Below are positions 1 through 64,000 of a stretch of DNA of 64,000 nucleotides, in pieces. The position numbers and the translations under genes are program-made. The stretch spans positions 62,001-126,000 of the forward strand of contig NZ_JACJHY010000005.1 in the NCBI RefSeq assembly GCF_014138625.1, written 5' to 3'. The stretch's first letter is position 1. Every line of letters begins with the position of its first letter. Under the pieces are notes generated by a model, which worked only from the letters and a program-made list of their open reading frames with translations, was not told the DNA's origin and searched no databases. The stretch comes from Aminobacter ciceronei (GTDB taxonomy: Bacteria > Pseudomonadota > Alphaproteobacteria > Rhizobiales > Rhizobiaceae).

Positions 1-1
1 G

Positions 2-34
2 CCAGAGATCATGCTGGCTCAGACCGCAGCCTAA
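2..34 (+). CDS. 3' end of an upstream gene (partial)
   Basis: An open frame enters from the left edge, reads ten codons ending in LAQTAA and stops with TAA. A strong intrinsic terminator begins eight bases later, which supports a real gene end here. Nothing can be said about function from ten residues. Confidence 0.4.
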   Translation, partial: PEIMLAQTAA

Positions 35-41
35 AGAGCCA

Positions 42-66
42 GGGCCGGGCAACAGCCCGGCCCTTT
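42..66 (+). terminator. Intrinsic terminator
   Basis: A perfect 9-bp GC stem (GGGCCGGGC / GCCCGGCCC) with a 4-nt loop is followed by TTT. It closes the gene that runs in from the left edge and separates it from the LysE-type gene. Confidence 0.75.
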
Positions 67-127
67 CCCCGACATCTGTCCTGGGCGCCGAGGCGACCAG
101 GATCTTGCGATGCTATGAGGTCTTGCG

Positions 128-727
128 ATGGAGAATTGGCTCGCATTTTCGGCCGCTACGATAACGTTGCTTTTCGTTCCAGGACCGACCAACACGCTGA
201 TTGCAAGCAACGGTGCGCTGCTCGGCTGGAAATCTGCGCTCAGGCTTTTGCCTGCAGAGCTGGTCGGATACCTCTGCGCCATCCTTGGCTGGTCGCTCGG
301 CCTGTCGCTCGCCACCGGCTTCGTTCATTCGGCCGCATCGTTTGCTGCAATAATCGCTGCGGCTGCACTGCTTGTGTCGGCGCGCAAGCTTTGGAGCTGG
401 GATATGGCGCGTCAGAGCCGTCGCGGCTCACGAGCCCTCGACATCTTCATCGTAACGCTTTGCAATCCCAAGGCGCTGCTGTTTGCACTCACCATCGTTC
501 CACACCTGCGTGAAGGCGATGTTCCGGCCGCGCTGCCATATCTGGCGTACCTGTCGCTGCTGATCCTGACCATCGGGTCCATCTGGACCCTGATCGGTGC
601 AGGGATCGCCCGACGCTTCCGGCATTTTGCCTCGTCTCGGCTTTTCGCCCGCTTGGGGGCGGCCGTGCTGGTGTTTTTCGCCACTTCGCTTTTCGTGACG
701 ACCCTTCTGCGGGCCTTCGAGCTCTAG
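128..727 (+). CDS. LysE/RhtB family amino-acid exporter
   Basis: The 199-residue product is predicted to be an inner-membrane exporter of the LysE/RhtB family, which expels amino acids or their analogues. The family signature PGPTNTL lies at about residues 18-24, after the first membrane helix. About five more hydrophobic segments follow, with a polar loop around residues 90-110, and the length is normal for the family. The ATG has a GAGG Shine-Dalgarno about 8 bases upstream. The substrate cannot be read from the sequence. The gene stands alone between a terminator and the acyl-CoA synthetase. Confidence 0.85.
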   Translation: MENWLAFSAATITLLFVPGPTNTLIASNGALLGWKSALRLLPAELVGYLCAILGWSLGLSLATGFVHSAASFAAIIAAAALLVSARKLWSWDMARQSRRGSRALDIFIVTLCNPKALLFALTIVPHLREGDVPAALPYLAYLSLLILTIGSIWTLIGAGIARRFRHFASSRLFARLGAAVLVFFATSLFVTTLLRAFEL

Positions 728-817
728 CAGCCCATCGATCCTCACGACAATTTCCAACCAGACTCGTTCGCCCCGCGTGGGGCCAACGACGACCTTCATC
801 GTACCCAAGGCAATCAG

Positions 818-2404
818 ATGATCTCAGAAGACGCCGACTGGAAGTTCACCACCATTCCTGCCCTCTGCGCGCGGGCGGCCGAGCTCTATGGCACACGCAC
901 GGCCGTTGAAGACAACGGCGTCGTGCTGAACTTCATTGAGCTCGACACGATGCGCAAGCGCGTCGCCAAGGCGATGATCGCAGCCGGTGTCGAGAAGGGC
1001 GACCGCATCATGGTCTGGGCGCCCAACACCTGGAAATGGTTCGCCACAGCCCTTGGCCTCGTCACCGCAGGCGCCGTGCTCATTCCCGCCAGCACCCGCT
1101 TCAAGGGCGCGGAAATCGCCGAGCTGGTGAAGCGCAGCGGCACCTCGGTGCTGTTTTCGGTCGGCGACTTCCTGGGCACCTATTACCCTGACCAGCTCCG
1201 TGCCGAGACGCGCGACCTGCTGCGCGAAGTGGTCGTCATCGGCGACGGCAGCAAAGGCGATCGCGACTGGGAGAGCTTCGTTGCATCGGGCGACAGCATC
1301 AGCGATGCCGAGCTTGCCGCACGCGAGGCCACTGTCGGCCCGGACGATCTCTGCGACATGCTGTTCACCTCGGGCACCACGGGTTATCCCAAGGGCGTCA
1401 TGTACGGTCACCAGCAGTGCCTTCGGGCGATCGATGCCTGGGCGACGCGTGTCGGTATCCGCGAGCATGACCGCATCCTGGTCATCCCGCCGCTTTTCCA
1501 CGTCTTCGGCTATCGTGCCGGGGCAATGGTGGCACTTATGCGCGGCGCCGTCTTCATGCCGCATCTCACCTATGATGCCGGCGAAATTCTCAAGCGCGTC
1601 GCCGAAGAGAAGATCAGCGTCATCCCCGGTCCGCCCGCCATCTTCCAGGGCATGCTCCAGCATCCGGGACTGGCAAAATTCGACACCTCCAGCCTGCGTC
1701 TGGCCGTTACGGGAAGCACGACAATTCCGCCTATTCTGGTCCATCGGATGCGAACAGAACTTGGCATAGCGGGCGTGGTGACAGGCTATGGCCTGACCGA
1801 ATGCGGCGGCTATGGCACGATGTGCCTGGCGACCGATCCGGATGAGGTGATTGCCAACACCGCCGGCAAGGCGGCTCCCGGCGTCGAAGTCCGTATCATG
1901 GCCGACGACGGCCATTTCCTGCCCGACGGCAAGCCCGGCGAAGTGGTGATCCGCGGCTACATCGTCATGAAGGGTTACTTCAACGATCTGGAAGCCACTG
2001 CCAGGACCATTGATCCGGAGGGGTGGCTGCACACAGGCGATATCGGCTGCTTCGACACGGATGGCAACCTGCGCATAGAGGGCCGTCTCAAGGACATGTA
2101 CATCACCGGCGGCTTCAACTGCTATCCGGCCGAGATCGAGCGCATCCTGAGCCAGCACCCCGCCATCGGCATCGTTGCCGTCATCGGCGTGCCTGACGAG
2201 CGTCTCGGCGAGGTCGGCAAGGCCTATGTCGTGCTGCGCCCGGGCACCAGCGCCACCGAAAAGGACATCATCGACTGGTCGCGTGCCAACATGGCCAACT
2301 ACAAGTGCCCGCGCAGCGTCGAGGTCCGATCCTCATTGCCGACCAGCCCGCAGGGCAAGGTCGTCAAGGACCTGCTCGAGGCTACGCTTACAAAATGTGC
2401 CTGA
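818..2404 (+). CDS. Class I AMP-dependent acyl-CoA synthetase (FadD3-like)
   Basis: This 528-residue cytoplasmic enzyme should activate a carboxylic acid to its acyl-CoA through an acyl-adenylate. The ATP-binding P-loop TSGTTGYPKG is at residues 184-193, YGLTE follows in the middle of the protein, and HTGDIG plus GRLKDMYITGG mark the hinge. The catalytic lysine is in PQGKVVKD near the C-terminus, so all core motifs are intact. The sequence resembles FadD3/medium-chain ligases more than acetyl-CoA synthetases, but the substrate is unknown. Its neighbours are not fatty-acid or steroid genes, so context gives no substrate clue. Confidence 0.85.
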   Translation: MISEDADWKFTTIPALCARAAELYGTRTAVEDNGVVLNFIELDTMRKRVAKAMIAAGVEKGDRIMVWAPNTWKWFATALGLVTAGAVLIPASTRFKGAEIAELVKRSGTSVLFSVGDFLGTYYPDQLRAETRDLLREVVVIGDGSKGDRDWESFVASGDSISDAELAAREATVGPDDLCDMLFTSGTTGYPKGVMYGHQQCLRAIDAWATRVGIREHDRILVIPPLFHVFGYRAGAMVALMRGAVFMPHLTYDAGEILKRVAEEKISVIPGPPAIFQGMLQHPGLAKFDTSSLRLAVTGSTTIPPILVHRMRTELGIAGVVTGYGLTECGGYGTMCLATDPDEVIANTAGKAAPGVEVRIMADDGHFLPDGKPGEVVIRGYIVMKGYFNDLEATARTIDPEGWLHTGDIGCFDTDGNLRIEGRLKDMYITGGFNCYPAEIERILSQHPAIGIVAVIGVPDERLGEVGKAYVVLRPGTSATEKDIIDWSRANMANYKCPRSVEVRSSLPTSPQGKVVKDLLEATLTKCA

Positions 2405-2533
2405 AGGGACCTCGTTTCTCTCGTCTCGTGTGATCGCCGTGCCAGCGCCCGTCGGGACTGAGCGCAATAGGTCTGCATCAATTGGCCTTTGCGTCGAACA
2501 GACACGCCGTTCCCTTCTGATTGGTCCGCGACT

Positions 2534-4267
2534 ATGGTGATGCCGACTTCTGGCCAGCATCAACCCGACGTGACCTCACCCCTCTCCAATCCCCGCCTCC
2601 TTGGCCTCGCGCTCTGGCTCACAGCCATGGCGGTCTTCGTCGCTCTATCGGTGGAGACGTCGCGGACGCGCATGGCGGACGAGCTGGAGGTGGCGGCACG
2701 AACGTTGCACCGACTGATCTCGCAGCGCGTGGCGCAGCACGACGCGCATCTGACCACGCTGATCGCCCTGTCGAGCGGGGCCGAGCCGGCGTCCGGCGGC
2801 GCCGTGCGGCAGGTGATGGAGAGCATTTCGCGCTTCTATCCGCGCATCGCCTGGCTGTCGCTTGTCTCGCTCGACGCCCAGACGGCGGCCGGTGGCGAGA
2901 TGGGCGGAAGTCAGGGAGCAGCGACGTCCGGCAGTTCGGGAGCATCGTATCCGGCAGGCACTTCGGCCGTTCTTGTGCGCGAGGTGGTCGATGTGCCCGC
3001 GGGCGGCGGGCCCGAGTTGACGCCGCTCGCCGCGGAGATTGCCGCGCAGGTGCGCGGCAGAGCGAGCGTCTACGCCGCCGGCGCGGGGCGCTATCTCCTG
3101 GCCAAGCGCGCGCCGGCGCCGTCCGACCACGCCGTGGTGCTGATGATCGAAGCGGCCAGGCTTGTGGAGCCGGAAGAGCGACCAGGCTTTGCGCATCTCC
3201 GGATCAGCCTCGACGATGCTGCCCTGGTCGACCTCCCTGCCGATGCTTCATTCGGCCCCGGCGTGTCGTGGCTAAAGCCGCCGCATTTCGAGAAGGTGAT
3301 CGACGGCGAGGGGCAGCGGCTGTTGCTGTCGCTCGACCGATCGCTGCCCTTGGCAGCCCTGGTGCCGCCCGGGCGGCTGCTGGGTTTTGCCGTGGTGGCG
3401 GGGCTGCTGGCGGCTGCCCTGAGCTTCGGGCTGGGGCAGAGGGCGGCGGTGAAGCGCTCCGAGCTTGTGGCGCAGGCGGCCGAGGCGCGGGCGCTGTTGC
3501 AGGAGCGAGAGACGCTTCTGGCGCATGCCTCGCGCGTCAACGCCATGGGCGAACTGGCGTCGGGCATCGCGCATGAGCTGACGCAGCCGCTGACCGCGCT
3601 GCTGAGCCGCAGCCAGGCTGCCCTTCGGCTGTCACAGGCGGACAGGCCTGACATGGCGATGATTTCGCAGGCGCTCGACGTTAATGTGCGCGAGGCCAAG
3701 CGTGCCGGCGAGATGCTGAAGCGGATGCGCGACTATGCCTCCAACAAGGCGCCTGAACGGGCGCGGCAGGACCTGAACGCCATCGTGGCCGAGGTTGTGG
3801 CGCTGACCTGCACCGACCTCGAGCGGCGCGGGGTTGCCCTGGTTCTGGAACTCGGGCAACCGGCGCCGGAGGCGGTGGTCGACGCGATCGAGATGGAGCA
3901 GGTGCTGCACAATCTGATCCGCAACGCGGCGGAGGCGACCGGCCGCGGCGGGACAGTGAGGATTGCCACCCTGCGGGAGCAGCGCGAGGCGAAGCTTGTG
4001 GTCAGCGACGACGGGCCGGGCATCCCCGACGAGGTGCTGCCGAAGCTGTTCACGCCGTTCTTCACCACCAAGGCCGACGGCATGGGGCTGGGACTGTCGC
4101 TGTGCGCGTCGCTGGTGGAACGGGTGGATGGACGCATCGCCGCGGAAAACGCAGCGCCGCGCGGGGCGCGCTTTACGGTGACATTGCCCCTGGCAGGGGA
4201 GGCCAGGGGAGCGCGGGCGGCGGCGGGCAACGGGTCGCCGAGCGCGGAAGGCAGAGATGATGCATAA
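2534..4267 (+). CDS. Membrane sensor histidine kinase
   Basis: This is the sensor partner of the response regulator that overlaps its 3' end. A transmembrane helix near residues 20-40 and a second near 285-305 enclose a periplasmic sensor domain of about 240 residues. A short linker leads to a HisKA domain with phospho-acceptor His about residue 347 (GIAHELTQPL). The HATPase domain has an N box (NLIRNAAEA), DDGPGIP, and GMGLGLSL. The layout is that of DctB-like sensor kinases. An upstream TTG at 2489 is in frame, but the ATG at 2534 (or 2540) gives a more normal N-terminus. Confidence 0.85.
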   Translation: MVMPTSGQHQPDVTSPLSNPRLLGLALWLTAMAVFVALSVETSRTRMADELEVAARTLHRLISQRVAQHDAHLTTLIALSSGAEPASGGAVRQVMESISRFYPRIAWLSLVSLDAQTAAGGEMGGSQGAATSGSSGASYPAGTSAVLVREVVDVPAGGGPELTPLAAEIAAQVRGRASVYAAGAGRYLLAKRAPAPSDHAVVLMIEAARLVEPEERPGFAHLRISLDDAALVDLPADASFGPGVSWLKPPHFEKVIDGEGQRLLLSLDRSLPLAALVPPGRLLGFAVVAGLLAAALSFGLGQRAAVKRSELVAQAAEARALLQERETLLAHASRVNAMGELASGIAHELTQPLTALLSRSQAALRLSQADRPDMAMISQALDVNVREAKRAGEMLKRMRDYASNKAPERARQDLNAIVAEVVALTCTDLERRGVALVLELGQPAPEAVVDAIEMEQVLHNLIRNAAEATGRGGTVRIATLREQREAKLVVSDDGPGIPDEVLPKLFTPFFTTKADGMGLGLSLCASLVERVDGRIAAENAAPRGARFTVTLPLAGEARGARAAAGNGSPSAEGRDDA

Positions 4268-4841
4268 GGTCTATCTGGTCGACGACGATGAGGCGGTGCG
4301 CGAGGCGCTGGCGTTCCTGCTCTCGACCTACGGGATTACGGCGGAGACCTTCGGCGACCCGCAGACATTCCTGGCACATGTCGACGAGAGCCGGCCGGGC
4401 GTGCTGGTGGTGGATCTGCGCATGCCGCTGGTGTCGGGCCAGCAATTGCACCAGAAGCTGCGCGAGCGCGACATCGACTGGCCGACCATCATGATCACCG
4501 GGCATGGCGACGTGGCTGCCTGCCGGCGGGCGTTCAAGTCGGGCATCCAGGATTTCCTGACCAAGCCGGTCGACGGCGAGGTGCTGGTCGATGCGCTGCA
4601 GCAGGCTTTTGCCAGCCTAGACGCTGGGCTGGAGAAGCGCGAAGCCCGGGCGCTTCTGGCCAGGCTTACAGAGCGCGAGCGCGAGGTGCTCGACATGGTG
4701 GCGCGAGGCTGGGCGAGCAAGGAAATCGCCGCGAGCCTCGAGGTCTCGGCCCGCACCATCGACGCGCACCGGGCGAAGATCGCGGAGAAGCTCGGCACCA
4801 GCGCTGTGGCCGAGCAGGTGCGGCTGGCGCTTCTCGCTTAG
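4257..4841 (+). CDS. FixJ/NarL-type response regulator
   Basis: The 194-residue DNA-binding response regulator is translationally coupled to the kinase: its start lies inside the last codons of the kinase gene (11-bp overlap). The receiver domain has the acidic pocket VDDD at residues 8-11, phospho-acceptor Asp53 in VDLRMP and Lys in FLTKP near 103. A LuxR-type helix-turn-helix follows (LTEREREVL to about 175). The architecture matches FixJ/StyR/TodT regulators. The likely target is the divergence-free gene downstream at 5092, preceded by an inverted repeat at 4968. The start may be either of two consecutive ATGs. Confidence 0.88.
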   Translation: MMHKVYLVDDDEAVREALAFLLSTYGITAETFGDPQTFLAHVDESRPGVLVVDLRMPLVSGQQLHQKLRERDIDWPTIMITGHGDVAACRRAFKSGIQDFLTKPVDGEVLVDALQQAFASLDAGLEKREARALLARLTEREREVLDMVARGWASKEIAASLEVSARTIDAHRAKIAEKLGTSAVAEQVRLALLA

Positions 4842-4967
4842 CGAGGCGGCGGCTCTCCGGGAAACGGTCTACGCGATCAGTGATGCACGGCGGGGTCGGC
4901 ATAAGCGGGTGACTGCGCCTTGCGCGGTCCAGCGCTTGCGGAAAAATGTGCCGGCATCCGAAGGCAG

Positions 4968-4983
4968 TAGGTAATCCTACCTA
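4968..4983. promoter_or_regulatory. Candidate operator upstream of the HbpS-like gene
   Basis: TAGGTA-N4-TACCTA, a perfect 16-bp inverted repeat, lies 108 bases upstream of the secreted HbpS-like gene and just downstream of a LuxR-type response regulator. Such regulators bind short inverted repeats as dimers, so this is a reasonable but untested binding site. The rest of the 4842-5091 gap shows nothing else. Confidence 0.4.
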
Positions 4984-5091
4984 GGGCAGGTGGTGGCATC
5001 GCGGATTCTGCCCGGCGGCGGTTCGGCGTAGTTCTGGCATCGGACAAGCAAGACGCTTTCTCCCGAGCAACATCAGGACAGGAACCCAGTC

Positions 5092-5580
5092 ATGATCAAG
5101 AGCATTTTCCTCGCCGCCGCTGCCACCGTCGCCATCTCCGGTGCTGCTTCCGCACAGGTGCTGACCGAGAAGAACATCTCGTCGAGCCTCGCCGTCGAGA
5201 TCGCCCAGAACGCGGTCGCAGCCTGCGCCGCCGACAAGTACAACGTCACTGCCGCAGTGGTTGACCGCGCCGGCGTGCTGCGCGCCCTCGTTCGCGCCGA
5301 CAATGCCGGCACGCACACCGTTTCGGCTGCCCAGGACAAGGCCTTCACCTCGGCCTCGTCGCGTACGCCGACCTCCAAGATGGCCGAGAACGTGCAGAAG
5401 AATCCGGGCGCTGCCGGCCTGGTCGACATTGACGGCTTCCTGGTGCTCGCCGGCGGCATGCCGATCAAGGCTGGCGACGCTGTCATCGGCGCCATCGGTG
5501 TCGGCGGCGCGCCGGGCGGCAACTTCGACGAGGCTTGCGCCGTTGTGGCCATCGAAAAGGCTGCCGACAAGCTGAAGTAA
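5092..5580 (+). CDS. Secreted GlcG/HbpS family protein (DUF336)
   Basis: The 162-residue protein has a Sec signal peptide (AAAATVAISGAASAQ, cleavage after about residue 21). The rest is one GlcG/HbpS domain; the family includes haem-degrading or haem-binding HbpS and GlcG. Family hallmarks visible are AVVDRAGVL, the alanine- and serine-rich KAFTSAS segment, and GGMPIKAGDAVIGAIGVGGAPGG near the C-terminus. It is probably periplasmic. It sits immediately downstream of a two-component pair that may regulate it. A strong terminator follows, so it is monocistronic. Confidence 0.85.
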   Translation: MIKSIFLAAAATVAISGAASAQVLTEKNISSSLAVEIAQNAVAACAADKYNVTAAVVDRAGVLRALVRADNAGTHTVSAAQDKAFTSASSRTPTSKMAENVQKNPGAAGLVDIDGFLVLAGGMPIKAGDAVIGAIGVGGAPGGNFDEACAVVAIEKAADKLK

Positions 5581-5611
5581 GCCTGTCCGGCACATTGCCG
5601 GCAATAACGAA

Positions 5612-5645
5612 GCCCCGCTTCCCATCTGGGGAGGCGGGGCCTTTT
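5612..5645 (+). terminator. Intrinsic terminator
   Basis: A 12-bp stem (GCCCCGCTTCCC pairing with GGGAGGCGGGGC, one G-T pair) with a 5-nt loop precedes CTTTT. It ends the HbpS-like gene. The convergent autotransporter gene stops 17 bases further on, so the hairpin may serve both strands. Confidence 0.85.
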
Positions 5646-5661
5646 CGTGTGCTGGCGCGGG

Positions 5662-8532
5662 TCAGAAGCCCATGGCGAAGGTGCCGCGCAACTGGTGCGC
5701 TGCGGTACCGTCGCCGACGGCACCGGCATAGCTGACATCGATGCGGGCATTGTCCCTGACGGCAAAGCTCAGGCCGGCATCGTAGACGAAGGCATCCGAC
5801 GCTAGGCTGTCGCCGAGGACGGAAAACGGTGCCGTGCCGGCAAACGCGAGGCGCGACAGCGGTGCGTCGCTGTCGGTGTGACGCCAGCCGAGCATGCCCT
5901 GCAGCGTGACGGATCGCGCGCCGGCCGGCAGTTCGGTGCTTGCCCTTATGCCGAGGGTGGAGATAGTCGCATCCTGATCGCCGGCTGCCCCGGTCAGTGC
6001 CGCGGCGCCGCCGGTCTCGGCAAATCCGTCGCTGCCGGTCCTGACATAAGCGATGCCGGCAAACGGCTCGACATAGGACGCGCCGAGGCCAAGGCGGTAG
6101 CCGACGTCGCCATGGACGAGGGTCGTTGTTGCGTCGTAGCCGGCGGCGAGACTGTCGGAGAAGCCGCCGAAGGCGACGCGGCGTTCGGTCGACAGATCGT
6201 GCCACGCCTGGATGGCACCGAATTGCAGGCGAAGCGCACCAAGTTCAGCCCCGGCGTAGATGCCGGCATGCAAGGTGTCGGCGGTACCGGTCGAGGCCTG
6301 CCCACCCCGAGAGATGCTGCTCCTGGAATAGCCGGCCATGGCGCCGAGGCGGATGCCTTCGGCGACTTCGCCGTCGAGGCCGCCGAACAGTGCCGCGGCC
6401 TTGACCTTGAAGCCTTCCGTGTCGTCCACACCGGATAATTCCGAGATATTGCCCACACCCTCGACCCAAAAGGCACGCGACGGCTTGCCGGCCGCCGCGT
6501 GGCTGTCGAAGGTCTGGCGGATGCGGTTCTGCACGGCATCCTGTGCCAGCGTCGAGGCAATGATGCCGGCGTTCATCAGCGAGGGGTGGATGTCGCCCGA
6601 CAGCTGGTCGAGCGCGTCGCGCGCGCCGCCGAAGGAAAGGCCAAGCAGGCCGCCGACCATCGGGTTGCCGGCCGAAAGGTTGTCGAGAGCGCCGGCCACG
6701 GCATGCTGGTTGTCGGTGATGGCGACGGTGCCGAACGCGGCACCGTTGAATTGCAGGGTGAGCCAGACCTCGCTGGCGTTCCTATAGTCGAGTGCACTGT
6801 CGAGGAAGGCAAAGTCGTCGGTGACGCCGCCAAAGGCGCCGGTCAGCGCTCCGGAGGTCGACAGGATCAGATACTCGTCCGACAGCGCATCCATGCCGTT
6901 GGCGACGACATTGACCGAAGACGTCGCATCGATGGTGGCGGTGCCGGCGGCGATGCGGCTGGCTGCACCGCCAATGCCGACTTCATAGAGCGAGCCTGCC
7001 TGAAAGGCGAAATCGCCCGCCACATCGAAGGTTCCATCGGGCGCGACGATTGCACCGGAGCGGATCGTGACGTCGCCGAGATCGCCGCTGCCTTCAAGCC
7101 TGGCGGTCGAGAAGACGTCGATCCCGCCGCCGAGGCCATCGCCGATCCATAAGGTCCCGCCAAGCACGTCGGTTGTTCCGGTGAAGCTTGAGCTGTTGGC
7201 GAGCAGGCGGCTCGTTCCGCTCAGATGCCTGATTGAGCCGTCGCCCGAAATGGCCGCGGCAAAATCATGGGCATCGTCGGTATGATTGAAGACGAGCGTG
7301 CCGCTGCCTGGTCCGAAAACGATTTTCGGTGCAGCGATGTTGCCCGCAGCGACGGCCGCGTCGCCCTCGGCTGCGCCGATGTTGAGCGTGCCGGTGGAAC
7401 CGCCGGCGAAGCCGATCTGTATGCCGGCAGCTGCCGTTGAGATCGTGCCGCCGTGGCTGACCGTGGCGGTACCGTCGCCATTCCATCCCAGCATGACATA
7501 TGTGCCCGACTCGACGCGGGAGCCCGAGCCGGAGACGATGAGGTCGCCCACGCCGGATGCGTCGGCCCCGACGATCACAGCTGCGCTTTGCAGTTTGCCG
7601 CCTGCAGTGACGCTGACCGAACCAGCCGATTTGACGCCGATCCTGATGTCGACTGTCGAGGTGAGGGCAGAGCCCGTGCCGCTGATGGTCAGTGTGCCCG
7701 AGGAGCCGGCTCCGCTGCCCAGAAAGGTACGATTGTTGGCCGTAACCTTCGCGCCGCCAGAGATATGCAATTCACCGACGCCGGACTGGCCGAGGACGAG
7801 GTTGGCGTTGGTGATCTGCCACAGCGTATCGGTCCCCGAGACGTTGGCGATGCCGTGGCCGCTCGCCTGCTGGCCCAAGGTCGCCACATAGCTGCTCGCA
7901 CTTGCGCCTTGGCTGACATTGAAGGTTCCCTCGCCGCCATCGCCGACGATGGTGCCACCGTTGCCGGTGTTGAGCCATTTCGAGTTCGCTCCGGTCACGT
8001 TGACCAGGCCGACGCTGCCCTCCTGCGTGGCAAGCGACGCCTGCGCGGCTTCAACACTGCCGCCAGCCGCGATGTTCAGTGTCCCTGATCCGTAGAAGCC
8101 GACATCGAGTGTGTCGGTCGTCCAAGTGGAGCCGCCCGTGACCGTCGCTTCGCCTGTCTGGCTGCTGGCAGGCGGCGCGCCGTTGACCGATGAGTTGCCG
8201 ATTATCGCCGATGTCGAGGTCAGGCTGCCGCCATTGACGATGTCGAGCGAGGCACCGGTGACGCCGCCGATGAAGATGGTGCTCGTGCTGGCCCCGGGGG
8301 TTCCGATGCTTGGGGCATTGGGTGCGCCCGGCTGGTTGACTATGACGGCTGTTCCGGCGGGGGTGCTGCCGGCCGACCAGTTGTCGCCGTTGAACCAGTC
8401 GCTGCTTTGATCTCCCTCCCAGGTCTGGGCATGAGAAGCGGCGGCAAGGCCGCACAAGACAGTGCTGGCCATGCCGGCAATCGCAATAGCGCGCAAAAAT
8501 CCGCGCTTGGCCATGCTGTGGTCAGTTGTCAT
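5662..8532 (-). CDS. Autotransporter outer-membrane protein (type V secretion)
   Basis: From the ATG at 8532 the product has 956 residues. A long signal peptide ends at about SHAQ, then a passenger of roughly 600 residues is built from glycine- and serine-rich beta-helix repeats (GSGTLTISG, GVGDLIVSGSGS, GDGTATVSHGG). A beta-barrel of about 280 residues follows and ends in phenylalanine (GTFAMGF), as outer-membrane barrels do. No protease triad or RGD was recognised, so an adhesin or surface structural role is more likely than an enzyme. The frame is open 34 codons further upstream, but the internal ATG has a GGGGAT Shine-Dalgarno and directly precedes the signal peptide. Confidence 0.88.
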   Translation of the reverse strand: MTTDHSMAKRGFLRAIAIAGMASTVLCGLAAASHAQTWEGDQSSDWFNGDNWSAGSTPAGTAVIVNQPGAPNAPSIGTPGASTSTIFIGGVTGASLDIVNGGSLTSTSAIIGNSSVNGAPPASSQTGEATVTGGSTWTTDTLDVGFYGSGTLNIAAGGSVEAAQASLATQEGSVGLVNVTGANSKWLNTGNGGTIVGDGGEGTFNVSQGASASSYVATLGQQASGHGIANVSGTDTLWQITNANLVLGQSGVGELHISGGAKVTANNRTFLGSGAGSSGTLTISGTGSALTSTVDIRIGVKSAGSVSVTAGGKLQSAAVIVGADASGVGDLIVSGSGSRVESGTYVMLGWNGDGTATVSHGGTISTAAAGIQIGFAGGSTGTLNIGAAEGDAAVAAGNIAAPKIVFGPGSGTLVFNHTDDAHDFAAAISGDGSIRHLSGTSRLLANSSSFTGTTDVLGGTLWIGDGLGGGIDVFSTARLEGSGDLGDVTIRSGAIVAPDGTFDVAGDFAFQAGSLYEVGIGGAASRIAAGTATIDATSSVNVVANGMDALSDEYLILSTSGALTGAFGGVTDDFAFLDSALDYRNASEVWLTLQFNGAAFGTVAITDNQHAVAGALDNLSAGNPMVGGLLGLSFGGARDALDQLSGDIHPSLMNAGIIASTLAQDAVQNRIRQTFDSHAAAGKPSRAFWVEGVGNISELSGVDDTEGFKVKAAALFGGLDGEVAEGIRLGAMAGYSRSSISRGGQASTGTADTLHAGIYAGAELGALRLQFGAIQAWHDLSTERRVAFGGFSDSLAAGYDATTTLVHGDVGYRLGLGASYVEPFAGIAYVRTGSDGFAETGGAAALTGAAGDQDATISTLGIRASTELPAGARSVTLQGMLGWRHTDSDAPLSRLAFAGTAPFSVLGDSLASDAFVYDAGLSFAVRDNARIDVSYAGAVGDGTAAHQLRGTFAMGF

Positions 8533-8977
8533 GATAGATCCCCAAAAAAATCGCTGTCTCAAAAATGGTGCTCCACAGCAGCAGGCTACCGCTCGAGTGG
8601 AGTGTTCAAATATGCCACCAGCAATTCCGTCCAAGTGATGACGTCGCCTGCGTATCGCAAGAGCTGAATACCGGACGAATAGCTTTCAGAAAATTCGCAT
8701 TGCCCCTTTCCACTAAGTAATAAGCTTTTGCTTATAGATCAATCGGCTCAAGGTCGGTTTCTACACTTGGCGGCTATTCATTTCGGCCCGGGGCATCTGC
8801 GGCCTTGCCAGAGGGCGGCCCGTATTCGGAATGCGGCTCCGAAGGCCGCTTCGGGATGGTTCCAAAATCGTTGCGGTGGCGGGCGAATGCGTCTATATAC
8901 GGGCCGAATTTCCCATTTTCTGGTGGTCTGACCACCGCCCGCGTGAGGGACGCGGGCGAGCGAAGAGGATATATCGC
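8533..8977. promoter_or_regulatory. Divergent promoter region of the autotransporter and trcR
   Basis: This 445-bp gap holds the upstream regions of two divergent genes. For trcR a good sigma70-type promoter is visible: TTGCGG at 8871-8876, 17-bp spacer, TATATA at 8894-8899. A small inverted repeat ATAAGC-TTTT-GCTTAT is at 8720-8735 in the AT-richer half, on the autotransporter side. No convincing gene was seen. Confidence 0.5.
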
Positions 8978-9679
8978 ATGGCCAATACGCTGCTTATGCC
9001 CAAGGCGACCGCTGTCTGGCTGGTCGACAACACAGCGCTTTCGTTCGACCAGATCGCGCAGTTCTGCTCGCTGCACCCGCTCGAGGTGAAGGCGATCGCC
9101 GACGGCGAATCGGCCCAGGGCATCAAGGGCATGGACCCGATCATGACCGGCCAGCTGACGCGCGCCGAGATCGCCAAGGGCGAGGGCGACATCAATCATC
9201 GCCTCAAGCTGTCGGATCCCAAGGTCCGCGTGCCCGAGACCAAGCGCAAGGGCCCGCGCTACACGCCGCTGTCGAAGCGCCAGGATCGCCCGAACGCCAT
9301 CTACTGGCTGGTCAAGAACCATCCGGAGCTCAAGGACGCGCAGATCTCGCGCCTCGTCGGCACCACCAAGGCGACGATCGAGCAGATCCGCGAGCGCAAG
9401 CACTGGAACATGGCGACGCTGACGCCGCTCGATCCGGTGGCGCTCGGCCTGTGCTCGCAGATCGACCTCGACATCGAAGTGCAGCGCGCCTCGCGCGGCC
9501 GCGAAGCCGCCGCCCCTGTCGGCGACACCTTGCTGCCGGCCTCGCTGACCGAGCGGTTGACGCCGGAGCAGGCCGCACCCAAGGACGAGGACAAGGAACT
9601 CGACGCCAACGCCGTGTTCGCCAAGCTCTCGGCCCTTCGCTCGAAGACGCCGGACGAGGACGAAGACGACAAGTTCTGA
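8978..9679 (+). CDS. trcR: Cell-cycle transcriptional regulator TrcR (DUF1013)
   Basis: The 233-residue product matches the alphaproteobacterial DUF1013 family, now named TrcR, a conserved regulator linked to cell-cycle control. The N-terminus MANTLLMPKATAVWLVDNT is characteristic. A helix-turn-helix-like region (FDQIAQFCSLHPLEVKAIADGE) follows, and a second one around residues 100-135 (ISRLVGTTKATIEQIRERKHW). The C-terminus is acidic. An AGAGGA Shine-Dalgarno sits 9 bases before the chosen ATG; longer upstream frames do not look family-like. An intrinsic terminator follows. Confidence 0.92.
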   Translation: MANTLLMPKATAVWLVDNTALSFDQIAQFCSLHPLEVKAIADGESAQGIKGMDPIMTGQLTRAEIAKGEGDINHRLKLSDPKVRVPETKRKGPRYTPLSKRQDRPNAIYWLVKNHPELKDAQISRLVGTTKATIEQIRERKHWNMATLTPLDPVALGLCSQIDLDIEVQRASRGREAAAPVGDTLLPASLTERLTPEQAAPKDEDKELDANAVFAKLSALRSKTPDEDEDDKF

Positions 9680-9700
9680 GGTTTTCCTCACACAAACTAA

Positions 9701-9724
9701 GGCCCCGCATTGCGGGGCCTTTTT
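9701..9724 (+). terminator. Intrinsic terminator after trcR
   Basis: An 8-bp stem GGCCCCGC / GCGGGGCC with a 3-nt loop is followed by five T (with the preceding C, CTTTTT). It ends trcR. The convergent serine hydrolase stops 36 bases away and may use the same hairpin. Confidence 0.85.
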
Positions 9725-9760
9725 CGTTTCCGGGTTGCTCCGATGTCTGCGGTCAGCAGG

Positions 9761-11230
9761 TCAGTCCGACAGCCGGGATGCCGGCATGTCGCGGCCGAAG
9801 CGGTGCAGGGTGAGGCCAGGTGATCGGTTCGATGCAGGGGCTGCGAAGGTGATGGCCGCCTCGACTTCCTTGTAGAAGAAGCGGTGCTCGCCTTCGGCGA
9901 ACAGCCGCAGTTTCGGCTGGCCGCTGAACTGGGCGTAAAGTGCGTCGTCCTCGCGCAGGACGGTGAGAACCACGTCGGGGGCGAGTTGGTAACGGCCGAC
10001 ATAGGTGTCGAACAGGCTGGGATCAACGGCGGCCTCGCTGTGCCGTGGCTTGACCCTTGTCAGCGGGATCTCGCGATTGAGCAGATGAAGGCCGATGTCG
10101 CTGACGCCTGTGTTGGCGTTGGACAGGACGACGACACCTCTGCGCGAGCCGGGATGAAAGCCGATGAAGGCGCTGTAGCCGCCGGTGCCGCCATCGTGCC
10201 AGGCAATCTCGCCATTGCTGCTTTTGATGACGATCCAGCCGAGCGCCGCCGAGGTCTCCTGTCCGCCGATGGCCCGCCGTGTCGCCAGCGTGCCGGCCAG
10301 GGCAATGGTCAGCGGAGTCTTGTTCGTGCTGACCGTCACCTGCAGCAGGTCGAGCAGGTCGTTGGCGCTTGAATGCAATGCGCCGGCGCCGGCAAAAGCG
10401 GGCATCTCCCAGTTGGGCGCAATCTCCAGCATGTCGTTGTGGCCGGTGGCCAGGCGCTTGCCGAGGCGAGGTGGCAATTCGATCGCCGTGCTGCGCATGG
10501 CCAGCGGGCCGCTGATGCGGTCGTGGACGAGGGCCTCGAAGCTCTTGCCGGCGCGGTGGGCAAGAGCCTGCCCCAGCAGCGCTGAGCCCAGGTTTGAGTA
10601 CTCATATTCTGTACCGATGTCGCGTGGCAGCTTGTAGCCTGACACGAAGGCATTCATTTCATCGACCGTGTAGTCGGCATAAGGATTGGTCTCATCGACC
10701 GGCTCGATGTTGTCGGGCATGCGCGGCAGGCCGGAGGTTTGCGTCGCGAGGTCAACGAGGGTGATCGCCTTGCCGCCCCGTTCCGGCACGGCGACGTTCA
10801 TAGGCAAGTACTTGGCCACCGGGTCGGTCAGGGCGACTTCGCCGCGCGCTGCCATATCGGCCAGCAACAGCCCGGTAAATACCTTGGTCACCGAGCCGAT
10901 CTCGAAGACGGTGTCGCCGTCGACTGGTCGCGGATCGAAGCCGCCGAGGTCGCCATGGGCAATGATGCTGCGCCCGTCCGGACCGATGGTGCCGACGACG
11001 ATGCCGACACTTCGCCTTTGGACGTCGATCCGGTCGGCGAGGATGCGGCGGATCTCCGCACCGGTTGGCATCTGACCCGACCAGTCGCCGGCAACTGCGG
11101 ACAAGACAATGGGCCTGTCTTGCTTGCGGTCGAGATAGAGCAGCCCGCCGGTCACGGCCGCTACGGTGAAAATGACGGTGGCTGCAGTCAGTGCACCTGA
11201 AAATGCGGAGGATATCCTGAGGCGTCTCAT
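9761..11230 (-). CDS. Serine hydrolase, class C beta-lactamase fold (paralogue 1)
   Basis: This 489-residue protein has a hydrophobic N-terminal segment (residues 12-33) that anchors it or serves as a signal. The catalytic domain has SVTK (Ser113-Lys116), the YSN triad at 211-213 and HDGGTGG at about 345-351 in place of KTG. These are the hallmarks of class C beta-lactamase/DD-peptidase-like hydrolases. A C-terminal domain of about 100 residues follows (TYVGRYQL, then beta-rich, FFYKEVEAAITF). It is the first of three tandem paralogues; substrates may be peptides or esters rather than antibiotics. Confidence 0.87.
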   Translation of the reverse strand: MRRLRISSAFSGALTAATVIFTVAAVTGGLLYLDRKQDRPIVLSAVAGDWSGQMPTGAEIRRILADRIDVQRRSVGIVVGTIGPDGRSIIAHGDLGGFDPRPVDGDTVFEIGSVTKVFTGLLLADMAARGEVALTDPVAKYLPMNVAVPERGGKAITLVDLATQTSGLPRMPDNIEPVDETNPYADYTVDEMNAFVSGYKLPRDIGTEYEYSNLGSALLGQALAHRAGKSFEALVHDRISGPLAMRSTAIELPPRLGKRLATGHNDMLEIAPNWEMPAFAGAGALHSSANDLLDLLQVTVSTNKTPLTIALAGTLATRRAIGGQETSAALGWIVIKSSNGEIAWHDGGTGGYSAFIGFHPGSRRGVVVLSNANTGVSDIGLHLLNREIPLTRVKPRHSEAAVDPSLFDTYVGRYQLAPDVVLTVLREDDALYAQFSGQPKLRLFAEGEHRFFYKEVEAAITFAAPASNRSPGLTLHRFGRDMPASRLSD

Positions 11231-11300
11231 GGCGATGCTGTCTCTGGGCGCTTGTTCGGCGCGACTGGCAAATCAAACAGCACTGTCTGGTCCCGGCAGA

Positions 11301-11316
11301 TTGCGAGAGCATTGCG
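11301..11316 (-). promoter_or_regulatory. Conserved element upstream of serine hydrolase 1
   Basis: TTGCGAGAGCATTGCG, read on the plus strand, lies 70 bases upstream of the start. It contains two TTGC half-sites 11 bp apart. Almost the same 16 bases recur upstream of the other two paralogues (13778 and 15131), which points to a shared regulator or promoter element. Confidence 0.6.
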
Positions 11317-11542
11317 GCGGCCGCGCTTGGCGCGGGTTGGCGGCTCGTTGAAGACGTCGCTTGCGTTTGCAGACGGCGCGTCGGTCGCTGCCGCTCCCTC
11401 GTTCTCGTCGGGCCAATCGTTGACGTCGCCGCCTTCAGATGAACTCCTCTTTCAACTGCCGGCTGGACAGCCGCCAAGCGCTCCGGGAAGATGTGGGCGC
11501 AAAGCGTTTGGGCGTGTGGTTGTGAATCCCAGGGAGGCGGCC

Positions 11543-12013
11543 ATGAGCAGCGATACCGAATATCTACGTCTTGCCGTGAAGATCGCCGGGGAGAGCCGGG
11601 CCAGCGGCAACCATCCGTTCGGGGCGGTCCTTGTCGGGCCGGAGGGCGACGTGCTGCTTTCCTCCGGCAACACCTACGCGCAGGATCGCGGCGTTGGCCA
11701 TGCAGAGGCGAATGTGGCCCGCGCGGCCGCTCAGCAATACCAACCGGCCTTTCTCGAACGATGCACCTTGGTGACCTCGATGGAGCCGTGCTGCATGTGC
11801 GCCGGGGCCTGTTACTGGGCTGGCATCGGCACCGTGGTTTATGGGCTGAGCGAAAAGCGGTTGGCCGAGCTCACCGGAGACAACCCGGAAAACCTGACGC
11901 TCGACCTCAGCTGCCATCAGGTGTTTGCCGCCGGACGGCGCCATGTCGCGGTACGTGGTCCATTCCCTGAGCTCGAAGACGAGATCGTCAACGACCATAA
12001 GGATTTCTGGTGA
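11543..12013 (+). CDS. Nucleoside deaminase (cytidine/deoxycytidylate deaminase family)
   Basis: The 156-residue enzyme is a zinc-dependent deaminase of the CMP/dCMP and guanine/tRNA-adenosine deaminase class. The zinc-binding HAE motif (GHAEANVARA) is near residue 54 and PCCMCAGA near 84, the two canonical ligand sets. HPFGAVLV before them is typical of guanine/adenosine-type deaminases. Start chosen at 11543 because GGAGG lies 6 bases before it; an open frame further upstream lacks family similarity. It lies in opposite orientation between two serine hydrolases, with no clear functional link. Confidence 0.88.
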   Translation: MSSDTEYLRLAVKIAGESRASGNHPFGAVLVGPEGDVLLSSGNTYAQDRGVGHAEANVARAAAQQYQPAFLERCTLVTSMEPCCMCAGACYWAGIGTVVYGLSEKRLAELTGDNPENLTLDLSCHQVFAAGRRHVAVRGPFPELEDEIVNDHKDFW

Positions 12014-12204
12014 CAGAGCACGTCAAGCCGGGTTGATGGAATAGTCAGCCTGATCACGTCATCGCCAATGCGATTGGTGGCAATCAGCACGAACTGCGCG
12101 CCGCCCGTTTGGCGTGACGGGTAGCCAAAACGACAGGCGCGCTGCGCCAAGTGGATCGGCGGCCACGCGCCGGAGGCGTTCCCGGCTCCCCGCCCCAAAG
12201 CGAA

Positions 12205-12226
12205 AGGCCCCGCGTCGACGGGGCCT
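12205..12226 (-). terminator. Intrinsic terminator of serine hydrolase 2
   Basis: Stem AGGCCCCG / CGGGGCCT (8 bp, 6-nt loop); on the minus strand it is followed by TTTCGCTTT. It lies 21 bases past the stop codon of the second serine hydrolase. Confidence 0.7.
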
Positions 12227-12246
12227 GTTCTTTGCTCACGGGCAGG

Positions 12247-13716
12247 TCAGTCGGTCACGCGCGGGGCTGAAATGTGCTCGCCGAACTGATGCAAGGTCAG
12301 GCTTGGCGAGGGGCTGGCATCGGCTTGTGTGAAAGTGATCGCGGCCTCGACGTCCTTGTAGAAGAAGCGGTGTCCTCCCTCGGGGAAGAGACGGAACCTG
12401 GGTTGGTCGGTCAGCTGGGCAAACAGCTTGTCGCCATCGCGGGTGATGTCGAACACCATCTTCGGTGCCAGCTGATAGCGGCCGACATAACCGTCAAGCA
12501 GCTTCGGGTCGATGACGGCCTCGACCGGCTTCGGCTTCGGCTCGGAAAGCGGAATGTCCCGGTTGAGCAGGTGCATGCCGATATCGTTGACGTCGGCGTC
12601 GGAATTGGACAGCACGACGACACCCGTTCTGGAGGCCGGATGGAAGCCGAAGAAGCTGACGAAACCACCGGTGCCGCCGCTATGCCAGACGATGTCGCCC
12701 GATGAGCTTTCGGTGATCATCCAGGCGAGGCCGACCTGCGTGCCGTCGTTGACCGGCTTGCGCTTGACGCTCGCCGCGGCAACAGCGTCGCTGAGCGGCG
12801 ACTTTTCAGTGCTCACCGCCATGGCCAGCAGGTTGAGCAGATCGTTGGCCGACGAGCGCAACGCGCCGGCACCGGCTATGGCCGGAAGATCCCAATTGGG
12901 AACAGGCTGCAGGTCGCCATTATGGCCGGTGGCCATGCGTCCGGCGAGTTCGGGCGAAAGCGTGATGGCCGTGCTCGACATGCCGAGCGGGTTGGTGATG
13001 CGCTGGGTCACCAGCGTCTCGTAGTCGACGCCGGCGCGGCGAGCCAGCGCATGGCCGAGCAGGCCGAAACCGGTGTTGGAATATTCGAAATCGGCACCGA
13101 TGTCGCGCGGCAGCTGATAGCGCGACAGGAAGCGATAGAGCTGTTCGGTGGTGTAGGCGGCATAAGGATTGAGCGTGTCCGGCGGCTCCAGGTCGTCGGG
13201 CAGGCTCGGCAGGCTGGAGTGATGGGTGGCCAGGTCGGCAAGGGTGATCGACTTGCCGGCGCGCTCGGGCACGGTGACGCCTTCAGGCATGTATTTGGCA
13301 AGCGGGTCGTCGAGCCCGACTTCGCCACTGGCCACCATGTCGGCGAGCAGCAGGCCGGTGAAGCCCTTGGTGATCGAACCAATCTCGTAGACGGTGTTGC
13401 CGTCGACCTTGCGCGGATCGTTGGCGCCAAACTTGCCATGGGCAACGATGCTGCGGCCATGCGGCCCGATCGTGCCAACGACGATGCCGACGCTTTCGCG
13501 CCTTATGTCGATACGCTCGGCAAGGATCTTGGCGATCTCCTTGTCGGCGGGGAAGGAACTGGACGGCATGCTGGCCGAGGCTTTGGTCACGGCAAATGGT
13601 CCTTCGATCTGGCGGTCAAGGGAAAGCAGGCCGGTCAAGAATGTGGCGACGGACAGGATTGCGGTGGCGGCAGCAATGGCGCGTGAGCGCATAAAGGATT
13701 TTCTTGCGGATTTCAT
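12247..13716 (-). CDS. Serine hydrolase, class C beta-lactamase fold (paralogue 2)
   Basis: This paralogue of the hydrolase at 9761 has 489 residues from the ATG at 13716 and the same length and layout. An N-terminal hydrophobic segment (AIAAATAILSVATFLTGLL) is followed by SITK, a YSN triad (FEYSNTGFG) and HSGGTGG, then the C-terminal beta-rich domain (GYVGRYQL, FFYKDVEAAITF). The active-site residues are intact. The frame is open for 34 more codons upstream, but that stretch runs into the shared upstream element and looks non-coding. Sequence conservation with paralogue 1 is high throughout, indicating tandem duplication followed by divergence. Confidence 0.87.
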   Translation of the reverse strand: MKSARKSFMRSRAIAAATAILSVATFLTGLLSLDRQIEGPFAVTKASASMPSSSFPADKEIAKILAERIDIRRESVGIVVGTIGPHGRSIVAHGKFGANDPRKVDGNTVYEIGSITKGFTGLLLADMVASGEVGLDDPLAKYMPEGVTVPERAGKSITLADLATHHSSLPSLPDDLEPPDTLNPYAAYTTEQLYRFLSRYQLPRDIGADFEYSNTGFGLLGHALARRAGVDYETLVTQRITNPLGMSSTAITLSPELAGRMATGHNGDLQPVPNWDLPAIAGAGALRSSANDLLNLLAMAVSTEKSPLSDAVAAASVKRKPVNDGTQVGLAWMITESSSGDIVWHSGGTGGFVSFFGFHPASRTGVVVLSNSDADVNDIGMHLLNRDIPLSEPKPKPVEAVIDPKLLDGYVGRYQLAPKMVFDITRDGDKLFAQLTDQPRFRLFPEGGHRFFYKDVEAAITFTQADASPSPSLTLHQFGEHISAPRVTD

Positions 13717-13777
13717 CGGCTTGCTTTTCGAACTGGCGTTGTCGCTTGGGAACTGGTGCCCATCTGGCAGGATGAGA

Positions 13778-13793
13778 TTGCAAGAGCATTGCG
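13778..13793 (-). promoter_or_regulatory. Conserved element upstream of serine hydrolase 2
   Basis: TTGCAAGAGCATTGCG (plus-strand reading) lies 61 bases upstream of the start. It differs at one base from the copies at 11301 and 15131. Confidence 0.6.
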
Positions 13794-13881
13794 GGGGCAT
13801 GCCTTGTCCGATGAGCAAAAAAGACCGCGCCTGGGAGCGGAGCCTTTTTCGTTGACGCCAATGCTGGAGGTCAGAGGCTGG

Positions 13882-15081
13882 TCAACCGGGAATGGGGCCA
13901 TTGGCGGGCAGGACGAGCGACCTGAGCACCTGCACGCCGATGTCCTCGATGCCGACATTGGTGTTGGACAGGATGACGACGCCGACCTTCGTTCGGGGGT
14001 GGAAGGCGATGAACGAGCTGAAGCCGCCGGTGCCGCCATTGTGCCAGATGACCTCGCCGGTGGCGTTCGTGGTCACGACCCAGCCAAGGGCGGTGGCTCC
14101 GCCGTCGGTGATCTGTCTGCGTGTCGCGAGCGTTGTGGCAAGCGTCTTGGAAAGCCGCACGGCCCGGGGTGTCTGGCGCTGGCCAAGCGCCATTTCGAGG
14201 AAGACCAGAAGGTCGTTGACCGACGAGCGCAGCGCGCCCGCGCCGGCGAGCGTGGGGAGGTCCCAGTTGGGAACGCCGGCCAGCGCGCTGTCATGTCCGC
14301 GCGCCATGCGTTTCGCGAGGTCGTGGGTGAGCGTGATTGCGGTGCTGGACATTCCGAGCGGGTCGGTGATGCGCTGCCTCACAAGCGTTGCGTAGTCGAC
14401 GCCGGCGCGGCGGGCGAGCGCATGGCCGAGCAGGCCGAAGCCGAGATTGGAATATTCGTACTCGACGCCGATCCTGCGCGGCAGGATGTAGCCCGACAGG
14501 AAGGCGTAGAGTTGTTGGGTGGTATAGTCGGCATAAGGATTGGCCTCATCGGCTGGCGCCAGATTGTCGGGCAGCCGCGGCAGCCCCGACATGTGGGTGG
14601 CAAGGTCGGTGAACGAGATCGTCTTGCCGTCGCGTCCGGGCATTGTGACGTCTTCGGGCAGGTATCTGGCAACAGGGTCGTTCAGGGCAACTTCGCCACG
14701 CTCGGCCATGTCGGCAAGCAGCATGGCGGTGAACACCTTGGTGATGGATCCGATCTCGAACAGCGTGTCGCCATCGACGGGACGTGGATCGGCGATGCCG
14801 AACCTGCCATGCGACACCACGCTGCGGCCCTTGGGGCTGACGATGCCGACGACGATGCCGACGCCTTGCTTGTGTTCGTCGATACGCTCGGCAAGCAGCG
14901 CGCGAACCTTGGCGCCTGCCGGGATGCTGCCAGCGGCATTCGCCGTCGAGGTGACCAAGGGGCGCTCGATCAGGCGGTCGAGATAGAGCAGGCCGCTCGA
15001 AAAGGCGGCGATCGTCAGGATCGCGGCGGTGGCTGTCATTACGCCCTGGAGCGCCGTCTTCTTCTTGGCTGGGCCAGTCAT
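13882..15081 (-). CDS. Serine hydrolase, class C beta-lactamase fold (paralogue 3, short)
   Basis: The third paralogue has 399 residues from the ATG at 15081. It keeps the hydrophobic N-terminus, SITK, YEYSNLGFG and HNGGTGG. It stops at NGPIPG, right after the catalytic domain, so the 100-residue C-terminal domain present in paralogues 1 and 2 is missing. The remaining enzyme should still fold and be active, because many family members consist of the catalytic domain alone. A GTG two codons upstream is an alternative start. The stop is followed by non-coding sequence, so this may be an ancestral short form or a truncated duplicate. Confidence 0.85.
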   Translation of the reverse strand: MTGPAKKKTALQGVMTATAAILTIAAFSSGLLYLDRLIERPLVTSTANAAGSIPAGAKVRALLAERIDEHKQGVGIVVGIVSPKGRSVVSHGRFGIADPRPVDGDTLFEIGSITKVFTAMLLADMAERGEVALNDPVARYLPEDVTMPGRDGKTISFTDLATHMSGLPRLPDNLAPADEANPYADYTTQQLYAFLSGYILPRRIGVEYEYSNLGFGLLGHALARRAGVDYATLVRQRITDPLGMSSTAITLTHDLAKRMARGHDSALAGVPNWDLPTLAGAGALRSSVNDLLVFLEMALGQRQTPRAVRLSKTLATTLATRRQITDGGATALGWVVTTNATGEVIWHNGGTGGFSSFIAFHPRTKVGVVILSNTNVGIEDIGVQVLRSLVLPANGPIPG

Positions 15082-15130
15082 TTGCACATGTCTCGTAAAT
15101 CATCCGGGACCGCTTGGTGGCTGGTCCGGG

Positions 15131-15146
15131 TTGCGAGAGCATTGCG
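15131..15146 (-). promoter_or_regulatory. Conserved element upstream of serine hydrolase 3
   Basis: TTGCGAGAGCATTGCG (plus-strand reading) is identical to the copy at 11301 and lies 49 bases upstream of the start. The flanking CTGGTCC is also shared with the first copy. Confidence 0.6.
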
Positions 15147-15200
15147 TGTGGCGGACCGTCTCGCGGAGACGGTCCGGAACGCGCCAAAAGTCGAGCCGGC

Positions 15201-15635
15201 TTATGTGCTGGCGATGAATTTCAGGATGCCGGCAATGCCCGAGCCCGTGGTGCCGTCCTTGCGGTCGGACGGATGGTTGATGCCGTCCATGACCGGGACC
15301 TCGATGAAGTCGAACGGGCTGATGCCCTGAAGGACAGCGGCATTGACGCCAAACTGGTTGGGGTTCGAACGGCGCTGGTGATGGGTGTAGATGCCGCATT
15401 TCGAGCAGAAGTAGTGCTTCGCCGCCCGGGTGTTGAATTCGTAGGTGGTCAGAGCTTCCTGGCCGGCCAGGACATCGACGCCGCCGAGATCGGCCGACAG
15501 TGCAACCGCGCCTCGCATCCGGCAATAGGAGCAGGTGCAGCGCCGAGCGCTGCGCAGGCCGTCCGACAGCCTGACGCGCAGGCACACCGTGCCGCAATGG
15601 CATGCGCCGTCGATTTCTCGGATATCCATGTCCAT
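15201..15635 (-). CDS. GFA family protein (Mss4-like zinc fold)
   Basis: The 144-residue protein belongs to the glutathione-dependent formaldehyde-activating (GFA) family, small zinc proteins of the Mss4 fold. The cysteine ligands are visible: CHCGTV near residue 12, CTCSYC near 33, and CSKCG near 78. The founding member catalyses S-hydroxymethylglutathione formation, but most relatives have no proven activity. A second, different GFA gene lies at 52155. The gene follows a WYL regulator, with a terminator between them, so it is probably its own unit. Confidence 0.88.
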   Translation of the reverse strand: MDMDIREIDGACHCGTVCLRVRLSDGLRSARRCTCSYCRMRGAVALSADLGGVDVLAGQEALTTYEFNTRAAKHYFCSKCGIYTHHQRRSNPNQFGVNAAVLQGISPFDFIEVPVMDGINHPSDRKDGTTGSGIAGILKFIAST

Positions 15636-15708
15636 GTGCAGTCACCTCTTCCGCCTCGTATCCCGAACCTAGCGGCATGCAGGATGGTTGGGTATGGCTG
15701 CGGGGCAC

Positions 15709-15738
15709 AAAAGAAAAGTCCCGGCGCGTTGCCGGGAC
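15709..15738 (-). terminator. Intrinsic terminator of the WYL regulator
   Basis: An 8-bp stem GTCCCGGC / GCCGGGAC with a 5-nt loop, followed on the minus strand by TTTTCTTTT, lies 35 bases past the WYL gene stop codon. Confidence 0.8.
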
Positions 15739-15772
15739 AGTTTGGGAGGGGCGGGGAGGGAAACTGCGGTTG

Positions 15773-16489
15773 TCAGCCGCCGGAGCTGCGGTCGTGTGTG
15801 CCATAGGATTCGCTGCGTTCGACGCTGCGGTAGTAGTCGACAAGCAGCTTGCCGCGCTCGGGCTTGAAGCCGCGGCCGGCAGAAGTGACCGCCGAGATGC
15901 GGTCGATGCGGAAGGCGCGGAAGTCGTTGCGCATCTCGCACCAGGCGATCAGCGTCCAGACCTTGCCCCAGAACCATAGGCCGAGCGGGCGGACCTCGCG
16001 GGCAGAGCCGCGGCCGGCTTCGTCATTGTAGTCGAGCTTGAGCACCTGGCGCTTTTCGACGGCGCGCTCGATCAGGTCGATCGCCTCGCGGTCGGCGTCT
16101 GACACCACCCACATCGGCGTGTGGATCTCGGTGCGGGCGATGCGGTCCTTTTCCGAGTCGGGCAGGACCGCGCCGATCTTGACCAGCGCTTCGTCGGCGG
16201 CACGCGCCATGGCGGCGCCACCAAAGGCGCGGACCATGCGGGCGCCGGCAACCAATGCTACGATTTCGTCCCGTGTGAACATCAGCGGCGGAAGGTCGAA
16301 ACCCTCCCTCATCATATAGCCCACCCCGGCCTCGCCATCGATCGGCACACCCGTCGATTGCAGGTCGGCGATGTCGCGATAGATCGTGCGCTCGGAAACC
16401 TCGAGCCACGCGCCCAGCTTGTGCGCGGTCACCAGGCGGCCGCCGCGGAGATGCTGTACGATCTGGAACAGCCTGTCGGCGCGTCTCAT
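15773..16489 (-). CDS. HTH-WYL transcriptional regulator (YafY family)
   Basis: The 238-residue DNA-binding protein has an N-terminal winged helix (HTH_11; VTAHKLGAWLEVSERTIYRDIADLQ at about residues 20-45). A WYL domain follows in the C-terminal half, which senses a ligand, often a nucleic acid or nucleotide. The WYL region reads REVRPLGLWFWGKVWTLIAWC followed by DFRAFRIDRI, typical of YafY-type single-subunit regulators. It lies downstream of a DJ-1 gene and a DUF1127 gene and near two matching inverted repeats (16642 and 17515) that could be its operators. Confidence 0.88.
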   Translation of the reverse strand: MRRADRLFQIVQHLRGGRLVTAHKLGAWLEVSERTIYRDIADLQSTGVPIDGEAGVGYMMREGFDLPPLMFTRDEIVALVAGARMVRAFGGAAMARAADEALVKIGAVLPDSEKDRIARTEIHTPMWVVSDADREAIDLIERAVEKRQVLKLDYNDEAGRGSAREVRPLGLWFWGKVWTLIAWCEMRNDFRAFRIDRISAVTSAGRGFKPERGKLLVDYYRSVERSESYGTHDRSSGG

Positions 16490-16641
16490 CGATTACCCCT
16501 CAAGTCTCGCGCTGTTCTTGGCCAAGTGGGGGCGCCTGGCGTCGATGACAATGCGCGTCGTCAAAATCTCAGTCCGGAATGTCGCCAAGCGCCTGGCACA
16601 GGGCGACCGATATGCGAACCGTTCATCCTATCATCGCACAA

Positions 16642-16669
16642 GGCTCCTGACAGCGTATTGTCAGGAGCC
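16642..16669. promoter_or_regulatory. Inverted repeat, candidate operator (copy 1)
   Basis: The 11-bp arms GGCTCCTGACA / TGTCAGGAGCC flank a 6-nt spacer. The repeat overlaps the stop codon of the DJ-1 gene and lies about 155 bases upstream of the WYL regulator start. No T-run follows on either strand, so it is not a terminator. A second copy with the same nine inner arm bases is at 17515. Confidence 0.55.
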
Positions 16670-17272
16670 GTCACCATGTCCGTGCGCTGCCCCGGCATGC
16701 TCGCGGGCAAACATGGCGCGCATCTCGCCGATCTGGCCGACGAGTTCGGGGTAGAGCATCTCGAGGAAGGCGGCGGCGAAGGTGCCGGGCGCGGAGCCGG
16801 GGGCGGAGACAATGTTGCTGTCGGCGACGGCGTGCGGCACGTCCTGGTAGCCCTGAGCGCCGGCGTAGGCAGGCTCATGCCCGAGGATCCAGTCGCGGCC
16901 GTTGCTGGTGTGGGAGACACCGTCGAACAGGCCGGCACGGGCGAGCGCAAGGGTGCCGGCGCAGATGCCGCCGACGACGCCGCCGCGCCCGGCGACAGCC
17001 TTCAGCAGTGGCGAGACATCAGGCGCTTCCTTCGACGCCCAGCGATCCGAGCCGATGACGGCGACAGCGTCGAGATCCATGTTTTCCGCGGGGTTGGCGC
17101 CGCGTGTCGGCGACAGGCTGAAGCCGGCGATCGAGGTCAGCGGTGCCTCGTGCGGCGAAATCGCGATCGCGCGCGCGCCGAACCACTCGGCCGCCGAAGC
17201 GGCCAGAAGGCCATACTCCCAGTCGGCATAACCTTCGATGAACAGGACACCGATCGTCTTGGCTGTGGTCAT
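16661..17272 (-). CDS. DJ-1/PfpI family protein
   Basis: The 203-residue protein has the class I glutamine amidotransferase-like (DJ-1/PfpI) fold. The nucleophile elbow is GGICAGTLALA with Cys near residue 99, and a conserved acidic residue occurs early (FIEGYADWEYG). Family members include proteases, deglycases, chaperones and isonitrile hydratases, and the sequence does not decide which. It starts 25 bases after a DUF1127 gene, so the two may be cotranscribed. The stop codon lies within an inverted repeat. Confidence 0.82.
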   Translation of the reverse strand: MTTAKTIGVLFIEGYADWEYGLLAASAAEWFGARAIAISPHEAPLTSIAGFSLSPTRGANPAENMDLDAVAVIGSDRWASKEAPDVSPLLKAVAGRGGVVGGICAGTLALARAGLFDGVSHTSNGRDWILGHEPAYAGAQGYQDVPHAVADSNIVSAPGSAPGTFAAAFLEMLYPELVGQIGEMRAMFAREHAGAAHGHGDGS

Positions 17273-17297
17273 GGGCGTGTCCCCTCTGTCGGGTGTG

Positions 17298-17471
17298 TCA
17301 ATTGCGGTCGGTACGGCGGGCGTCGAAACGGTCGGGCCAGCCGATATCCTTGCGGATGCTTGTCGGCAGAGAATTCATGAGGCGCTCGGTGCGGATCTCA
17401 TTGTGCATGGTCCTGACCTTGCCAGCATAATGCCTGATGGTGCGAAAGATGACAGGCGTAAACGTGTTCAT
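17298..17471 (-). CDS. DUF1127 family small protein
   Basis: The 57-residue basic peptide starts at an ATG with a near-perfect Shine-Dalgarno (AAGGAGG, 8 bases away). The C-terminal half LMNSLPTSIRKDIGWPDRFDARR is typical of DUF1127, with its conserved L-x-D-I-G-x-x-R-like ending. DUF1127 proteins are abundant small alphaproteobacterial peptides, and some bind RNA and link to phosphate and RNA turnover. It is followed closely by the DJ-1 gene. An inverted repeat 44-67 bases upstream could control it. Confidence 0.8.
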   Translation of the reverse strand: MNTFTPVIFRTIRHYAGKVRTMHNEIRTERLMNSLPTSIRKDIGWPDRFDARRTDRN

Positions 17472-17514
17472 GGCGGGTCCTCCTTATCTTGTACGGGAGG
17501 AGTATCGCACACCC

Positions 17515-17538
17515 CTCCTGACAGCAGTCTGTCAGGAG
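17515..17538. promoter_or_regulatory. Inverted repeat, candidate operator (copy 2)
   Basis: The 9-bp arms CTCCTGACA / TGTCAGGAG with spacer GCAGTC are identical in arms and spacing to copy 1 at 16642. It lies 44 bases upstream of the DUF1127 start and 29 bases past the SDR stop. No T-run follows. Confidence 0.55.
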
Positions 17539-17566
17539 CACGCGGTCGTCCGCGACTATGTTTCCG

Positions 17567-18352
17567 TCAGGCTTTGGCAGCAACCGTGCCGTTGAGCGCG
17601 AGGCGCCCGCCATCGGCGAAAATCGTCTGCCCGGTGATGTAGGAAGCATCGTCGGAAGCGAGGAAAGCGGCGATGGAAGCGATCTCTTCAGGTTCGCCGA
17701 TGCGGCCGAGCGGGGTGCGCGACAGGATGCGGGCCTTGGCCACCGGATCGGCCTTGGCACGGGCCAGCATGTCGGTCGAGATCGAGCCGGGGCCGATGGC
17801 GTTGACGCGGATGCCATAGGGCGCGAGGCCGAGCGCCATCACCGTCGTCAGCTGGCCGACACCGCCCTTGGACACGGCATAGGGCACCTGGTCGGGATGG
17901 GCGACGACCGAATTGATCGACGACATGTTGATGATCGTGCCCGCGGGCCCGCCTGCCTTGACCCTGTCGGCCATGATGCGGGCGACGGCCTGGCCGGCTA
18001 GAAAAGCACCCTTGAGATTGACCCTCAGCACGCGGTCGAAATCGTCTTCGGCAAGGTCGAGGAAACTGACCTGGTGGTCGATGCCGGCATTGTTGACCAG
18101 CACGTCGATGTCGCCGAAGGCGTCGATGGTCGAAGCGACGAGATTGTGGACGTCGAGGCGCTTGCCGACATCGGCGCGAACGAACCGCGCCTCGCCGAGC
18201 TTTTCCAGATCGCGCTCTGCGGCATTGCCCTCTTCCTGGTCGATGTCGGCGATGACGACACGCGCGCCCTCGCGCAGGAAGCGCTCGGCGATGGCATGGC
18301 CGATGCCCCTGGCGCCGCCGGTGATGATCGCCGTCTTGCCGTCGAGCTTCAT
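17567..18352 (-). CDS. Short-chain dehydrogenase/reductase (SDR)
   Basis: The 261-residue NAD(P)-dependent oxidoreductase is a classical SDR. It has the Rossmann glycine motif GGARGIG near residue 13, DIDQ after the second strand, VNNAGID near 90, a catalytic serine in MSSINS and the catalytic YAVSK. PLGRIGEPEEIA near the end is typical of 3-oxoacyl-ACP reductase-like SDRs and glucose or sorbitol dehydrogenases. The acidic DID after strand two suggests NAD preference. The substrate is unknown. The inverted repeat at 17515 lies just past its stop. Confidence 0.87.
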   Translation of the reverse strand: MKLDGKTAIITGGARGIGHAIAERFLREGARVVIADIDQEEGNAAERDLEKLGEARFVRADVGKRLDVHNLVASTIDAFGDIDVLVNNAGIDHQVSFLDLAEDDFDRVLRVNLKGAFLAGQAVARIMADRVKAGGPAGTIINMSSINSVVAHPDQVPYAVSKGGVGQLTTVMALGLAPYGIRVNAIGPGSISTDMLARAKADPVAKARILSRTPLGRIGEPEEIASIAAFLASDDASYITGQTIFADGGRLALNGTVAAKA

Positions 18353-18454
18353 TGTCCGCTCCTGCCCTTGTCGCCGGAAAGGCGAATCCAGTGGCGGACA
18401 CTGGCGGGAAGGCCGGGCGCGGTCAACGGGGATGGGTGACGACCGCCGTCCTGC

Positions 18455-19105
18455 TCAGCCGCCCGATGCGGCGATGAAGACCGCCAACTGAGCGTCGAAG
18501 GCGCGCTCGTATGCGGGGCGGGCCTGGCCGCGGGCGACATAGGCGGCGAGGTTTGGATAATCCTCGACGATGCCGTCCCCCTCCAGCCGGCGCAGCACCA
18601 TGACCATCATGAGGTCGCCGGCGCTGAACGCGCCGTCGAGCCACTCGGCTTCGCCAAGCCTGTCGGAAAGCTGGTCCATCCGGACACGGATGCGATCCTT
18701 GAGCATGGGGATGCGTTCTTCGAGCCAGGGCTTGTCGCCTTCCAGGAAAGGCGCCTGTTCGAGCTCGACGATCGGTGGCTCGACAGTGTTCAGCGCGGCG
18801 AACATCCAGGTGATGGCGCGCGCCCGGGCGTTGGCTTCGCTGGGCAGCAGCCCGGCATGGCGCTCGGCGATGTGGAAGATGATCGAGCCCGACTCGAACA
18901 GGACGAGGTCGCCTTCCTCATATGTCGGGATCTGCCCGAAGGGATGACGCGCCAGATGCGCCGGCTGCTTCATCGCCTTGAACGACACCAGACGGACGTC
19001 GTAAGGCTGGCCCACCTCCTCGAGCGCCCAGCGCACGCGCATGTCGCGCGCCAGGCCCATGCCCTGGTCGGGCGAGGCCTCAAAAGCGGTGATGGTGGGG
19101 ATCAT
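18455..19105 (-). CDS. Glutathione S-transferase family protein
   Basis: The 216-residue cytosolic enzyme has a thioredoxin-like N-terminal domain (RVRWALEEVGQPYDVRLV, then QIPTYEEGDLVLFESGSIIFHIAE, which contains the conserved cis-proline and the ES glutathione-binding pair). An all-helical C-terminal domain follows. It should conjugate or reduce substrates with glutathione. The start was set at the ATG at 19105, where the strand-helix pattern of the family begins; 35 upstream codons read as non-family sequence. It stands about 100 bases upstream of the SDR gene on the same strand. Confidence 0.87.
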   Translation of the reverse strand: MIPTITAFEASPDQGMGLARDMRVRWALEEVGQPYDVRLVSFKAMKQPAHLARHPFGQIPTYEEGDLVLFESGSIIFHIAERHAGLLPSEANARARAITWMFAALNTVEPPIVELEQAPFLEGDKPWLEERIPMLKDRIRVRMDQLSDRLGEAEWLDGAFSAGDLMMVMVLRRLEGDGIVEDYPNLAAYVARGQARPAYERAFDAQLAVFIAASGG

Positions 19106-19296
19106 CGGCAGGCTCCGGGTTGGTGCATATCCTTGCTTGGTGCCTCCAGAGGACGAATGGCAGGCAGGGTTTCCGACAGGCGCCCGAAATTTCTTCGACA
19201 GACGTGGCAAGTTTCACAATGAAATCAGTAATGTATTTCCCGTATTCCGTTTCGACCATCCAGCACGGCTAGTCAGCCAACACCAAAGGCGCCCTT

Positions 19297-19518
19297 GTGA
19301 CCGATGACAGGCCTGCCGCTCTGCCAAGCGGTGAAGGCGCCAAGGAGTTCGATGCCGCTGCGTGGGTGGGTGAGCCGGACAACCGAACCAACGATGAATT
19401 CATGGTGGCACGCGCCAAAGTCACGTTCTGGATGTTTGTTCTTATGACATGTGGGTTGGCTATTTACGTCACTGCACGGCTGGCCCTTCGAATTGTAGAG
19501 CTTCTGTACCAAGCTTGA
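19297..19518 (+). CDS. Small hypothetical membrane protein
   Basis: The 73-residue product is not recognised. It begins at a GTG, has a polar N-terminal 40 residues and one transmembrane segment (WMFVLMTCGLAIYVTARLAL, about 45-64), and ends shortly after. The hydrophobic segment with flanking charges looks like a real small membrane protein. No strong Shine-Dalgarno is visible. Confidence 0.4.
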   Translation: MTDDRPAALPSGEGAKEFDAAAWVGEPDNRTNDEFMVARAKVTFWMFVLMTCGLAIYVTARLALRIVELLYQA

Positions 19519-19652
19519 CAAAAGCCAGCCTCCAAGCTGTCGATTGGCAGGCCACGCAATCTTGCCAGTGGGCTGGACAATGGCCGCCGCGCCCCTATGT
19601 CGGAAGGGCGGGAAGGTTACGCCGAACTGGCCACATGCGAGAGGAGCGCACA

Positions 19653-20132
19653 ATGCCAACTGCCAAGAACACGATCTGCCTGTGGTACGACAAGGATGCG
19701 GAGGCCGCGGCCCGATTCTACGCTACCGTGTTTCCCGACAGCAAGGTTACGGCCGTGCATCGCGCGCCGGGCGACTATCCCTCGGGCAAGGAGGGCGACG
19801 TGCTGACGGTCGAATTCACCGTCGCCGGCATTCCCTGCATCGGCCTCAATGGCGGCCCTGTCTTTACCCACGACGAGGCTTTCTCGTTCCAGATCGCCAC
19901 CGACGACCAGGAAGAGACCGACCGCTACTGGAACGCCATCGTCGACAATGGCGGCCAGGAAAGTGCCTGCGGCTGGTGCAAGGACAAATGGGGCCTCAAC
20001 TGGCAGATCACGCCGCGCGTGCTGACCGATGCCATGGCCGCCGGCGGCGCTGAAGCCAAGCGCGCCTTCGCGGCGATGATGGACATGAAGAAGATCGACG
20101 TCGCCGCGATAGAGGCGGCGCGGCGGGGGTGA
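19653..20132 (+). CDS. VOC superfamily protein (PhnB-like)
   Basis: The 159-residue protein resembles the PhnB/3-demethylubiquinone methyltransferase-like branch of the VOC fold. Diagnostic stretches are ICLWYDKDAEAAARFYATVFPDS at the N-terminus, GGPVFTHDEAFSF in the middle and CGWCKDKWGLNWQITPRVL in the C-terminal half. Despite the methyltransferase name, members are mostly uncharacterised and may bind small ligands. GAGGAG lies 8 bases before the chosen ATG. It stands between a small membrane-protein gene and a convergent acetyltransferase. Confidence 0.85.
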   Translation: MPTAKNTICLWYDKDAEAAARFYATVFPDSKVTAVHRAPGDYPSGKEGDVLTVEFTVAGIPCIGLNGGPVFTHDEAFSFQIATDDQEETDRYWNAIVDNGGQESACGWCKDKWGLNWQITPRVLTDAMAAGGAEAKRAFAAMMDMKKIDVAAIEAARRG

Positions 20133-20170
20133 TGCTGACGCAGTAGGGTTTGTCCAACCGGCAAGGCAGG

Positions 20171-20647
20171 TTAGCAAAGGTCCTTTTCCAGCCGGACGGC
20201 TGATGCCAGATCCGTCTGCACGGATGCGGCAAAGCGGAAGCCTGATGTCTCGTAGAACGGGCGCGCCCGTTCGCCGGCCGCGACCTCGAGCGTTTGCGCG
20301 CCGAGCGTTTTGGCGCGTCTTTCGGCTTCGGCGACAAGCCGGGTGCCGATGCCCTTGCGCCATGCTTCCGGTGCGATGAAGAGATCCTCCAGCTCGGCCC
20401 GAGCGGCGTCGTCGCCCGGAAGAACCGTCACGAAACCGACGATCTCCCCGGCCAGTTCGGCGATGGCGACATACGGCAGGTGCGCAGCCGGAACCTCCCT
20501 TGCCCCCGGCATCGCAAGCAGCGCCTCGACATGGTCTCCCCAGGCCAGCGAAGAGCGCAGCTTGAGCGCGCCGAGGGCATCCCTGTCTTCGACGCGAGCG
20601 GGTCGAATACTGACGGTCGGTCCAAATCCCTCGGCCGGTGACATCAT
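20171..20647 (-). CDS. GNAT family N-acetyltransferase
   Basis: The 158-residue acetyl-CoA-dependent acyltransferase has the GNAT A motif ELEDLFIAPEAWRKGIGTRLVAEAERRA, with the R/Q-x-x-G-x-G/A pyrophosphate-binding loop RKGIG. A C-terminal ARPFYETSGFR typical of the family follows. The substrate is unknown. The start chosen overlaps the barstar stop by the usual four bases (ATGA), so it is translationally coupled to the barstar-like gene upstream. The pairing of an acetyltransferase with an RNase-inhibitor homologue is unusual. Confidence 0.85.
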   Translation of the reverse strand: MMSPAEGFGPTVSIRPARVEDRDALGALKLRSSLAWGDHVEALLAMPGAREVPAAHLPYVAIAELAGEIVGFVTVLPGDDAARAELEDLFIAPEAWRKGIGTRLVAEAERRAKTLGAQTLEVAAGERARPFYETSGFRFAASVQTDLASAVRLEKDLC

Positions 20648-21045
20648 TCGAGCACCAGTTGGACGTCGTCCTCGGCCTCGTCTCCATCCGGGCCATGGCA
20701 CCGAATGATCTCGACCAGCCAGTCGAAGACTGTCGGGCCAATGCCGGCACGGGCATCGGCAAGCTTTTGCTTGACGTTGACCCTATTGGCTGGATGGCAC
20801 TGTGCGAGCTGGAGCTCCAACTGGCGGGCCGTCTCCGGGTGCCCGAGGTTTAGCCTCGATTTCTCGGAATGCCTCCACCTCAGCGCAATCCGCTCAGGCG
20901 TCCCGAAGCCGCCTTTCAGGATGTCGTTGAACGCGTCGAGATTGCGGCCCCAGCGATGGCCGGGGATCAGCACACGGCTGATCTCGTCGTAGAATTCTTC
21001 CAGCGAGCCGATGCGGGAGCCGTCGATCGTGTATTCGGTGGTCAC
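20644..21045 (-). CDS. Barstar family protein (RNase inhibitor homologue)
   Basis: From the GTG at 21045, preceded by GAGGT, the product has 133 residues. Residues 4-70 match the barstar fold: a first strand (YTIDGSRIGS), the helix with LEEFYDEISRVL, WGRNLDAFNDILKGGFG, then RIALRWRHSEKSR. In barstar the helix carrying the conserved Asp and the W-x-x-N/L-D-A-x-x-D segment occupies the barnase active site. A C-terminal extension of about 60 residues has no assignment. No barnase-type RNase gene is in the window, so this is an orphan inhibitor or a protein with another partner. Confidence 0.75.
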   Translation of the reverse strand: MTTEYTIDGSRIGSLEEFYDEISRVLIPGHRWGRNLDAFNDILKGGFGTPERIALRWRHSEKSRLNLGHPETARQLELQLAQCHPANRVNVKQKLADARAGIGPTVFDWLVEIIRCHGPDGDEAEDDVQLVLE

Positions 21046-21128
21046 GCGGCTACCTCGAACTGTAGAGCGGTTATCGAATGGCCGACGCGGTCGATATGCT
21101 TGCTGACATGCAAGTTCCGGAGTTCGCA

Positions 21129-21356
21129 ATGGCGGTTGAACGATCGAAACACTGGTTGATTGCGAGCGATGTCGCTGACCGGGACGGCATTGGCGTCGAA
21201 CTTTATGTCAATGGCAATCTTGTAGTTGAGATTTTCCGCGACGACACCAAGAAAACACGTGAGGTAACACTCTACGAGAAAGATGTTCCCTTGGAATATG
21301 TTGAGGAAGCCATATCAAAGTTCAAGACAGAAACTCCATGGGAATTCCTGGATTGA
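21129..21356 (+). CDS. Small hypothetical protein, low GC
   Basis: The 75-residue protein is not recognised. It is divergent from the barstar gene. The ATG at 21129 follows CGGAG by six bases; in-frame ATGs at 21078 and later are possible starts. The pattern ELYVNGNLVVEIFRDD, then KTREVTLYEKDVPLEYVEEAI, suggests a four-stranded sheet with a C-terminal helix. By hand count the gene is about 47% GC, whereas its neighbours exceed 60%, which suggests recent acquisition. The size, fold pattern and adjacency to barstar would fit an immunity protein, but this is only a guess. Confidence 0.6.
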   Translation: MAVERSKHWLIASDVADRDGIGVELYVNGNLVVEIFRDDTKKTREVTLYEKDVPLEYVEEAISKFKTETPWEFLD

Positions 21357-21395
21357 TGCAGCAGGTCGAGCAGGGCGTGTCTTTGCGTGCAAGCC

Positions 21396-21812
21396 TCACA
21401 TCTTCTCGCCAGGCAAGGCACTTGCCTGCCTGACCCAGTCGGAGAACTGGGCTTCGTCGAAGCGTCTGTCCTCGTAGATGTCGAGATAACGCACGTCGGC
21501 CTGCTTGGAGGCGCCCGGCGGCAGCGGCACAAGCTGCGCGCCCTTGAAGAAGGCGACCTTGACGTATTTGCTCATGCAGTGGAAGCCGAGGAACCAGACG
21601 TCCTTCTCCATGCCGTAGAAGGGCGAGTTCCACTTCACCGCCTTGACCACGTCGGGGACCACTGCGGTGACGAGGGCGTCGATGCGGCGGCCGACATCCT
21701 GTTTCCAGCCGGGCATGGCGTCGATGTAGGACTGGAGGACGGCGTCGCCATAACCCTTCGCGATCTGTGGATTGCCGCCCGACAACAGCTTGGGTGCCGC
21801 GTCCCTGGCCAT
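21396..21812 (-). CDS. DUF1801 domain protein
   Basis: The 138-residue protein matches the DUF1801 (YdhG-like) family. It has the characteristic VVPDVVKAVKWNSPFYGMEKDVWFLGF, KYVKVAFFKGAQL and the C-terminal DIYEDRRFDEAQFSDWVRQA. The function is unknown; a structural relation to ligand-binding folds is known for the family. The ATG shares one base with the stop of the upstream membrane-protein gene, and the pair belongs to the ArsR-led operon. Confidence 0.85.
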   Translation of the reverse strand: MARDAAPKLLSGGNPQIAKGYGDAVLQSYIDAMPGWKQDVGRRIDALVTAVVPDVVKAVKWNSPFYGMEKDVWFLGFHCMSKYVKVAFFKGAQLVPLPPGASKQADVRYLDIYEDRRFDEAQFSDWVRQASALPGEKM

Positions 21813-22036
21813 CAGGCATGGCCCTTTGCCGCCGGCAGCGTGTCCTGTCGACCGCTGAAATAGGGCGCGAAGAACATGTAGATGCCGGTCGGGATCAGCA
21901 CGAAGAGCGGCGGCAGCGGCAGGTAGTAGTACCAATCGGGCAGGGTGGTGACGGCCATGCCGACAAAGATCGAGGCGACGACCAGGCTGAAGAGGAGCGA
22001 GGTCCAGCGATGGATGATGCGGATCACTGAGTTCAT
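21812..22036 (-). CDS. Small two-helix membrane protein
   Basis: The 74-residue product has two transmembrane helices (LLFSLVVASIFVGMAV and YYLPLPPLFVLIPTGIYMFF) separated by a short WYY loop, with a basic N-terminus (IRIIHRW). It resembles small membrane proteins found beside SRPBCC genes; the function is unknown. GGGAG precedes the ATG by nine bases; an ATG two codons upstream is too close. The stop overlaps the DUF1801 start by one base. Confidence 0.7.
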   Translation of the reverse strand: MNSVIRIIHRWTSLLFSLVVASIFVGMAVTTLPDWYYYLPLPPLFVLIPTGIYMFFAPYFSGRQDTLPAAKGHA

Positions 22037-22065
22037 TTGCATTACTCCCTGAAATCGACGTCTGC

Positions 22066-22476
22066 TCAGTCGAGCTTCGAGACGACGTTGCCCAACTGGT
22101 CGAAGAAGCGCGGCCAGCCGACTGATGCACCCTGGAAGTAGGATTTCTGGGCGGTGGTGAAGCCGCGCTGCTCCATGCGCAGGCTGGTGCCCGCCGCGGT
22201 CGGCGCAAGCGTCCATGTGACGATGCTCCTGAGGTCCTTGGTGTCCCAGCGATAGGACAAAGCGCGGTGCTCCTCGACCGTCTCGACCTCGCAATCGACC
22301 TGGCCCCAGTCGGCGGACAGTGTGAAGCGGCGGCCGGCGACAGGGATGAAGTCGTTGTTCATCAGCCATTCGGCGATGAGGTGCGGCTGGGTCAGCGCGC
22401 GCCAGAGCTTTTCCGGCGGATAGGGGAAATCGCGTTCGACCACGACCGAGCGCGTGGTTTCCATCGTTTCGGTCAT
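22066..22476 (-). CDS. SRPBCC/AHA1-like protein
   Basis: The 136-residue START-like protein of the Activator of Hsp90 ATPase homologue 1 (AHSA1) family has a hydrophobic ligand-binding cavity. Motifs typical of the family are RDFPYPPEKLWRALTQPHLIAEWLM at the N-terminus and GRRFTLSADWG in the middle. It ends with GWPRFFDQLGNVV, the C-terminal helix. Its start overlaps the ArsR stop (ATGA). The ArsR-AHSA1 pair is a common bacterial arrangement in which the regulator controls its partner. The ligand is unknown. Confidence 0.88.
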   Translation of the reverse strand: MTETMETTRSVVVERDFPYPPEKLWRALTQPHLIAEWLMNNDFIPVAGRRFTLSADWGQVDCEVETVEEHRALSYRWDTKDLRSIVTWTLAPTAAGTSLRMEQRGFTTAQKSYFQGASVGWPRFFDQLGNVVSKLD

Positions 22477-22796
22477 TGGTCCATCCTCTTGAGTAAATTG
22501 TCGAGATCGTCGAAGCGGTCGTTCCAGAAGCCGGACATTTCGGACGTCCAGTCGATCAGCGTCCGCAGCGCATCGCGCTCGACGCTGTAATAGGTGTAGC
22601 GGCCCTGCTGCCGGTCGCGCACAAGTCCGGCCGTCTTCAGGATCTTCAGATGCTTGGAGACCACCGGCTGAGAGACACCGGCCTCGCCCAGCAGGCCGAC
22701 AACGGTGGTATCGCCATTGCGGCAGAGACGCTCGAACAGCCCGCGGCGTGTCGGATCGGAAAGCGCGCGAAAGATCGCGTCCTGGGGTTCGGTCAT
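22473..22796 (-). CDS. ArsR family transcriptional regulator
   Basis: The 107-residue winged-helix repressor is a typical ArsR member: DAIFRALSDPTRRGLFERL at the N-terminus, then the recognition helix VSQPVVSKHLKILKTAGLVRDRQQGR and a beta-wing ending YYSVE. The metal site CVC is absent, so it probably does not sense arsenic or cadmium; this type is common with AHSA1 partners. It leads a four-gene operon. A perfect 18-bp-arm inverted repeat begins four bases upstream of its start, which strongly suggests autoregulation. Confidence 0.9.
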   Translation of the reverse strand: MTEPQDAIFRALSDPTRRGLFERLCRNGDTTVVGLLGEAGVSQPVVSKHLKILKTAGLVRDRQQGRYTYYSVERDALRTLIDWTSEMSGFWNDRFDDLDNLLKRMDQ

Positions 22797-22800
22797 GAGT

Positions 22801-22844
22801 CATACCCAAATGGCTATGAGTTAATGCATAGCCATTTGGGTATG
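22801..22844 (-). promoter_or_regulatory. ArsR operator: long perfect inverted repeat
   Basis: Two perfect 18-bp arms (22801-22818 and 22827-22844; arm CATACCCAAATGGCTATG) flank an 8-nt spacer. It begins four bases upstream of the ArsR start codon. The arms are AT-richer than the surroundings. Besides an operator, the transcript would fold into a strong hairpin right over the ribosome-binding region. Confidence 0.75.
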
Positions 22845-22932
22845 GGATTGTCAATATGGGATAGAAATGTCATGCCGCCGCCCATGTCGGCGGCGGCGAT
22901 CTGCGTCGGAATAGGCTGGCCCCTGAGCCAGA

Positions 22933-24618
22933 TCAGCCTTGTGGTGACGCGGTCTCGACGTCTTCGATGTCGTAGGCCTCGACAAGCTCGGGCTCGGCCT
23001 CGGCATAGACGGCGGTGGGCGTGACGAGGTCTTTCAGGCTGCCGCCCGAACCATCCATGCCGGCGGCGGCCAGGAGCGCGTCGACAAGCGGCTTGTTGCC
23101 GGTGAATCGCAGCAGCTGGTCTGCGAGGTCGCCGGCGCCGGAGCGGTTGGCGCCGTCGCTGCCGGAGCGACCGGCGGAGAAGCCCTGAGTGTCGAACACG
23201 CGGATGCTCTCGATGCGGCTGGCCGGCTCCATCAGTGCCTTCAGCGCCTCCGGCAGCATGCTGATGCGAGCCTGCGTCAGCTCGAACTGGATCATCTTGT
23301 CGGACAGCGTGTTGGAGGCTTCGTTGCGCGCCCGGATGGTCTGGGCGTGGGCTTCGCCCTCGACCTGGATGCCTTCGGCGCGCACCTTCATCGCCTCGGC
23401 ACTGGCGCGGGCCTCGACGAGGGTCGCCTCGGCCCGGTCCTCGGCCGCGGCCTTCTCGGCGGTGGCGCTGACGGTGACGGTGATGGCTTCGGATTCGGCC
23501 GCTTCCTGTGCCTGCAAGATGGCGATCTGGCGGTTACGGTCGGCGATTTCGCGCTCGCGCGCCGTCTGCACCTTTTCGTGGGCGGCGACGCTGAGCGCCT
23601 CGGCCTCGCGGGCCTTGGCCTCGGCGCGCAAGGTCTCCTCGCTCTTCTTGGCAATGGCCACCGCCATGGTCTGGCGGCTCAGCTCGACGTCGCGCTCGGA
23701 GTTGATGCGGGCCTCTTCCTTGGCCTTGCTGGCCGCTGCCGAACGCTCGGCGATCTCGCGCTCGCGCTCGATCTGGGCGCTCTGCTCGGCAAGCTTGGCG
23801 TCTTCCTCGGCCTTGGCCTTTTCGGCGCGGGTCAGCGCCTCCTTGTTGGCGACGTCGCGCTGCTGGTCGAGGCGGGCCTCTTCTTCCTGGCGCTTGAGCG
23901 CGAAGCGCTGCTTGGCGGCGGTCATGTCCTGCTCGGCGATCGCCACTTCGGTCTGGCGGGTGATTTCGTTGCGCTCCTTGCGGCGCTGCTCGGTAATGAT
24001 GGTGAGCTTGGCCAGGCCGACGGCGTCGAACGCGTTGGTTTCGTTGAAGAACTCCTTCGGCGTCTGGTCGAGGCCGGTGAGGCTGACTGATTCCAGCTCG
24101 AGGCCGTTGGAGCGCAAGTCGGTCTCGACAGCGTCCTGCACTGCCTTGACGAAGTCGGAGCGGCTCTCGTGCAACTGGTCGAGCGTGTTGCGGGCCGCCA
24201 CCGAGCGCAGCGCATCGACCAGCTTCGCTTCGACCAGGTCCTGGATTGCCTTGGGGTCGTTGACCCGGTCACCCAGCGTCTGGGCGGCCAGGCCGATGCC
24301 GTCGTCGGTGCCGTCGACGCGGACGTAGAACTCGGCGCGGATGTCGACGCGCATGCGGTCGGCAGTGATGAAGGCGTCCTCGCGGCGGCGATCGACCACC
24401 AGCTTGACGGTGTTGAGCTTGACCCGCGCCAGCGCATGGACGACCGGCAGGATGAGCGCGCCGCCGTCCTTGACGACGCGGCGGCCGCCGACGCCGGTGC
24501 GGACGAAGGCCTCATCGCGCTCGGCGCGGTGGTAGAGCCGGCCGAAGGTGAAGCCGATGGCGGCGACGACGACCGCTGTTATGGCGGCCCAGATCAGGAA
24601 TTCCTGGATAGCTTCCAA
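22933..24618 (-). CDS. Flotillin-like SPFH/band-7 protein (YqiK family)
   Basis: The 561-residue inner-membrane protein has one N-terminal transmembrane helix (FLIWAAITAVVVAAIGFTF). An SPFH domain follows (GGRRVVKDGGALILPVVHALARVKL, then VDIRAEFYVRV), and then a long alanine/glutamate-rich coiled coil (about residues 220-460), the flotillin hallmark. Flotillins organise membrane microdomains and influence fluidity and stress. The start is a TTG with AGGAG nearby. It is the last gene of an operon with a YqiJ homologue and a PspA-like gene, the usual yqiJK-type setting. Confidence 0.87.
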   Translation of the reverse strand: MEAIQEFLIWAAITAVVVAAIGFTFGRLYHRAERDEAFVRTGVGGRRVVKDGGALILPVVHALARVKLNTVKLVVDRRREDAFITADRMRVDIRAEFYVRVDGTDDGIGLAAQTLGDRVNDPKAIQDLVEAKLVDALRSVAARNTLDQLHESRSDFVKAVQDAVETDLRSNGLELESVSLTGLDQTPKEFFNETNAFDAVGLAKLTIITEQRRKERNEITRQTEVAIAEQDMTAAKQRFALKRQEEEARLDQQRDVANKEALTRAEKAKAEEDAKLAEQSAQIEREREIAERSAAASKAKEEARINSERDVELSRQTMAVAIAKKSEETLRAEAKAREAEALSVAAHEKVQTAREREIADRNRQIAILQAQEAAESEAITVTVSATAEKAAAEDRAEATLVEARASAEAMKVRAEGIQVEGEAHAQTIRARNEASNTLSDKMIQFELTQARISMLPEALKALMEPASRIESIRVFDTQGFSAGRSGSDGANRSGAGDLADQLLRFTGNKPLVDALLAAAGMDGSGGSLKDLVTPTAVYAEAEPELVEAYDIEDVETASPQG

Positions 24619-24686
24619 AGTCCGCTCCTATTGTAATGTGCAGCCGGCGGCTTTGCCGGCCAGGAAAACCAGTCCTTCAGGCGATC

Positions 24687-25289
24687 TCAGTCGCTGGTGA
24701 AGGGGATAACAAGGAAGATGCGGTCGCTGCCGGGTGCCGCCGAAACCACGACGACCTCGGCACCCTTCTGGATGATGCTGCCCTGGTCTGCGGGGCGCGC
24801 CTTGATCGTGTGAAGGTCGCCATGTTCGTCGCGCACGCGGATCGCGCCGGGAACGCCGTCATCGAGCGGGCCGAGTGTGACGACGCCACGCCGGCCGATC
24901 ATGTGTTCGCGTGTCACCGCGTAGCTTTCGTCGCGTGGCAGCACCTTGGCGATGCCGTTGCCGACGAGCTTGGTGACGGTGACACTGGCCGGGACGGCAA
25001 CCACCAAGTAAGCCCAGGCCGGCAGGCCAGGGATCGTGCCGTCGACCAGCATGCCGGTTGCGCCGAAGGTGGTGAGCAGCAGCATGCCGAGGATCGAGAA
25101 TGGCACGCGACCGAAATTCAGCCAGTCGAACAGCTCGCCGATGCTGGTGCCGTCGATCATGTCGGCCACGGAATCGCCGAGCGATACACTGCCGGCGAAG
25201 TAGACGACGATCTGCAACGCACCGAGGCAGAGCCCGGCGAGCAGAGGATAGAGATAAAGCGCTGAGGCGGACGTGAAGTCCTGGAGCAT
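24687..25289 (-). CDS. YqiJ-like membrane protein (OB-fold)
   Basis: The 200-residue protein matches YqiJ/DUF1449. Its hydrophobic N-terminal two-thirds has three transmembrane segments (YLYPLLAGLCLGALQIVVYF, SILGMLLLTTFGATGMLV, AYLVVAVPASVTVT). A C-terminal NfeD-like OB-fold follows (IGRRGVVTLGPLDDGVPGAIRVRDEHGDLHTIKA). NfeD and YqiJ proteins accompany flotillins and probably regulate their assembly. It is followed by the flotillin gene 68 bases later and preceded by the PspA-like gene with a 3-base gap, so the three are one operon. Confidence 0.87.
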   Translation of the reverse strand: MLQDFTSASALYLYPLLAGLCLGALQIVVYFAGSVSLGDSVADMIDGTSIGELFDWLNFGRVPFSILGMLLLTTFGATGMLVDGTIPGLPAWAYLVVAVPASVTVTKLVGNGIAKVLPRDESYAVTREHMIGRRGVVTLGPLDDGVPGAIRVRDEHGDLHTIKARPADQGSIIQKGAEVVVVSAAPGSDRIFLVIPFTSD

Positions 25290-25292
25290 CGC

Positions 25293-26408
25293 TTATTCCT
25301 TGTCCTTGATCTGGTCACGCAGGGCGGCGAGCCTCTCGTCGATCCGGCGGTCGCGCCCGAATGCCTCCAGCTCGGCTAGGTCGTCGCTGCGGGACGCGCC
25401 TGCGGGCAGTTCGGTCAGGCGGCCGACGGCGCTGAGGGCTGCGGCGATCCTGTCCTCCGGCGACGGATGCCGGATGCCGGCGGGTGTCGGCTGGCCCTGC
25501 GCCCGATGCTGGTTGGCGCGGCGTGCGATCTTGACCCGTTCCTCGGCATCGCGGCGCGCGGCGGCGGCGGCATTGAGAGCGGCGCGTGAATCGGCGATGC
25601 GGATGTCGACGTCGTCGATCAGCTTGTCGATCGAGGCAACCTGGGCGTTGATGTCGTCCTGCCGGCCAACGCCCGCGCGCGCCAAGTCTTCGCGGCCGGA
25701 ACGCAGAGCTACCAGAATATTGGCCTCCAGCGCCGTGTGCTCCTCAAGTAGATCGTCGCGCTGCATGGCGTAACGCTTGCGTTCGGCGATGAGGGCGGCC
25801 AGACCCGACTTCAGCTCGTCGGCAGCCTTGTCGATCTCGCGGATGGCCTGTTCGGCGACGGCCTCAGGTGCCTTTTGCTCCAGGCTTTCGATCACGGTGG
25901 TGACGAGGCCTGCCGCGAGGCGGGAAACCCGGCCGGAAATGGACTCGGTCTGCATGGCGTCGATCTCCTTGTTTTGCATTTCTCGGGAAAGAGGCACGGA
26001 TAGCGAATAGGTCCCATCCTGTCGGATGAGGTGAGAAAGCGAAATCTTTTCAGGAATGTCGCTGTATCCTGTGACCAGGAAGCCGGCGAGCACGCGGCCG
26101 TGGAGGCTGGCCAGCGAGAGGGTGTCGACGCCCTTGAACGACATCAGCTTTTCGTCGAGCGGCAGCCTGTCGGCCGACCACGATCCGGCTGCGTATTCGC
26201 GGATACCGTTGGTCACCAGACGGGCCGGCAGACCGGTCTGCAATCTGATCTGCTCGTAAGCGAGGCGCTGCAGCTCGAAGGTATCGGCGCGGTTTGACGG
26301 CGTGTGGGCGTCCAAGATGTCGCGAATACCGGCATAGGCGCGAAATGTGTCCGCAAGATCATTGCGGCCGCTTTCATCTAGGATAAGCTTGTAGTTCGCA
26401 GACTTCAT
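25293..26408 (-). CDS. TnpB-like N-terminal domain fused to a PspA/IM30-like coiled coil
   Basis: The 371-residue protein has two unrelated parts. Residues 1-143 resemble the N-terminal (helical REC and beta-barrel WED) part of IS605-type TnpB proteins: an FELQRLAYEQIRLQTGLPARLVTNGIREYA stretch, LPLDEKLMSFKGVDTLSLASLHGRV, then RQDGTYSLSVPL. The RuvC nuclease and zinc ribbon are absent. From about residue 152 a PspA/IM30-like coiled coil follows. The main ATG has AAGGAGG. Met152 also has AAGGAG nine bases upstream (25965-25970), so the PspA part can start alone at 25955. The gene leads the flotillin operon and is probably envelope-stress related; the TnpB resemblance is recognition only. Confidence 0.7.
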   Translation of the reverse strand: MKSANYKLILDESGRNDLADTFRAYAGIRDILDAHTPSNRADTFELQRLAYEQIRLQTGLPARLVTNGIREYAAGSWSADRLPLDEKLMSFKGVDTLSLASLHGRVLAGFLVTGYSDIPEKISLSHLIRQDGTYSLSVPLSREMQNKEIDAMQTESISGRVSRLAAGLVTTVIESLEQKAPEAVAEQAIREIDKAADELKSGLAALIAERKRYAMQRDDLLEEHTALEANILVALRSGREDLARAGVGRQDDINAQVASIDKLIDDVDIRIADSRAALNAAAAARRDAEERVKIARRANQHRAQGQPTPAGIRHPSPEDRIAAALSAVGRLTELPAGASRSDDLAELEAFGRDRRIDERLAALRDQIKDKE

Positions 26409-26425
26409 GCTTGCCTCCTTACTTC

Positions 26426-26479
26426 AATCACTTAGGAGGTGATTTCGTCATTGTCAAGAAAATCACCAAATCGGTGATT
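26426..26479 (-). promoter_or_regulatory. Promoter with two matching 19-bp inverted repeats
   Basis: Two 19-bp inverted repeats of form AATCAC-N7-GTGATT, AATCACTTAGGAGGTGATT (26426-26444) and AATCACCAAATCGGTGATT (26461-26479), are 35 bp apart centre to centre. On the minus strand a TTGACA -35 box (26452-26457) and a TAAGTG -10 (26429-26434), 17-bp spacer, lie between and under them. A repressor bound at the first site would cover the -10 of the TnpB/PspA operon. No regulator gene is adjacent. Confidence 0.6.
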
Positions 26480-26677
26480 GAGGAATTTTTCGTCGGGCTC
26501 CGTCAGGTTGTGCTCGTGGCTCGCCGGCCGTTTCGGCTGGCTGGCGCCCTGTCCGCACTGCCGCGCAAATATGGACTGCGTCCCGGCGTGGCCGGCATCG
26601 CCAAGGCCCTGGCCGACCAGATGGTCCATTTCGCCGGGGGCGACCGGATCGTGCCGGCATCTTGCGAAATGCCGGGA

Positions 26678-26695
26678 CCCTGTTGCACAACAGGG
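26678..26695 (+). promoter_or_regulatory. Hairpin directly upstream of ybaK
   Basis: Perfect 8-bp palindrome CCCTGTTG-CA-CAACAGGG ending one base before the ybaK ATG. The right arm covers the only purine-rich stretch (CAGGG) that could act as the ribosome-binding site, so the hairpin may limit translation. Confidence 0.4.
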
Positions 26696-26696
26696 C

Positions 26697-27170
26697 ATGT
26701 CGAAGACCACTCCCGCCACGCTCGCCTTGACCAGATCAGGCATTCCGTTTGCGCTCGCGACCTATGAGTATGACGCCGGGGCGGAGCGTGTCGGGCTGCA
26801 GGCGGCGGAGGCGATGGGGGTCTCGCCCGGCATCGTGCTCAAGACCCTGATGGTCGAGGTCGACGGCAGGCCGGCTTGCGTGGTGGTGCCCTCCGACAAG
26901 GAGGTCAACATGAAGAAGGTGGCGGCCGCCTTCGGCGGCAAGGCGGCGCAGATGATGAAGCCCGACGCTGCCGAGCGACTGACCGGTTACAAGGTCGGTG
27001 GAATCAGTCCCTTCGGCCAGCGCAAGCAGGTGCCGACGGCGGTCGAGGAACTCGCGACGCTTGAGGACGAGATCTTCCTGAACGGCGGGCAGAGGGGCCT
27101 GCAGATTCGCATGCGGCCCGGTGACCTGATCGCGGCACTGGGCGCCAAGGCCGCCGACCTGATCCGCTGA
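26697..27170 (+). CDS. ybaK: YbaK/EbsC family aminoacyl-tRNA deacylase
   Basis: The 157-residue protein hydrolyses mischarged aminoacyl-tRNA such as Cys-tRNA(Pro). The YbaK hallmarks are visible: VSPGIVLKTLMVEVDGRPACVVVPSDKEVNMKKVAAAFGGK, with the catalytic lysine in LKT near residue 49, and the C-terminal YKVGGISPFGQRKQVPTAVEE typical of the YbaK (not ProX) subgroup. It starts one base after a perfect 18-bp hairpin that may cover its ribosome-binding site. About 220 bases between this gene and the upstream operators hold no other recognisable gene. Confidence 0.9.
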   Translation: MSKTTPATLALTRSGIPFALATYEYDAGAERVGLQAAEAMGVSPGIVLKTLMVEVDGRPACVVVPSDKEVNMKKVAAAFGGKAAQMMKPDAAERLTGYKVGGISPFGQRKQVPTAVEELATLEDEIFLNGGQRGLQIRMRPGDLIAALGAKAADLIR

Positions 27171-27253
27171 CGTTTCGATCCGGTAAGCTTCTTTCTGCCA
27201 AGTCGATGCAAGTCCGGCAGCACCGCTGTTTTCAGGGCCGCACGGGTCAATCG

Positions 27254-28906
27254 CTACTTCCGCTTGTCGGCAAAATGCTGCTTTAGCCTGGCGATCTCGT
27301 CAGGCGACACGTCCTTGATGTCGGCGACCTGCATCCAGGCGTCGATATAGTGCTCGGCGGCGTAGACGTGGCCATAGCCCATCGGCGCGGTGGTCGCCAT
27401 GGCGAGGTCGAGCGTCAACTGCAGGAAGGTGACGACGGGGTACCAGCGCAACTCGGGCGAGACGTCGGGGCCGCGTGGCGTCTTCATCCAGTCCGGCTCG
27501 CTGTAGAGCGCGTGGGTTTCATAGAAGGTGATCGGGTCGGAGGCGTATTGCAGGTAGACCAGGCGCAGTGGGCCCCATTGAGCGCCCGGAATGTCGAGCG
27601 CGTTCTTCTGTGCGGTGAAGCGGACATAGGAGCCGTCACGGAATTCGGGTAGCCACTCCGGCGAGCCGGGATTGCGGTCGTCGGTGATCGAGTGCCAGAT
27701 TCGGCTGGCGAAGGGCGGGCCGCTGAGCAGCGCGCCTTGATAGGGATCTCCGAGGACCTCGAACAGCTCGTTTGACAGTTCGGTGCTGAGCGCACCAAGG
27801 CTGAGGCCGAAGAGATAGAGTTTCGGGCGCGTATCCCTGGGCAAGGTGTGCCAGTAGCCATAGATTTCGCTGAACAGAGCGCGTGACTGCTCGGCACCGT
27901 AGCCGGGCTCGACCAGGAGCGACAGCCAGCTGGCGAGATAGGAGTATTGGGCGGAGACGCTGGCGACGTCGCCATTGTGCAGGAACTCGATCGGGTCGAT
28001 CGCCTGCTCGTCGACCCAGCCGGTGCCGGTGGGCGTGACGATGACGAGCGTCGAACGCTCGAAGCCGCCGGCGCGCTTCAACTCCTCCAACGCAAGTTTG
28101 GCGCGCTGCTGCGGCGTGTCGCCCGACTGCAGGCCGACATAGACGCGGATGGGTTCCTTGGCCGGTTTGCCGGTGAGTTGGCCGATGTCGGCGGCAGTCG
28201 GGCCGGAGGCGATGTAGGAGCGCCCCATGCGGCCGAGATCCTGCCAGCGTACTAGCGACGCGGCGCTGCCGGTCTTGCCAGGCTCGGCGGGCTGGCGGGT
28301 TTCGGCTGGCATCAATTCATCGAGGCGCTGGAACGAGCTGTCCATCACACGCAGGCCGTAACGGAAGATGATGCCATCGGCGGCCGACCAGAACAGGAAT
28401 ACGGCAATCGTGGTGCCGATGACGTAGGAGACGCGCGTCGGCACGAAGCGGCGCAGCTTTTCCGAGACGAAGACAAGGGTCCGCTTGAACAGACGGCCGA
28501 ACGCCACGAGCACGACGAAGGTGACCAGCGCGATGGCGCCAACCTCAAGCGGATGGGCGGTGTCGACCGGGGCAAGCTGCATCAGCCGGCGGATCGAGTT
28601 CTGCCATTCCGACGCCTGCCACAGGAAAGCGAGACCGACGATGCCGCAGGCGATGGCGGCGATCAGCTTGCCGGCGATCAGGATGCGGGCGCGGAGTTCG
28701 GGCAGCTCGAGATAACGCCAGAGCCAGCGCAGGAAGAAGCCGCAGCCATAACCGACGGCAGCGGAAAGGCCCGACAGCACACCTTGGGTCAGGTAGTTGC
28801 GCGGGATCAGCGTGGGCGTCAGTGACGCTGCGAAAAACAGCGTGCCGAGCAGCAGGCCGGTGGTCGAGAACGAAAACCAGTAGCGGACGGCCCAGTTGCG
28901 CAGCAT
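27254..28906 (-). CDS. Membrane alpha/beta hydrolase (DUF2319-like, two-domain)
   Basis: The 550-residue protein has about five N-terminal transmembrane helices (residues 10-190), starting SFSTTGLLLGTLFFAASLTPTLIPRNYLTQG, the signature of the alpha/beta-hydrolase_9 N-terminal region. A C-terminal hydrolase domain has the nucleophile elbow GLSLG (LYLFGLSLGALSTEL). Its start was moved to the ATG at 28906, just before the first helix; the 37 upstream codons are not family-like. Such proteins are conserved in rhizobia and mycobacteria with no proven substrate. A lipid or cell-envelope ester is plausible. Confidence 0.82.
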   Translation of the reverse strand: MLRNWAVRYWFSFSTTGLLLGTLFFAASLTPTLIPRNYLTQGVLSGLSAAVGYGCGFFLRWLWRYLELPELRARILIAGKLIAAIACGIVGLAFLWQASEWQNSIRRLMQLAPVDTAHPLEVGAIALVTFVVLVAFGRLFKRTLVFVSEKLRRFVPTRVSYVIGTTIAVFLFWSAADGIIFRYGLRVMDSSFQRLDELMPAETRQPAEPGKTGSAASLVRWQDLGRMGRSYIASGPTAADIGQLTGKPAKEPIRVYVGLQSGDTPQQRAKLALEELKRAGGFERSTLVIVTPTGTGWVDEQAIDPIEFLHNGDVASVSAQYSYLASWLSLLVEPGYGAEQSRALFSEIYGYWHTLPRDTRPKLYLFGLSLGALSTELSNELFEVLGDPYQGALLSGPPFASRIWHSITDDRNPGSPEWLPEFRDGSYVRFTAQKNALDIPGAQWGPLRLVYLQYASDPITFYETHALYSEPDWMKTPRGPDVSPELRWYPVVTFLQLTLDLAMATTAPMGYGHVYAAEHYIDAWMQVADIKDVSPDEIARLKQHFADKRK

Positions 28907-29098
28907 GCCTATGCCCCCAATCCTATCAGGCCAACTTGCCGCGTGCCTTGTGCTCAGGCAATGGCACAGCGTCCAAATCTGAGGGAAAGGCAAAGCCTTA
29001 GCTGGGAGCGAGCGCATCCATATTGCGGTCCGCTGGCATCTTCACGTTTCGGGCGCAGTTGAAACTGCAGCCTTTCGGGATCTTGGCGTCGCCCACTC

Positions 29099-29135
29099 AA
29101 ATCCTCATGGTGAGCCTGTCGAACCATGAGGATTT
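29099..29135. repeat. Dispersed palindromic repeat (rhizobial intergenic type)
   Basis: Perfect 13-bp arms (AAATCCTCATGGT / ACCATGAGGATTT) flank an 11-base spacer beginning GAGCCTGTC. Very similar short palindromes with the core CCTCATGGTGAGC are scattered in rhizobial intergenic regions. It lies past the prpE stop codon, in the gap before the hydrolase start, and has no T-run. Confidence 0.6.
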
Positions 29136-29151
29136 GGTGCCGTGAGGGCCG

Positions 29152-31062
29152 TCAGGCCACGCCGATGCCGCGCGCCTTCAGCGCCTCCGTGATCTCGTCG
29201 AGGATGAAGGGGTCGTCGATGGTGGCGGGCATCTTCCAGTCCTCGCGGTCGGCAATCTTCTGCATCGTGCCGCGCAGGATCTTGCCGGAGCGCGTCTTGG
29301 GCAGCCGCTTGATGGTGACCACCATCTTGAAGGCGGCGACGGGACCGATGCGGTCGCGGACGAGGCTAACGACCTCCTTCTCGATCGCTGCCGTGTCGCG
29401 GGAAACGCCCGAGTTGAGCACGATGAAGCCGCAAGGGATCTGACCCTTCATGGCGTCGGCGATGCCGATGACGGCGCATTCGGCGACATCTGGGTGTTCG
29501 GCCACGACCTCCTCCATGCCGCCGGTCGACAGGCGGTGGCCGGCGACGTTGATGATGTCGTCGGTGCGGGCCATGATGAACAGATAACCCTCGTCGTCGA
29601 TGTAGCCGGCGTCGGCGGTCTTGTAGTAGCCGGGGAACTCGGCGAGGTAGGCGTTGAAGAAGCGCTCGTCGGCATGCCACAGCGTCGGCAGGCAGCCGGG
29701 CGGCAAAGGCAGCTTGACCACGACATTGCCGAGCGTGCCGCGCCCGACCTCATGGCCGGCATCATCGAGTACGCGCACGTCGTAGCCAGGCATCGGCACG
29801 CAGGGCGAGCCGTATTTGACCGGCAGCAGACCGAGCCCGACCGGGTTCTGGCTGATCGGGTGGCCGGTCTCGGTCTGCCACCAATGATCGATGACCGGGA
29901 CCTTCAGCTTGTTCTCCGCCCATTTGATGGTTTCTGGGTCGGCGCGCTCGCCGGCGAGGAACAGGGTGCGGAATTTCGTAAGGTCGTATTGCGGCACGAA
30001 GAGGCCTTGCGGGTCTTCCTTCTTGATGGCGCGGAAGGCAGTGGGAGCGGTGAACAGGGCAACGACCCCGTGTTCCGAAATGACACGCCAGAATGTGCCA
30101 GCATCGGGCGTGCCGACCGGCTTGCCCTCGAACAGGATGGTGGTGGCGCCGTGTAGCAGCGGGCCATAGACGATGTAGGAGTGGCCGACGACCCAGCCGA
30201 CATCGGAGGCTGCCCAGAAGACTTCGCCCGGCCTGACGCCGAACTCGTTTTCCATCGACCATTTGAGCGCGACCATGTGGCCGCCATTGTCGCGCACCAC
30301 GCCCTTGGGCTGGCCCGTCGTGCCCGAGGTGTAGAGCACATAGAGCGGATCGGTGGCGGCAACGGGGACACATTCGACCGTGCGGCCGGCAGCCTTGGCG
30401 GCACCGACCGTTGCGGCATAATCGAGGTCGCGCCCGGCGACGAGATCGCAGGCCAGCTGCGGCCGCTGCAGGATGAGGCAGTGTTCCGGCTTGTGGCTGG
30501 CGAGCTCGATGGCACCGTCGAGCAACGGTTTGTAGGCGATGACGCGGCCAGGTTCGATGCCGCAAGAGGCCGAGATGATCAGCCTCGGCGTGGCGTCATC
30601 GATGCGGGTGGCGAGCTCTTTGGCGGCAAAGCCGCCGAACACCACCGAATGTATGGCGCCGAGCCGGGCGCAGGCGAGCATGGCAAAAGCAGCTTCTGCG
30701 ACCATCGGCATGTAGATGATGACGCGGTCGCCTTTTTGCACGCCCTGGTCCTGCAGCACGCTGGCGAGCGCATTCACTTCGGCGAGTAGCCCGGCATAGG
30801 TGAATTTCTGCTGCGTGCCGGTGATCGGGCTGTCGTGGATGAGGGCCACCTGTTCGGCGCGGCCGTCCTGCACATGGCGGTCGAGCGCGTTGTAGCAGGT
30901 GTTGCATTCGGCCCCTGCGAACCACTGGCCATAAACGCCGCCCTCGGCGTCGAAGACCTTGTCCCAGGGCTTGAACCAGTCGATCGCCCGCGCAGCCTCG
31001 GCCCAGAACCCCTCGGGATCGTGGGCCCAACCGTCATAGACCTCGTGATAGCGAGATGGCAT
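29152..31062 (-). CDS. prpE: Propionyl-CoA synthetase
   Basis: The 636-residue enzyme ligates propionate (or another short-chain acid) to CoA with ATP. It is the PrpE branch of the acetyl-CoA synthetase family: N-terminal EGFWAEAARAIDWFKPWDKVFD, P-loop YTSGTTGQPKGVV, WWQTETGHP, and YKTADAGYIDDEGYLFIMARTDDIINVAGHRLSTGGMEE. The C-terminal catalytic lysine is in KTRSGKILRGTM near residue 600. No prpBCD methylcitrate genes lie in the window. Gene ends are clear and a GGAAGGA Shine-Dalgarno precedes the ATG. Confidence 0.9.
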   Translation of the reverse strand: MPSRYHEVYDGWAHDPEGFWAEAARAIDWFKPWDKVFDAEGGVYGQWFAGAECNTCYNALDRHVQDGRAEQVALIHDSPITGTQQKFTYAGLLAEVNALASVLQDQGVQKGDRVIIYMPMVAEAAFAMLACARLGAIHSVVFGGFAAKELATRIDDATPRLIISASCGIEPGRVIAYKPLLDGAIELASHKPEHCLILQRPQLACDLVAGRDLDYAATVGAAKAAGRTVECVPVAATDPLYVLYTSGTTGQPKGVVRDNGGHMVALKWSMENEFGVRPGEVFWAASDVGWVVGHSYIVYGPLLHGATTILFEGKPVGTPDAGTFWRVISEHGVVALFTAPTAFRAIKKEDPQGLFVPQYDLTKFRTLFLAGERADPETIKWAENKLKVPVIDHWWQTETGHPISQNPVGLGLLPVKYGSPCVPMPGYDVRVLDDAGHEVGRGTLGNVVVKLPLPPGCLPTLWHADERFFNAYLAEFPGYYKTADAGYIDDEGYLFIMARTDDIINVAGHRLSTGGMEEVVAEHPDVAECAVIGIADAMKGQIPCGFIVLNSGVSRDTAAIEKEVVSLVRDRIGPVAAFKMVVTIKRLPKTRSGKILRGTMQKIADREDWKMPATIDDPFILDEITEALKARGIGVA

Positions 31063-31295
31063 GGCGTTTCCTTCCCAGGACAGTGGCCCTTGAGGCCGTC
31101 ATTGTTGGCTTAGTTTGTACCCGCCGGCTCGACCGGGCGTCCATTTGACCTTGGTTTAAGAGGCTGTCCGCAAATGCCGTTTTCGACGCGTTTTGGTGCA
31201 CTGCCGCTGTTCTCAAATCGTAGTGCTTGCTGCCGCACTGTAGCAGATCGGCTCATCGCCTTTGACAGGCACGCGCGAAGTTGATCAAAGACGGC

Positions 31296-31451
31296 ATGTC
31301 CAAGGCGCTGTCGCTCCTCATCCTCGCCATCATGGCGATCCAGCTGGTCAAGCCGCTCGGCCTGCCCGGCCTGAGGCGGCGCCGCGATTTCTGGAAACTC
31401 GCGGTGCTGGCGCTGGCGGCGATTTCTGCTACCGCGCTGCTGGGGCACTAG
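31296..31451 (+). CDS. Small two-helix membrane protein (51 aa)
   Basis: This 51-residue hydrophobic protein was found by eye. It has two transmembrane helices (ALSLLILAIMAIQLV and LAVLALAAISATALL) joined by a short basic loop LRRRRDF. Positive charges between two short helices and conserved-looking composition make it a convincing small membrane protein. The stop codon overlaps the convergent TauE stop. It is not assigned to a family. Confidence 0.55.
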   Translation: MSKALSLLILAIMAIQLVKPLGLPGLRRRRDFWKLAVLALAAISATALLGH

Positions 31452-32203
31452 AAAGCCGGCGCCAGGCCCTGCCACGAAATATGCGCGCCGAGCAGGGCCA
31501 GGCCGGCAAAGAACCAGCGCCTGAAGGTTTCAGCCGCGATGCGACCGCGCAGCCAGCCGCCGAGCCACATGCCGGCAAGCGCCGGCAGGATCGCGAAGGC
31601 CGACATGCCGACCTGATGGAGCGGAACCGCATCGTTGGCCCACAGGCCGATACCGAGCGCGACGGTCGAGACGGTGAAGGACAGCCCCAGCGCCTGCACC
31701 AGATCGTCGCGGCCAAGGCCGATCCCGCCGAGATAGGGCACGGCCGGGATGACGAAGACACCGGTGGCGCCGGTCATGATGCCGGTGAGCGCACCGACAA
31801 CAGGGCCGGCCCAAGGTTCGGCGACCGGCGGCACCGACATGTTCAGCTTGAGCAGGCCGAGCGCTGCATAGGCGAGCAGTACAAGCCCGAGGCCCGCGGT
31901 GACGATTGATGTGTAGCCGCTGGTGATCAGCCCGGTGAAGGCGAGCGTTGCCGCGGACACGGCTGTCATCATCGGCCACAGGCGCCGCACGAGTGCTGCG
32001 ACATCGGGGCCGGCGAGCAACTGCCAGATGTTGGTGACGAAGGAGGGCAAGAGCAGGATGGCGGCGGCTTCCGCCGGCAGCATGACGAGGCCGAGCAGCC
32101 CCATGGCGACTGTCGGCAGGCCAAGCCCAACCACGCCCTTGACCAGCCCGGCAAGGACGAAGACGGCGCCGACGACGATGATGAGCAGGTAGGGCTCAGG
32201 CAT
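31448..32203 (-). CDS. TauE/SafE family anion exporter
   Basis: The 251-residue inner-membrane transporter has about eight hydrophobic segments and the TauE/SafE (DUF81) repeats. FVLAGLVKGVVGLGLPTVAMGLL is the first signature, and GVFVIPAVPYLGGIGL the second. The family exports sulfite, sulfoacetate or other anions. The start is the ATG at 32203; an in-frame ATG four codons upstream is also possible. A hairpin-rich leader lies directly upstream (32224-32323). Its 3' end touches the small membrane gene on the opposite strand. Confidence 0.85.
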   Translation of the reverse strand: MPEPYLLIIVVGAVFVLAGLVKGVVGLGLPTVAMGLLGLVMLPAEAAAILLLPSFVTNIWQLLAGPDVAALVRRLWPMMTAVSAATLAFTGLITSGYTSIVTAGLGLVLLAYAALGLLKLNMSVPPVAEPWAGPVVGALTGIMTGATGVFVIPAVPYLGGIGLGRDDLVQALGLSFTVSTVALGIGLWANDAVPLHQVGMSAFAILPALAGMWLGGWLRGRIAAETFRRWFFAGLALLGAHISWQGLAPAF

Positions 32204-32552
32204 GGCCGTGACCATGCAATGGTGCCTGACATACAGGCAAGTGCCCCCCACAGTTATGGGGGGTTCGCCGGGGCAAAACCCCATCCCAACCCCGGCGAAC
32301 CTTACCTGACCGCAAGGGTCAGGCTCCGGCCATCGCCGGCAGCTCATATCAAGCAGGATGCGTGCCAGCTGTTTCTGTGCCGGATTGGGACAAGGCGCCG
32401 GGCTGTCGCCCTACAAGTTGACGACGTAAGATCCTGGCGATCGGCTGATGGTCCGTCATGAAGGGCGAGGGGATGACAATGACCGATGGCGATGTAAGAC
32501 GCAGCAGCCGCGTTTTGTGGTATCTTGATACGTCCAGCGTTGGGAGCGGGGG
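32204..32552. other. Intergenic region between TauE and the next gene
   Basis: This 349-bp gap holds the hairpin cluster at 32224-32323 (listed separately) on the TauE side and a promoter-like AT-richer stretch (GTATCTTGATACG near 32520-32532) on the side of the plus-strand gene at 32553. No gene is recognised in it. Confidence 0.5.
32224..32323 (-). promoter_or_regulatory. Hairpin-rich leader of the TauE gene
   Basis: Four hairpins sit in a row in 100 bases: GCCTG/CAGGC (32224-32238), CCCCCC/GGGGGG (32244-32263), a perfect 12-bp arm pair GGTTCGCCGGGG / CCCCGGCGAACC (32262-32273 and 32290-32301), and CCTGACC/GGTCAGG (32305-32323). If transcribed on the minus strand they form a structured 5' leader ending about 20 bases before the TauE start. 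A riboswitch or attenuator is possible but no known class was recognised. Confidence 0.45.
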
Positions 32553-33023
32553 ATGAATTCCCAAGGTGTTGCCAAGGTGCCGTTCGGGCCGACGACCGCT
32601 GCGGCGATCGTTCTTTCGCTGATGATCTGCACGCTTGTCGCCTATTTCGTGATGGCTGCTTTGACGATTGCTGTCGGGTGGTTGCCGATGCTCGATGATC
32701 TGATGGCGGGCACGTTCCAGCAGGCGCGCTACATCAGGATTTTTGCCGCGATGATTGGCGCTGCCGCGGGCGGGTTTTCCGGTGTCTGGGTGGCGCGGGC
32801 GGTCTGCGATTTCGCCTTCGCCGCCTATGTGCCGCGCGCGGTGTTTTACGCCATGGCCGTGCTCGCCGCGGCCGGCCTTGCCAAGTGCTGGTACTCGGGA
32901 TCGCTGGCCGAAAGCGCCGTGGTGCTGGCGCAACTGGTCGCGACCGTCGTCGGCGCCTTCATCTGGTTCTGGCCCGATCGTTCGCCGATCACCATGGGCA
33001 ACGGCATCGTCAGGTCCGATTGA
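32553..33023 (+). CDS. Hypothetical membrane protein (156 aa)
   Basis: The product has four predicted transmembrane helices (AAAIVLSLMICTLVAYFVMAAL, IFAAMIGAAAGGFSGVWVA, FYAMAVLAAAGLA, LVATVVGAFIWFW) and short polar loops. A GGGAGCGGGGG stretch serves as Shine-Dalgarno. No family was recognised. The codon usage matches the neighbours, so it looks native. It is followed by a run of small genes on the same strand. Confidence 0.7.
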   Translation: MNSQGVAKVPFGPTTAAAIVLSLMICTLVAYFVMAALTIAVGWLPMLDDLMAGTFQQARYIRIFAAMIGAAAGGFSGVWVARAVCDFAFAAYVPRAVFYAMAVLAAAGLAKCWYSGSLAESAVVLAQLVATVVGAFIWFWPDRSPITMGNGIVRSD

Positions 33024-33125
33024 TCGGGGAGCAGCCCGATCCGGCCTGACGCGTGACCTGCCGTACCATCGGCAATCGGGCGCGAGCTGCTGGACTTGCC
33101 GGCTGCCGGCAGCTACCTGTGGCTG

Positions 33126-33272
33126 ATGAAGCAGAACAATCTCTATCTCATCATCGGCGTACTCGCGGCTGCCGTCATCGCGCTCGGCATCTATGTCTAT
33201 CGCCAAGAGACCAAGCCCAAGGGTGTCGAGTTGCGCATCGACGAAACCGGCATTTCGGTCCAGGAAAAGTAA
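33126..33272 (+). CDS. Small membrane protein (48 aa)
   Basis: A 48-residue single-span membrane protein: MKQNNLYLIIGVLAAAVIALG, then a basic exit YVYRQETKPKG and an acidic-polar tail ELRIDETGISVQEK. The layout (short N-terminus, one helix, cytoplasmic tail) is seen in small conserved rhizobial proteins. It was found by eye. The ribosome-binding site is weak. Confidence 0.6.
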   Translation: MKQNNLYLIIGVLAAAVIALGIYVYRQETKPKGVELRIDETGISVQEK

Positions 33273-33385
33273 TCACGGTCTTTGCCGCCAATGCCGGCGT
33301 CGCCTCGCTGGCGAAGGCCATGGCAGTGTGTTGACGTTGGCAAGATCTGCGTTGCTGCGCTCCAGGCTTGATGGAATGATGGGTT

Positions 33386-33580
33386 ATGGCGAGATTGACG
33401 AACACGGCTCCGAACCGGGTGTTGGCCGTCGACACGATGGTGGTGAACGAAGAGCCGCTGCTGGCGCTGCTCAACCTCGAGACCGATGACGGCGCCGTCG
33501 AGCTTGCGATCAACCGCACGATGGCCGAACTGATCGTCGATCAGCTGCTGACCCTGCTCGGATACGACGAGGAAGAATAA
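33386..33580 (+). CDS. Small hypothetical protein (64 aa)
   Basis: A 64-residue acidic protein of unknown function with MVVNEEPLLALLNLETDDGAVELAINRTMAELIVDQLLTLLG as its main body. The pattern suggests a strand-strand-helix fold similar to short regulatory or binding peptides. It is one of a series of plus-strand small genes between 33126 and 34449. Confidence 0.6.
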   Translation: MARLTNTAPNRVLAVDTMVVNEEPLLALLNLETDDGAVELAINRTMAELIVDQLLTLLGYDEEE

Positions 33581-33674
33581 CCCTCCGCCTCGGCCATCAT
33601 GGCGTTTTGAACGCCGTTGATGGAACGCTCTGCCGCATCAGGGGTTGTCTCATGACGAGACGAAGGAACCTGCG

Positions 33675-33851
33675 ATGTACGAGCTTTTGCAGAATCTTCT
33701 GGCCGCGACCTGGTACGGCCAGCCCGCCGAGGGAGTTGGCGACGCCTTGCCCGACGAGGCGGCCACCGGGGGCGTCAGCGAGCGCCTGCATAGCGATCTT
33801 GATACCTGTTTCCAGGCGATCCACGAGCAGTTTTCCGAGCGCGAGCGATGA
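33675..33851 (+). CDS. Small hypothetical protein (58 aa)
   Basis: The 58-residue product begins MYELLQNLLAATWYGQPAEG and ends in a charged helix (ERLHSDLDTCFQAIHEQFSERER). GAAGGA lies about nine bases before the ATG. It is not recognised. The next small open frame starts inside its stop codon. Confidence 0.5.
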   Translation: MYELLQNLLAATWYGQPAEGVGDALPDEAATGGVSERLHSDLDTCFQAIHEQFSERER

Positions 33852-34138
33852 ACTATCGCTACGACGCCGCAGGCTCCCTGATCAGGGCATCCCTGGAACG
33901 ATGGAGAGGGCGGCCAATCACGTTCGGAAACCAGAATGGCCGCGAAACGGGTGCACGCGCGCCGCGGGTTTGGCCCCGATCCGATCCTGGTGGCGCGGTT
34001 TCTCGGCACGCAGCGAGGAACAGGAAGCCAGCGGACGAATATGGCAACACGGAACGGGTCGTTGAGGCGCCGGAGAAGGTCTCGGACGGCCGGAACCCGC
34101 CGAAATCAAAGCCGCCCACCGGGTCAGGAGAGGAGTGA
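33848..34138 (+). CDS. Hypothetical protein (96 aa), uncertain frame
   Basis: It overlaps the previous gene by four bases (ATGA). The product is basic and low in hydrophobic residues. A competing frame runs over much of the same DNA (33936-34157), and neither has a clear domain. This call may be wrong. It ends just before the next start. Confidence 0.3.
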   Translation: MNYRYDAAGSLIRASLERWRGRPITFGNQNGRETGARAPRVWPRSDPGGAVSRHAARNRKPADEYGNTERVVEAPEKVSDGRNPPKSKPPTGSGEE

Positions 34139-34449
34139 GCCACGTGAACGTCGCTAACCTGCAGCTCGAGGGCCTGCTGATGGCCATCGCCACGATCAAC
34201 AACGTGCTGGTTCGCAAGGGCGTGGTTTCCAGCGAGGAGATCGACATCGCGCTACGCAAGGCCGAAGCCGGCGAGACAGCGGCAGAGCGCTCCGGAGAGT
34301 TGTCGCCGGCAAATCGCGACGCCGTCAATTTTCCGATCCGCCTGCTGCAACTGGCCAACCAGTGCCAGCCGGAAGCCGACATCCCGTCGTTTTCGGCGCT
34401 GGCCCGCATGGTTGGCCAGATGAAGGAGCCCTATAACGACCAAAGGTGA
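34135..34449 (+). CDS. Conserved hypothetical protein (104 aa)
   Basis: A 104-residue protein with a long helical middle: LQLEGLLMAIATINNVLVRKGVVSSEEIDIALRKAEA, then a second region ending DIPSFSALARMVGQMKE. Similar short proteins occur in rhizobia with no known function. The start is a GTG (34135, or GTG 34144), supported by AGGAGAGGA. It is the last of the small-gene run. Confidence 0.6.
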   Translation: MSHVNVANLQLEGLLMAIATINNVLVRKGVVSSEEIDIALRKAEAGETAAERSGELSPANRDAVNFPIRLLQLANQCQPEADIPSFSALARMVGQMKEPYNDQR

Positions 34450-34540
34450 GCTCTGCCTCAACCCTTTTGCCGTCGTGCCACATGCTGCGCTGCTTCGATT
34501 GTTTTCAGATGGCGCGGCGTGAGGCAGCCGCGGGGGCAGA

Positions 34541-35257
34541 ATGAAGATCCTTGTTTTCCAGCATCTCAGGGTCGAGCATAGCGGCATCTTCGCCGCGTTC
34601 TGGCGCGAGGCTGGACATAGCGAGCATGTCGTGGAGCTGGATGAGGGCGAGGGGATTCCCGACCTCGAAAACTTCGACATGCTGGCCGTCATGGGCGGAC
34701 CGATGGACGTCTGGCAGGAGGAGGCGCATCCGTGGCTGAAGCCGGAGAAGGCAGCGATCCGGCGCTGGGTGCGCGAGCTCAAGCGGCCCTATCTTGGCAT
34801 TTGCCTCGGTCACCAGCTTCTGGCTGACGCGCTAGGCGGCAAGGTCGGGCTGATGAAGGCGCCGGAGGTTGGGCTGGCAACCGTCGAGCTGACGCAAGCC
34901 GGTCGCACCGACCGACTGTTTGCGGGCATCGGCCCTGACATCGAGACGCTGCAATGGCATGGCGCGGAGGTGTCTGTGTTGCCGGAGGGTGGCGAATGTC
35001 TCGCCGCCAACCTTGCCTGTCCGATCCAGGCGCTGCGTGTCGGCGAAAGGGCCTACGGCTTCCAGTATCACATGGAAATCACCGACCGCACCGTCGGCGA
35101 CTGGTCGGAAATCCCGGAATATGCCGCGAGCCTGGAGCAGGCGCTGGGGGCCGAGGAAGCTGCACGCCTGGCGCAGACGGTGGCGCCGCACCTGCCGGTA
35201 TTCCGCAAGACGGCGAGCCGCATCAACGACAATTTCTTCGCCGCCATCGGCGGCTGA
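34541..35257 (+). CDS. Type 1 glutamine amidotransferase domain protein
   Basis: The 238-residue stand-alone class I GATase resembles the amidotransferase half of GMP synthase: nucleophile elbow GICLGHQLLADALGG with the catalytic Cys near residue 88, and QYHMEI holding the His, as in YfeJ/GuaA-like proteins. Stand-alone members may hydrolyse gamma-glutamyl compounds. It is followed by a small charged protein gene. The start has a GGGGGCAGA Shine-Dalgarno. Confidence 0.87.
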   Translation: MKILVFQHLRVEHSGIFAAFWREAGHSEHVVELDEGEGIPDLENFDMLAVMGGPMDVWQEEAHPWLKPEKAAIRRWVRELKRPYLGICLGHQLLADALGGKVGLMKAPEVGLATVELTQAGRTDRLFAGIGPDIETLQWHGAEVSVLPEGGECLAANLACPIQALRVGERAYGFQYHMEITDRTVGDWSEIPEYAASLEQALGAEEAARLAQTVAPHLPVFRKTASRINDNFFAAIGG

Positions 35258-35363
35258 GATACAGCCGATTCCGTCCCTCTTGTCGGCCACAAACCAACAT
35301 GGCCGGTTGTATTCGCTGGCGTATCGCCCTAGGCAGGCATGAACCAGAAAAAGAGGACAGAAC

Positions 35364-35522
35364 ATGCCCAGGCCAACGAACTACAATCAGGACCGTCGCG
35401 ACCGCGACCGCGCCAAGGCAGCGAAGAAGGCCGACAAGTTGGCCGCCAAGGCCGAAGCCCGGCTGCGCGGCAAGGCCGGCTCGGAGCTCCAGTCGGAGCC
35501 CGAAAGCGAAACCGAAGAGTAA
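35364..35522 (+). CDS. Small highly charged protein (52 aa)
   Basis: A 52-residue peptide rich in Arg, Lys, Asp and Glu (NYNQDRRDRDRAKAAKKADKLAAKAEARLRGKAGSELQSEPESETEE). The ATG has AAGAGGA nearby. The polar and helical sequence suggests a nucleic-acid-associated or disordered small protein. Similar small genes are found across rhizobia. Found by eye. A hairpin follows its stop. Confidence 0.65.
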   Translation: MPRPTNYNQDRRDRDRAKAAKKADKLAAKAEARLRGKAGSELQSEPESETEE

Positions 35523-35530
35523 GGTGCTTA

Positions 35531-35550
35531 ATGCGCCCGACCGGGCGCAT
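35531..35550 (+). terminator. Possible terminator hairpin
   Basis: Perfect 9-bp stem ATGCGCCCG-AC-CGGGCGCAT eight bases past the small charged gene. No T-run, so it may be an mRNA-end stabiliser rather than a classic terminator. Confidence 0.45.
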
Positions 35551-35593
35551 GTGAAACACGAACCTGCGTATCCGGCCTTGGTCGGTGCGCCGG

Positions 35594-35848
35594 TCAGTCC
35601 TTGTCGTTGATAAAGATGCTGGCTTCGCGCGCCGCGGCGACAAAAGCCCGCCGCGCCGCCATGGCCGGCTTTTCGCCCGAAATAGCGTCGGAGCATGCCT
35701 GAAGGGCGGCCCGATGCTTCGGGCTTTTCTTGCCAGACCAGCTGTTGAGCAGGAAGGCTGAGGCTTCCTTGGCGCTGCGAAGCAGCAGGGGCGTACCGGC
35801 GGGGTCGCCCTTTACGGTGATGGGCGTTTCGAACCTGATGTTTTCCAT
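35594..35848 (-). CDS. DUF982 family protein (copy 1)
   Basis: The 84-residue protein of the DUF982 family has the usual layout: strand pair (IRFETPITVKG), ASAFLLNSWSGKKSPKHRAALQACSDAISGEKPAMAARRAFVAAAREASIFI. DUF982 is a Mesorhizobium/Sinorhizobium expansion family of unknown function, often in several copies per genome. Two more copies lie at 52660 and 53072. It is convergent with the small charged gene. Confidence 0.85.
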   Translation of the reverse strand: MENIRFETPITVKGDPAGTPLLLRSAKEASAFLLNSWSGKKSPKHRAALQACSDAISGEKPAMAARRAFVAAAREASIFINDKD

Positions 35849-36032
35849 GGTCGCTCTCATACGCGAAAGTGCTGGGGGAAGCGAGCCGCATAACGCCTGG
35901 TGGTTGAAGCGTGGCCAGCATGCGGCGCAGCGCCTCCACATTTGGTTGAGAACAGACTGGCACTTGTGAGGCTGGAGCTGGCATGAGAGAGGAGGCGGGC
36001 TCGGCATGCATCGTGCCCGACGAGGGGGAGCA

Positions 36033-36452
36033 ATGACAAGCAAACGGATACTGCCTGCTGTTCTGGGCCTGTTGATTGCCAGTGCCGCGCCGGCATCGGC
36101 CGAAGGCGACCGCTACCGGGCCTTCAGCACGACCGCAGAGAGCATCACCGGCGACATCTCGATGGACGATTTCTCCATCACCTTCGCCAATGGCCGATCG
36201 CTGAAGTTCGCCGCCTTGCTGGGCGACCATTTTACTGTCGACGGCGAACGGGTGAACGCCTCGGTCTACAGCGTCGAGGACCCCTCGGATCCCGAGCTGG
36301 AAAACGGCAACAGGCTGTGCGGCGCCGGCGACGTGACTTACCTGGCGAGTTGGTCCGGCGGCGAGGGCCTGACGACCGTTGCTGTGTTCACCGGCGACGA
36401 ACCGCCGGAAAGCAGCGCGGATATGTGCGCGTCGTATACGTATCAGGATTGA
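36033..36452 (+). CDS. Secreted hypothetical protein
   Basis: The 139-residue product has a clear Sec signal peptide (KRILPAVLGLLIASAAPASA, cleavage before EGD) and a soluble domain with few hydrophobic segments. Two cysteines in the C-terminal third (RLCGAG and DMCASY) could form a disulfide. No family recognised. GGGGGAG precedes the ATG. Probably periplasmic. Confidence 0.65.
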   Translation: MTSKRILPAVLGLLIASAAPASAEGDRYRAFSTTAESITGDISMDDFSITFANGRSLKFAALLGDHFTVDGERVNASVYSVEDPSDPELENGNRLCGAGDVTYLASWSGGEGLTTVAVFTGDEPPESSADMCASYTYQD

Positions 36453-36476
36453 TGGGAGTTGGTGGGGGTGCCCGAG

Positions 36477-36719
36477 CTACTGTTTCGGTGGCGCCTGCTG
36501 GTTTGAGGACAGCGCGCCAGCAGCACGGTTTCCCTTGTTGCGGCGGCGATCCTCTTGGTCAGCAATTGTGAAGATGACGGCATAAAATGCCGCCAGACCG
36601 ATGCCTGCTCCAAGAAACCAACCGACCGCTCCGAACAATGTTCCAACCATCCAGACGCAAGCGCCAACAACAAGCATGACAAAAAATGCTTGGGCCGTGA
36701 ATTTGGGGTCTCCGGGCAT
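36477..36719 (-). CDS. Small membrane protein (80 aa)
   Basis: An 80-residue protein with two transmembrane helices (FFVMLVVGACVWMVGTLFG and WFLGAGIGLAAFYAVIFTIA) and a basic, polar C-terminal tail (EDRRRNKGNRAAG). The function is not known. It is followed by a convergent gene end at 36452. The start was taken at the ATG at 36719, just before the first helix. Confidence 0.55.
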   Translation of the reverse strand: MPGDPKFTAQAFFVMLVVGACVWMVGTLFGAVGWFLGAGIGLAAFYAVIFTIADQEDRRRNKGNRAAGALSSNQQAPPKQ

Positions 36720-36801
36720 GGAGAAATTCCAGGCGATCAAGGAGGCGCCTGCAATTGTGCGACATTGACGTTCGCGGCGCATTCTTGCCGGCATAAACAA
36801 A

Positions 36802-36827
36802 AAAGCCCCGGATCGCTCCGGGGCTTT
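36802..36827 (-). terminator. Bidirectional intrinsic terminator
   Basis: An 11-bp stem AAAGCCCCGGA / TCCGGGGCTTT with a TCGC loop. On the minus strand it is followed by T-rich TTTTGTTT, so it ends the aldolase gene. Confidence 0.85.
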
Positions 36828-36851
36828 CGCATTTCTGCCTGATGGCCTGGC

Positions 36852-37877
36852 TTACGCGGCCTTTTCCAGCGCGGACTTCCACTGGCCGAGGGCGGCCAGG
36901 TGGTTCATGTGGGCGCGGTGGGTGAAGGCGGCCTGACCGGCGGCGAGGTTTTCGGCCTTGCCCGACCATGCCTTCTGCGGCGCTGCCTGCAGCGCGCGGC
37001 CGTAGGAGAAGGTCAGCTTCCACGGGTGCGGGCCGATGGCGTTGATGGCGTTGAGGTTGGCGGTAGCCTCCTCGTCGGACTGGCCGCCCGAGAGGAAGGC
37101 AATGCCCGGGACCGCAGCCGGAACCGTCTCACGGAACAGCTTGATGGTCTTTTCTGCGATTTCCTCGGCGCTGGCCTGCCTGGCGGCCTTCTTGCCGGAG
37201 ATGACCATGTTTGGCTTCAGGATCGTGCCTTCGAGCACGACGCGGGCGGCGTAGAGCTCGTCATAAAGCTTGACCAGCGTTGCCTTGGTGACGTCGTAGC
37301 AAGTGTCGATGTCATGTGCGCCGTCCATCAGCACTTCCGGCTCGACGATCGGCACGATGCCGGCTTCCTGGCAGAGTGCAGCGTAGCGGGCGAGTGCCTG
37401 GGTGTTGGCCGAGAGCGAGTAGGCCGACGGCACGTTCTTGCCGGTGTCGATGTCGATTACGGCGCGCCATTTGGCGAAGCGGGCACCGAGCTTGTAGTAC
37501 TCGGCCATGCGCTCACGCAGGCCGTCGAGGCCTTCGGTGATGGTGTCGCCGGGGAAATTGACGATGGCCTTGGCGCCGGCGTCGACCTTGATGCCGGGAA
37601 TGGCGCCCGATGCCTTGATGAGATCGACCAGCGGCGTGCCGTCGGCGGCGGACTGGCGAATTGTCTCGTCGTAGAGGATGACGCCGGAGATGTACTTGGT
37701 CATCGCCTCCTTGGTGCGGAACATCATCTCGCGATAGTCGCGGCGGCTGTCGGCCGTCGACTCGACGCCGATGACGTCGAAACGCTTCTTGATGGTGCCG
37801 GAGCTTTCGTCCGCAGCCAGAATGCCCTTGCCGTTCGCCACCATGGCGACGGCGATGTCTTCGAGACGTTCGCTCAT
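36852..37877 (-). CDS. fda: Class I fructose-bisphosphate aldolase
   Basis: The 341-residue enzyme cleaves fructose 1,6-bisphosphate in glycolysis and makes it in gluconeogenesis. It is the Schiff-base type: GILAADESSGTIKKRF near the N-terminus, FAKWRAVIDI with a conserved Lys, IVEPEVL, and LEGTILKPNMV with the catalytic Lys in the KPN segment. FLSGGQSDEEATANLNAIN closes the C-terminal signature. AGGAGG lies seven bases before the ATG. A palindrome at 37955 is the best candidate operator. It lies on the same strand as pgk, gap and tkt. Confidence 0.93.
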   Translation of the reverse strand: MSERLEDIAVAMVANGKGILAADESSGTIKKRFDVIGVESTADSRRDYREMMFRTKEAMTKYISGVILYDETIRQSAADGTPLVDLIKASGAIPGIKVDAGAKAIVNFPGDTITEGLDGLRERMAEYYKLGARFAKWRAVIDIDTGKNVPSAYSLSANTQALARYAALCQEAGIVPIVEPEVLMDGAHDIDTCYDVTKATLVKLYDELYAARVVLEGTILKPNMVISGKKAARQASAEEIAEKTIKLFRETVPAAVPGIAFLSGGQSDEEATANLNAINAIGPHPWKLTFSYGRALQAAPQKAWSGKAENLAAGQAAFTHRAHMNHLAALGQWKSALEKAA

Positions 37878-38214
37878 ACAATTACCTCCTGGTCAGATGC
37901 GGCGCGCATAGCAGATGGTTTTCCTGAACGGAATGCCGGCAACAAGCCTATAACCGATTGAAATTATTTCAATCGTTTTAGCTCGCGGGCAAGATTTACG
38001 ACCGGTTGTTACAGATTCGAACTTATGAATAGACGAATAGCAAAAAGTACAGGATGCGAGGTATCGGAACCGGTCAATTCGACTCGGTCTGACCATACGT
38101 GTTCGGGTCATCTCGGCCGACCGTGCCGGCGTCTGTCTATCTATTATATCAGTGGATGCTAAAATATTGGCTTGCCGCATGCGCCTGTGCGCATGACGAT
38201 GATGGGAGGCTGCC
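37878..38214. promoter_or_regulatory. Upstream region of the aldolase, with a palindrome
   Basis: This 337-bp AT-richer gap separates the divergent aldolase and cupin genes. A perfect 21-bp palindrome, CGATTGAAA-TTA-TTTCAATCG, sits at 37955-37975, 78-98 bases upstream of the aldolase start. Its length and symmetry suit a LacI-type regulator of carbon flow. Nothing else was recognised in the gap. Confidence 0.5.
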
Positions 38215-38595
38215 ATGGCTGATGGCGCAATGAATGTCTCGAAATTCGAGTTCAAGTCCCACAATGAGCCGGACGAGATCCGCTCGCCGGACAAGACCCG
38301 TGTCGAAGTGGTGCGGCTGACAGGCTTCACCCTCGGCCGGCTCAATATGGAGCCGGGCTGGCGCTGGTCGGAATGCGTGAAGCCGGTGGTGAAGACCGAC
38401 AGCTGCCAGGTCTCGCATGTCGGCTATGTCGTTTCGGGCGCGCTGACGGTGAGGCTGAATGACGGGACGCAGAAGACGCTGACCAAGGGCACCTCCTACA
38501 CCATTCCGCCTGGGCACGACGCCTGGGTCGAAGGCAATGAACGTTTCACCTGCATCGAGGTGATGAGCGCCGAGCAGTATGCCAAGCCGGCGTAA
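38215..38595 (+). CDS. Cupin domain protein
   Basis: The 126-residue single-domain cupin has the two motifs: a first motif around DSCQVSHVGYVVSGALTVRL and a second with YTIPPGHDAWVEGNERFTCIEV. Metal-ligand His residues are visible at SHVG and PGHD. Such proteins bind a metal and a small ligand; the substrate is unknown. GGGAGG lies just before the ATG. It runs opposite to the aldolase. Confidence 0.85.
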   Translation: MADGAMNVSKFEFKSHNEPDEIRSPDKTRVEVVRLTGFTLGRLNMEPGWRWSECVKPVVKTDSCQVSHVGYVVSGALTVRLNDGTQKTLTKGTSYTIPPGHDAWVEGNERFTCIEVMSAEQYAKPA

Positions 38596-38832
38596 GCGGG
38601 CGTCGGTGCGCGCAATCGGCGTCTCTATCTAGCGGCAGGTGTTTCGATACAGAGCCGCAGGCGTATCAACATAGCGCAGGTGCCTCACCTGGCCGCATTT
38701 GGCGAGCCGTATTGGTGCCGATGGCCAGCCCTTGCAGGGCCGGCTTCCTCGCCCCTTTGGGGAAAGGTGCCGAGCGCAGCGAGGCGGAGAGGGGTGCCTG
38801 GCGCCGACTAAGCTGGCGTCGCATGAAAAGGG

Positions 38833-38858
38833 TTCTCCCTCGCGATCGCGAGGGAGAA
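38833..38858 (-). terminator. Terminator of pgk
   Basis: A perfect 26-bp palindrome (arms TTCTCCCTCGCGA), followed on the minus strand by CCCTTTTC. It lies just past the pgk stop codon. The 38596-38830 stretch before it contains a dispersed GC-rich motif (CCTCGCCCCTTTGGGGAAAG and GCCGAGCGCAGCGAGGCGG) typical of rhizobial intergenic repeats. Confidence 0.65.
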
Positions 38859-38871
38859 AGACTGCTGCACG

Positions 38872-40068
38872 TCAGGCCTTGAGCACTTCGACGCCGGGCA
38901 GTTCCTTGCCTTCCATCCATTCGAGGAAGGCGCCGCCGGCGGTGGAGACATAGGTGAAGTCGTCGGCCACGCCGGCATGGTTGAGCGCTGCCACCGTGTC
39001 GCCGCCACCGGCGACGGAGACCAGCTTGCCGGCCTTGGTGCGGGCGGCCGCGTGCTGGGCGGCGGAGACAGTCGCCTTGTCGAAAGGCTCGATCTCGAAG
39101 GCGCCGAGCGGGCCGTTCCAGACCAGCGTCGAGGCGCGGTCGATCCAGTCGTTGACTGAAGCGACGGTCTTGGGACCGACGTCGAGGATCATGGCATCGG
39201 CAGGCACTGCCTCGATGGCGACGACCTCGTTGGCGGCACCCGCCTTGAACTCGCGGGCGATGACGCCGTCCGACGGCAGGATGATTGCGCAGCCGGACTG
39301 GGCAGCCTCGATCATGATCTGCTTGGCGGTAGGGGCGAGGTCATGCTCGCACAGCGACTTGCCGACATCGGTGCCGCGCGCGGCGAGGAAGGTATTGGCC
39401 ATGCCGCCGCCGATGACGAGTGCGTCGACTTTCTTAACCAGGTTCATCAAGAGGTCGATCTTGGTCGAGACCTTGGCGCCGCCGACGATGGCGACGACCG
39501 GCTTGACCGGGTTGCCGAGGCCTTTTTCCAGTGCCTCGAGCTCAGCCTGCATGGTGCGGCCGGCAAAAGCGGGCAGCTTGTGGGCGAGGCCTTCGGTCGA
39601 GGCATGCGCGCGGTGGGCGGCAGAGAAGGCGTCGTTGACGAAGATGTCGCCATTGGCGGCGAGCTGCTCGACGAAAACAGGGTCGTTCTTTTCCTCGGCC
39701 TTGTAGAAACGGGTGTTTTCGAGAAGCAGGATGTCGCCGTCCTTCATGGCGCCGACGGAGGCGGCGGCCTGTTTGCCGATGCAGTCGGCGGCAAAGCCGA
39801 CCGGGCGCCCGATGACCTGCGATGTGGCGGTCGCGATGGGCGCCAGCGACAGGGCCGGATCGGGGCCGTCCTTCGGGCGGCCGAAATGGGCGAGCAGGAT
39901 GACCTTGGCACCCTTGCCGGCAAGCTCGGTGATGGTGGGTGCGACACGCTCGATGCGAGTGGCATCCGTCACCTTGCCGTCGGCGACCGGCACGTTGAGG
40001 TCGACGCGGACGAGAACCCGCTTGCCGCTGACGTTGCCGATGGTGTCGAGAGTCTTGAAGGCGGCCAT
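38872..40068 (-). CDS. pgk: Phosphoglycerate kinase
   Basis: The 398-residue enzyme converts 1,3-bisphosphoglycerate and ADP to 3-phosphoglycerate and ATP. Signatures: [13 protein letters not shown] at the N-terminus, [46 protein letters not shown], and [12 protein letters not shown] near the C-terminus. The chosen start is the ATG at 40068 (GGGAACC precedes it); the open frame 67 codons upstream is not coding. It is separated from gap by other genes, unlike the usual gap-pgk arrangement. Confidence 0.93.
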
Positions 40069-40219
40069 AAGGTTCCCTTTCCTATGGAGAGATTGCGCGG
40101 ACCATACAAATCGCGGGCGCGGATGCAAGGTTTGCGCGGCGGAGTGGGTGAAATTTTGATGCTCACGGCCCTTCCTGTTGCGGTCGTGAGCGGCTATCGC
40201 CGGAGAAACGAGGGGAAGC

Positions 40220-40765
40220 ATGCGCATCGCGGTCACCGGCACGCACGGCAGCGGCAAGACGACCCTCATCGACGACTTTGTCGCCGCACATCCAGCCTAT
40301 GAGCACGAGCAGGAGCCCTATTGGGCGCTGGCGCAGCATGAAGGCACGCCATTCGCCGACGGTGCCACATCGGCTGATCTCGAGGAGCAGCTGGAGCAGA
40401 GCTGCGCGATGATCCTGGCGTCAGTTGCTTCGCCCGACATCGTCTACGACCGCTGCCCGCTCGATTTCGTCGCCTATCTGGAAGTGGTCGCAGTCCGGGA
40501 GGGCTTCGAGTGGGTGCCGAGCGGCAAGCTGCTCGGCAGGATCGAAAAGGCACTCGCGTCGCTCGGCCTCGTCGTCTTCCTGCCGCTGTCGCGGCCGGAC
40601 GAGATCGACGTGACGATCGAGCTTCCACGGCTGCGCAGCAAGGTGGATACGCGGCTGAAGGCGATCATCCGCGACGACAAGCTCGGGCTTCTCGAAGGGC
40701 GCCCCAAAATCCTCGAACTGCGGGGCACGCGGGCGGCGCGGCTTGCGGAGATTGTGGCCGGGTGA
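40220..40765 (+). CDS. AAA family P-loop ATPase
   Basis: The 181-residue protein has a Walker A loop GTHGSGKTT (residues 7-15) and a [15 protein letters not shown] segment that places a Walker-B-like Asp in the middle. A C-terminal Arg-rich helix follows. The layout resembles AAA_28/nucleotide-kinase-like proteins of about 180 residues, which may phosphorylate small molecules. It begins in the region just upstream of pgk, divergent from it. The role is not known. Confidence 0.78.
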
Positions 40766-40893
40766 AGACGGCGCTGCTTGCCGCGCAGTCTGCCGGCAAT
40801 CTGCGGGATGCCGAATCCGCGCACCGTCCGGCCTTAGATGTTCTTGATATGTTCCAGTCCTGCTGATACATTTCTGCGGAATGCTGGAGGATA

Positions 40894-41283
40894 ATGACGA
40901 TGAGTGCTTATGCCACTGTTGGTGCGATCGACAATGCCAAGTCGAACGCCTTTTATGACGCGACCTTGGCTACGATCGGCTGGAGCAAACACACGGAGTT
41001 TCCGGGTTGGCGCGCCTATTCGGAGGGCGGCAAGGGCGATGGCTTCGTGCTTTGGGTCTGCAAGCCGTTCGATGGTGAGCTCGCCAGCGGTGGCAACGGC
41101 TCGATGGTCGGCTTCATGGTCAATTCCACCGCAGAGGTGGATGCGTTCCACGCGGCGGCGATGCAGCATGGCGGAACCGATGAAGGCGGGCCGAACCCGC
41201 GTCCGCACTACGGGCCGGACTGGTATTCCGCCTATGTGCGTGATCCCGCCGGGAACAAGCTTGCGGTGGTCTACAACGGGTGA
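40894..41283 (+). CDS. VOC family protein (glyoxalase-like)
   Basis: The 129-residue single-domain VOC protein has paired betaalphabetabetabeta modules: a first half AYATVGAIDNAKSNAFYDATLATIGW and a second ending DWYSAYVRDPAGNKLAVVYNG. Conserved metal-ligand positions are compatible with the fold but not proven. It is probably a dioxygenase-like or resistance protein of unknown substrate. An imperfect repeat lies downstream (41390-41465). Confidence 0.83.
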   Translation: MTMSAYATVGAIDNAKSNAFYDATLATIGWSKHTEFPGWRAYSEGGKGDGFVLWVCKPFDGELASGGNGSMVGFMVNSTAEVDAFHAAAMQHGGTDEGGPNPRPHYGPDWYSAYVRDPAGNKLAVVYNG

Positions 41284-41389
41284 GGTTGAGGACGGGCGGT
41301 TGCTGTCAGGCGATCCTTCCAGGGCGCGGCCCCTGTCGCAGACGGGCTGCAAGCAGAGCGGCTGAGTGCTTGATAGGCGCGACGTCGAT

Positions 41390-41465
41390 GCCCTCCTACT
41401 CCTTGTGGGGAGGGCTGTAGGGTGTTTTGGGGTGTCGCGCGACGTGTACCCCACAAGCGGAGGGG
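41390..41465. repeat. Imperfect inverted repeat of rhizobial intergenic type
   Basis: The stretch has CTCCTTGTGGGGAGGG near its left end and the related inverse CCCCACAAGCGGAGGGG near its right end. It lies between the VOC gene and the convergent antiporter and may end both transcripts. Only part of it can be paired. Confidence 0.4.
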
Positions 41466-41471
41466 TGCGCC

Positions 41472-43331
41472 TCACGCGTCCTCGGATAACCCCTCGGAGG
41501 TCGTCGACGCTTCCGTCTTGGCCTGCTTCTCCGGCCGCTTGGCGAAGAAGCGCCTGATGCGGTCGCTGATCTCGCCGCCGCTGAGGAACACCGGAACCGG
41601 CGGCGGGGGCGGGGCGGGCTCGATCGACAGGCCGACAGAGACGATGCGGCCCTTTTCGTCGACGTCGCGGACGATCAGGTCGATCAGGCCGAGCGAGACG
41701 CGGTCGGCATATTCGACATGGCCGCGCAGGCGCAGCTTGATCAGCTCGGCGATGGTGAGCTTGCGCTCTTCTTCCTTGACGGTCGCGCCGTAGGCGGCTT
41801 CCAGCTCGCCGGCGAGATGGGTCTGGTCGACGGTGAAGGCGCCGAAGAAATCTTCGTCCTCGGCATCGACCTCGGCACGGCTGGCGAAGAGCCGGTCGAG
41901 CAGGCGCGGGTAGCGGTCGGGCACGAAGATGTAGACGTTGTCTCCTGCCTGCAGGCGGCCCATGTCCTGGAAGCGCATCGAGCGGCCGTCGCGTACGACC
42001 AGCGAGGGCCGCGCCCAGCGCGGGATTCGCTGCCCCTTGGCTACCGGCGAGCCCGGTACGACGCGATAGGCGAGCAGCTCGTGGTGAGCGGAGCCGGGCA
42101 GTTCGAGCTCGACCTTGTCGAGCGGGCCGAAGCGCTGCGGCACGATGAGGCCGAGGCGGCGGGCGAGCGGGCCGACCGTCCAGCCCTGGATGACGAGCGA
42201 CGTCAGCACGATGATGAAGGCGATGTTGAAGATGTCCCTGCCGTTCTCCAGTCCGCCGAGCACGGGGGTGATGGCGAGCAGGATGGAGACGGCGCCGCGC
42301 AGGCCGACCCAGGAAATGAAGGCCGTTTCCTGGCGCGGGATGTTGAACGGGATGAGGCAGAGCCAGACCGCCACGGGGCGTGCGACGAACATCAGGAACA
42401 GGCCCAGCACCAGTGCTGCGACCAGGATTTCAGGGAACTGCGACGGCGTGGCGAACAGGCCAAGCACCAGGAACATGATGATCTGGGCGAGCCAGGACAT
42501 GCCGTCCTGGAAGCGCTTGAGCGTGGATACGGCGCGGATGTCGGAATTGCCGGCGACGAGGCCGGCGAGATAGACGGCGAGGAAGCCCGAGCCGCCGACA
42601 GCACCGGCTGCGGCGAAGACCAGCAGCGACAGCGTCAGCACGAAGATCGGCAACAGGCCACGGTCGAGGTTGAGCCGTTCGACCAGCTTGACGATGAGGA
42701 AGCCGCCGAGCAGGCCGATGGCAGCACCGAGGATCATCTGGACGAAGAAGCCGACGACGAGATCGACAAGCAAAAGGTCGGTGTCGGGCTTGGCCCCGAG
42801 CGCGATGATCTCGACAAGGGTGATGGTCAGGAAGATGGCGATCGGATCGTTGGTGCCGGACTCGATTTCGAGGGTCGAGCGGACGCGCTCGCGCAGGTTG
42901 ATGTTGCCGGCGCGCAGCAGGAAGAACACGGCGGCAGCGTCGGTCGAGGCAACGGCGGCCCCGAGCAGGAAGGATTCGAGCCAGGTGAAGCCGGTGAGAT
43001 AATAGGCGGCGATGCCGAAGACGACGGTGGTGATGCCGACGCCGATGGTGGCGAGCGTAAGAGCCGGCATGCCGGCCTGGCGCAACACGCCGACGGGCGT
43101 GCCGAAGCCTGAGTCAAACAGGATGACGGCAAGTGCTATGGCGCCGACGAAATAGGCGATGTGGGCATTGTCGAAGACGATGCCGAGGCCGTCGACGCCG
43201 CTGGCAAGGCCGATGCCGAGGAACAGCAACAGCAGCGGGGCGCCGAAGCGGAAGGCGATCAGGCTCGAAAACGCCGCCGCCACGACCAGCGCGGTGCCTA
43301 CCAGCGTGATGAGATATACCGCCTGTTCCAT
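41472..43331 (-). CDS. Potassium/proton antiporter (CPA1, NhaP2-like)
   Basis: The 619-residue membrane protein has about 12-13 transmembrane helices in the first 390 residues. It contains the CPA core with the LFLGIGLASG, LFDSGFGTPVGVL and SGTNDPIAI motifs. A C-terminal TrkA_C domain follows (about residues 400-500). This layout is that of the K+/H+ antiporters NhaP2/CvrA, which control cytoplasmic potassium and pH. The start is ATG 43331. The gap terminator and a repeat lie upstream in the gap to gap. Confidence 0.87.
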   Translation of the reverse strand: MEQAVYLITLVGTALVVAAAFSSLIAFRFGAPLLLLFLGIGLASGVDGLGIVFDNAHIAYFVGAIALAVILFDSGFGTPVGVLRQAGMPALTLATIGVGITTVVFGIAAYYLTGFTWLESFLLGAAVASTDAAAVFFLLRAGNINLRERVRSTLEIESGTNDPIAIFLTITLVEIIALGAKPDTDLLLVDLVVGFFVQMILGAAIGLLGGFLIVKLVERLNLDRGLLPIFVLTLSLLVFAAAGAVGGSGFLAVYLAGLVAGNSDIRAVSTLKRFQDGMSWLAQIIMFLVLGLFATPSQFPEILVAALVLGLFLMFVARPVAVWLCLIPFNIPRQETAFISWVGLRGAVSILLAITPVLGGLENGRDIFNIAFIIVLTSLVIQGWTVGPLARRLGLIVPQRFGPLDKVELELPGSAHHELLAYRVVPGSPVAKGQRIPRWARPSLVVRDGRSMRFQDMGRLQAGDNVYIFVPDRYPRLLDRLFASRAEVDAEDEDFFGAFTVDQTHLAGELEAAYGATVKEEERKLTIAELIKLRLRGHVEYADRVSLGLIDLIVRDVDEKGRIVSVGLSIEPAPPPPPVPVFLSGGEISDRIRRFFAKRPEKQAKTEASTTSEGLSEDA

Positions 43332-43460
43332 CCCCGACCCGTCTGCGAACCACCTGTTAGCTGCGTCGGTTGAGAGTGCGGCGAAGAAAAGGCCATGTCC
43401 AAGCAAGAATGGATTTTTGCCGGCTTGGACCAAACATTTTTGCATTGCGGTAGAAATGAA

Positions 43461-43484
43461 AACGCCCGGCCGAAGCCGGGCGTT
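43461..43484 (-). terminator. Intrinsic terminator (gap side)
   Basis: A 10-bp stem AACGCCCGGC / GCCGGGCGTT with CGAA loop, followed on the minus strand by TTTTCATTT. It is downstream of the gap gene, past a dispersed repeat. Confidence 0.75.
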
Positions 43485-43497
43485 GCCAATAGGTTAG

Positions 43498-43600
43498 TGC
43501 ATGACCCCGAAATCGAAAGTCGATTTCGGAAAGGATCATGCAGCCGTTAAGTGCTACAGCGTCCTTTGCGCGTCCTGGCGGACGCGCGGCGCTGTAGTCG
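43498..43600. repeat. Two dispersed palindromic intergenic elements
   Basis: First element: CCGAAATCGA-AAG-TCGATTTCGG flanked by GCATGAcc and GGATCATGC, the shape of a palindromic repeat common in Mesorhizobium intergenic DNA. Second: GCTACAGCGTCC...GCGCTGTAG around 43552-43599, also a common family. They lie between gap and its terminator. Family identity is from memory and needs a search. Confidence 0.5.
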
Positions 43601-43619
43601 CCCGAGGCGGGCGCGGCAA

Positions 43620-44630
43620 TCAGCCGATGGTGCGGCCCATCACGACGGCCGTGTCAGCCATGCGGTTGGAGAAGCCCCACTCGTTGTCGTACCAGGACAT
43701 GACGCGCACGAGGTTGCCCTCGATGACCTTGGTCTGGTCGAGCGCGAAGGTCGACGAGGCCGGGTTGTGGTTCATGTCGATGGAGACCAGCGGCTCGTCG
43801 GTGAAGGCGAGGACGCCCTTGAGCGGGCCGTTGGCGGCAGCGATGAGCACCGCGTTGACCTCTTCGACCGTGACGTTCTTCTTGGCCAGGAACTTGAAGT
43901 CGATGCAGGAGACGTTCGGGGTCGGCACGCGGATCGAGACCCCGTCGAGCTTGCCCTTGAGTTCCGGCAGCACCAGGCCGACGGCCTTGGCGGCACCGGT
44001 CGAGGTCGGGATCATCGACATCGCCGCGGCGCGGGCGCGGTAGAGATCCTTGTGCATGGTGTCAAGCGTCGGCTGGTCACCAGTGTAGGCATGGATCGTG
44101 GTCATGAAGCCCTTTTCGATGCCGAAGGCATTGTTGAGGACCATGGCGACGGGAGCCAGGCAGTTGGTGGTGCAGGACGCATTCGAGATGACGATGTGGT
44201 CCTTGTTGATCTTGTCGTGGTTGACGCCGTAGACCACGGTCAGGTCGGCGCCGTCGGCGGGTGCCGAGACGATGACACGCTTGGCGCCGGCGGCGAGGTG
44301 CGCCGAAGCCTTGTCCTTCGAGGTGAAGATGCCGGTGCATTCGAGCGCGATGTCGACGCCGAGTTCCTTCCACGGCAGCTGCGACGGGTCCTTGATCGCG
44401 GTGACCTTGAACTTGTCGGTGCCGATGTTGATCTGGTCGCCCTCGACCTTCACTTCGTGCGGGAAGCGGCCATGCACGCTGTCGTAGCGCAGCAGGTGGG
44501 CGTTGGTCTCGACCGGGCCGAGATCGTTGACGGCGACGACGTCGATGTCCTTGCGGCCCGACTCATAGATGGCACGCACGATGTTGCGGCCGATGCGGCC
44601 GAAACCATTGATGGCAACTCTAACGGTCAT
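43620..44630 (-). CDS. gap: Glyceraldehyde-3-phosphate dehydrogenase
   Basis: The 336-residue NAD-dependent enzyme of glycolysis and gluconeogenesis has the N-terminal Rossmann [20 protein letters not shown], then the active site [10 protein letters not shown] holding the catalytic Cys. [11 protein letters not shown] and [12 protein letters not shown] complete the family signatures. It begins 22 bases after tkt, so tkt and gap are cotranscribed. The start is ATG 44630. A long open frame upstream is out of frame with tkt and is not coding. Confidence 0.94.
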
Positions 44631-44652
44631 GTTGGTTCTCCTGGGGGACGTC

Positions 44653-46641
44653 TTATGCCTGAAGCCGAGCCGTGGCGGCCTTTGCGGCAGCCTCGGCGGT
44701 GATGCCGAAATGCTTGTAGAGCTCTTCGATCGGGGCGCTGGCGCCGAAGCCGTGCATGCCGATGAAGACGCCGTCGGAACCGATGAAGCTGTCCCAGCCC
44801 TGGCGGATGCCAGCCTCGATGGCGACCTTGACCTTGGCATTGCCGATCATCGCCTTGCGATATTCCGGGCTCTGCTGTTCGAACAACTCGAAGGCGGGGA
44901 CCGAGACGACGCGGGTCGGGTGGCCGGCGGCCTGCAGCAGCTTGCGGGCGTCGAGCGCGATCTCGACCTCGGAGCCGGTGGCGAAGATGGTGACTTCGGC
45001 ATCGCCGTCGGCAGTGGCGAGTTCATAGGCGCCGTAGCCGCAGAGGTTTTCCTCGACATATTCGGTGCGTACCGCCGGCAGGTTCTGGCGGGTCAGCGCC
45101 AGCGTCGAAGGGGTCTTGCGATTCTCCAGCGTCAGCTGCCAGCACTCGGCAGCTTCCGTGGCATCGGCCGGACGGAAGACGATGTGGTTGGGGATGGCGC
45201 GCAGGGCCGCCAGATGCTCGACCGGCTGGTGGGTCGGGCCGTCTTCGCCGAGACCGATCGAATCATGGGTCATGACGAAGCCGACGCGGATGCCCATCAG
45301 CGACGCCAGGCGCATGGCCGGGCGGGCATAGTCGGAGAAGCACAGGAAGGTGCCGGAGTAGGGGATGACGCCGCCATGCAGCGCCATGCCGTTCATCGCC
45401 GCGCACATGCCGAGCTCGCGGATGCCGTAGTGGACGAAGCGCTGGCCGTAGTCCTCGGCCGTGATGTTCCTGGTCTGGCTGGTCTTGGTGTTGTTGGAGC
45501 CGGTCAGGTCGGCCGAGCCGCCGATGGTTTCGGGCACGACGCCGTTGATCACCTCGAGCGCCATTTCCGACGACTTGCGGGTGGCGACCTTCGGCTTGTC
45601 GGCGGCGAGCTTCTTCTTGTACTCGGCGATGGCGGCGTCGAAGCTGGCGGGCAGGTCGCCGCGCATGCGGCGCTCGAACTCGCCACGGACTTCCGTGCCG
45701 GCCTCGGCGAGGCGCTTTTCCCAGTCGACACGCTTCTTGGCCGAGTTGAGGCCGGCGAGACGCCATGCGTCGAGGATGTCGGAGGGAATTTCGAAGGCCG
45801 GGTATTCCCAGCCGAGCGCCTTGCGGGTCGCTTCGATTTCGGCGGCGCCCAGCGGCGAGCCGTGTACCTTGTTGGTGCCGGCCTTGGCCGGTGAGCCGAA
45901 GCCGATGGTGGTCTTGGCGGCGATCAGCGTCGGGCGGTCGGAACGCTTGGCGGCCTCGATGGCGCCGGCAATGGCTTCCGGGTCGTGGCCGTCGATGGCC
46001 AGCGTGTTCCAGCCCGAGGCGGCGAAGCGCGCCAGCTGGTCGGTCGAATCCGACATCGAGATCGGGCCGTCGATGGAGATGTTGTTGTCGTCCCAGAAGA
46101 CGATCAGCTTGTTGAGCTTGAGGTGGCCGGCAAGCGACAGCGCCTCCTGCGAGATGCCTTCCATCAGGCAGCCGTCACCGGCGAGCACGTAGGTGTAGTG
46201 GTCGACCAGCTTGTCGCCGAACTGGGCATTCATGATGCGCTCGGCGAGCGCCATGCCGACGGCGTTGGCGAGACCTTGGCCGAGCGGACCGGTGGTCGTC
46301 TCGATGCCCGAGGCGTGGCCGTATTCCGGGTGGCCGGCGGTCTTCGAGCCGAGCTGGCGGAAATTCTTGATCTCGTCGAGGCTGATGTCCTCGTAGCCCG
46401 AGAGGTAGAGCACCGAGTAGAGCAGCATCGAGCCATGGCCGGCCGACAGCACGAAGCGGTCGCGGTCGTGCCAGTGCGGGTTTGCCGGATCATGCTTGAG
46501 GAAGCGGGTGTAGAGCACGGTCGCGATGTCGGCGGCGCCCATTGGCAGGCCGGGATGGCCGGAGTTGGCCTTCTCGACCGCATCCATGGACAGAAAGCGG
46601 ATCGCATTGGCCATCCGGTCGTGTTTTTCGCGCGAGGACAT
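44653..46641 (-). CDS. tkt: Transketolase
   Basis: The 662-residue thiamine-diphosphate enzyme of the pentose phosphate pathway has the N-terminal signature [35 protein letters not shown], the ThDP-binding [13 protein letters not shown] with its pairing ending DDNNISIDG, and the second-domain [21 protein letters not shown] lies four bases upstream of ATG 46641. It leads a tkt-gap operon. A stem-loop sits just upstream in its short leader (46665-46682). Confidence 0.94.
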
Positions 46642-46664
46642 CGTCCCTCCCATAGTCGAGAAAA

Positions 46665-46725
46665 GGGGCCGCCGACGGCCCCAGAAAGGTGGGGGGACAC
46701 ATAGCAGGCACAGGGCTTGAGTCAA
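46665..46725 (-). promoter_or_regulatory. tkt promoter and leader hairpin
   Basis: On the minus strand TTGACT (46720-46725) and TATGTG (46698-46703) are separated by 16 bp, a fair promoter. A 7-bp stem GGGGCCG / CGGCCCC (46665-46682) then precedes TTTTCTC, so it looks like an intrinsic terminator 24 bases ahead of the tkt start. It may be an attenuator, or a 5'-stabilising hairpin, because it would be near the mRNA start. Confidence 0.5.
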
Positions 46726-46923
46726 CAAATCGGTGCGTTTTCGCGCCCTCGTTGCGGCGCGAAGTCACGCCCCGGCCGCTTCGCTGTGTCGGCTTGGACA
46801 CGCTTAGTGGGGGAAAGACAAAACAGCTTTGTTGACGCCTCCTTCAACCGGTGCCTAATGTTTCCTTGATAACGCGTTCTGAAACGTGCGCGATTCGGTG
46901 ATGGGCGGGGGTCTACGAGAGCC

Positions 46924-47196
46924 ATGACCGGGGATACGACACTCAGGGAAGTCATTGGCCGGCTAGGCAGGGCGATCGATACGCTCGAGGGTGCGGTCGC
47001 CGCGCGGCTCGAGCACGATCAGGACTACGGCGAAGCCGAAGCCGAGGTCCAGCGCATGAATGCCGACCGGGCGCGGCTGGCGCAGGAACTCGACAATTCC
47101 GAAGCCCGGGCCGAACGGCTGGAAGAAGCCAACAAGGAAGTCTCGCGGCGGCTCGTGACGGCGATGGAGACGATCCGCGCCGTGCTGGACAGGTAG
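46924..47196 (+). CDS. DUF4164 coiled-coil protein
   Basis: The 90-residue protein is largely a single coiled coil (residues 10-85; RALIDTLEGAVAAR-like heptads, EAEAEVQRMNADRARLAQELDNSEARAERLEEANKEVS). DUF4164 members are typically just upstream of zapA in alphaproteobacteria, as here with a 7-base gap, so a cell-division role is inferred. It lies divergent from tkt. Confidence 0.85.
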   Translation: MTGDTTLREVIGRLGRAIDTLEGAVAARLEHDQDYGEAEAEVQRMNADRARLAQELDNSEARAERLEEANKEVSRRLVTAMETIRAVLDR

Positions 47197-47203
47197 GGTG
47201 GAG

Positions 47204-47566
47204 ATGGCGCAAGTCACCGTTACCATCGATGGCAAGCAATACCGCATGGCCTGCGACGAGGGACAGGAAGAGCACCTCATCGACCTTGCCAACCGTTTCG
47301 ACCGCTACGTGCTGCATCTCAAGGATTCGTTCGGCGAGATCGGCGACCAGCGACTGACCGTGATGGCCGGCATCATGGTGATGGACGAGTTGTCCGAGCT
47401 GCAGAAGCGCGTCAAGGGCATGGAAACCGAAGTGCTGACGCTGCGCAAGACGCGCGACGATGCCTTGACCAAGGCCGATAAGAACGATGCGGCGCTGACC
47501 GGCGCGCTGGGCTCGCTGGCCGAGCGCATGGAGCAGCTGGCGCTGAGCCTGACGAAAAAGGCCTGA
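47204..47566 (+). CDS. zapA: Cell division protein ZapA
   Basis: The 120-residue FtsZ-ring protein promotes FtsZ bundling. The ZapA core VTVTIDGKQYRMACDEGQEEHLIDLANRFDRYVLHLK at the N-terminus is clear, then a long C-terminal coiled coil (residues 45-118). AGGGTGGAG precedes the ATG at 47204. It follows a DUF4164 gene, and a strong terminator follows. No 6S RNA was recognised downstream, although this is its usual place in alphaproteobacteria. Confidence 0.92.
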   Translation: MAQVTVTIDGKQYRMACDEGQEEHLIDLANRFDRYVLHLKDSFGEIGDQRLTVMAGIMVMDELSELQKRVKGMETEVLTLRKTRDDALTKADKNDAALTGALGSLAERMEQLALSLTKKA

Positions 47567-47626
47567 GCGCGGGGAAAGTTCTGGGACGGGCTTCCACCTT
47601 CGGGGGAAGATGGAGACCGAAAGAAG

Positions 47627-47654
47627 AACGCGCCGGCATGCCGGCGCGTTTTTT
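47627..47654 (+). terminator. Intrinsic terminator after zapA
   Basis: Perfect 24-bp palindrome (arms AACGCGCCGGCA) followed by TTTT. It ends the DUF4164-zapA unit. Confidence 0.9.
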
Positions 47655-47675
47655 GTTTCAAGCTGAGGCCGATTG

Positions 47676-48575
47676 TCAGGCGTCGATGGTGCGCAGCGCC
47701 TGGGCCTGCTTCTTGGCAGCGGCCTTGACCGCGTCCTGGACCTTTTCGAAGGCGCGGACCTCGATCTGGCGGACGCGCTCGCGGCTGATGTCGAATTCGG
47801 CCGAAAGCTCTTCCAGCGTCAGTGGCTCGTCGGCAAGGCGACGCGCCTCGAAGATGCGCTTTTCGCGGTCGTTGAGCACCGACATGGCGCTCGCCAGCAT
47901 GCCGCGGCGGTTGTCGAGCTCGTCCTGCTCGATGAGCATGGTTTCCTGGCTGTCATGGTCGTCGACAAGCCAGTCCTGCCACTCGCCCGACTCGCCTTCG
48001 CTGGCGCGGATGGGTGCATTCAGCGAAGCGTCGCCCGACAGGCGGCGGTTCATCGACACCACCTCGGCCTCGGAGACATTGAGGCGCGTGGCGATCTCGG
48101 TGATGTGCTCGGGCTTCAGGTCGCCGTCGTCGAGCGCCTGAATCTTGCCCTTGACCTTGCGCAGGTTGAAGAACAGACGCTTCTGGTTGGCGGTGGTGCC
48201 CATCTTGACCAGCGACCACGAGCGCAGGATGTACTCCTGGATCGAGGCCTTGATCCACCACATGGCATAGGTGGCGAGACGGAAACCGCGCTCCGGCTCG
48301 AATTTCTTGACGGCCTGCATCAGGCCGACATTGCCTTCCGAGATGACTTCGCCGATGGGCAGGCCATAACCGCGATAGCCCATGGCGATCTTGGCCACGA
48401 GACGCAGGTGGCTGGTGACCAGCTTGTGGGCGGCGGTGGTGTCTTCATGCTCGTTGTACCGCTTGGCGAGCATGTACTCTTCCTGCGGCTGGAGCATCGG
48501 AAAGCGACGGATTTCTTCCAGGTAGCGGCTGAGGCCGCCCTCGCCGGAAACGATACTGGGTAGTGACTGGGCCAT
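47676..48575 (-). CDS. rpoH: RNA polymerase sigma-32 factor RpoH
   Basis: The 299-residue heat-shock sigma factor has region 2 LRLVAKIAMGYRGYGLPIGEVISEGNVGLMQAVKKFEPERGFRLATYAMWWIKASIQEYIL, the diagnostic RpoH box near QKRLFFNLR, and region 4 with LTLEELSAEFDISRERVRQIEVRAFEK. The start is the ATG at 48575. Its neighbourhood with rluD is conserved in rhizobia. Confidence 0.93.
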   Translation of the reverse strand: MAQSLPSIVSGEGGLSRYLEEIRRFPMLQPQEEYMLAKRYNEHEDTTAAHKLVTSHLRLVAKIAMGYRGYGLPIGEVISEGNVGLMQAVKKFEPERGFRLATYAMWWIKASIQEYILRSWSLVKMGTTANQKRLFFNLRKVKGKIQALDDGDLKPEHITEIATRLNVSEAEVVSMNRRLSGDASLNAPIRASEGESGEWQDWLVDDHDSQETMLIEQDELDNRRGMLASAMSVLNDREKRIFEARRLADEPLTLEELSAEFDISRERVRQIEVRAFEKVQDAVKAAAKKQAQALRTIDA

Positions 48576-48760
48576 AAAGCACCCTCCCTCTTTGCGAGAT
48601 ATGCCCCCTGATCCAGGCGAGCATGTGGCGCGGCTGCCGAATGCCTGTCGCGCTATGGGTCTTATACAGGAACAAAACCAGAAAAGACACTATTTGTTCA
48701 ACGCGAAACAGAGTGTCACGCCTAAGTGAACAATACGAGTCAGGTTTTCTGATCGAAGGT

Positions 48761-49789
48761 TCAGAGATTGCGAAAGCCTTCGACCAATTCCCCCATGTCG
48801 CGAGGCAAGGGCGCCTCGAACCGCATGATGAGATGGGAAGCCGGGTGGCGAAATGCAAGGAGGCGGGCATGCAAAGCCTGGCGTGGAAATGCCTTTACCG
48901 CGGACTTCAACGGTTCGGGCAGCCGGTTCGACTTGGTCCGGAAGGCCTGGCCATAGTCGGGATCGCCGACGACGGGGTGGCCGATATGGGCCATGTGAAC
49001 GCGAATCTGGTGGGTGCGCCCGGTTTCCAGCCGGCATTCGACAAGGCTTGCCGTGGTGAATTCGGCCTGGTCCTGGCCGAACCGCTCCTGCACGGTGAAA
49101 TGGGTGATGGCGTGGCGGGCGTCGTCGCGGTGTTCGGGCACCACGGCGCGGCGGACACGGTCGGCGTGGCGGCCGAGCGGAGCGTCGATGGTGCCGGTCA
49201 TGCGCTGCGGAAAGCCCCAGACCAGCGCGTCATAGGCGCGTTCGAGGTCGCCGGTGCGGCCATGGTCGGCAAAGGCCTCGGACAGCGACTTGTGGGCGCG
49301 GTCGGTCTTGGCAACGACCATGACGCCCGAGGTCTCCTTGTCGAGGCGATGGACGATGCCCGGCCGCTTGACGCCGCCTATGCCCGACAGGCTGTCGCCG
49401 CAATGGTGGATCAACGCATTGACCAGCGTGCCGGTCCAGTTGCCGGCGCCGGGATGGACGACGAGGCCGGCCGGCTTGTTGATGACGATCAGCTCGTCGT
49501 CCTCATAGAGAATGTCGAGCGGTATCGCTTCGCCCTCGGGTTCGGCCGGTTCGGCCTCGGGCATGTCGATGGCTATTTCGTCGCCGGCAGCCAGCTTGCG
49601 CTTGGCCTCCTCGACGACCTTGCCGCCGATGCTGACCGCACCCTGCTTGATCAGCGCCTGGACGCGGCTGCGCGACAGATCGGGCGCAAGGCGGCCGGCC
49701 AGCCACTGGTCGAGCCGCACACCTGCGGCATCGGCGTCGGCTTCGAGCACTATCAAAGTGCCTGTCGCTTCGCTATCTGATGCGCTCAT
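48761..49789 (-). CDS. rluD: RluD family pseudouridine synthase
   Basis: The 342-residue enzyme isomerises uridines in 23S rRNA helix 69. An N-terminal S4 RNA-binding domain (RLDQWLAGRLAPDLSRSRVQALIKQG) is followed by the catalytic domain with HRLDKETSGVMVVAKT, which holds the catalytic Asp, and GRTHQIRVHMAHIGHPVVGDPDYG. The gene stands 185 bases upstream of rpoH on the same strand. A divergent unknown gene starts 24 bases from its own start. Confidence 0.9.
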   Translation of the reverse strand: MSASDSEATGTLIVLEADADAAGVRLDQWLAGRLAPDLSRSRVQALIKQGAVSIGGKVVEEAKRKLAAGDEIAIDMPEAEPAEPEGEAIPLDILYEDDELIVINKPAGLVVHPGAGNWTGTLVNALIHHCGDSLSGIGGVKRPGIVHRLDKETSGVMVVAKTDRAHKSLSEAFADHGRTGDLERAYDALVWGFPQRMTGTIDAPLGRHADRVRRAVVPEHRDDARHAITHFTVQERFGQDQAEFTTASLVECRLETGRTHQIRVHMAHIGHPVVGDPDYGQAFRTKSNRLPEPLKSAVKAFPRQALHARLLAFRHPASHLIMRFEAPLPRDMGELVEGFRNL

Positions 49790-49813
49790 AACAATTGTTC
49801 CGGAAGTTTTGCC

Positions 49814-50194
49814 ATGTCTCGGCCCGCTATCGAAGAAGAAGACAAGCCGCTCGACCCATCGGTTGAGCGTGTCCGCAGGAAACTGGTCCGCTTCTTCATC
49901 ATCAATATAGGGCTGTTGTTCATCGCCCTTATGGCCGTCCTCGGCGGCGTTGTCTACAAATCGCGGACGCCGGAGGCAGCCGCTCCGGTGGCGAGCGGCG
50001 ACATCCAGGTGCCGGCGGGCGGCCAGATCAGCGGCGAGATCATCCTGCCGGTGGGCGCCAAGATCATGTCGCAGGCGCTGTCGGGCAACCGCATCTCGAT
50101 AGACGCCGAACTCGTCGACGGCAGCAGGACCATCTTCCTCTACGACATGTCAGAACGGCGCCTGATCGGCCAGTTCCAGGTCCGCACCAAGTGA
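49814..50194 (+). CDS. Hypothetical single-span membrane protein
   Basis: The 126-residue product has one transmembrane helix (FFIINIGLLFIALMAVLGGVVY, about residues 27-48). A periplasmic domain follows, ending SERRLIGQFQVRT. Conserved next to rluD in rhizobia (by recollection), function unknown. It overlaps the VOC gene by four bases, so the pair is cotranscribed. Confidence 0.7.
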   Translation: MSRPAIEEEDKPLDPSVERVRRKLVRFFIINIGLLFIALMAVLGGVVYKSRTPEAAAPVASGDIQVPAGGQISGEIILPVGAKIMSQALSGNRISIDAELVDGSRTIFLYDMSERRLIGQFQVRTK

Positions 50195-50598
50195 GCGGCT
50201 TCGCCGCCCGGCGCCGCATCGCCACCGTCTCGGTGGTCGTCGCCGATTACGACCAGGCGATCGCCTGGTATGTCGGCAAGCTCGGGCTTTCCCTTGTCGA
50301 GGATGTCGACCTCGGCGGCGGCAAGCGCTGGATAACTGTCGAGCCGGGCAGCGGGCAGGGCACAAGGCTGCTGCTCGCCAAAGCGGATGGCGAGAGCCAA
50401 GTGGCGGCAATCGGCAACCAGACCGGAGGTCGCGTATTCCTGTTTCTGGAGACCGACGATTTTGCCCGCGACCATGCGGCGATGCTGGCCAATGGCGTCG
50501 AATTCCGTGAAGCGCCGCGCCACGAGGCCTATGGCACCGTCGCCGTGTTCGCCGATCTCTGCGGCAATCTGTGGGATCTGATCGAACCGAAACGTTGA
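50191..50598 (+). CDS. VOC family protein (glyoxalase-like)
   Basis: The 135-residue VOC-fold protein has RIATVSVVVADYDQAIAWYVGKLGLSLVEDVDLGGGKRW at the N-terminus and FREAPRHEAYGTVAVFADLCGNLWDLIEP at the C-terminus, the usual metal-binding betaalphabetabetabeta modules. GTG start overlapping the upstream stop (GTGA). The substrate is unknown; it may detoxify an aldehyde or antibiotic. Confidence 0.83.
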   Translation: MSGFAARRRIATVSVVVADYDQAIAWYVGKLGLSLVEDVDLGGGKRWITVEPGSGQGTRLLLAKADGESQVAAIGNQTGGRVFLFLETDDFARDHAAMLANGVEFREAPRHEAYGTVAVFADLCGNLWDLIEPKR

Positions 50599-50687
50599 TG
50601 CCCCTGCGGCAGCCTGGACAAGTGCAAATAACGCGTGCCGGGCTGTTGCTTTTTCAAGAACGCCAGCCTATATCGCCGATCTCGGCT

Positions 50688-50762
50688 GCGCCCATCGTCT
50701 AGCGGTCAGGACACCGCCCTCTCACGGCGGGAACAGGGGTTCGATTCCCCTTGGGCGTACCA
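50688..50762 (+). tRNA. tRNA-Glu (anticodon CUC)
   Basis: The 75-nt gene folds as a cloverleaf: acceptor GCGCCCA / TGGGCGT (first pair G-U), anticodon arm CCGCC-CTCTCAC-GGCGG with anticodon CTC, and TpsiC arm GGGG-TTCGATT-CCCC. The CCA end is encoded. It reads GAG codons. Gene remnants follow it, as is common near tRNA integration sites. Confidence 0.95.
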
Positions 50763-50989
50763 GTTCTTCCAAGCACATACTGTAACTCGAGCCGCTGCCG
50801 TCAAACGACTGTCAAGCAGGGCCATTGGTCTGACGCTCTAGATCCTGCGATCGCGCCTGGCTGGCCCATTCTAGTTGTCCGGCCAGTGCGCAGGAGCGTT
50901 TCGCATGCTCATTCCCGAAACGCCGACGACGCTCCGGGCATTGTTTGTCGCGGTCATTCAATTGCCCTTGGTCACTTAGCGGTCGCGGC
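50763..50989. other. Stretch without gene after tRNA-Glu
   Basis: No gene, repeat of the tRNA 3' end or integrase was recognised between the tRNA and the remnant at 50990. Confidence 0.4.
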
Positions 50990-51136
50990 CTACTCGATGA
51001 TGGCGGCAACGGCCTCGGGCTTCGAGACGGCGTGGCTGCCCGCCGTTTCGGAGACGGTCGCGCCCGCGCGCTCGGGCGTCATGCGCTGCGCTGCCGGCGG
51101 GATCATGCGGTCGTCGGGCGCGCCCAGGTAATAACT
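50990..51136 (-). pseudogene. 3' fragment of an alpha/beta hydrolase
   Basis: The minus-strand fragment reads SYYLGAPDDRMIPPAAQRMTPERAGATVSETAGSHAVSKPEAVAAIIE and a stop. This is the C-terminal end of chloroperoxidase-like alpha/beta hydrolases: the catalytic Asp region DDRMIPP and the catalytic His in GSHAV. The rest of the gene is absent, since the family resemblance ends at about 51136. Confidence 0.7.
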
Positions 51137-51660
51137 CGGCCGACGAGCGCAAGAACCTTCCGACCTTCGGCGGGTATCTCGCGACCGATCTCTGGCAGGA
51201 ACTTGCCGAACTCGTGACACCGGTCACACCCAACGCCCAGGCTGTCGTCGGCACGGTCGAGGACCTGGAAGCGCAGACGCGGATCAAGGCGCAGAAAGCC
51301 AGGAAGGCGATCGACACGTCGTTCCATCATCTTGCCCATGACCTGCTCACCGCGAGAAACTGGATGGATGTCAGCGAAGCCCAGAACCCGGGCAGGCAGT
51401 TTGGTGCGGCGCCGACAGCCGCGGCGAGCGCGCTGCGGGAGGAAGTGTCATGGCAGCAGCCTGCAGCGGAACGGCCCAAGCGGCCGCTCGGCTTGGTGGT
51501 CTATGACTTCATGCAACAGAACCCGGCGTCCAATTTCTATTCGGGCGGGCCGAAGGCACCCGACCTGCCCACGCTGCCAAAGGCAGCCGTGTTTTCCGCA
51601 GCCAACTATTGGCTCCAGACGGTTGGCCGTCGCGTGGACCAGCGCGACGCCACTGGTCCG
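51137..51660 (+). pseudogene. Unrecognised coding remnant
   Basis: From about 51137 one plus-strand frame has coding-like third-position GC to about 51660. It contains ADERKNLPTFGGYLATDLWQELAELV, then TARNWMDVSEAQNPGRQF and LGLVVYDFMQQNPASNFYSGG. No normal start is at its left end, which touches the hydrolase fragment. The frame then loses protein-like character. The family is not recognised. It is likely a truncated or decayed gene. Confidence 0.4.
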
Positions 51661-51937
51661 CGCGAAACCCTGTGCGGTGACAGCCGCCGCGCCAGTGACG
51701 ACCGACCTGTCCTGGTCTTCGACGACCTCCTGGCTTTCCGGACTACAGCCCCGTGCCGGAATGCCCACCTAAGGCCTGACGTACCGCGAGATGTCAGGCC
51801 TTTCTTTTGGTGGCGACATGCATTGCCGGCATGTCGCGTGGCCGCAGCGTGTGACCGCCGCTGCCACGTCGCTGCGAAAACGCCATGTGGAACCTTGCCT
51901 GCCCGTCGGCGTTGCGGTGACAAAGGAGAATGCCGTC

Positions 51938-52107
51938 ATGCTTCGAACACTAGCACTGTTTGTCGTCGGTTATGCAGCATACAGGATCGTCGAGAGTTCA
52001 TCGCCAGCGTGCCGTCGGATTTCGATCCCGTGCCGGCAGCGCCGAAGCGTCGCCGCAAGCCGGTCGTGAAGCCGAGCGCCAAGACCGCCACGGCGACCAC
52101 GCACTGA
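51938..52107 (+). pseudogene. Small rhizobial protein with an apparent frameshift
   Basis: The ATG at 51938, with AAAGGAG upstream, starts MLRTLALFVVGYAAYRIV. In that frame translation then turns into arginine-rich nonsense and stops at 52069. In the next frame the sequence reads REFIASVPSDFDPVPAAPKRRRKPVVKPSAKTATATTH to 52107. One missing base around 51985 would join both into one single-span membrane protein of about 56 residues with a basic tail. It may be a real mutation or a sequencing error. Confidence 0.55.
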
Positions 52108-52154
52108 AAGCCCTCGGAAATCAGGGCGGGTCCCAAACCCGCTGATTTCCGCGA

Positions 52155-52607
52155 CTACGCTTGCTTTCTCAAAGCGCTACGTTCGGCGGGGGCGGTTTCG
52201 GAAACAGCGGCCGGCGGCTGACGGTCGTGGTCGAACTGCTGCGCCTCGGGCAGAGGATGCAGCCAGTTTTCCCGTCGGCCAGTCCAGAGTTCATATTGAG
52301 GCGTCAGATCGGAGGGCACCACGTCGAGACTGCCGAGCATGACTTCGGCCTCGTCGTCGCTGACGAAGGTGACGCGGCTGCCGCAGGTGACGCAGAAGCT
52401 TCGCTTGCCATAGGTATTGACCTGGCCCGTCTGTTCGAGGGTCGAAACCGGCCAGACGGCATAGGCGGAAAATGCCGAACCGCTGGTCTTGCGGCAATCG
52501 GCGCAGTGGCAGATCCCGACACGCAGAGGCTCTCCGGTCACGCGGAATGTGACGGCACGGCAATAGCAGCTGCCGAATCGGATTGTCTCGCTGCGACGGT
52601 TTACCAT
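52155..52607 (-). CDS. GFA family protein (second copy)
   Basis: The 150-residue zinc protein of the GFA/Mss4 family has CYCRAVTF near residue 14, ICHCADCRKTSGSAFSAYAVW and CVTCGSRVTFVSDDE, the expected cysteine clusters. It differs from the GFA protein at 15201 (its first motif reads CYC rather than CHC). Formaldehyde or glutathione linkage is possible but unproven. The chosen ATG at 52607 follows a purine-rich region; a longer upstream open frame has no family similarity. Confidence 0.85.
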   Translation of the reverse strand: MVNRRSETIRFGSCYCRAVTFRVTGEPLRVGICHCADCRKTSGSAFSAYAVWPVSTLEQTGQVNTYGKRSFCVTCGSRVTFVSDDEAEVMLGSLDVVPSDLTPQYELWTGRRENWLHPLPEAQQFDHDRQPPAAVSETAPAERSALRKQA

Positions 52608-52659
52608 GGCAGAGCTCCTTTCCGCTCCAACGGAAAGCCACAGGCAAACGTTCCCTGGG

Positions 52660-52959
52660 TTAGAGGGGCATGCGGCCGCGTTTCGGCGTTGCGATCCATG
52701 GCTCGATCGACACCGCTTCGGTTTCGCGGATGCCGACGGAACGGGCAAAGCCGGCGAAGGCATTTCGGGCACCATCGACCGACAGCCGGTCCTCGCGTGC
52801 CGCATGGCAAGCGCGCATCGCCGTGTTGTAGATCGGTCCGCGCCTTTGTTCGGGCCACCTTGCGAGGAAGCCGAGCGCATCGGCGACACTGGCAATCTGC
52901 AGGATGGCCTGATCGGCGTCCCTGACGAAGATCGGGCTGGAAAAGGTTTTGGCTGTCAT
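52660..52959 (-). CDS. DUF982 family protein (copy 2)
   Basis: The 99-residue product is a DUF982 member: SSPIFVRDADQAILQIASVADALGFLARWPEQRRGPIYNTAMRACHAAREDRLSVDGARNAFAGFARSVGI. GGAGG lies five bases before the ATG. The family is of unknown function. This copy neighbours copy 3. Confidence 0.85.
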   Translation of the reverse strand: MTAKTFSSPIFVRDADQAILQIASVADALGFLARWPEQRRGPIYNTAMRACHAAREDRLSVDGARNAFAGFARSVGIRETEAVSIEPWIATPKRGRMPL

Positions 52960-53071
52960 CACTTCCTCCCGGGTCATGGACCGTCTTTCGAGCAAGCGAA
53001 CCTGCCGGCTTTCGGCGCGACAGGCAGACCAGGAAAATGGCGACGGCAGCCTTTCCCGTCAAGAATGGAGT

Positions 53072-53320
53072 TCAAGCCGCATCCGGCGACGCGGCCAGTA
53101 TTCCGGCCTCGTTGCAGAAGCTTTCGAAAGCTTCCCTCGCCTCGTCGACAGGGATCGAGCCGTTGATCGCGGCCTGCATGGCGTTTTCTGCGAGATAGAA
53201 GAACGGATTGCGCTTGTCTTGCGGCCAGCCGTCAAGAAACTCGACGGCATCCGACACCGAGACGACCTCGCGCAGCGAAAACTCTCCATCTTTGACCCAG
53301 ACGTTCGGTGTAAAATCCAT
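53072..53320 (-). CDS. DUF982 family protein (copy 3)
   Basis: The 82-residue product is the closest neighbour of copy 2: VWVKDGEFSLREVVSVSDAVEFLDGWPQDKRNPFFYLAENAMQAAINGSIPVDEAREAFESFCNEAG. The family's strand pair, helix and Trp-Pro positions are visible. It lies upstream of copy 2 on the same strand with a 112-base gap and is probably its tandem duplicate. Confidence 0.83.
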   Translation of the reverse strand: MDFTPNVWVKDGEFSLREVVSVSDAVEFLDGWPQDKRNPFFYLAENAMQAAINGSIPVDEAREAFESFCNEAGILAASPDAA

Positions 53321-53593
53321 CCACCAGAACGCGCCCGATGGCGGAGAGTTGCATCGGCGGCCTCAGTGCGCAGTCGATCGATAGCATTTTTTCTTAACAA
53401 GAGAGGGCATCGGCCGACAACGCTCGAGGTGCCATGCCGCCGCGAAATCATCCTGTGCTATCGGTTCTCCTGTAGGGATCAGCAAGGTTCAATTCAGGAT
53501 TGCTTGATATCAACTGGCCGAGTTACTGACCGGAACTGGAGCCGCCTTTGAAGGGGGCTCATTGCCAAAAATGCAATTGCCATCGCGACTTTC

Positions 53594-54517
53594 ATGCACA
53601 TGCCCGCCCAGAATCCGCCCCGCCGCCCGACAGAGCCGATGAGCGCAGCGGAGCTGACTGCGCATCCGCTCTTTCCACGCATCGACCGGCGCCTGGCTCT
53701 CCATCTGATCGCCATCCACGAGCAGACGCCAAGGCTGGCGCGGCTCAAGGCTTCGCACCGCAAATGGCTGATGACCCAGTCGCTCTATGCGCTTACGCTC
53801 GAGCGCACGGAGGACGACCCTCATTCCGGCCTTTCGCAGTCGCGCCTGGTCGACATCGCCACCAGCATCGGCGCTGTCAGCCACAACACGGCACGAGCCT
53901 TTCTGCAGGAATTGCTGACCTATAAGTTTCTGACCGAGATCCCCACCCCGCACGACAAGCGGCTACGCCTGCTCGACACGACCGAGGCGAGTCGGAAGGC
54001 GATGACCGGCTGGTTCATGGGGCATATGAGCTGCCTCGATGAACTGGACAATGGCGGGCGGCACGCCCGCTGCACCGCCGACGACAGGATCTTCCGCGCC
54101 GCCCAGCCACGCGCAGCCCGGCGGCTGATCGAGAACCCGGTGTGGCGTTATCCGGCCGAAAGCATCAATTCGTTCCTGCAGTCGGAACTGGGCGGGATGA
54201 TCCTGCACGAGCTCATATCGCGCATCGAAGATTTCATCCCGCAAGACGGCAAGGTGATCGTCGGTCCCTCCAGCCTGGCGGAACTCGCCGCGCGATACTT
54301 CATCTCCGTCACGAACCTGCGCAGAATGTTCAAGAAAGCGGAAACAAGCGGGCTGATGGGCTGGTCGGAGGCATCGGACCAAAGGGTGTTGTGGCTGTCG
54401 GCGACGTTCCTGGACGACTATTTCCTGTGGCAGGCGCAGAAATTCGCCGCCCTTGACGAGGCCTATTGCTGGGCGGTCCAGAACATTGTCGGGCACAACC
54501 ACTCTGCAACCGGCTGA
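53594..54517 (+). CDS. Possible winged-helix regulatory protein (unrecognised)
   Basis: The 307-residue protein is not assigned to a family. Two regions resemble winged helices: LSQSRLVDIATSIGAVSHNTARAFLQELLTYKFL (about 78-112) and GPSSLAELAARYFISVTNLRRMFKKAETSGLMGW (about 217-254). Both have the helix-turn-helix spacing, which suggests a DNA-binding regulator with two such domains. It starts at ATG 53594 (or 53600). No partner gene is close; an Omp25-like gene follows after 174 bases. Confidence 0.55.
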   Translation: MHMPAQNPPRRPTEPMSAAELTAHPLFPRIDRRLALHLIAIHEQTPRLARLKASHRKWLMTQSLYALTLERTEDDPHSGLSQSRLVDIATSIGAVSHNTARAFLQELLTYKFLTEIPTPHDKRLRLLDTTEASRKAMTGWFMGHMSCLDELDNGGRHARCTADDRIFRAAQPRAARRLIENPVWRYPAESINSFLQSELGGMILHELISRIEDFIPQDGKVIVGPSSLAELAARYFISVTNLRRMFKKAETSGLMGWSEASDQRVLWLSATFLDDYFLWQAQKFAALDEAYCWAVQNIVGHNHSATG

Positions 54518-54691
54518 TCCAAGCGCGACGATGTAGAAATGCCGCGACATCAACAGGCGGCAAGATAGAACCAGATTTGGTCGTTTCCGGACGCGCAGGC
54601 AGCCCTTATCAGGCGCTGAAGGGCGTGCGGCAGTCAGGTTCAGGGCAACGAAAGGTTGTCGTGCCGTGCCCCTTCATTCCAGGGGTTTTTC

Positions 54692-55366
54692 ATGAAAACA
54701 GTTCTTCTTGCTTCGACCTTGATGCTTGCCGTTGCGGGCAGCGCGTTTGCCGCCGATGTGGTTGCCCACGAGCCGGCGCCGGCGGAGGCGCCCGCTGGTT
54801 TTGTCTGGACCGGTGGCTATGTCGGCCTGCATGGCGGCTACGCCTGGCTCAATGGTACGGTCGATGTCGCCACGGCCGAACGGCCCTTCGATATCGATGG
54901 CTTCGACAACGGGCTGCTGGGTGTCCATGCCGGCTACAATTGGCAGCTTGGCGGCGGTTTCGTCGGCGGTATCGAGGTTGACCTCTCGCATGCCTGGACC
55001 AAGCGGGACTTGGTCGTCCGTGTCAGCGTTCCCGATTTCCCGCCGATGGACATTCCCGTCGAAGCCGGGACCAACTGGCAAGGCAGCGCGCGCCTGCGCG
55101 CCGGCTATGCGATGGACCGTACGCTGCTTTTCGCGACGGGCGGCGTTGGCTTCGCCAATACCTACGTGAAGATGCAGGCCTATGACGAGAGCAAGACGTT
55201 CCTCGGCTGGACAGTGGGTGCCGGCATCGAGCACGCGTTCACCGACAACTGGATCGGCCGCCTCGAATACCGTTATGCCGATTTCGGTTCGGAGACGTTT
55301 CCGGGCGACATCAAAATCGGTCTCAACGAGCACACCGTGCGCGCCGGCATCAGCTACAAGTTCTGA
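54692..55366 (+). CDS. Omp25/31-like outer-membrane beta-barrel protein
   Basis: The 224-residue porin-like protein has a signal peptide (MKTVLLASTLMLAVAGSAFAAD). An eight-strand barrel follows, with the Omp25-family repeat pattern FVWTGGYVGLHGGYAW, HAGYNWQLGGGFVGGIEVDL and the C-terminal FGSETFPGDIKIGLNEHTVRAGISYKF ending in Phe. Such proteins are abundant outer-membrane proteins of Brucella and rhizobia. A strong terminator follows. Confidence 0.9.
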   Translation: MKTVLLASTLMLAVAGSAFAADVVAHEPAPAEAPAGFVWTGGYVGLHGGYAWLNGTVDVATAERPFDIDGFDNGLLGVHAGYNWQLGGGFVGGIEVDLSHAWTKRDLVVRVSVPDFPPMDIPVEAGTNWQGSARLRAGYAMDRTLLFATGGVGFANTYVKMQAYDESKTFLGWTVGAGIEHAFTDNWIGRLEYRYADFGSETFPGDIKIGLNEHTVRAGISYKF

Positions 55367-55390
55367 CCGGCACTGCCCGACTAGAAAAGA

Positions 55391-55419
55391 GCCCGGCTTC
55401 ATCGCGCCGGGCCTTTTTT
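55391..55419 (+). terminator. Intrinsic terminator after the Omp25-like gene
   Basis: Stem GCCCGGC / GCCGGGC with an 8-nt loop, followed by CTTTTTTC. It ends the porin gene; the convergent gene stops at 55449. Confidence 0.85.
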
Positions 55420-55448
55420 CGTCATGGAACGGCTGGTCCGGCTGGACC

Positions 55449-55943
55449 TCACTCGGCTGGCAGGCTGCGCACGAATTCGACGCCGTCGATGACAAGCAGG
55501 TGTGGCTCGGGTGCGGCGGCGATTCGCTGGACGCCGTCGCTGCAGGTAAACACCGGCCAGCCGCTGTCGGCGCACAGGATCTCGACGAACCAGTTGCCGA
55601 GCTGGTCGGTCAGGCTGATGCGCAAGGCGCCGTCCTTGAGGCGCCGGGCATGGGAGCCGTTGGTTGCAGTCCAGGTCCAGGGTCCGCCGAGAGGCGGCCG
55701 GGAGAACATGACAAAGGGATAGGTCCTGGGCGGCAGGTCTTCATATTCGGCCGCCAGGCGATAGCGCATCATCGCGGTGGTGTAGTCGGCGGCGATGGAC
55801 GGCCAGCGCGCATAGAGCATGCCGACGCCGTGCAGATGCGGATCGACAAGCAATTGGCGAGCACGGCTCTCGGCAGCATGGGCCGCCGTTGCCATGGCGA
55901 CGGCGGCGATGGCAGCAAGCAGCATTGCGATGCGTCGCGACAT
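55449..55943 (-). CDS. Secreted hypothetical protein (164 aa)
   Basis: The 164-residue product has a signal peptide (IAMLLAAIAAVAMATAAHA) and no other membrane segment. The body has LHGVGMLYARWPSIAADYTTAMMRYRLAAEYEDLPPRTYPFVMFSRPP and two Cys (ILCADSG and FTCSDG), which could make a disulfide. The family is not recognised. It is convergent with the porin gene. Confidence 0.65.
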   Translation of the reverse strand: MSRRIAMLLAAIAAVAMATAAHAAESRARQLLVDPHLHGVGMLYARWPSIAADYTTAMMRYRLAAEYEDLPPRTYPFVMFSRPPLGGPWTWTATNGSHARRLKDGALRISLTDQLGNWFVEILCADSGWPVFTCSDGVQRIAAAPEPHLLVIDGVEFVRSLPAE

Positions 55944-56301
55944 GTGCCCGGGCCTCAGAGCCCATCCCGGATAGGAACGAGCGCTCGTTGGAGCGTGACC
56001 TTGCCCGCGAACCTGTTTCCCAGTTTTCGGGAAAGAATCAGTCGACATCATTGTCGCCGCTTGCCGTAGCGGGATCAATGGCGGGATGATTTCTGCCTTC
56101 GGACCGCAACAGGGCAGGGCCGATCGGAAAAAATCTTGGAAAAATTGAATCGGGGTGAAAACCCCGAACGCCTCCTGCGTACGGCATCAGGTCGACGCCA
56201 GAACCTGGTGAAGCGCGCCAACAGGCTGGCGTCCAATTCACCCGGTCCCGAAAGCCTGATGCTTTCGGGCTAGCAATTCGGGGTTGCAGACCGCCTTTTC
56301 G

Positions 56302-56529
56302 TCAGGCGGCGGCTCTTGCCCTGAAACGGGGTATGCTTGCCAGCAGCAGATCCTTGTCACGCACGCCGCTACGATAAAGCTTGAGGAGCGTCCTCGCTAT
56401 CTCGCTTGCCCAGACGGAACTCGGGTCTTCGCCGCGTTCGTGGCAGATCTGGTCGAACACATGCTGAAGAAGCGCGAGATCCCTGGGATAAATCGGGGAG
56501 TTAGGCTGGGTGAAAAGTACGTGCTCCAT
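56302..56529 (-). CDS. Small hypothetical protein (75 aa)
   Basis: The 75-residue product starts MEHVLFTQPNSPIYPRDLALLQHVFDQICHERGEDP and continues in a helical region ARTLLKLYRSGVRDKDLLLASIPRF. The shape resembles small rhizobial conserved proteins of unknown function with a helix bundle. GGGAGAAG precedes the ATG. A 9-bp hairpin (CCCGAAAGC/GCTTTCGGG) at 56247-56269 lies downstream. Confidence 0.65.
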   Translation of the reverse strand: MEHVLFTQPNSPIYPRDLALLQHVFDQICHERGEDPSSVWASEIARTLLKLYRSGVRDKDLLLASIPRFRARAAA

Positions 56530-56743
56530 AGTCTTCTCCCATATGGTGCTTGTTCTTTTGTCTTATGCTTTGCTGCTGAGTTTTTGCCTGCTTGCTGCCG
56601 CGGTCAGCAAAGCTGATCGCGATCAAGAACCAAATCCGCGCTCATGCCCTTGGGTATAGAACGAGGATAGAGTTCAGCATCGTCACGTATGTGGAAGCAT
56701 CTGCCGCAGGCGATCGCATCAATATGCCTCCTTGAGGCAAAGG
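56530..56743. other. Stretch without a recognised gene
   Basis: An AT-richer gap between two small genes on opposite strands. It probably holds both promoters; no clear boxes were assigned. Confidence 0.3.
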
Positions 56744-56851
56744 TTGCATGCAGGCGTGGGTCATTTCAGGGCGGAAATTCTGCTCTACAACCTGTGTGAT
56801 GTCGAGTCACTCTGGGTTGCAACGGAGTTGCAGGAAAAGGTGCTCAAATGA
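56744..56851 (+). CDS. Small protein (35 aa) with its own terminator
   Basis: Found by eye. A TTG-started frame (or GTG 56756) reads HAGVGHFRAEILLYNLCDVESLWVATELQEKVLK and stops. The helical pattern LLYNLCDVESLWVATELQEKVL looks protein-like. A terminator begins five bases past the stop. This placement argues that the frame is translated, although TTG start and 35 residues leave doubt. Confidence 0.4.
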   Translation: MHAGVGHFRAEILLYNLCDVESLWVATELQEKVLK

Positions 56852-56856
56852 AGGTG

Positions 56857-56891
56857 AAAGGGCCCGCCAGGAGGGGGACGGCAGGCCCTTT
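56857..56891 (+). terminator. Hairpin terminator after the small gene
   Basis: A 12-bp stem with one mismatch (AAAGGGCCCGCC / GGCAGGCCCTTT) and an 11-nt loop, ending in TTT. It closes a short transcript that would start near 56700. Confidence 0.6.
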
Positions 56892-57229
56892 CTGGACGTG
56901 GCTGAAAGGAAAAGACCACGCCCGGTGTGCCAGAACGCAACTCTTCGGGGTGGGAAATGGTTCCCTTCAGGCGCGCTTGCTTTACATCAGGACATCGACA
57001 GTGATCATTTGCCTTCATCATTTGTTCACCATCAACTCCCCACCATTCATGTGCGCAATGTATCGAGTGCGCGTCTTTGGCAACGCCCGGCGGGCTGCAC
57101 AACCCTTCGCCCGCCGGTGCGCCTCAGGCCCCTGACATGGCCTTCCCAACGCTGCCTGCATGACTTAGCCTGACGCTATCGCCGCTGCCCACTGGCTCGC
57201 CGGCGGGATCGCAGGAAAGGCATAAGCTC
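56892..57229. other. Gap of 338 bp with a strong hairpin
   Basis: No protein gene was recognised. A perfect 9-bp stem CCGGCGGGC / GCCCGCCGG with a 13-nt loop lies at 57087-57117, without a T-run. The stretch could hide a small RNA but there is no specific evidence. Confidence 0.35.
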
Positions 57230-57595
57230 TTGGCTGAAATGACCATCATCGTCGAATTCGAGACAGTGGACGGGGCGGAGGAGCAGTTCCTCGACCTGAT
57301 CTCGGAACACGCCCGTGCCACGCTGCAGGAAGAGCCGGGCTGCCTGCGCTTCGAAGTCATCAAGCCGGTGGAGCGCGACGGCACGCCGATCGCGAACAAG
57401 GTGATGGTCAACGAACTTTATGCCGATGAAGCGGCTGTTGCCGCGCATGAGCGGAACCCGCGCATGCCGGATGTGCAGGCGGCACTTTCGCCCTTGCTCA
57501 AGTCGCGCCGGCTGATCCTGGCGCGGTCGCTCGGCCTCGTCGATCCCAATGGCGGCATGCGGCCGGAAGAGCTCAACGCGGCCAATGACGATTAG
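57230..57595 (+). CDS. Antibiotic biosynthesis monooxygenase (ABM) family protein
   Basis: The 121-residue ABM-fold protein resembles YgiN-like quinol monooxygenases. TIIVEFETVDGAEEQFLDLISEHARATLQEEPGCLRFEVIKP is diagnostic, followed by VMVNELYADEAAVAAHERNPRMPDV. The family acts on quinones or hydroxylated aromatics without cofactors, and some members degrade haem. Start at TTG 57230, with ATG 57239 as the alternative. Standing alone. Confidence 0.83.
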   Translation: MAEMTIIVEFETVDGAEEQFLDLISEHARATLQEEPGCLRFEVIKPVERDGTPIANKVMVNELYADEAAVAAHERNPRMPDVQAALSPLLKSRRLILARSLGLVDPNGGMRPEELNAANDD

Positions 57596-57840
57596 CGCGG
57601 AGGTTTCAGGCCGACCTGGCACCGCTCGTGGCGATTTCCCGGTTGCCCGATGCTGACGTCGCGGAAAGTAAGCGCAGGTCAGGTGTGGTTTTTCGTGGTT
57701 TCTCGCTCCAGTTACATTTGCAATTGCTGATGTGCGGCGCTGCGATGTTAAGGTTAGTCAGTCGTTAATGCTTCTGCGGCAAGGTTTGTCGTGGCGGTCT
57801 GCGGGGGAGCAGCATCGCTCCATGCATGCAGGGCTGACGG

Positions 57841-60786
<2,946 letters not shown>

Positions 60787-60973
60787 CCCGGATCCGGAAC
60801 ACGCGCCGGATCGGCTCTGAAAGATTGTGGAAATGTGACAGTCTGCGGCGACAAAGACCGGCCTGCCGTTGCGTAGGCGGCTTGCTTTCGTTGCCTGCCT
60901 GTTGTTTGCCTCGCGCCGGCAAAGGACCGAGGAAACGACCCCTTCAGCGCCATGCACAGCAACCGTTACAGGG

Positions 60974-61002
60974 GTGACACGAAACTGTCATGCAACTGTA
61001 AT
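60974..61002 (+). promoter_or_regulatory. Pho box upstream of pstS
   Basis: CTGTCAT-GCAA-CTGTAAT (60985-61002) matches the PhoB-binding consensus CTGTCATN4CTGTCAT with one difference. A third half-site GTGACAC lies 11 bases before. PhoB would activate pstS transcription when phosphate is low. The box is 74 bases upstream of the pstS start. Confidence 0.85.
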
Positions 61003-61075
61003 AGAGGGGGGCTATTGGCTCACCGGGCGCCGAGGAAAGGCGTCATAAGAGATACTCCAACAGGAGCAGGCCCCA

Positions 61076-62113
61076 ATGAAAAAAGCTCTTCTCACTGCGT
61101 CGGCTGCTGCCTTCGCGATCGCAGCCTCGGTAGGCTATGCCTCGGCCCGCGACCAGATCCAGGTTGCCGGTTCCTCGACCGTTCTGCCCTATGCAAAGAT
61201 CGTTGCCGAACAGTTCGGCGAGACCTTCACCAACTTCAAGACCCCCGTCGTCGAATCGGGCGGTTCGGGCGCTGGCATCAAGGAATTCTGCAAGGGCGTC
61301 GGCGAGAACACCATCGACATCGCCAACTCCTCGCGTCCGATGAAGAAGGACGAGATCAAGTCCTGCGTCGACGCCGGCGTCAAGGACATCCAGGAAGTGA
61401 AGATTGGCTATGACGGCATCGTCTTCGCGACCGACGTCAAGGGCCCGGACTGGGCGCTGACCCCGGAAGACGTCTACAAGGCGCTCGCGGCCAAGATCGC
61501 TGTCGACGGCAAGCTGGTCGACAACCCGAACACCAAGTGGAACCAGGTCAACCCGAACCTGCCCGACTGGGACATCGCTGCCTACATCCCGGGCGAAAAG
61601 CACGGCACCCGCGAAGTGTTCGAAGAAAAGCTGCTGATCGCCGGCTGCAAGAAGCTCGGCGGCGTTGACGCCGGCAAGGCTTCCGGCCTCGACGACAAGG
61701 CCGCGGAAGCCGCCTGCAAGGCCGTGCGCAAGGACGGCAAGGCTGTCGACATCGACGGCGACTACTCCGAGACGCTGGCCCGCATCGACTCGAACAAGAC
61801 CGGCGTCGGCGTGTTCGGCCTGGCCTTCTACGAAAACAACGCCGACAAGCTGAAGGTCGCCACCGTCGGCGGCATCACGCCTTCGGTCGAGACGATCGCC
61901 AAGGGCGAGTATCCGGTGTCGCGTCCGCTGTTCTTCTACGTCAAGAAGGCGCATCTCGGCGTTGTTCCCGGCCTGAAGGAATATGTTGAGTTCTTCCTCG
62001 ACGACCAGATGGTCGGCCCGGAAAGCCCGCTCGCCGACTACGGTCTGGTTGCTGCTCCGGACGCAGAGCGCGCTGCCCAGCGCGAAGCCTTCGGCGCCGG
62101 CAAGACCATGTAA
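61076..62113 (+). CDS. pstS: Phosphate ABC transporter substrate-binding protein
   Basis: The 345-residue periplasmic phosphate-binding protein has a signal peptide (AFAIAASVGYASA) and the PstS core IQVAGSSTVLPYAKIVAEQFG, then VVESGGSGAGIKEFCKGVG, IANSSRPMKKDE and GEKHGTREVFEEKLL. AGGAG precedes the ATG. Pho box at 60985. A strong hairpin separates it from pstC (62125), which would keep its mRNA stable and high relative to the permease genes. Confidence 0.94.
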   Translation: MKKALLTASAAAFAIAASVGYASARDQIQVAGSSTVLPYAKIVAEQFGETFTNFKTPVVESGGSGAGIKEFCKGVGENTIDIANSSRPMKKDEIKSCVDAGVKDIQEVKIGYDGIVFATDVKGPDWALTPEDVYKALAAKIAVDGKLVDNPNTKWNQVNPNLPDWDIAAYIPGEKHGTREVFEEKLLIAGCKKLGGVDAGKASGLDDKAAEAACKAVRKDGKAVDIDGDYSETLARIDSNKTGVGVFGLAFYENNADKLKVATVGGITPSVETIAKGEYPVSRPLFFYVKKAHLGVVPGLKEYVEFFLDDQMVGPESPLADYGLVAAPDAERAAQREAFGAGKTM

Positions 62114-62124
62114 TCAACGAACTG

Positions 62125-62158
62125 CCACGGGGCGTCGGAAAAATCCGGCGCCCCGTGG
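62125..62158 (+). other. Strong intercistronic hairpin pstS-pstC
   Basis: A 15-bp stem (one G-T pair) with loop AAAA directly past pstS. Such hairpins typically protect binding-protein mRNA or partly stop transcription, making more PstS than membrane components. Confidence 0.7.
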
Positions 62159-62215
62159 AATATTTCGCCGACTGTCCCGTTCGGCACAAAGAACCGAATT
62201 CACCGAGGCCGGCCC

Positions 62216-63682
62216 ATGTCATTCCTGCTTGTCTTCGCCATCGTGCTCGCAATAGGCTTGGCCGCCTTCGTGGTTGGCCGGCAAAGGGCGCGCGCGCAGG
62301 ATGATGGAACCGTCAAGCCGCACTCGCGGGCGCACTACCATGGCTGGTGGGCATTCCTGACCGGCGTCGTGCCGGCGGTGCTGTTCCTCGCCGCCTGGGA
62401 CATCGGCGCCAGCGCCTATCTCAACAGCCACATCCATTCGTCCCTGCCGGCCGATGTCGCAGACGGCACCGTCGCGCATGAAGATCTGTCCGCAGGCCTG
62501 GTCAAGAGCCTCGCCAGCGGATTGCGCAAGCTCGACAGCCAGACGCTTGCAACACTGCCCTCGACCTTTACCGAGCTGCAGCCGATGCTTGCCGCCAAGG
62601 GCGTGGCGCTGGCTCCCGACACACAGGACTACATGATTCCGATCGCGACTGAGACCAACAGCGTCTCCGACCGCCTCGGCATGATCTCGGCCGTCGTCTC
62701 GATCGGCCTCGCCCTGATCGGCGTCGGCTTCGGGCTGAAGGGCATCAGCCCGCGCGCCAGGGCACGCAACAATGTCGAGAAGGTGATGCTGTGGAGCCTG
62801 CTCGGCGCCTCGACGCTCGCCATTCTCACGACCATCGGCATCGTTTTGTCGATGCTGTTCCAGACGATCGCCTTTTTCGAGAAGGTGCCGCTGACCAACT
62901 TCTTCTTCGGCGCGGTGTGGGATCCGCGCTTCGCCGCTGCTGGTGCGGGCGCCAGCGAAGGCCAGTTCGGCCTGATCCCGCTGCTTGCCGGCACGCTCTA
63001 CATTGCCTTCGTCGCGCTGCTGGTCGCAGTGCCGATCGGCCTGATGTCGGCGGTCTACATGTCGGAATACGCAGCACCCAAGGTACGCGCGGTGGTCAAG
63101 CCGGCGCTCGAGCTGCTCGCCGGCATCCCGACAATCGTCTATGGTATCTTCGCGCTCGTCACGCTTGGGCCTTTCCTGCGCGACATCAGCGCGGCGCTCA
63201 CCGGCGGCACCCCGTTCATCCAGGCGCAGTCGATCCTGACCGCCGGCCTGGTCATGGGCGTGATGCTGATCCCGGTGGTCTCTTCGCTCTCCGATGACAT
63301 CATCACCGCCGTGCCGCGCGCCATGCGCGACGGCTCGCTCGGCCTTGGCGCCACGCGCTCGGAAACAATCAAGCGCGTCATCCTCCCAGCCGCTCTCCCG
63401 GGCATCGTCGGCGCCATCCTTCTGACCGCCTCGCGCGCCATCGGCGAAACGATGATCGTGGTGCTGGCAGCGGGCGTTGCCGCCAACCTGACACTCAACC
63501 CTTTCGAGGCGATGACCACCATCACCGTCAAGATCGTCAACCAGCTGACCGGCGATCTTGAATTCAACACGCCGCAGACGCTCGTCGCCTTCGCGCTCGG
63601 CATCACGCTGTTCGCGCTGACGCTGGTGATGAACATCGTCGCCCTTTACATCGTCCGGAAGTACCGGGAGCAGTACGAATGA
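62216..63682 (+). CDS. pstC: Phosphate ABC transporter permease PstC
   Basis: The 488-residue inner-membrane subunit is longer than the E. coli protein because of an N-terminal extension (residues 1-190) with its own helices and a periplasmic loop. This extension is usual in rhizobia. The ABC permease core spans about residues 250-480 with the EAA-type loop (AMRDGSLGLGATRSETIKRVILPAALPGIVGAILLTASRAIGET). Its stop overlaps the pstA start by four bases. Confidence 0.92.
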   Translation: MSFLLVFAIVLAIGLAAFVVGRQRARAQDDGTVKPHSRAHYHGWWAFLTGVVPAVLFLAAWDIGASAYLNSHIHSSLPADVADGTVAHEDLSAGLVKSLASGLRKLDSQTLATLPSTFTELQPMLAAKGVALAPDTQDYMIPIATETNSVSDRLGMISAVVSIGLALIGVGFGLKGISPRARARNNVEKVMLWSLLGASTLAILTTIGIVLSMLFQTIAFFEKVPLTNFFFGAVWDPRFAAAGAGASEGQFGLIPLLAGTLYIAFVALLVAVPIGLMSAVYMSEYAAPKVRAVVKPALELLAGIPTIVYGIFALVTLGPFLRDISAALTGGTPFIQAQSILTAGLVMGVMLIPVVSSLSDDIITAVPRAMRDGSLGLGATRSETIKRVILPAALPGIVGAILLTASRAIGETMIVVLAAGVAANLTLNPFEAMTTITVKIVNQLTGDLEFNTPQTLVAFALGITLFALTLVMNIVALYIVRKYREQYE

Positions 63683-64000
63683 CCGATATTTCGCTCGACA
63701 CGCTGACCGCGTCAGCTGCCCGTCCGCGCCGCGACATCGGCCTCAAGAAGCGCTATGCCGCCGAACGCCGCTTCCGACTCTATGGTGTGCTGGCGATCGC
63801 CATCGGCCTGGCCTTCCTGGCAGTGATGCTGACCTCGATCGTTTCCAAGGGCTACACGGCCTTCTGGCAGACGACGGTGACGCTGCCGATCAACTTCGAC
63901 GAAAAGATCATCGACCCGTCCAACAAGCGGGCGACCGATCCGAATGTGCTGATCACTGCGAACTATCCCAAGCTCGCCGAACAGGCGCTGATCGAGAAGC
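63679..64000 (+). CDS. pstA: Phosphate ABC transporter permease PstA (partial)
   Basis: The first 107 residues are present and the gene runs off the window. It starts at ATGA overlapping pstC. The N-terminus is polar with one transmembrane helix (YGVLAIAIGLAFLAVMLTSIV), then a periplasmic loop (TTVTLPINFDEKIIDPSNKRATDPN), the typical rhizobial PstA beginning. The rest of the pst operon (pstB, phoU, phoB) is expected beyond the edge. Confidence 0.85.
   Translation, partial: MTDISLDTLTASAARPRRDIGLKKRYAAERRFRLYGVLAIAIGLAFLAVMLTSIVSKGYTAFWQTTVTLPINFDEKIIDPSNKRATDPNVLITANYPKLAEQALIEK

What the first reader, a model, noticed from the sequence alone, without database searches (positions are those of the whole stretch)
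25293..26408. TnpB-like N-terminal region fused to a PspA-like coiled coil, without a nuclease
Residues 1-143 show the pattern I associate with IS605-type TnpB N-terminal domains (REC-like helix LQRLAYEQIRLQTGLPARLV, WED-like LPLDEKLMSFKGVDTLSL, then DGTYSLSVPL). The RuvC and zinc-ribbon parts are absent. In the same frame a PspA/IM30-like coiled coil follows. The gene leads a flotillin operon. A captured transposon-derived RNA-binding domain on a membrane-stress protein would be new to me. The Shine-Dalgarno before Met152 also permits PspA-only product.
Basis: partly seen in the sequence, partly recalled or inferred. Interest (0 to 1): 0.75.

Follow-up and report, generated by a model that had tools for sequence, protein, structure and literature searches.

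The report
TnpB-derived domain fused to PspA
Many rhizobia and related bacteria carry the target-reading half of a gene-cutting transposon enzyme, with its cutting half gone, joined to a membrane-stress protein, and the evidence suggests that this half now switches the stress genes off by reading a DNA site in their own promoter without any guide RNA.

Summary
Residues 1-143 are homologous to the WED+REC lobe of TnpB, ending just before RuvC-I: a profile hits 16 of 16 TnpBs of one clade and no decoy, and the model (pLDDT 91) matches Cas12f/TnpB/Cas12k chains first. The fusion to PspA recurs in 80 of 80 loci kept and heads a PspA-YqiJ-flotillin operon in 24 of 24 examined.

New here: each of 102 promoters checked has a palindrome, mostly AAAGCAC-N7-GTGCTTT. 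It is absent from 11 sister operons lacking the domain, and in 20 of 21 genomes searched the exact form occurs once. One genome keeps domain and palindrome but shows no pspA. The residue aligned with TnpB's TAM-reading Q80 tracks a half-site base in 48 of 48 rows, though over only two changes. All 101 fused genes have a strong internal Shine-Dalgarno before PspA.

Best reading: a guide-free autorepressor made from TnpB's TAM reader, fused to a membrane-stress sensor. DNA binding and repression are inferred, not shown by experiment.

The parts
25293..26408 (-). Fused gene, 371 aa: TnpB-derived WED+REC domain joined in frame to a PspA/IM30 coiled coil
25980..26408 (-). Residues 1-143: TnpB WED+REC domain without RuvC. 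Strand 2-9 (WED strand 1), helices 12-35, 43-58, 62-74 (REC), then WED strands to residue 139
25296..25955 (-). Residues 152-371: PspA/IM30 part, possibly also made alone from Met152
   Evidence: Pfam PspA_IM30 E 1.5e-10; internal start conserved
25965..25970 (-). Internal Shine-Dalgarno AAGGAG before Met152 (codon 25953-25955)
   Evidence: no nucleotide change in codons 144-151 against G009
26426..26444 (.). Proximal operator palindrome AATCACCTCCTAAGTGATT (minus strand), overlapping the predicted -10 region
26461..26479 (.). Distal operator palindrome AATCACCGATTTGGTGATT (minus strand), just upstream of the predicted -35
26452..26457 (-). Predicted -35 hexamer TTGACA (consensus reading only)
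26414..26419 (-). Shine-Dalgarno AGGAGG of the long form in the window's clade (most other members look leaderless)
   Evidence: window; others
24687..25289 (-). YqiJ-like membrane protein with NfeD-like OB fold, second gene of the operon
   Evidence: Pfam YqiJ_OB E 9.2e-11; conserved in 24 of 24 loci
22933..24618 (-). Flotillin (Band_7 + Flot), third gene of the operon
   Evidence: Pfam Flot E 1.6e-25; conserved in 24 of 24 loci

Best explanation
Residues 1-143 are a host-captured TnpB WED+REC lobe, the part of TnpB that reads the target-adjacent motif (TAM) in double-stranded DNA. It has lost the nuclease and with it much of the guide-RNA-binding surface. It now works without RNA as a sequence-specific DNA-binding domain. 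Held as a dimer or higher oligomer (through PspA, or on its own), it binds a palindrome that overlaps its own promoter and represses the pspA-yqiJ-flotillin operon. Membrane damage pulls the PspA part to the membrane or into flotillin/YqiJ complexes, which frees the operator and induces the operon. A strong internal start also yields PspA alone, the bulk effector; the long form is the regulator. Shown by computation: TnpB homology, conserved fusion, operon, palindrome, its near-uniqueness per genome, its tracking of the domain, and the conserved internal start. Inferred: DNA binding, repression, guide independence, the membrane switch, and that both products are made.
For: TnpB homology: a profile made only from fused domains had one non-PspA match below E 1e-3 among 398 Pseudomonadota genomes, a TnpB at E 4.2e-12; a larger profile hit 16 of 16 TnpBs, 15 at E <= 7.2e-4 and one at 0.017, against 1.2 for the best other entry; Foldseek ranks 1-10 are Cas12f, TnpB, Cas12k, Cas12-2 or TranC chains. 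Operator: at 102 of 102 domain genes, and in 6 further plasmid genes by script plus a seventh by reading, of 7 looked at; 0 of 11 sister operons without the domain against 22 of 23 loci with it, the 23rd having a variant. Near-unique: exactly one exact site in 20 of 21 genome handles, two of which are the same genome; reversed-pattern control 0; two sites, both here, in the window's genome. No other neighbour shared by 6 or more of 24 loci. G837 keeps domain, operator, yqiJ and flotillin but shows no pspA. Q/R at the Q80-equivalent matches half-site base 5 in 48 of 48 rows; the Q80 mapping is by profile alignment to 9yyg. Internal SD in 101 of 101 fused members, mean -9.1 against -2.0 kcal/mol background. 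Ten of 11 sister operons carry another gene just before pspA, 0 of 15 loci with the domain do.
Against: No experiment shows DNA binding or repression. The Q/R covariation rests on two changes on the tree and one or two independent pairs, not significant by sign test; three other columns track it equally well, one of them also two-state. Palindromes imply a dimer, and dimerisation of the domain was not tested. Mean net charge of the domain is slightly negative, unusual for a DNA binder. The nine-domain profile reached only one TnpB clade: other TnpBs in the searched genomes were not among its matches, and it found no TnpB in the PDB. Fold matches are moderate (TM-score 0.52-0.59 for the eight with probability 0.99 or more, rmsd 5.4-7.1). 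Exact-pattern scans miss degenerate sites; G927 has one extra site and G054 none exact. The full-length model has low overall confidence (pTM 0.43).
Confidence: 0.72

Rival explanations
1. The TnpB-derived domain is a protein-interaction module that couples PspA to YqiJ/flotillin or shapes PspA assemblies, and the palindrome is read by some other, unlinked regulator.
For: Conserved operon with YqiJ and flotillin; slightly negative net charge; in B. subtilis an SPFH protein links PspA to the membrane (PMC8581546, title and start of abstract seen); the PSP survey proposes chaperone-like partners for PspA (PMC11237479, section 19 read).
Against: The palindrome tracks the domain, not the operon: 0 of 11 without it, 22 of 23 with it. 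An unlinked regulator would normally have a second site at its own gene, yet 20 of 21 genome handles have a single exact site. The TAM-reading residue covaries with the half-site.
Confidence: 0.16
2. A TldR-like RNA-guided repressor: the domain binds a guide RNA made elsewhere and targets a promoter by base pairing.
For: TnpB-derived repressors that kept the guide exist (TldR, PMC13418256, passages seen).
Against: No RuvC, which makes much of the guide-scaffold contact in ISDra2 TnpB (PMC10097598, passages seen); shortened segment and loss of net positive charge; no Rfam match at gathering score near the gene; the conserved element is a symmetric DNA palindrome with a base covarying with a protein residue.
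Confidence: 0.05
3. The domain is a neutral or purely structural relic that rides along with PspA.
For: Some relatives have PspA without it.
Against: dN/dS 0.084; open in 80 of 80 loci; retained where pspA is not found, in G837.
Confidence: 0.03

Closest known systems
TnpB (IS200/IS605 and IS607 RNA-guided nuclease), ISDra2 TnpB structures 8h1j, 8exa, 8bf8
   Same: WED+REC lobe fold and sequence motifs, including the position of TAM-contact Q80.
   Different: No RuvC, no zinc ribbon, a shorter segment after the third REC helix, mean net charge -1.8 against +7.7 (TnpB range -11 to +17), host operon instead of transposon.
TldR, TnpB-like nuclease-dead RNA-guided repressors (PMC13418256, passages seen)
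   Same: TnpB-derived, no nuclease activity expected, tied to a host gene, proposed to repress transcription.
   Different: TldR keeps an inactivated RuvC and a guide RNA; here RuvC is gone, no guide RNA was found, and the proposed target is a palindrome read by protein.
PspA/IM30 family and PspA-YqiJ-flotillin operons (PMC11237479, section 19 read)
   Same: PspA coiled coil, same neighbours.
   Different: The survey gives under 2% of PspA homologues with repeats or fusions, and a term search of its text found no 'TnpB' or 'transposase'. In its operons the partner is a CesT/Tir-like protein; here it is a TnpB-derived domain in the same chain.
E. coli PspA-PspF control (recalled)
   Same: PspA acts as negative regulator and membrane-stress sensor.
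   Different: In E. coli PspA inhibits a separate activator; here the DNA-reading domain would be part of PspA itself.

Membership tests
TnpB / Cas12 superfamily (WED-REC lobe) | WED OB-like barrel with helical REC inserted after strand 1 | tested here: met
   Model secondary structure and Foldseek ranks 1-10, TM-scores moderate
TnpB / Cas12 superfamily (WED-REC lobe) | Sequence homology to TnpB N-terminal region | tested here: met
   Profile hits 16 of 16 TnpBs of one clade; E 4.2e-12 in a search of 398 genomes
TnpB nuclease | RuvC catalytic domain and zinc ribbon (TNB) | tested here: not met
   Chain continues into PspA, Pfam finds neither domain; the window's genome has no PF07282 match
TnpB nuclease | Adjacent omega/reRNA gene | tested here: inconclusive
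   No Rfam match at gathering score in 22500-29500; best chance match E 0.24. Rfam may not cover such RNAs
TldR | RuvC present but catalytically dead, with guide RNA | tested here: not met
   No RuvC; no guide RNA found
PspA/IM30 | PspA_IM30 coiled-coil domain | tested here: met
   Residues 160-304, E 1.5e-10, above the gathering score; two long helices in the model
PspA/IM30 | Membrane binding and oligomeric rods or rings | not testable with these tools
   Needs biochemistry
Autorepressor with palindromic operator (works like, not a family) | Conserved palindrome over the promoter of its own gene | tested here: met
   102 of 102, arms agreeing at 5 to 7 of 7; 55 of 102 have a near-consensus -35 and TA at -10 exactly 17 bp apart around it, 0 at each of six shifted offsets
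Autorepressor with palindromic operator (works like, not a family) | Direct DNA binding and repression | not testable with these tools
   Needs gel shift and reporter assays

The most novel reading that the evidence does not exclude
A transposon nuclease's TAM-reading lobe has become a guide-free transcription factor class: a TnpB-derived DNA-reading domain whose Q80-equivalent residue helps set the operator base, fused to PspA so that one protein both senses membrane stress and represses its own operon.
Probability: 0.65. Interest if true: 0.92.

Novelty: categorically new. Interest (0 to 1): 0.86.

Why it matters
Known TnpB-derived regulators (TldR) still use a guide RNA. A RuvC-less TnpB lobe that reads DNA by protein contacts alone would be a new DNA-binding domain type. 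It would show that the TAM/PAM reader of the TnpB-Cas12 lineage can stand alone, and would give a natural series of reader variants with matched sites. It would also explain how rhizobia and relatives control a PspA-YqiJ-flotillin membrane-stress operon with a single protein. The first test is a simple gel shift.

Tried and rejected
Guide RNA near the gene: Rfam with permissive threshold gave only two chance-level matches. Pfam and NCBIfam gave no usable assignment of residues 1-150. Scanned over 33 members, TIGR01765 matched 7 at best E 0.044, but unrelated families did as well or better (best E 0.00092); over 9 members Pfam HTH_OrfB_IS605 matched one at E 0.22, again no better than chance families. 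Pfam has no match in the N-part of the real TnpB either, so this silence says little. A profile of nine fused domains found no TnpB in the PDB, only two chance matches at E 0.46 and 0.64; a mixed profile, which included two other TnpBs, found an AI-designed TnpB-like nuclease, 9yyg, at E 4.4e-5.

Published expression data: R. tropici CIAT 899 has a strongly acid-induced PspA, RS28825, on pRtrCIAT899c (PMC5936775, passages seen). I first thought this was the fusion. That plasmid is in the collection but was not among the records matching a fused gene of another R. tropici strain, by DNA or protein, so that gene seems to be another PspA and I do not use it. RL1106 of R. leguminosarum 3841 (PMC11406972, passage seen) probably differs too (judged from gene number and position, not tested).

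The VIA structure library was not available. The gene before pspA in PspA-only operons looks like a ribbon-helix-helix protein to my eye, but Pfam gives no support.

Literature: ten searches listed no paper whose title or abstract start told of a TnpB-PspA fusion or a RuvC-less TnpB transcription factor. Some had other aims, several listings were capped far below the number of hits, and the library holds only open-licence PMC papers.

Limits of the counts: one search kept the best 80 of 175 confirmed loci, all near the R-type query, so R-type members are over-represented. In one search handles G038 and G937 are the same genome, so 20 of 21 handles is 19 of 20 genomes. The 16 TnpBs are 15 chosen from 60 listed plasmid records, found with the G490 TnpB as query, plus G490 itself; three full-length TnpBs of other kinds seen were not in that test. 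The tree used 48 of the 102 rows and 10 of the 16 TnpBs. In one search the printed motif of L006 is a script artefact; its residue is R in the alignment. In one search the strongest of the candidate internal Mets was taken, the anti-Shine-Dalgarno letters were recalled, and the long-start value could be computed for 94 of 101. In one search the start is simply the first in-frame start codon after the -10.

Full report
OBSERVATION. The ORF 25293-26408 (minus strand, 371 aa) is real. Residues 160-304 match PspA_IM30 at E 1.5e-10; a YqiJ/NfeD-like gene and a flotillin gene follow on the same strand. Residues 1-150 have no Pfam match and a sub-threshold NCBIfam match to a transposase N-terminal domain (E 0.062) that is no better than chance matches of its relatives.

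THE FUSION IS AN OLD, CONSERVED GENE. Of 101 genomes (100 relatives and the window's own), 8 match the protein; five of these span both parts in one frame, the window's included, and three match the PspA part only. In a class-wide set of 385 genomes 24 match, six over both parts, two of them already counted. A scan of the species-genome collection with the N-domain alignment confirmed 175 loci, of which 80 were kept; in 80 of 80 the domain runs into PspA in one open frame. They come from Rhizobium, Ensifer, Neorhizobium, Bradyrhizobium, Mesorhizobium, Aureimonas, Enterovirga and others. The order fusion-YqiJ-flotillin was intact in 24 of 24 loci examined (23 chosen of the 80, plus the window); apart from overlapping reading frames no other family was shared by 6 or more of them. 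Residues 1-143 are under purifying selection, dN/dS 0.084 against G009. In 11 plasmid records that hold most of the gene it is labelled PspA/IM30 family protein (10) or hypothetical protein (1).

THE N-DOMAIN IS TNPB WED+REC. A profile of nine fused domains searched in 398 Pseudomonadota genomes gave one match other than fusions below E 1e-3 (4.2e-12): an open frame of 375 aa with Pfam OrfB_IS605 and Cas12f1-like_TNB, beside an ORF that looks like TnpA by eye. Other matches lay between E 0.001 and 0.9; the three that I read (L123, L124, L126) did not look like TnpB. TnpBs of other kinds in these genomes were not matched, so the profile reaches one TnpB clade. A larger profile hit 16 of 16 TnpBs of that clade from archaea, Bacillota, Actinomycetota, Bacteroidota, Pseudomonadota and others: 15 at E <= 7.2e-4, one at 0.017; the best other entry of the 687-sequence set, apart from the window gene itself, was E 1.2. 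The best-scoring TnpB was from Rhodovastum, an alphaproteobacterium. AlphaFold2 on 33 sequences gave pLDDT 90.9 and pTM 0.86. Foldseek's first ten PDB matches are Cas12f, TnpB, Cas12k, Cas12-2 and TranC chains; eight have probability 0.99-1.00 with TM-scores of 0.52-0.59, and the best E is 3.8e-4. Viral-library top matches include putative transposases and a TnpB-like protein. The aligned region stops just before RuvC-I. Compared with TnpB the fused domain is shorter by roughly 10 to 30 residues after the third REC helix, and mean net charge is -1.8 instead of +7.7 (TnpB range -11 to +17). In the maximum-likelihood tree the host domains form one side of a branch against ten TnpBs (support 100/100), in keeping with a single capture.

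A PALINDROME TRACKS THE DOMAIN. Upstream of 102 of 102 domain genes, 28-63 nt before the domain start, lies a palindrome with 7-bp arms, mostly AAAGCAC, around a 7-bp spacer; the arms agree at 5 to 7 of 7 positions. Of these, 55 have a near-consensus -35 and a TA at -10 exactly 17 bp apart around it, and 0 at each of six shifted offsets. In the window itself two palindromes flank the predicted -35, the proximal one over the -10. Six further genes on plasmids of Bosea, Shinella, Agrobacterium and R. daejeonense, fetched afterwards, all carry AAAGCAC-N7-GTGCTTT; in a seventh (L246) the script missed it because the annotated start lies inside the palindrome, but the sequence shows it. The exact palindrome occurs once in 20 of 21 genome handles (5-9 Mb; two handles are one genome) and not in G054, whose site differs by a base; the reversed pattern has no match. 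By coordinates each of the 20 lies just upstream of the gene. The AATCAC form occurs twice in the window's genome, in G009 and in G926, always at this promoter, once in G928, and three times in G927, one of them elsewhere. Operons pspA-yqiJ-flotillin of the same class that lack the domain have no such palindrome (0 of 11), against 22 of 23 loci with the domain; the 23rd has the variant AAAACAC. Eight other PspA loci without this operon gave one chance match. In 10 of the 11 operons another gene lies just before pspA, in 0 of 15 loci with the domain; it looks like a ribbon-helix-helix protein by eye, without Pfam support.

A NATURAL DISSECTION. In G837 the domain stands alone (open frame 185 aa) directly before yqiJ and flotillin, keeps a perfect palindrome, and the genome has no match to the window's PspA part at E <= 0.1, while the 10 other genomes in that search do. 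Domain and palindrome therefore stay together without PspA.

RESIDUE-BASE LINK. In ISDra2 TnpB the TAM lies in the cleft of WED and REC, and Q80 contacts a TAM base (PMC10097598, passages seen). A profile alignment to 9yyg places the Q/R of the motif LP[AS][QR] opposite the matching Q (that it is number 80 is my count). Rows with R have C at half-site position 5 in at least one arm; rows with Q have G or T (48 of 48). R appears also in G837 and G865, from families whose other rows carry Q, and both have the C-type palindrome. The tree needs two changes and offers one or two independent pairs, so this is suggestive and not statistically significant. Four columns track the base perfectly; two of them have only two states, the Q80 column and a K/R column.

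TWO PRODUCTS. In 101 of 101 fused members a Met stands just before the PspA part with a strong Shine-Dalgarno (mean -9.1 kcal/mol against -2.0 for in-frame background; within the best 5% of background in 97), and it is stronger than that of the long start in 94 of 94 where both could be computed. The first in-frame start codon comes 5-7 nt after the predicted -10 in 84 of 100 members, so most long forms look leaderless; the window's own clade has a Shine-Dalgarno there instead. Codons 144-151, which hold the internal signal, have no nucleotide change against G009.

MECHANISM. Step 1 (inferred): the long form binds the operator as a dimer through the former TAM cleft, without guide RNA. Step 2 (inferred): RNA polymerase is blocked, because the site overlaps the promoter. 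Step 3 (inferred, by analogy with known PspA behaviour, recalled): membrane damage draws PspA to the membrane and lifts repression. Step 4 (supported by the conserved internal start): PspA alone is made in quantity as effector, with YqiJ and flotillin. The near-uniqueness of the site argues that the regulator is encoded in the operon itself, and the TnpB-derived domain is the product with a DNA-reading ancestry.

NOVELTY. Term searches in two PSP surveys found no 'transposase' in either and no 'TnpB' in the one where I asked for it (PMC11237479, PMC9239133; passages and one section seen). TldRs are RNA-guided and keep an inactivated RuvC (PMC13418256, passages seen). Ten searches of open PMC papers listed nothing similar, with the limits told under Tried and rejected.

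Noticed in passing
L193 (G837): TnpB-derived domain as a stand-alone gene before yqiJ and flotillin, in a genome where no pspA was found; the smallest natural version.
   Followed up: yes
L014, L015, L020 and seven other PspA-only loci: A conserved gene of about 170-220 codons lies directly upstream of pspA in 10 of 11 sister operons; it looks ribbon-helix-helix-like by eye, unknown to Pfam, and may be the alternative local regulator.
   Followed up: partly
L224 (G927): One extra exact AATCAC palindrome away from the operon, near a transposase-like ORF and an unassigned 355-aa ORF (by eye); perhaps chance.
   Followed up: partly
L246, 3429: Annotated start of the R. leguminosarum plasmid copy (WP_094088786.1) lies inside the palindrome, so it is probably placed too far upstream.
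   Followed up: partly
L122/L152 (G490), L175-L189: Pfam matched only the RuvC and zinc-ribbon parts of the one TnpB of this clade scanned, so RuvC-less derivatives may escape routine annotation; others may exist.
   Followed up: no
window 26700-27170, + strand: Divergent ORF beyond the operators that resembles a YbaK/prolyl-tRNA-editing protein by eye; both operators lie between the two genes.
   Followed up: no
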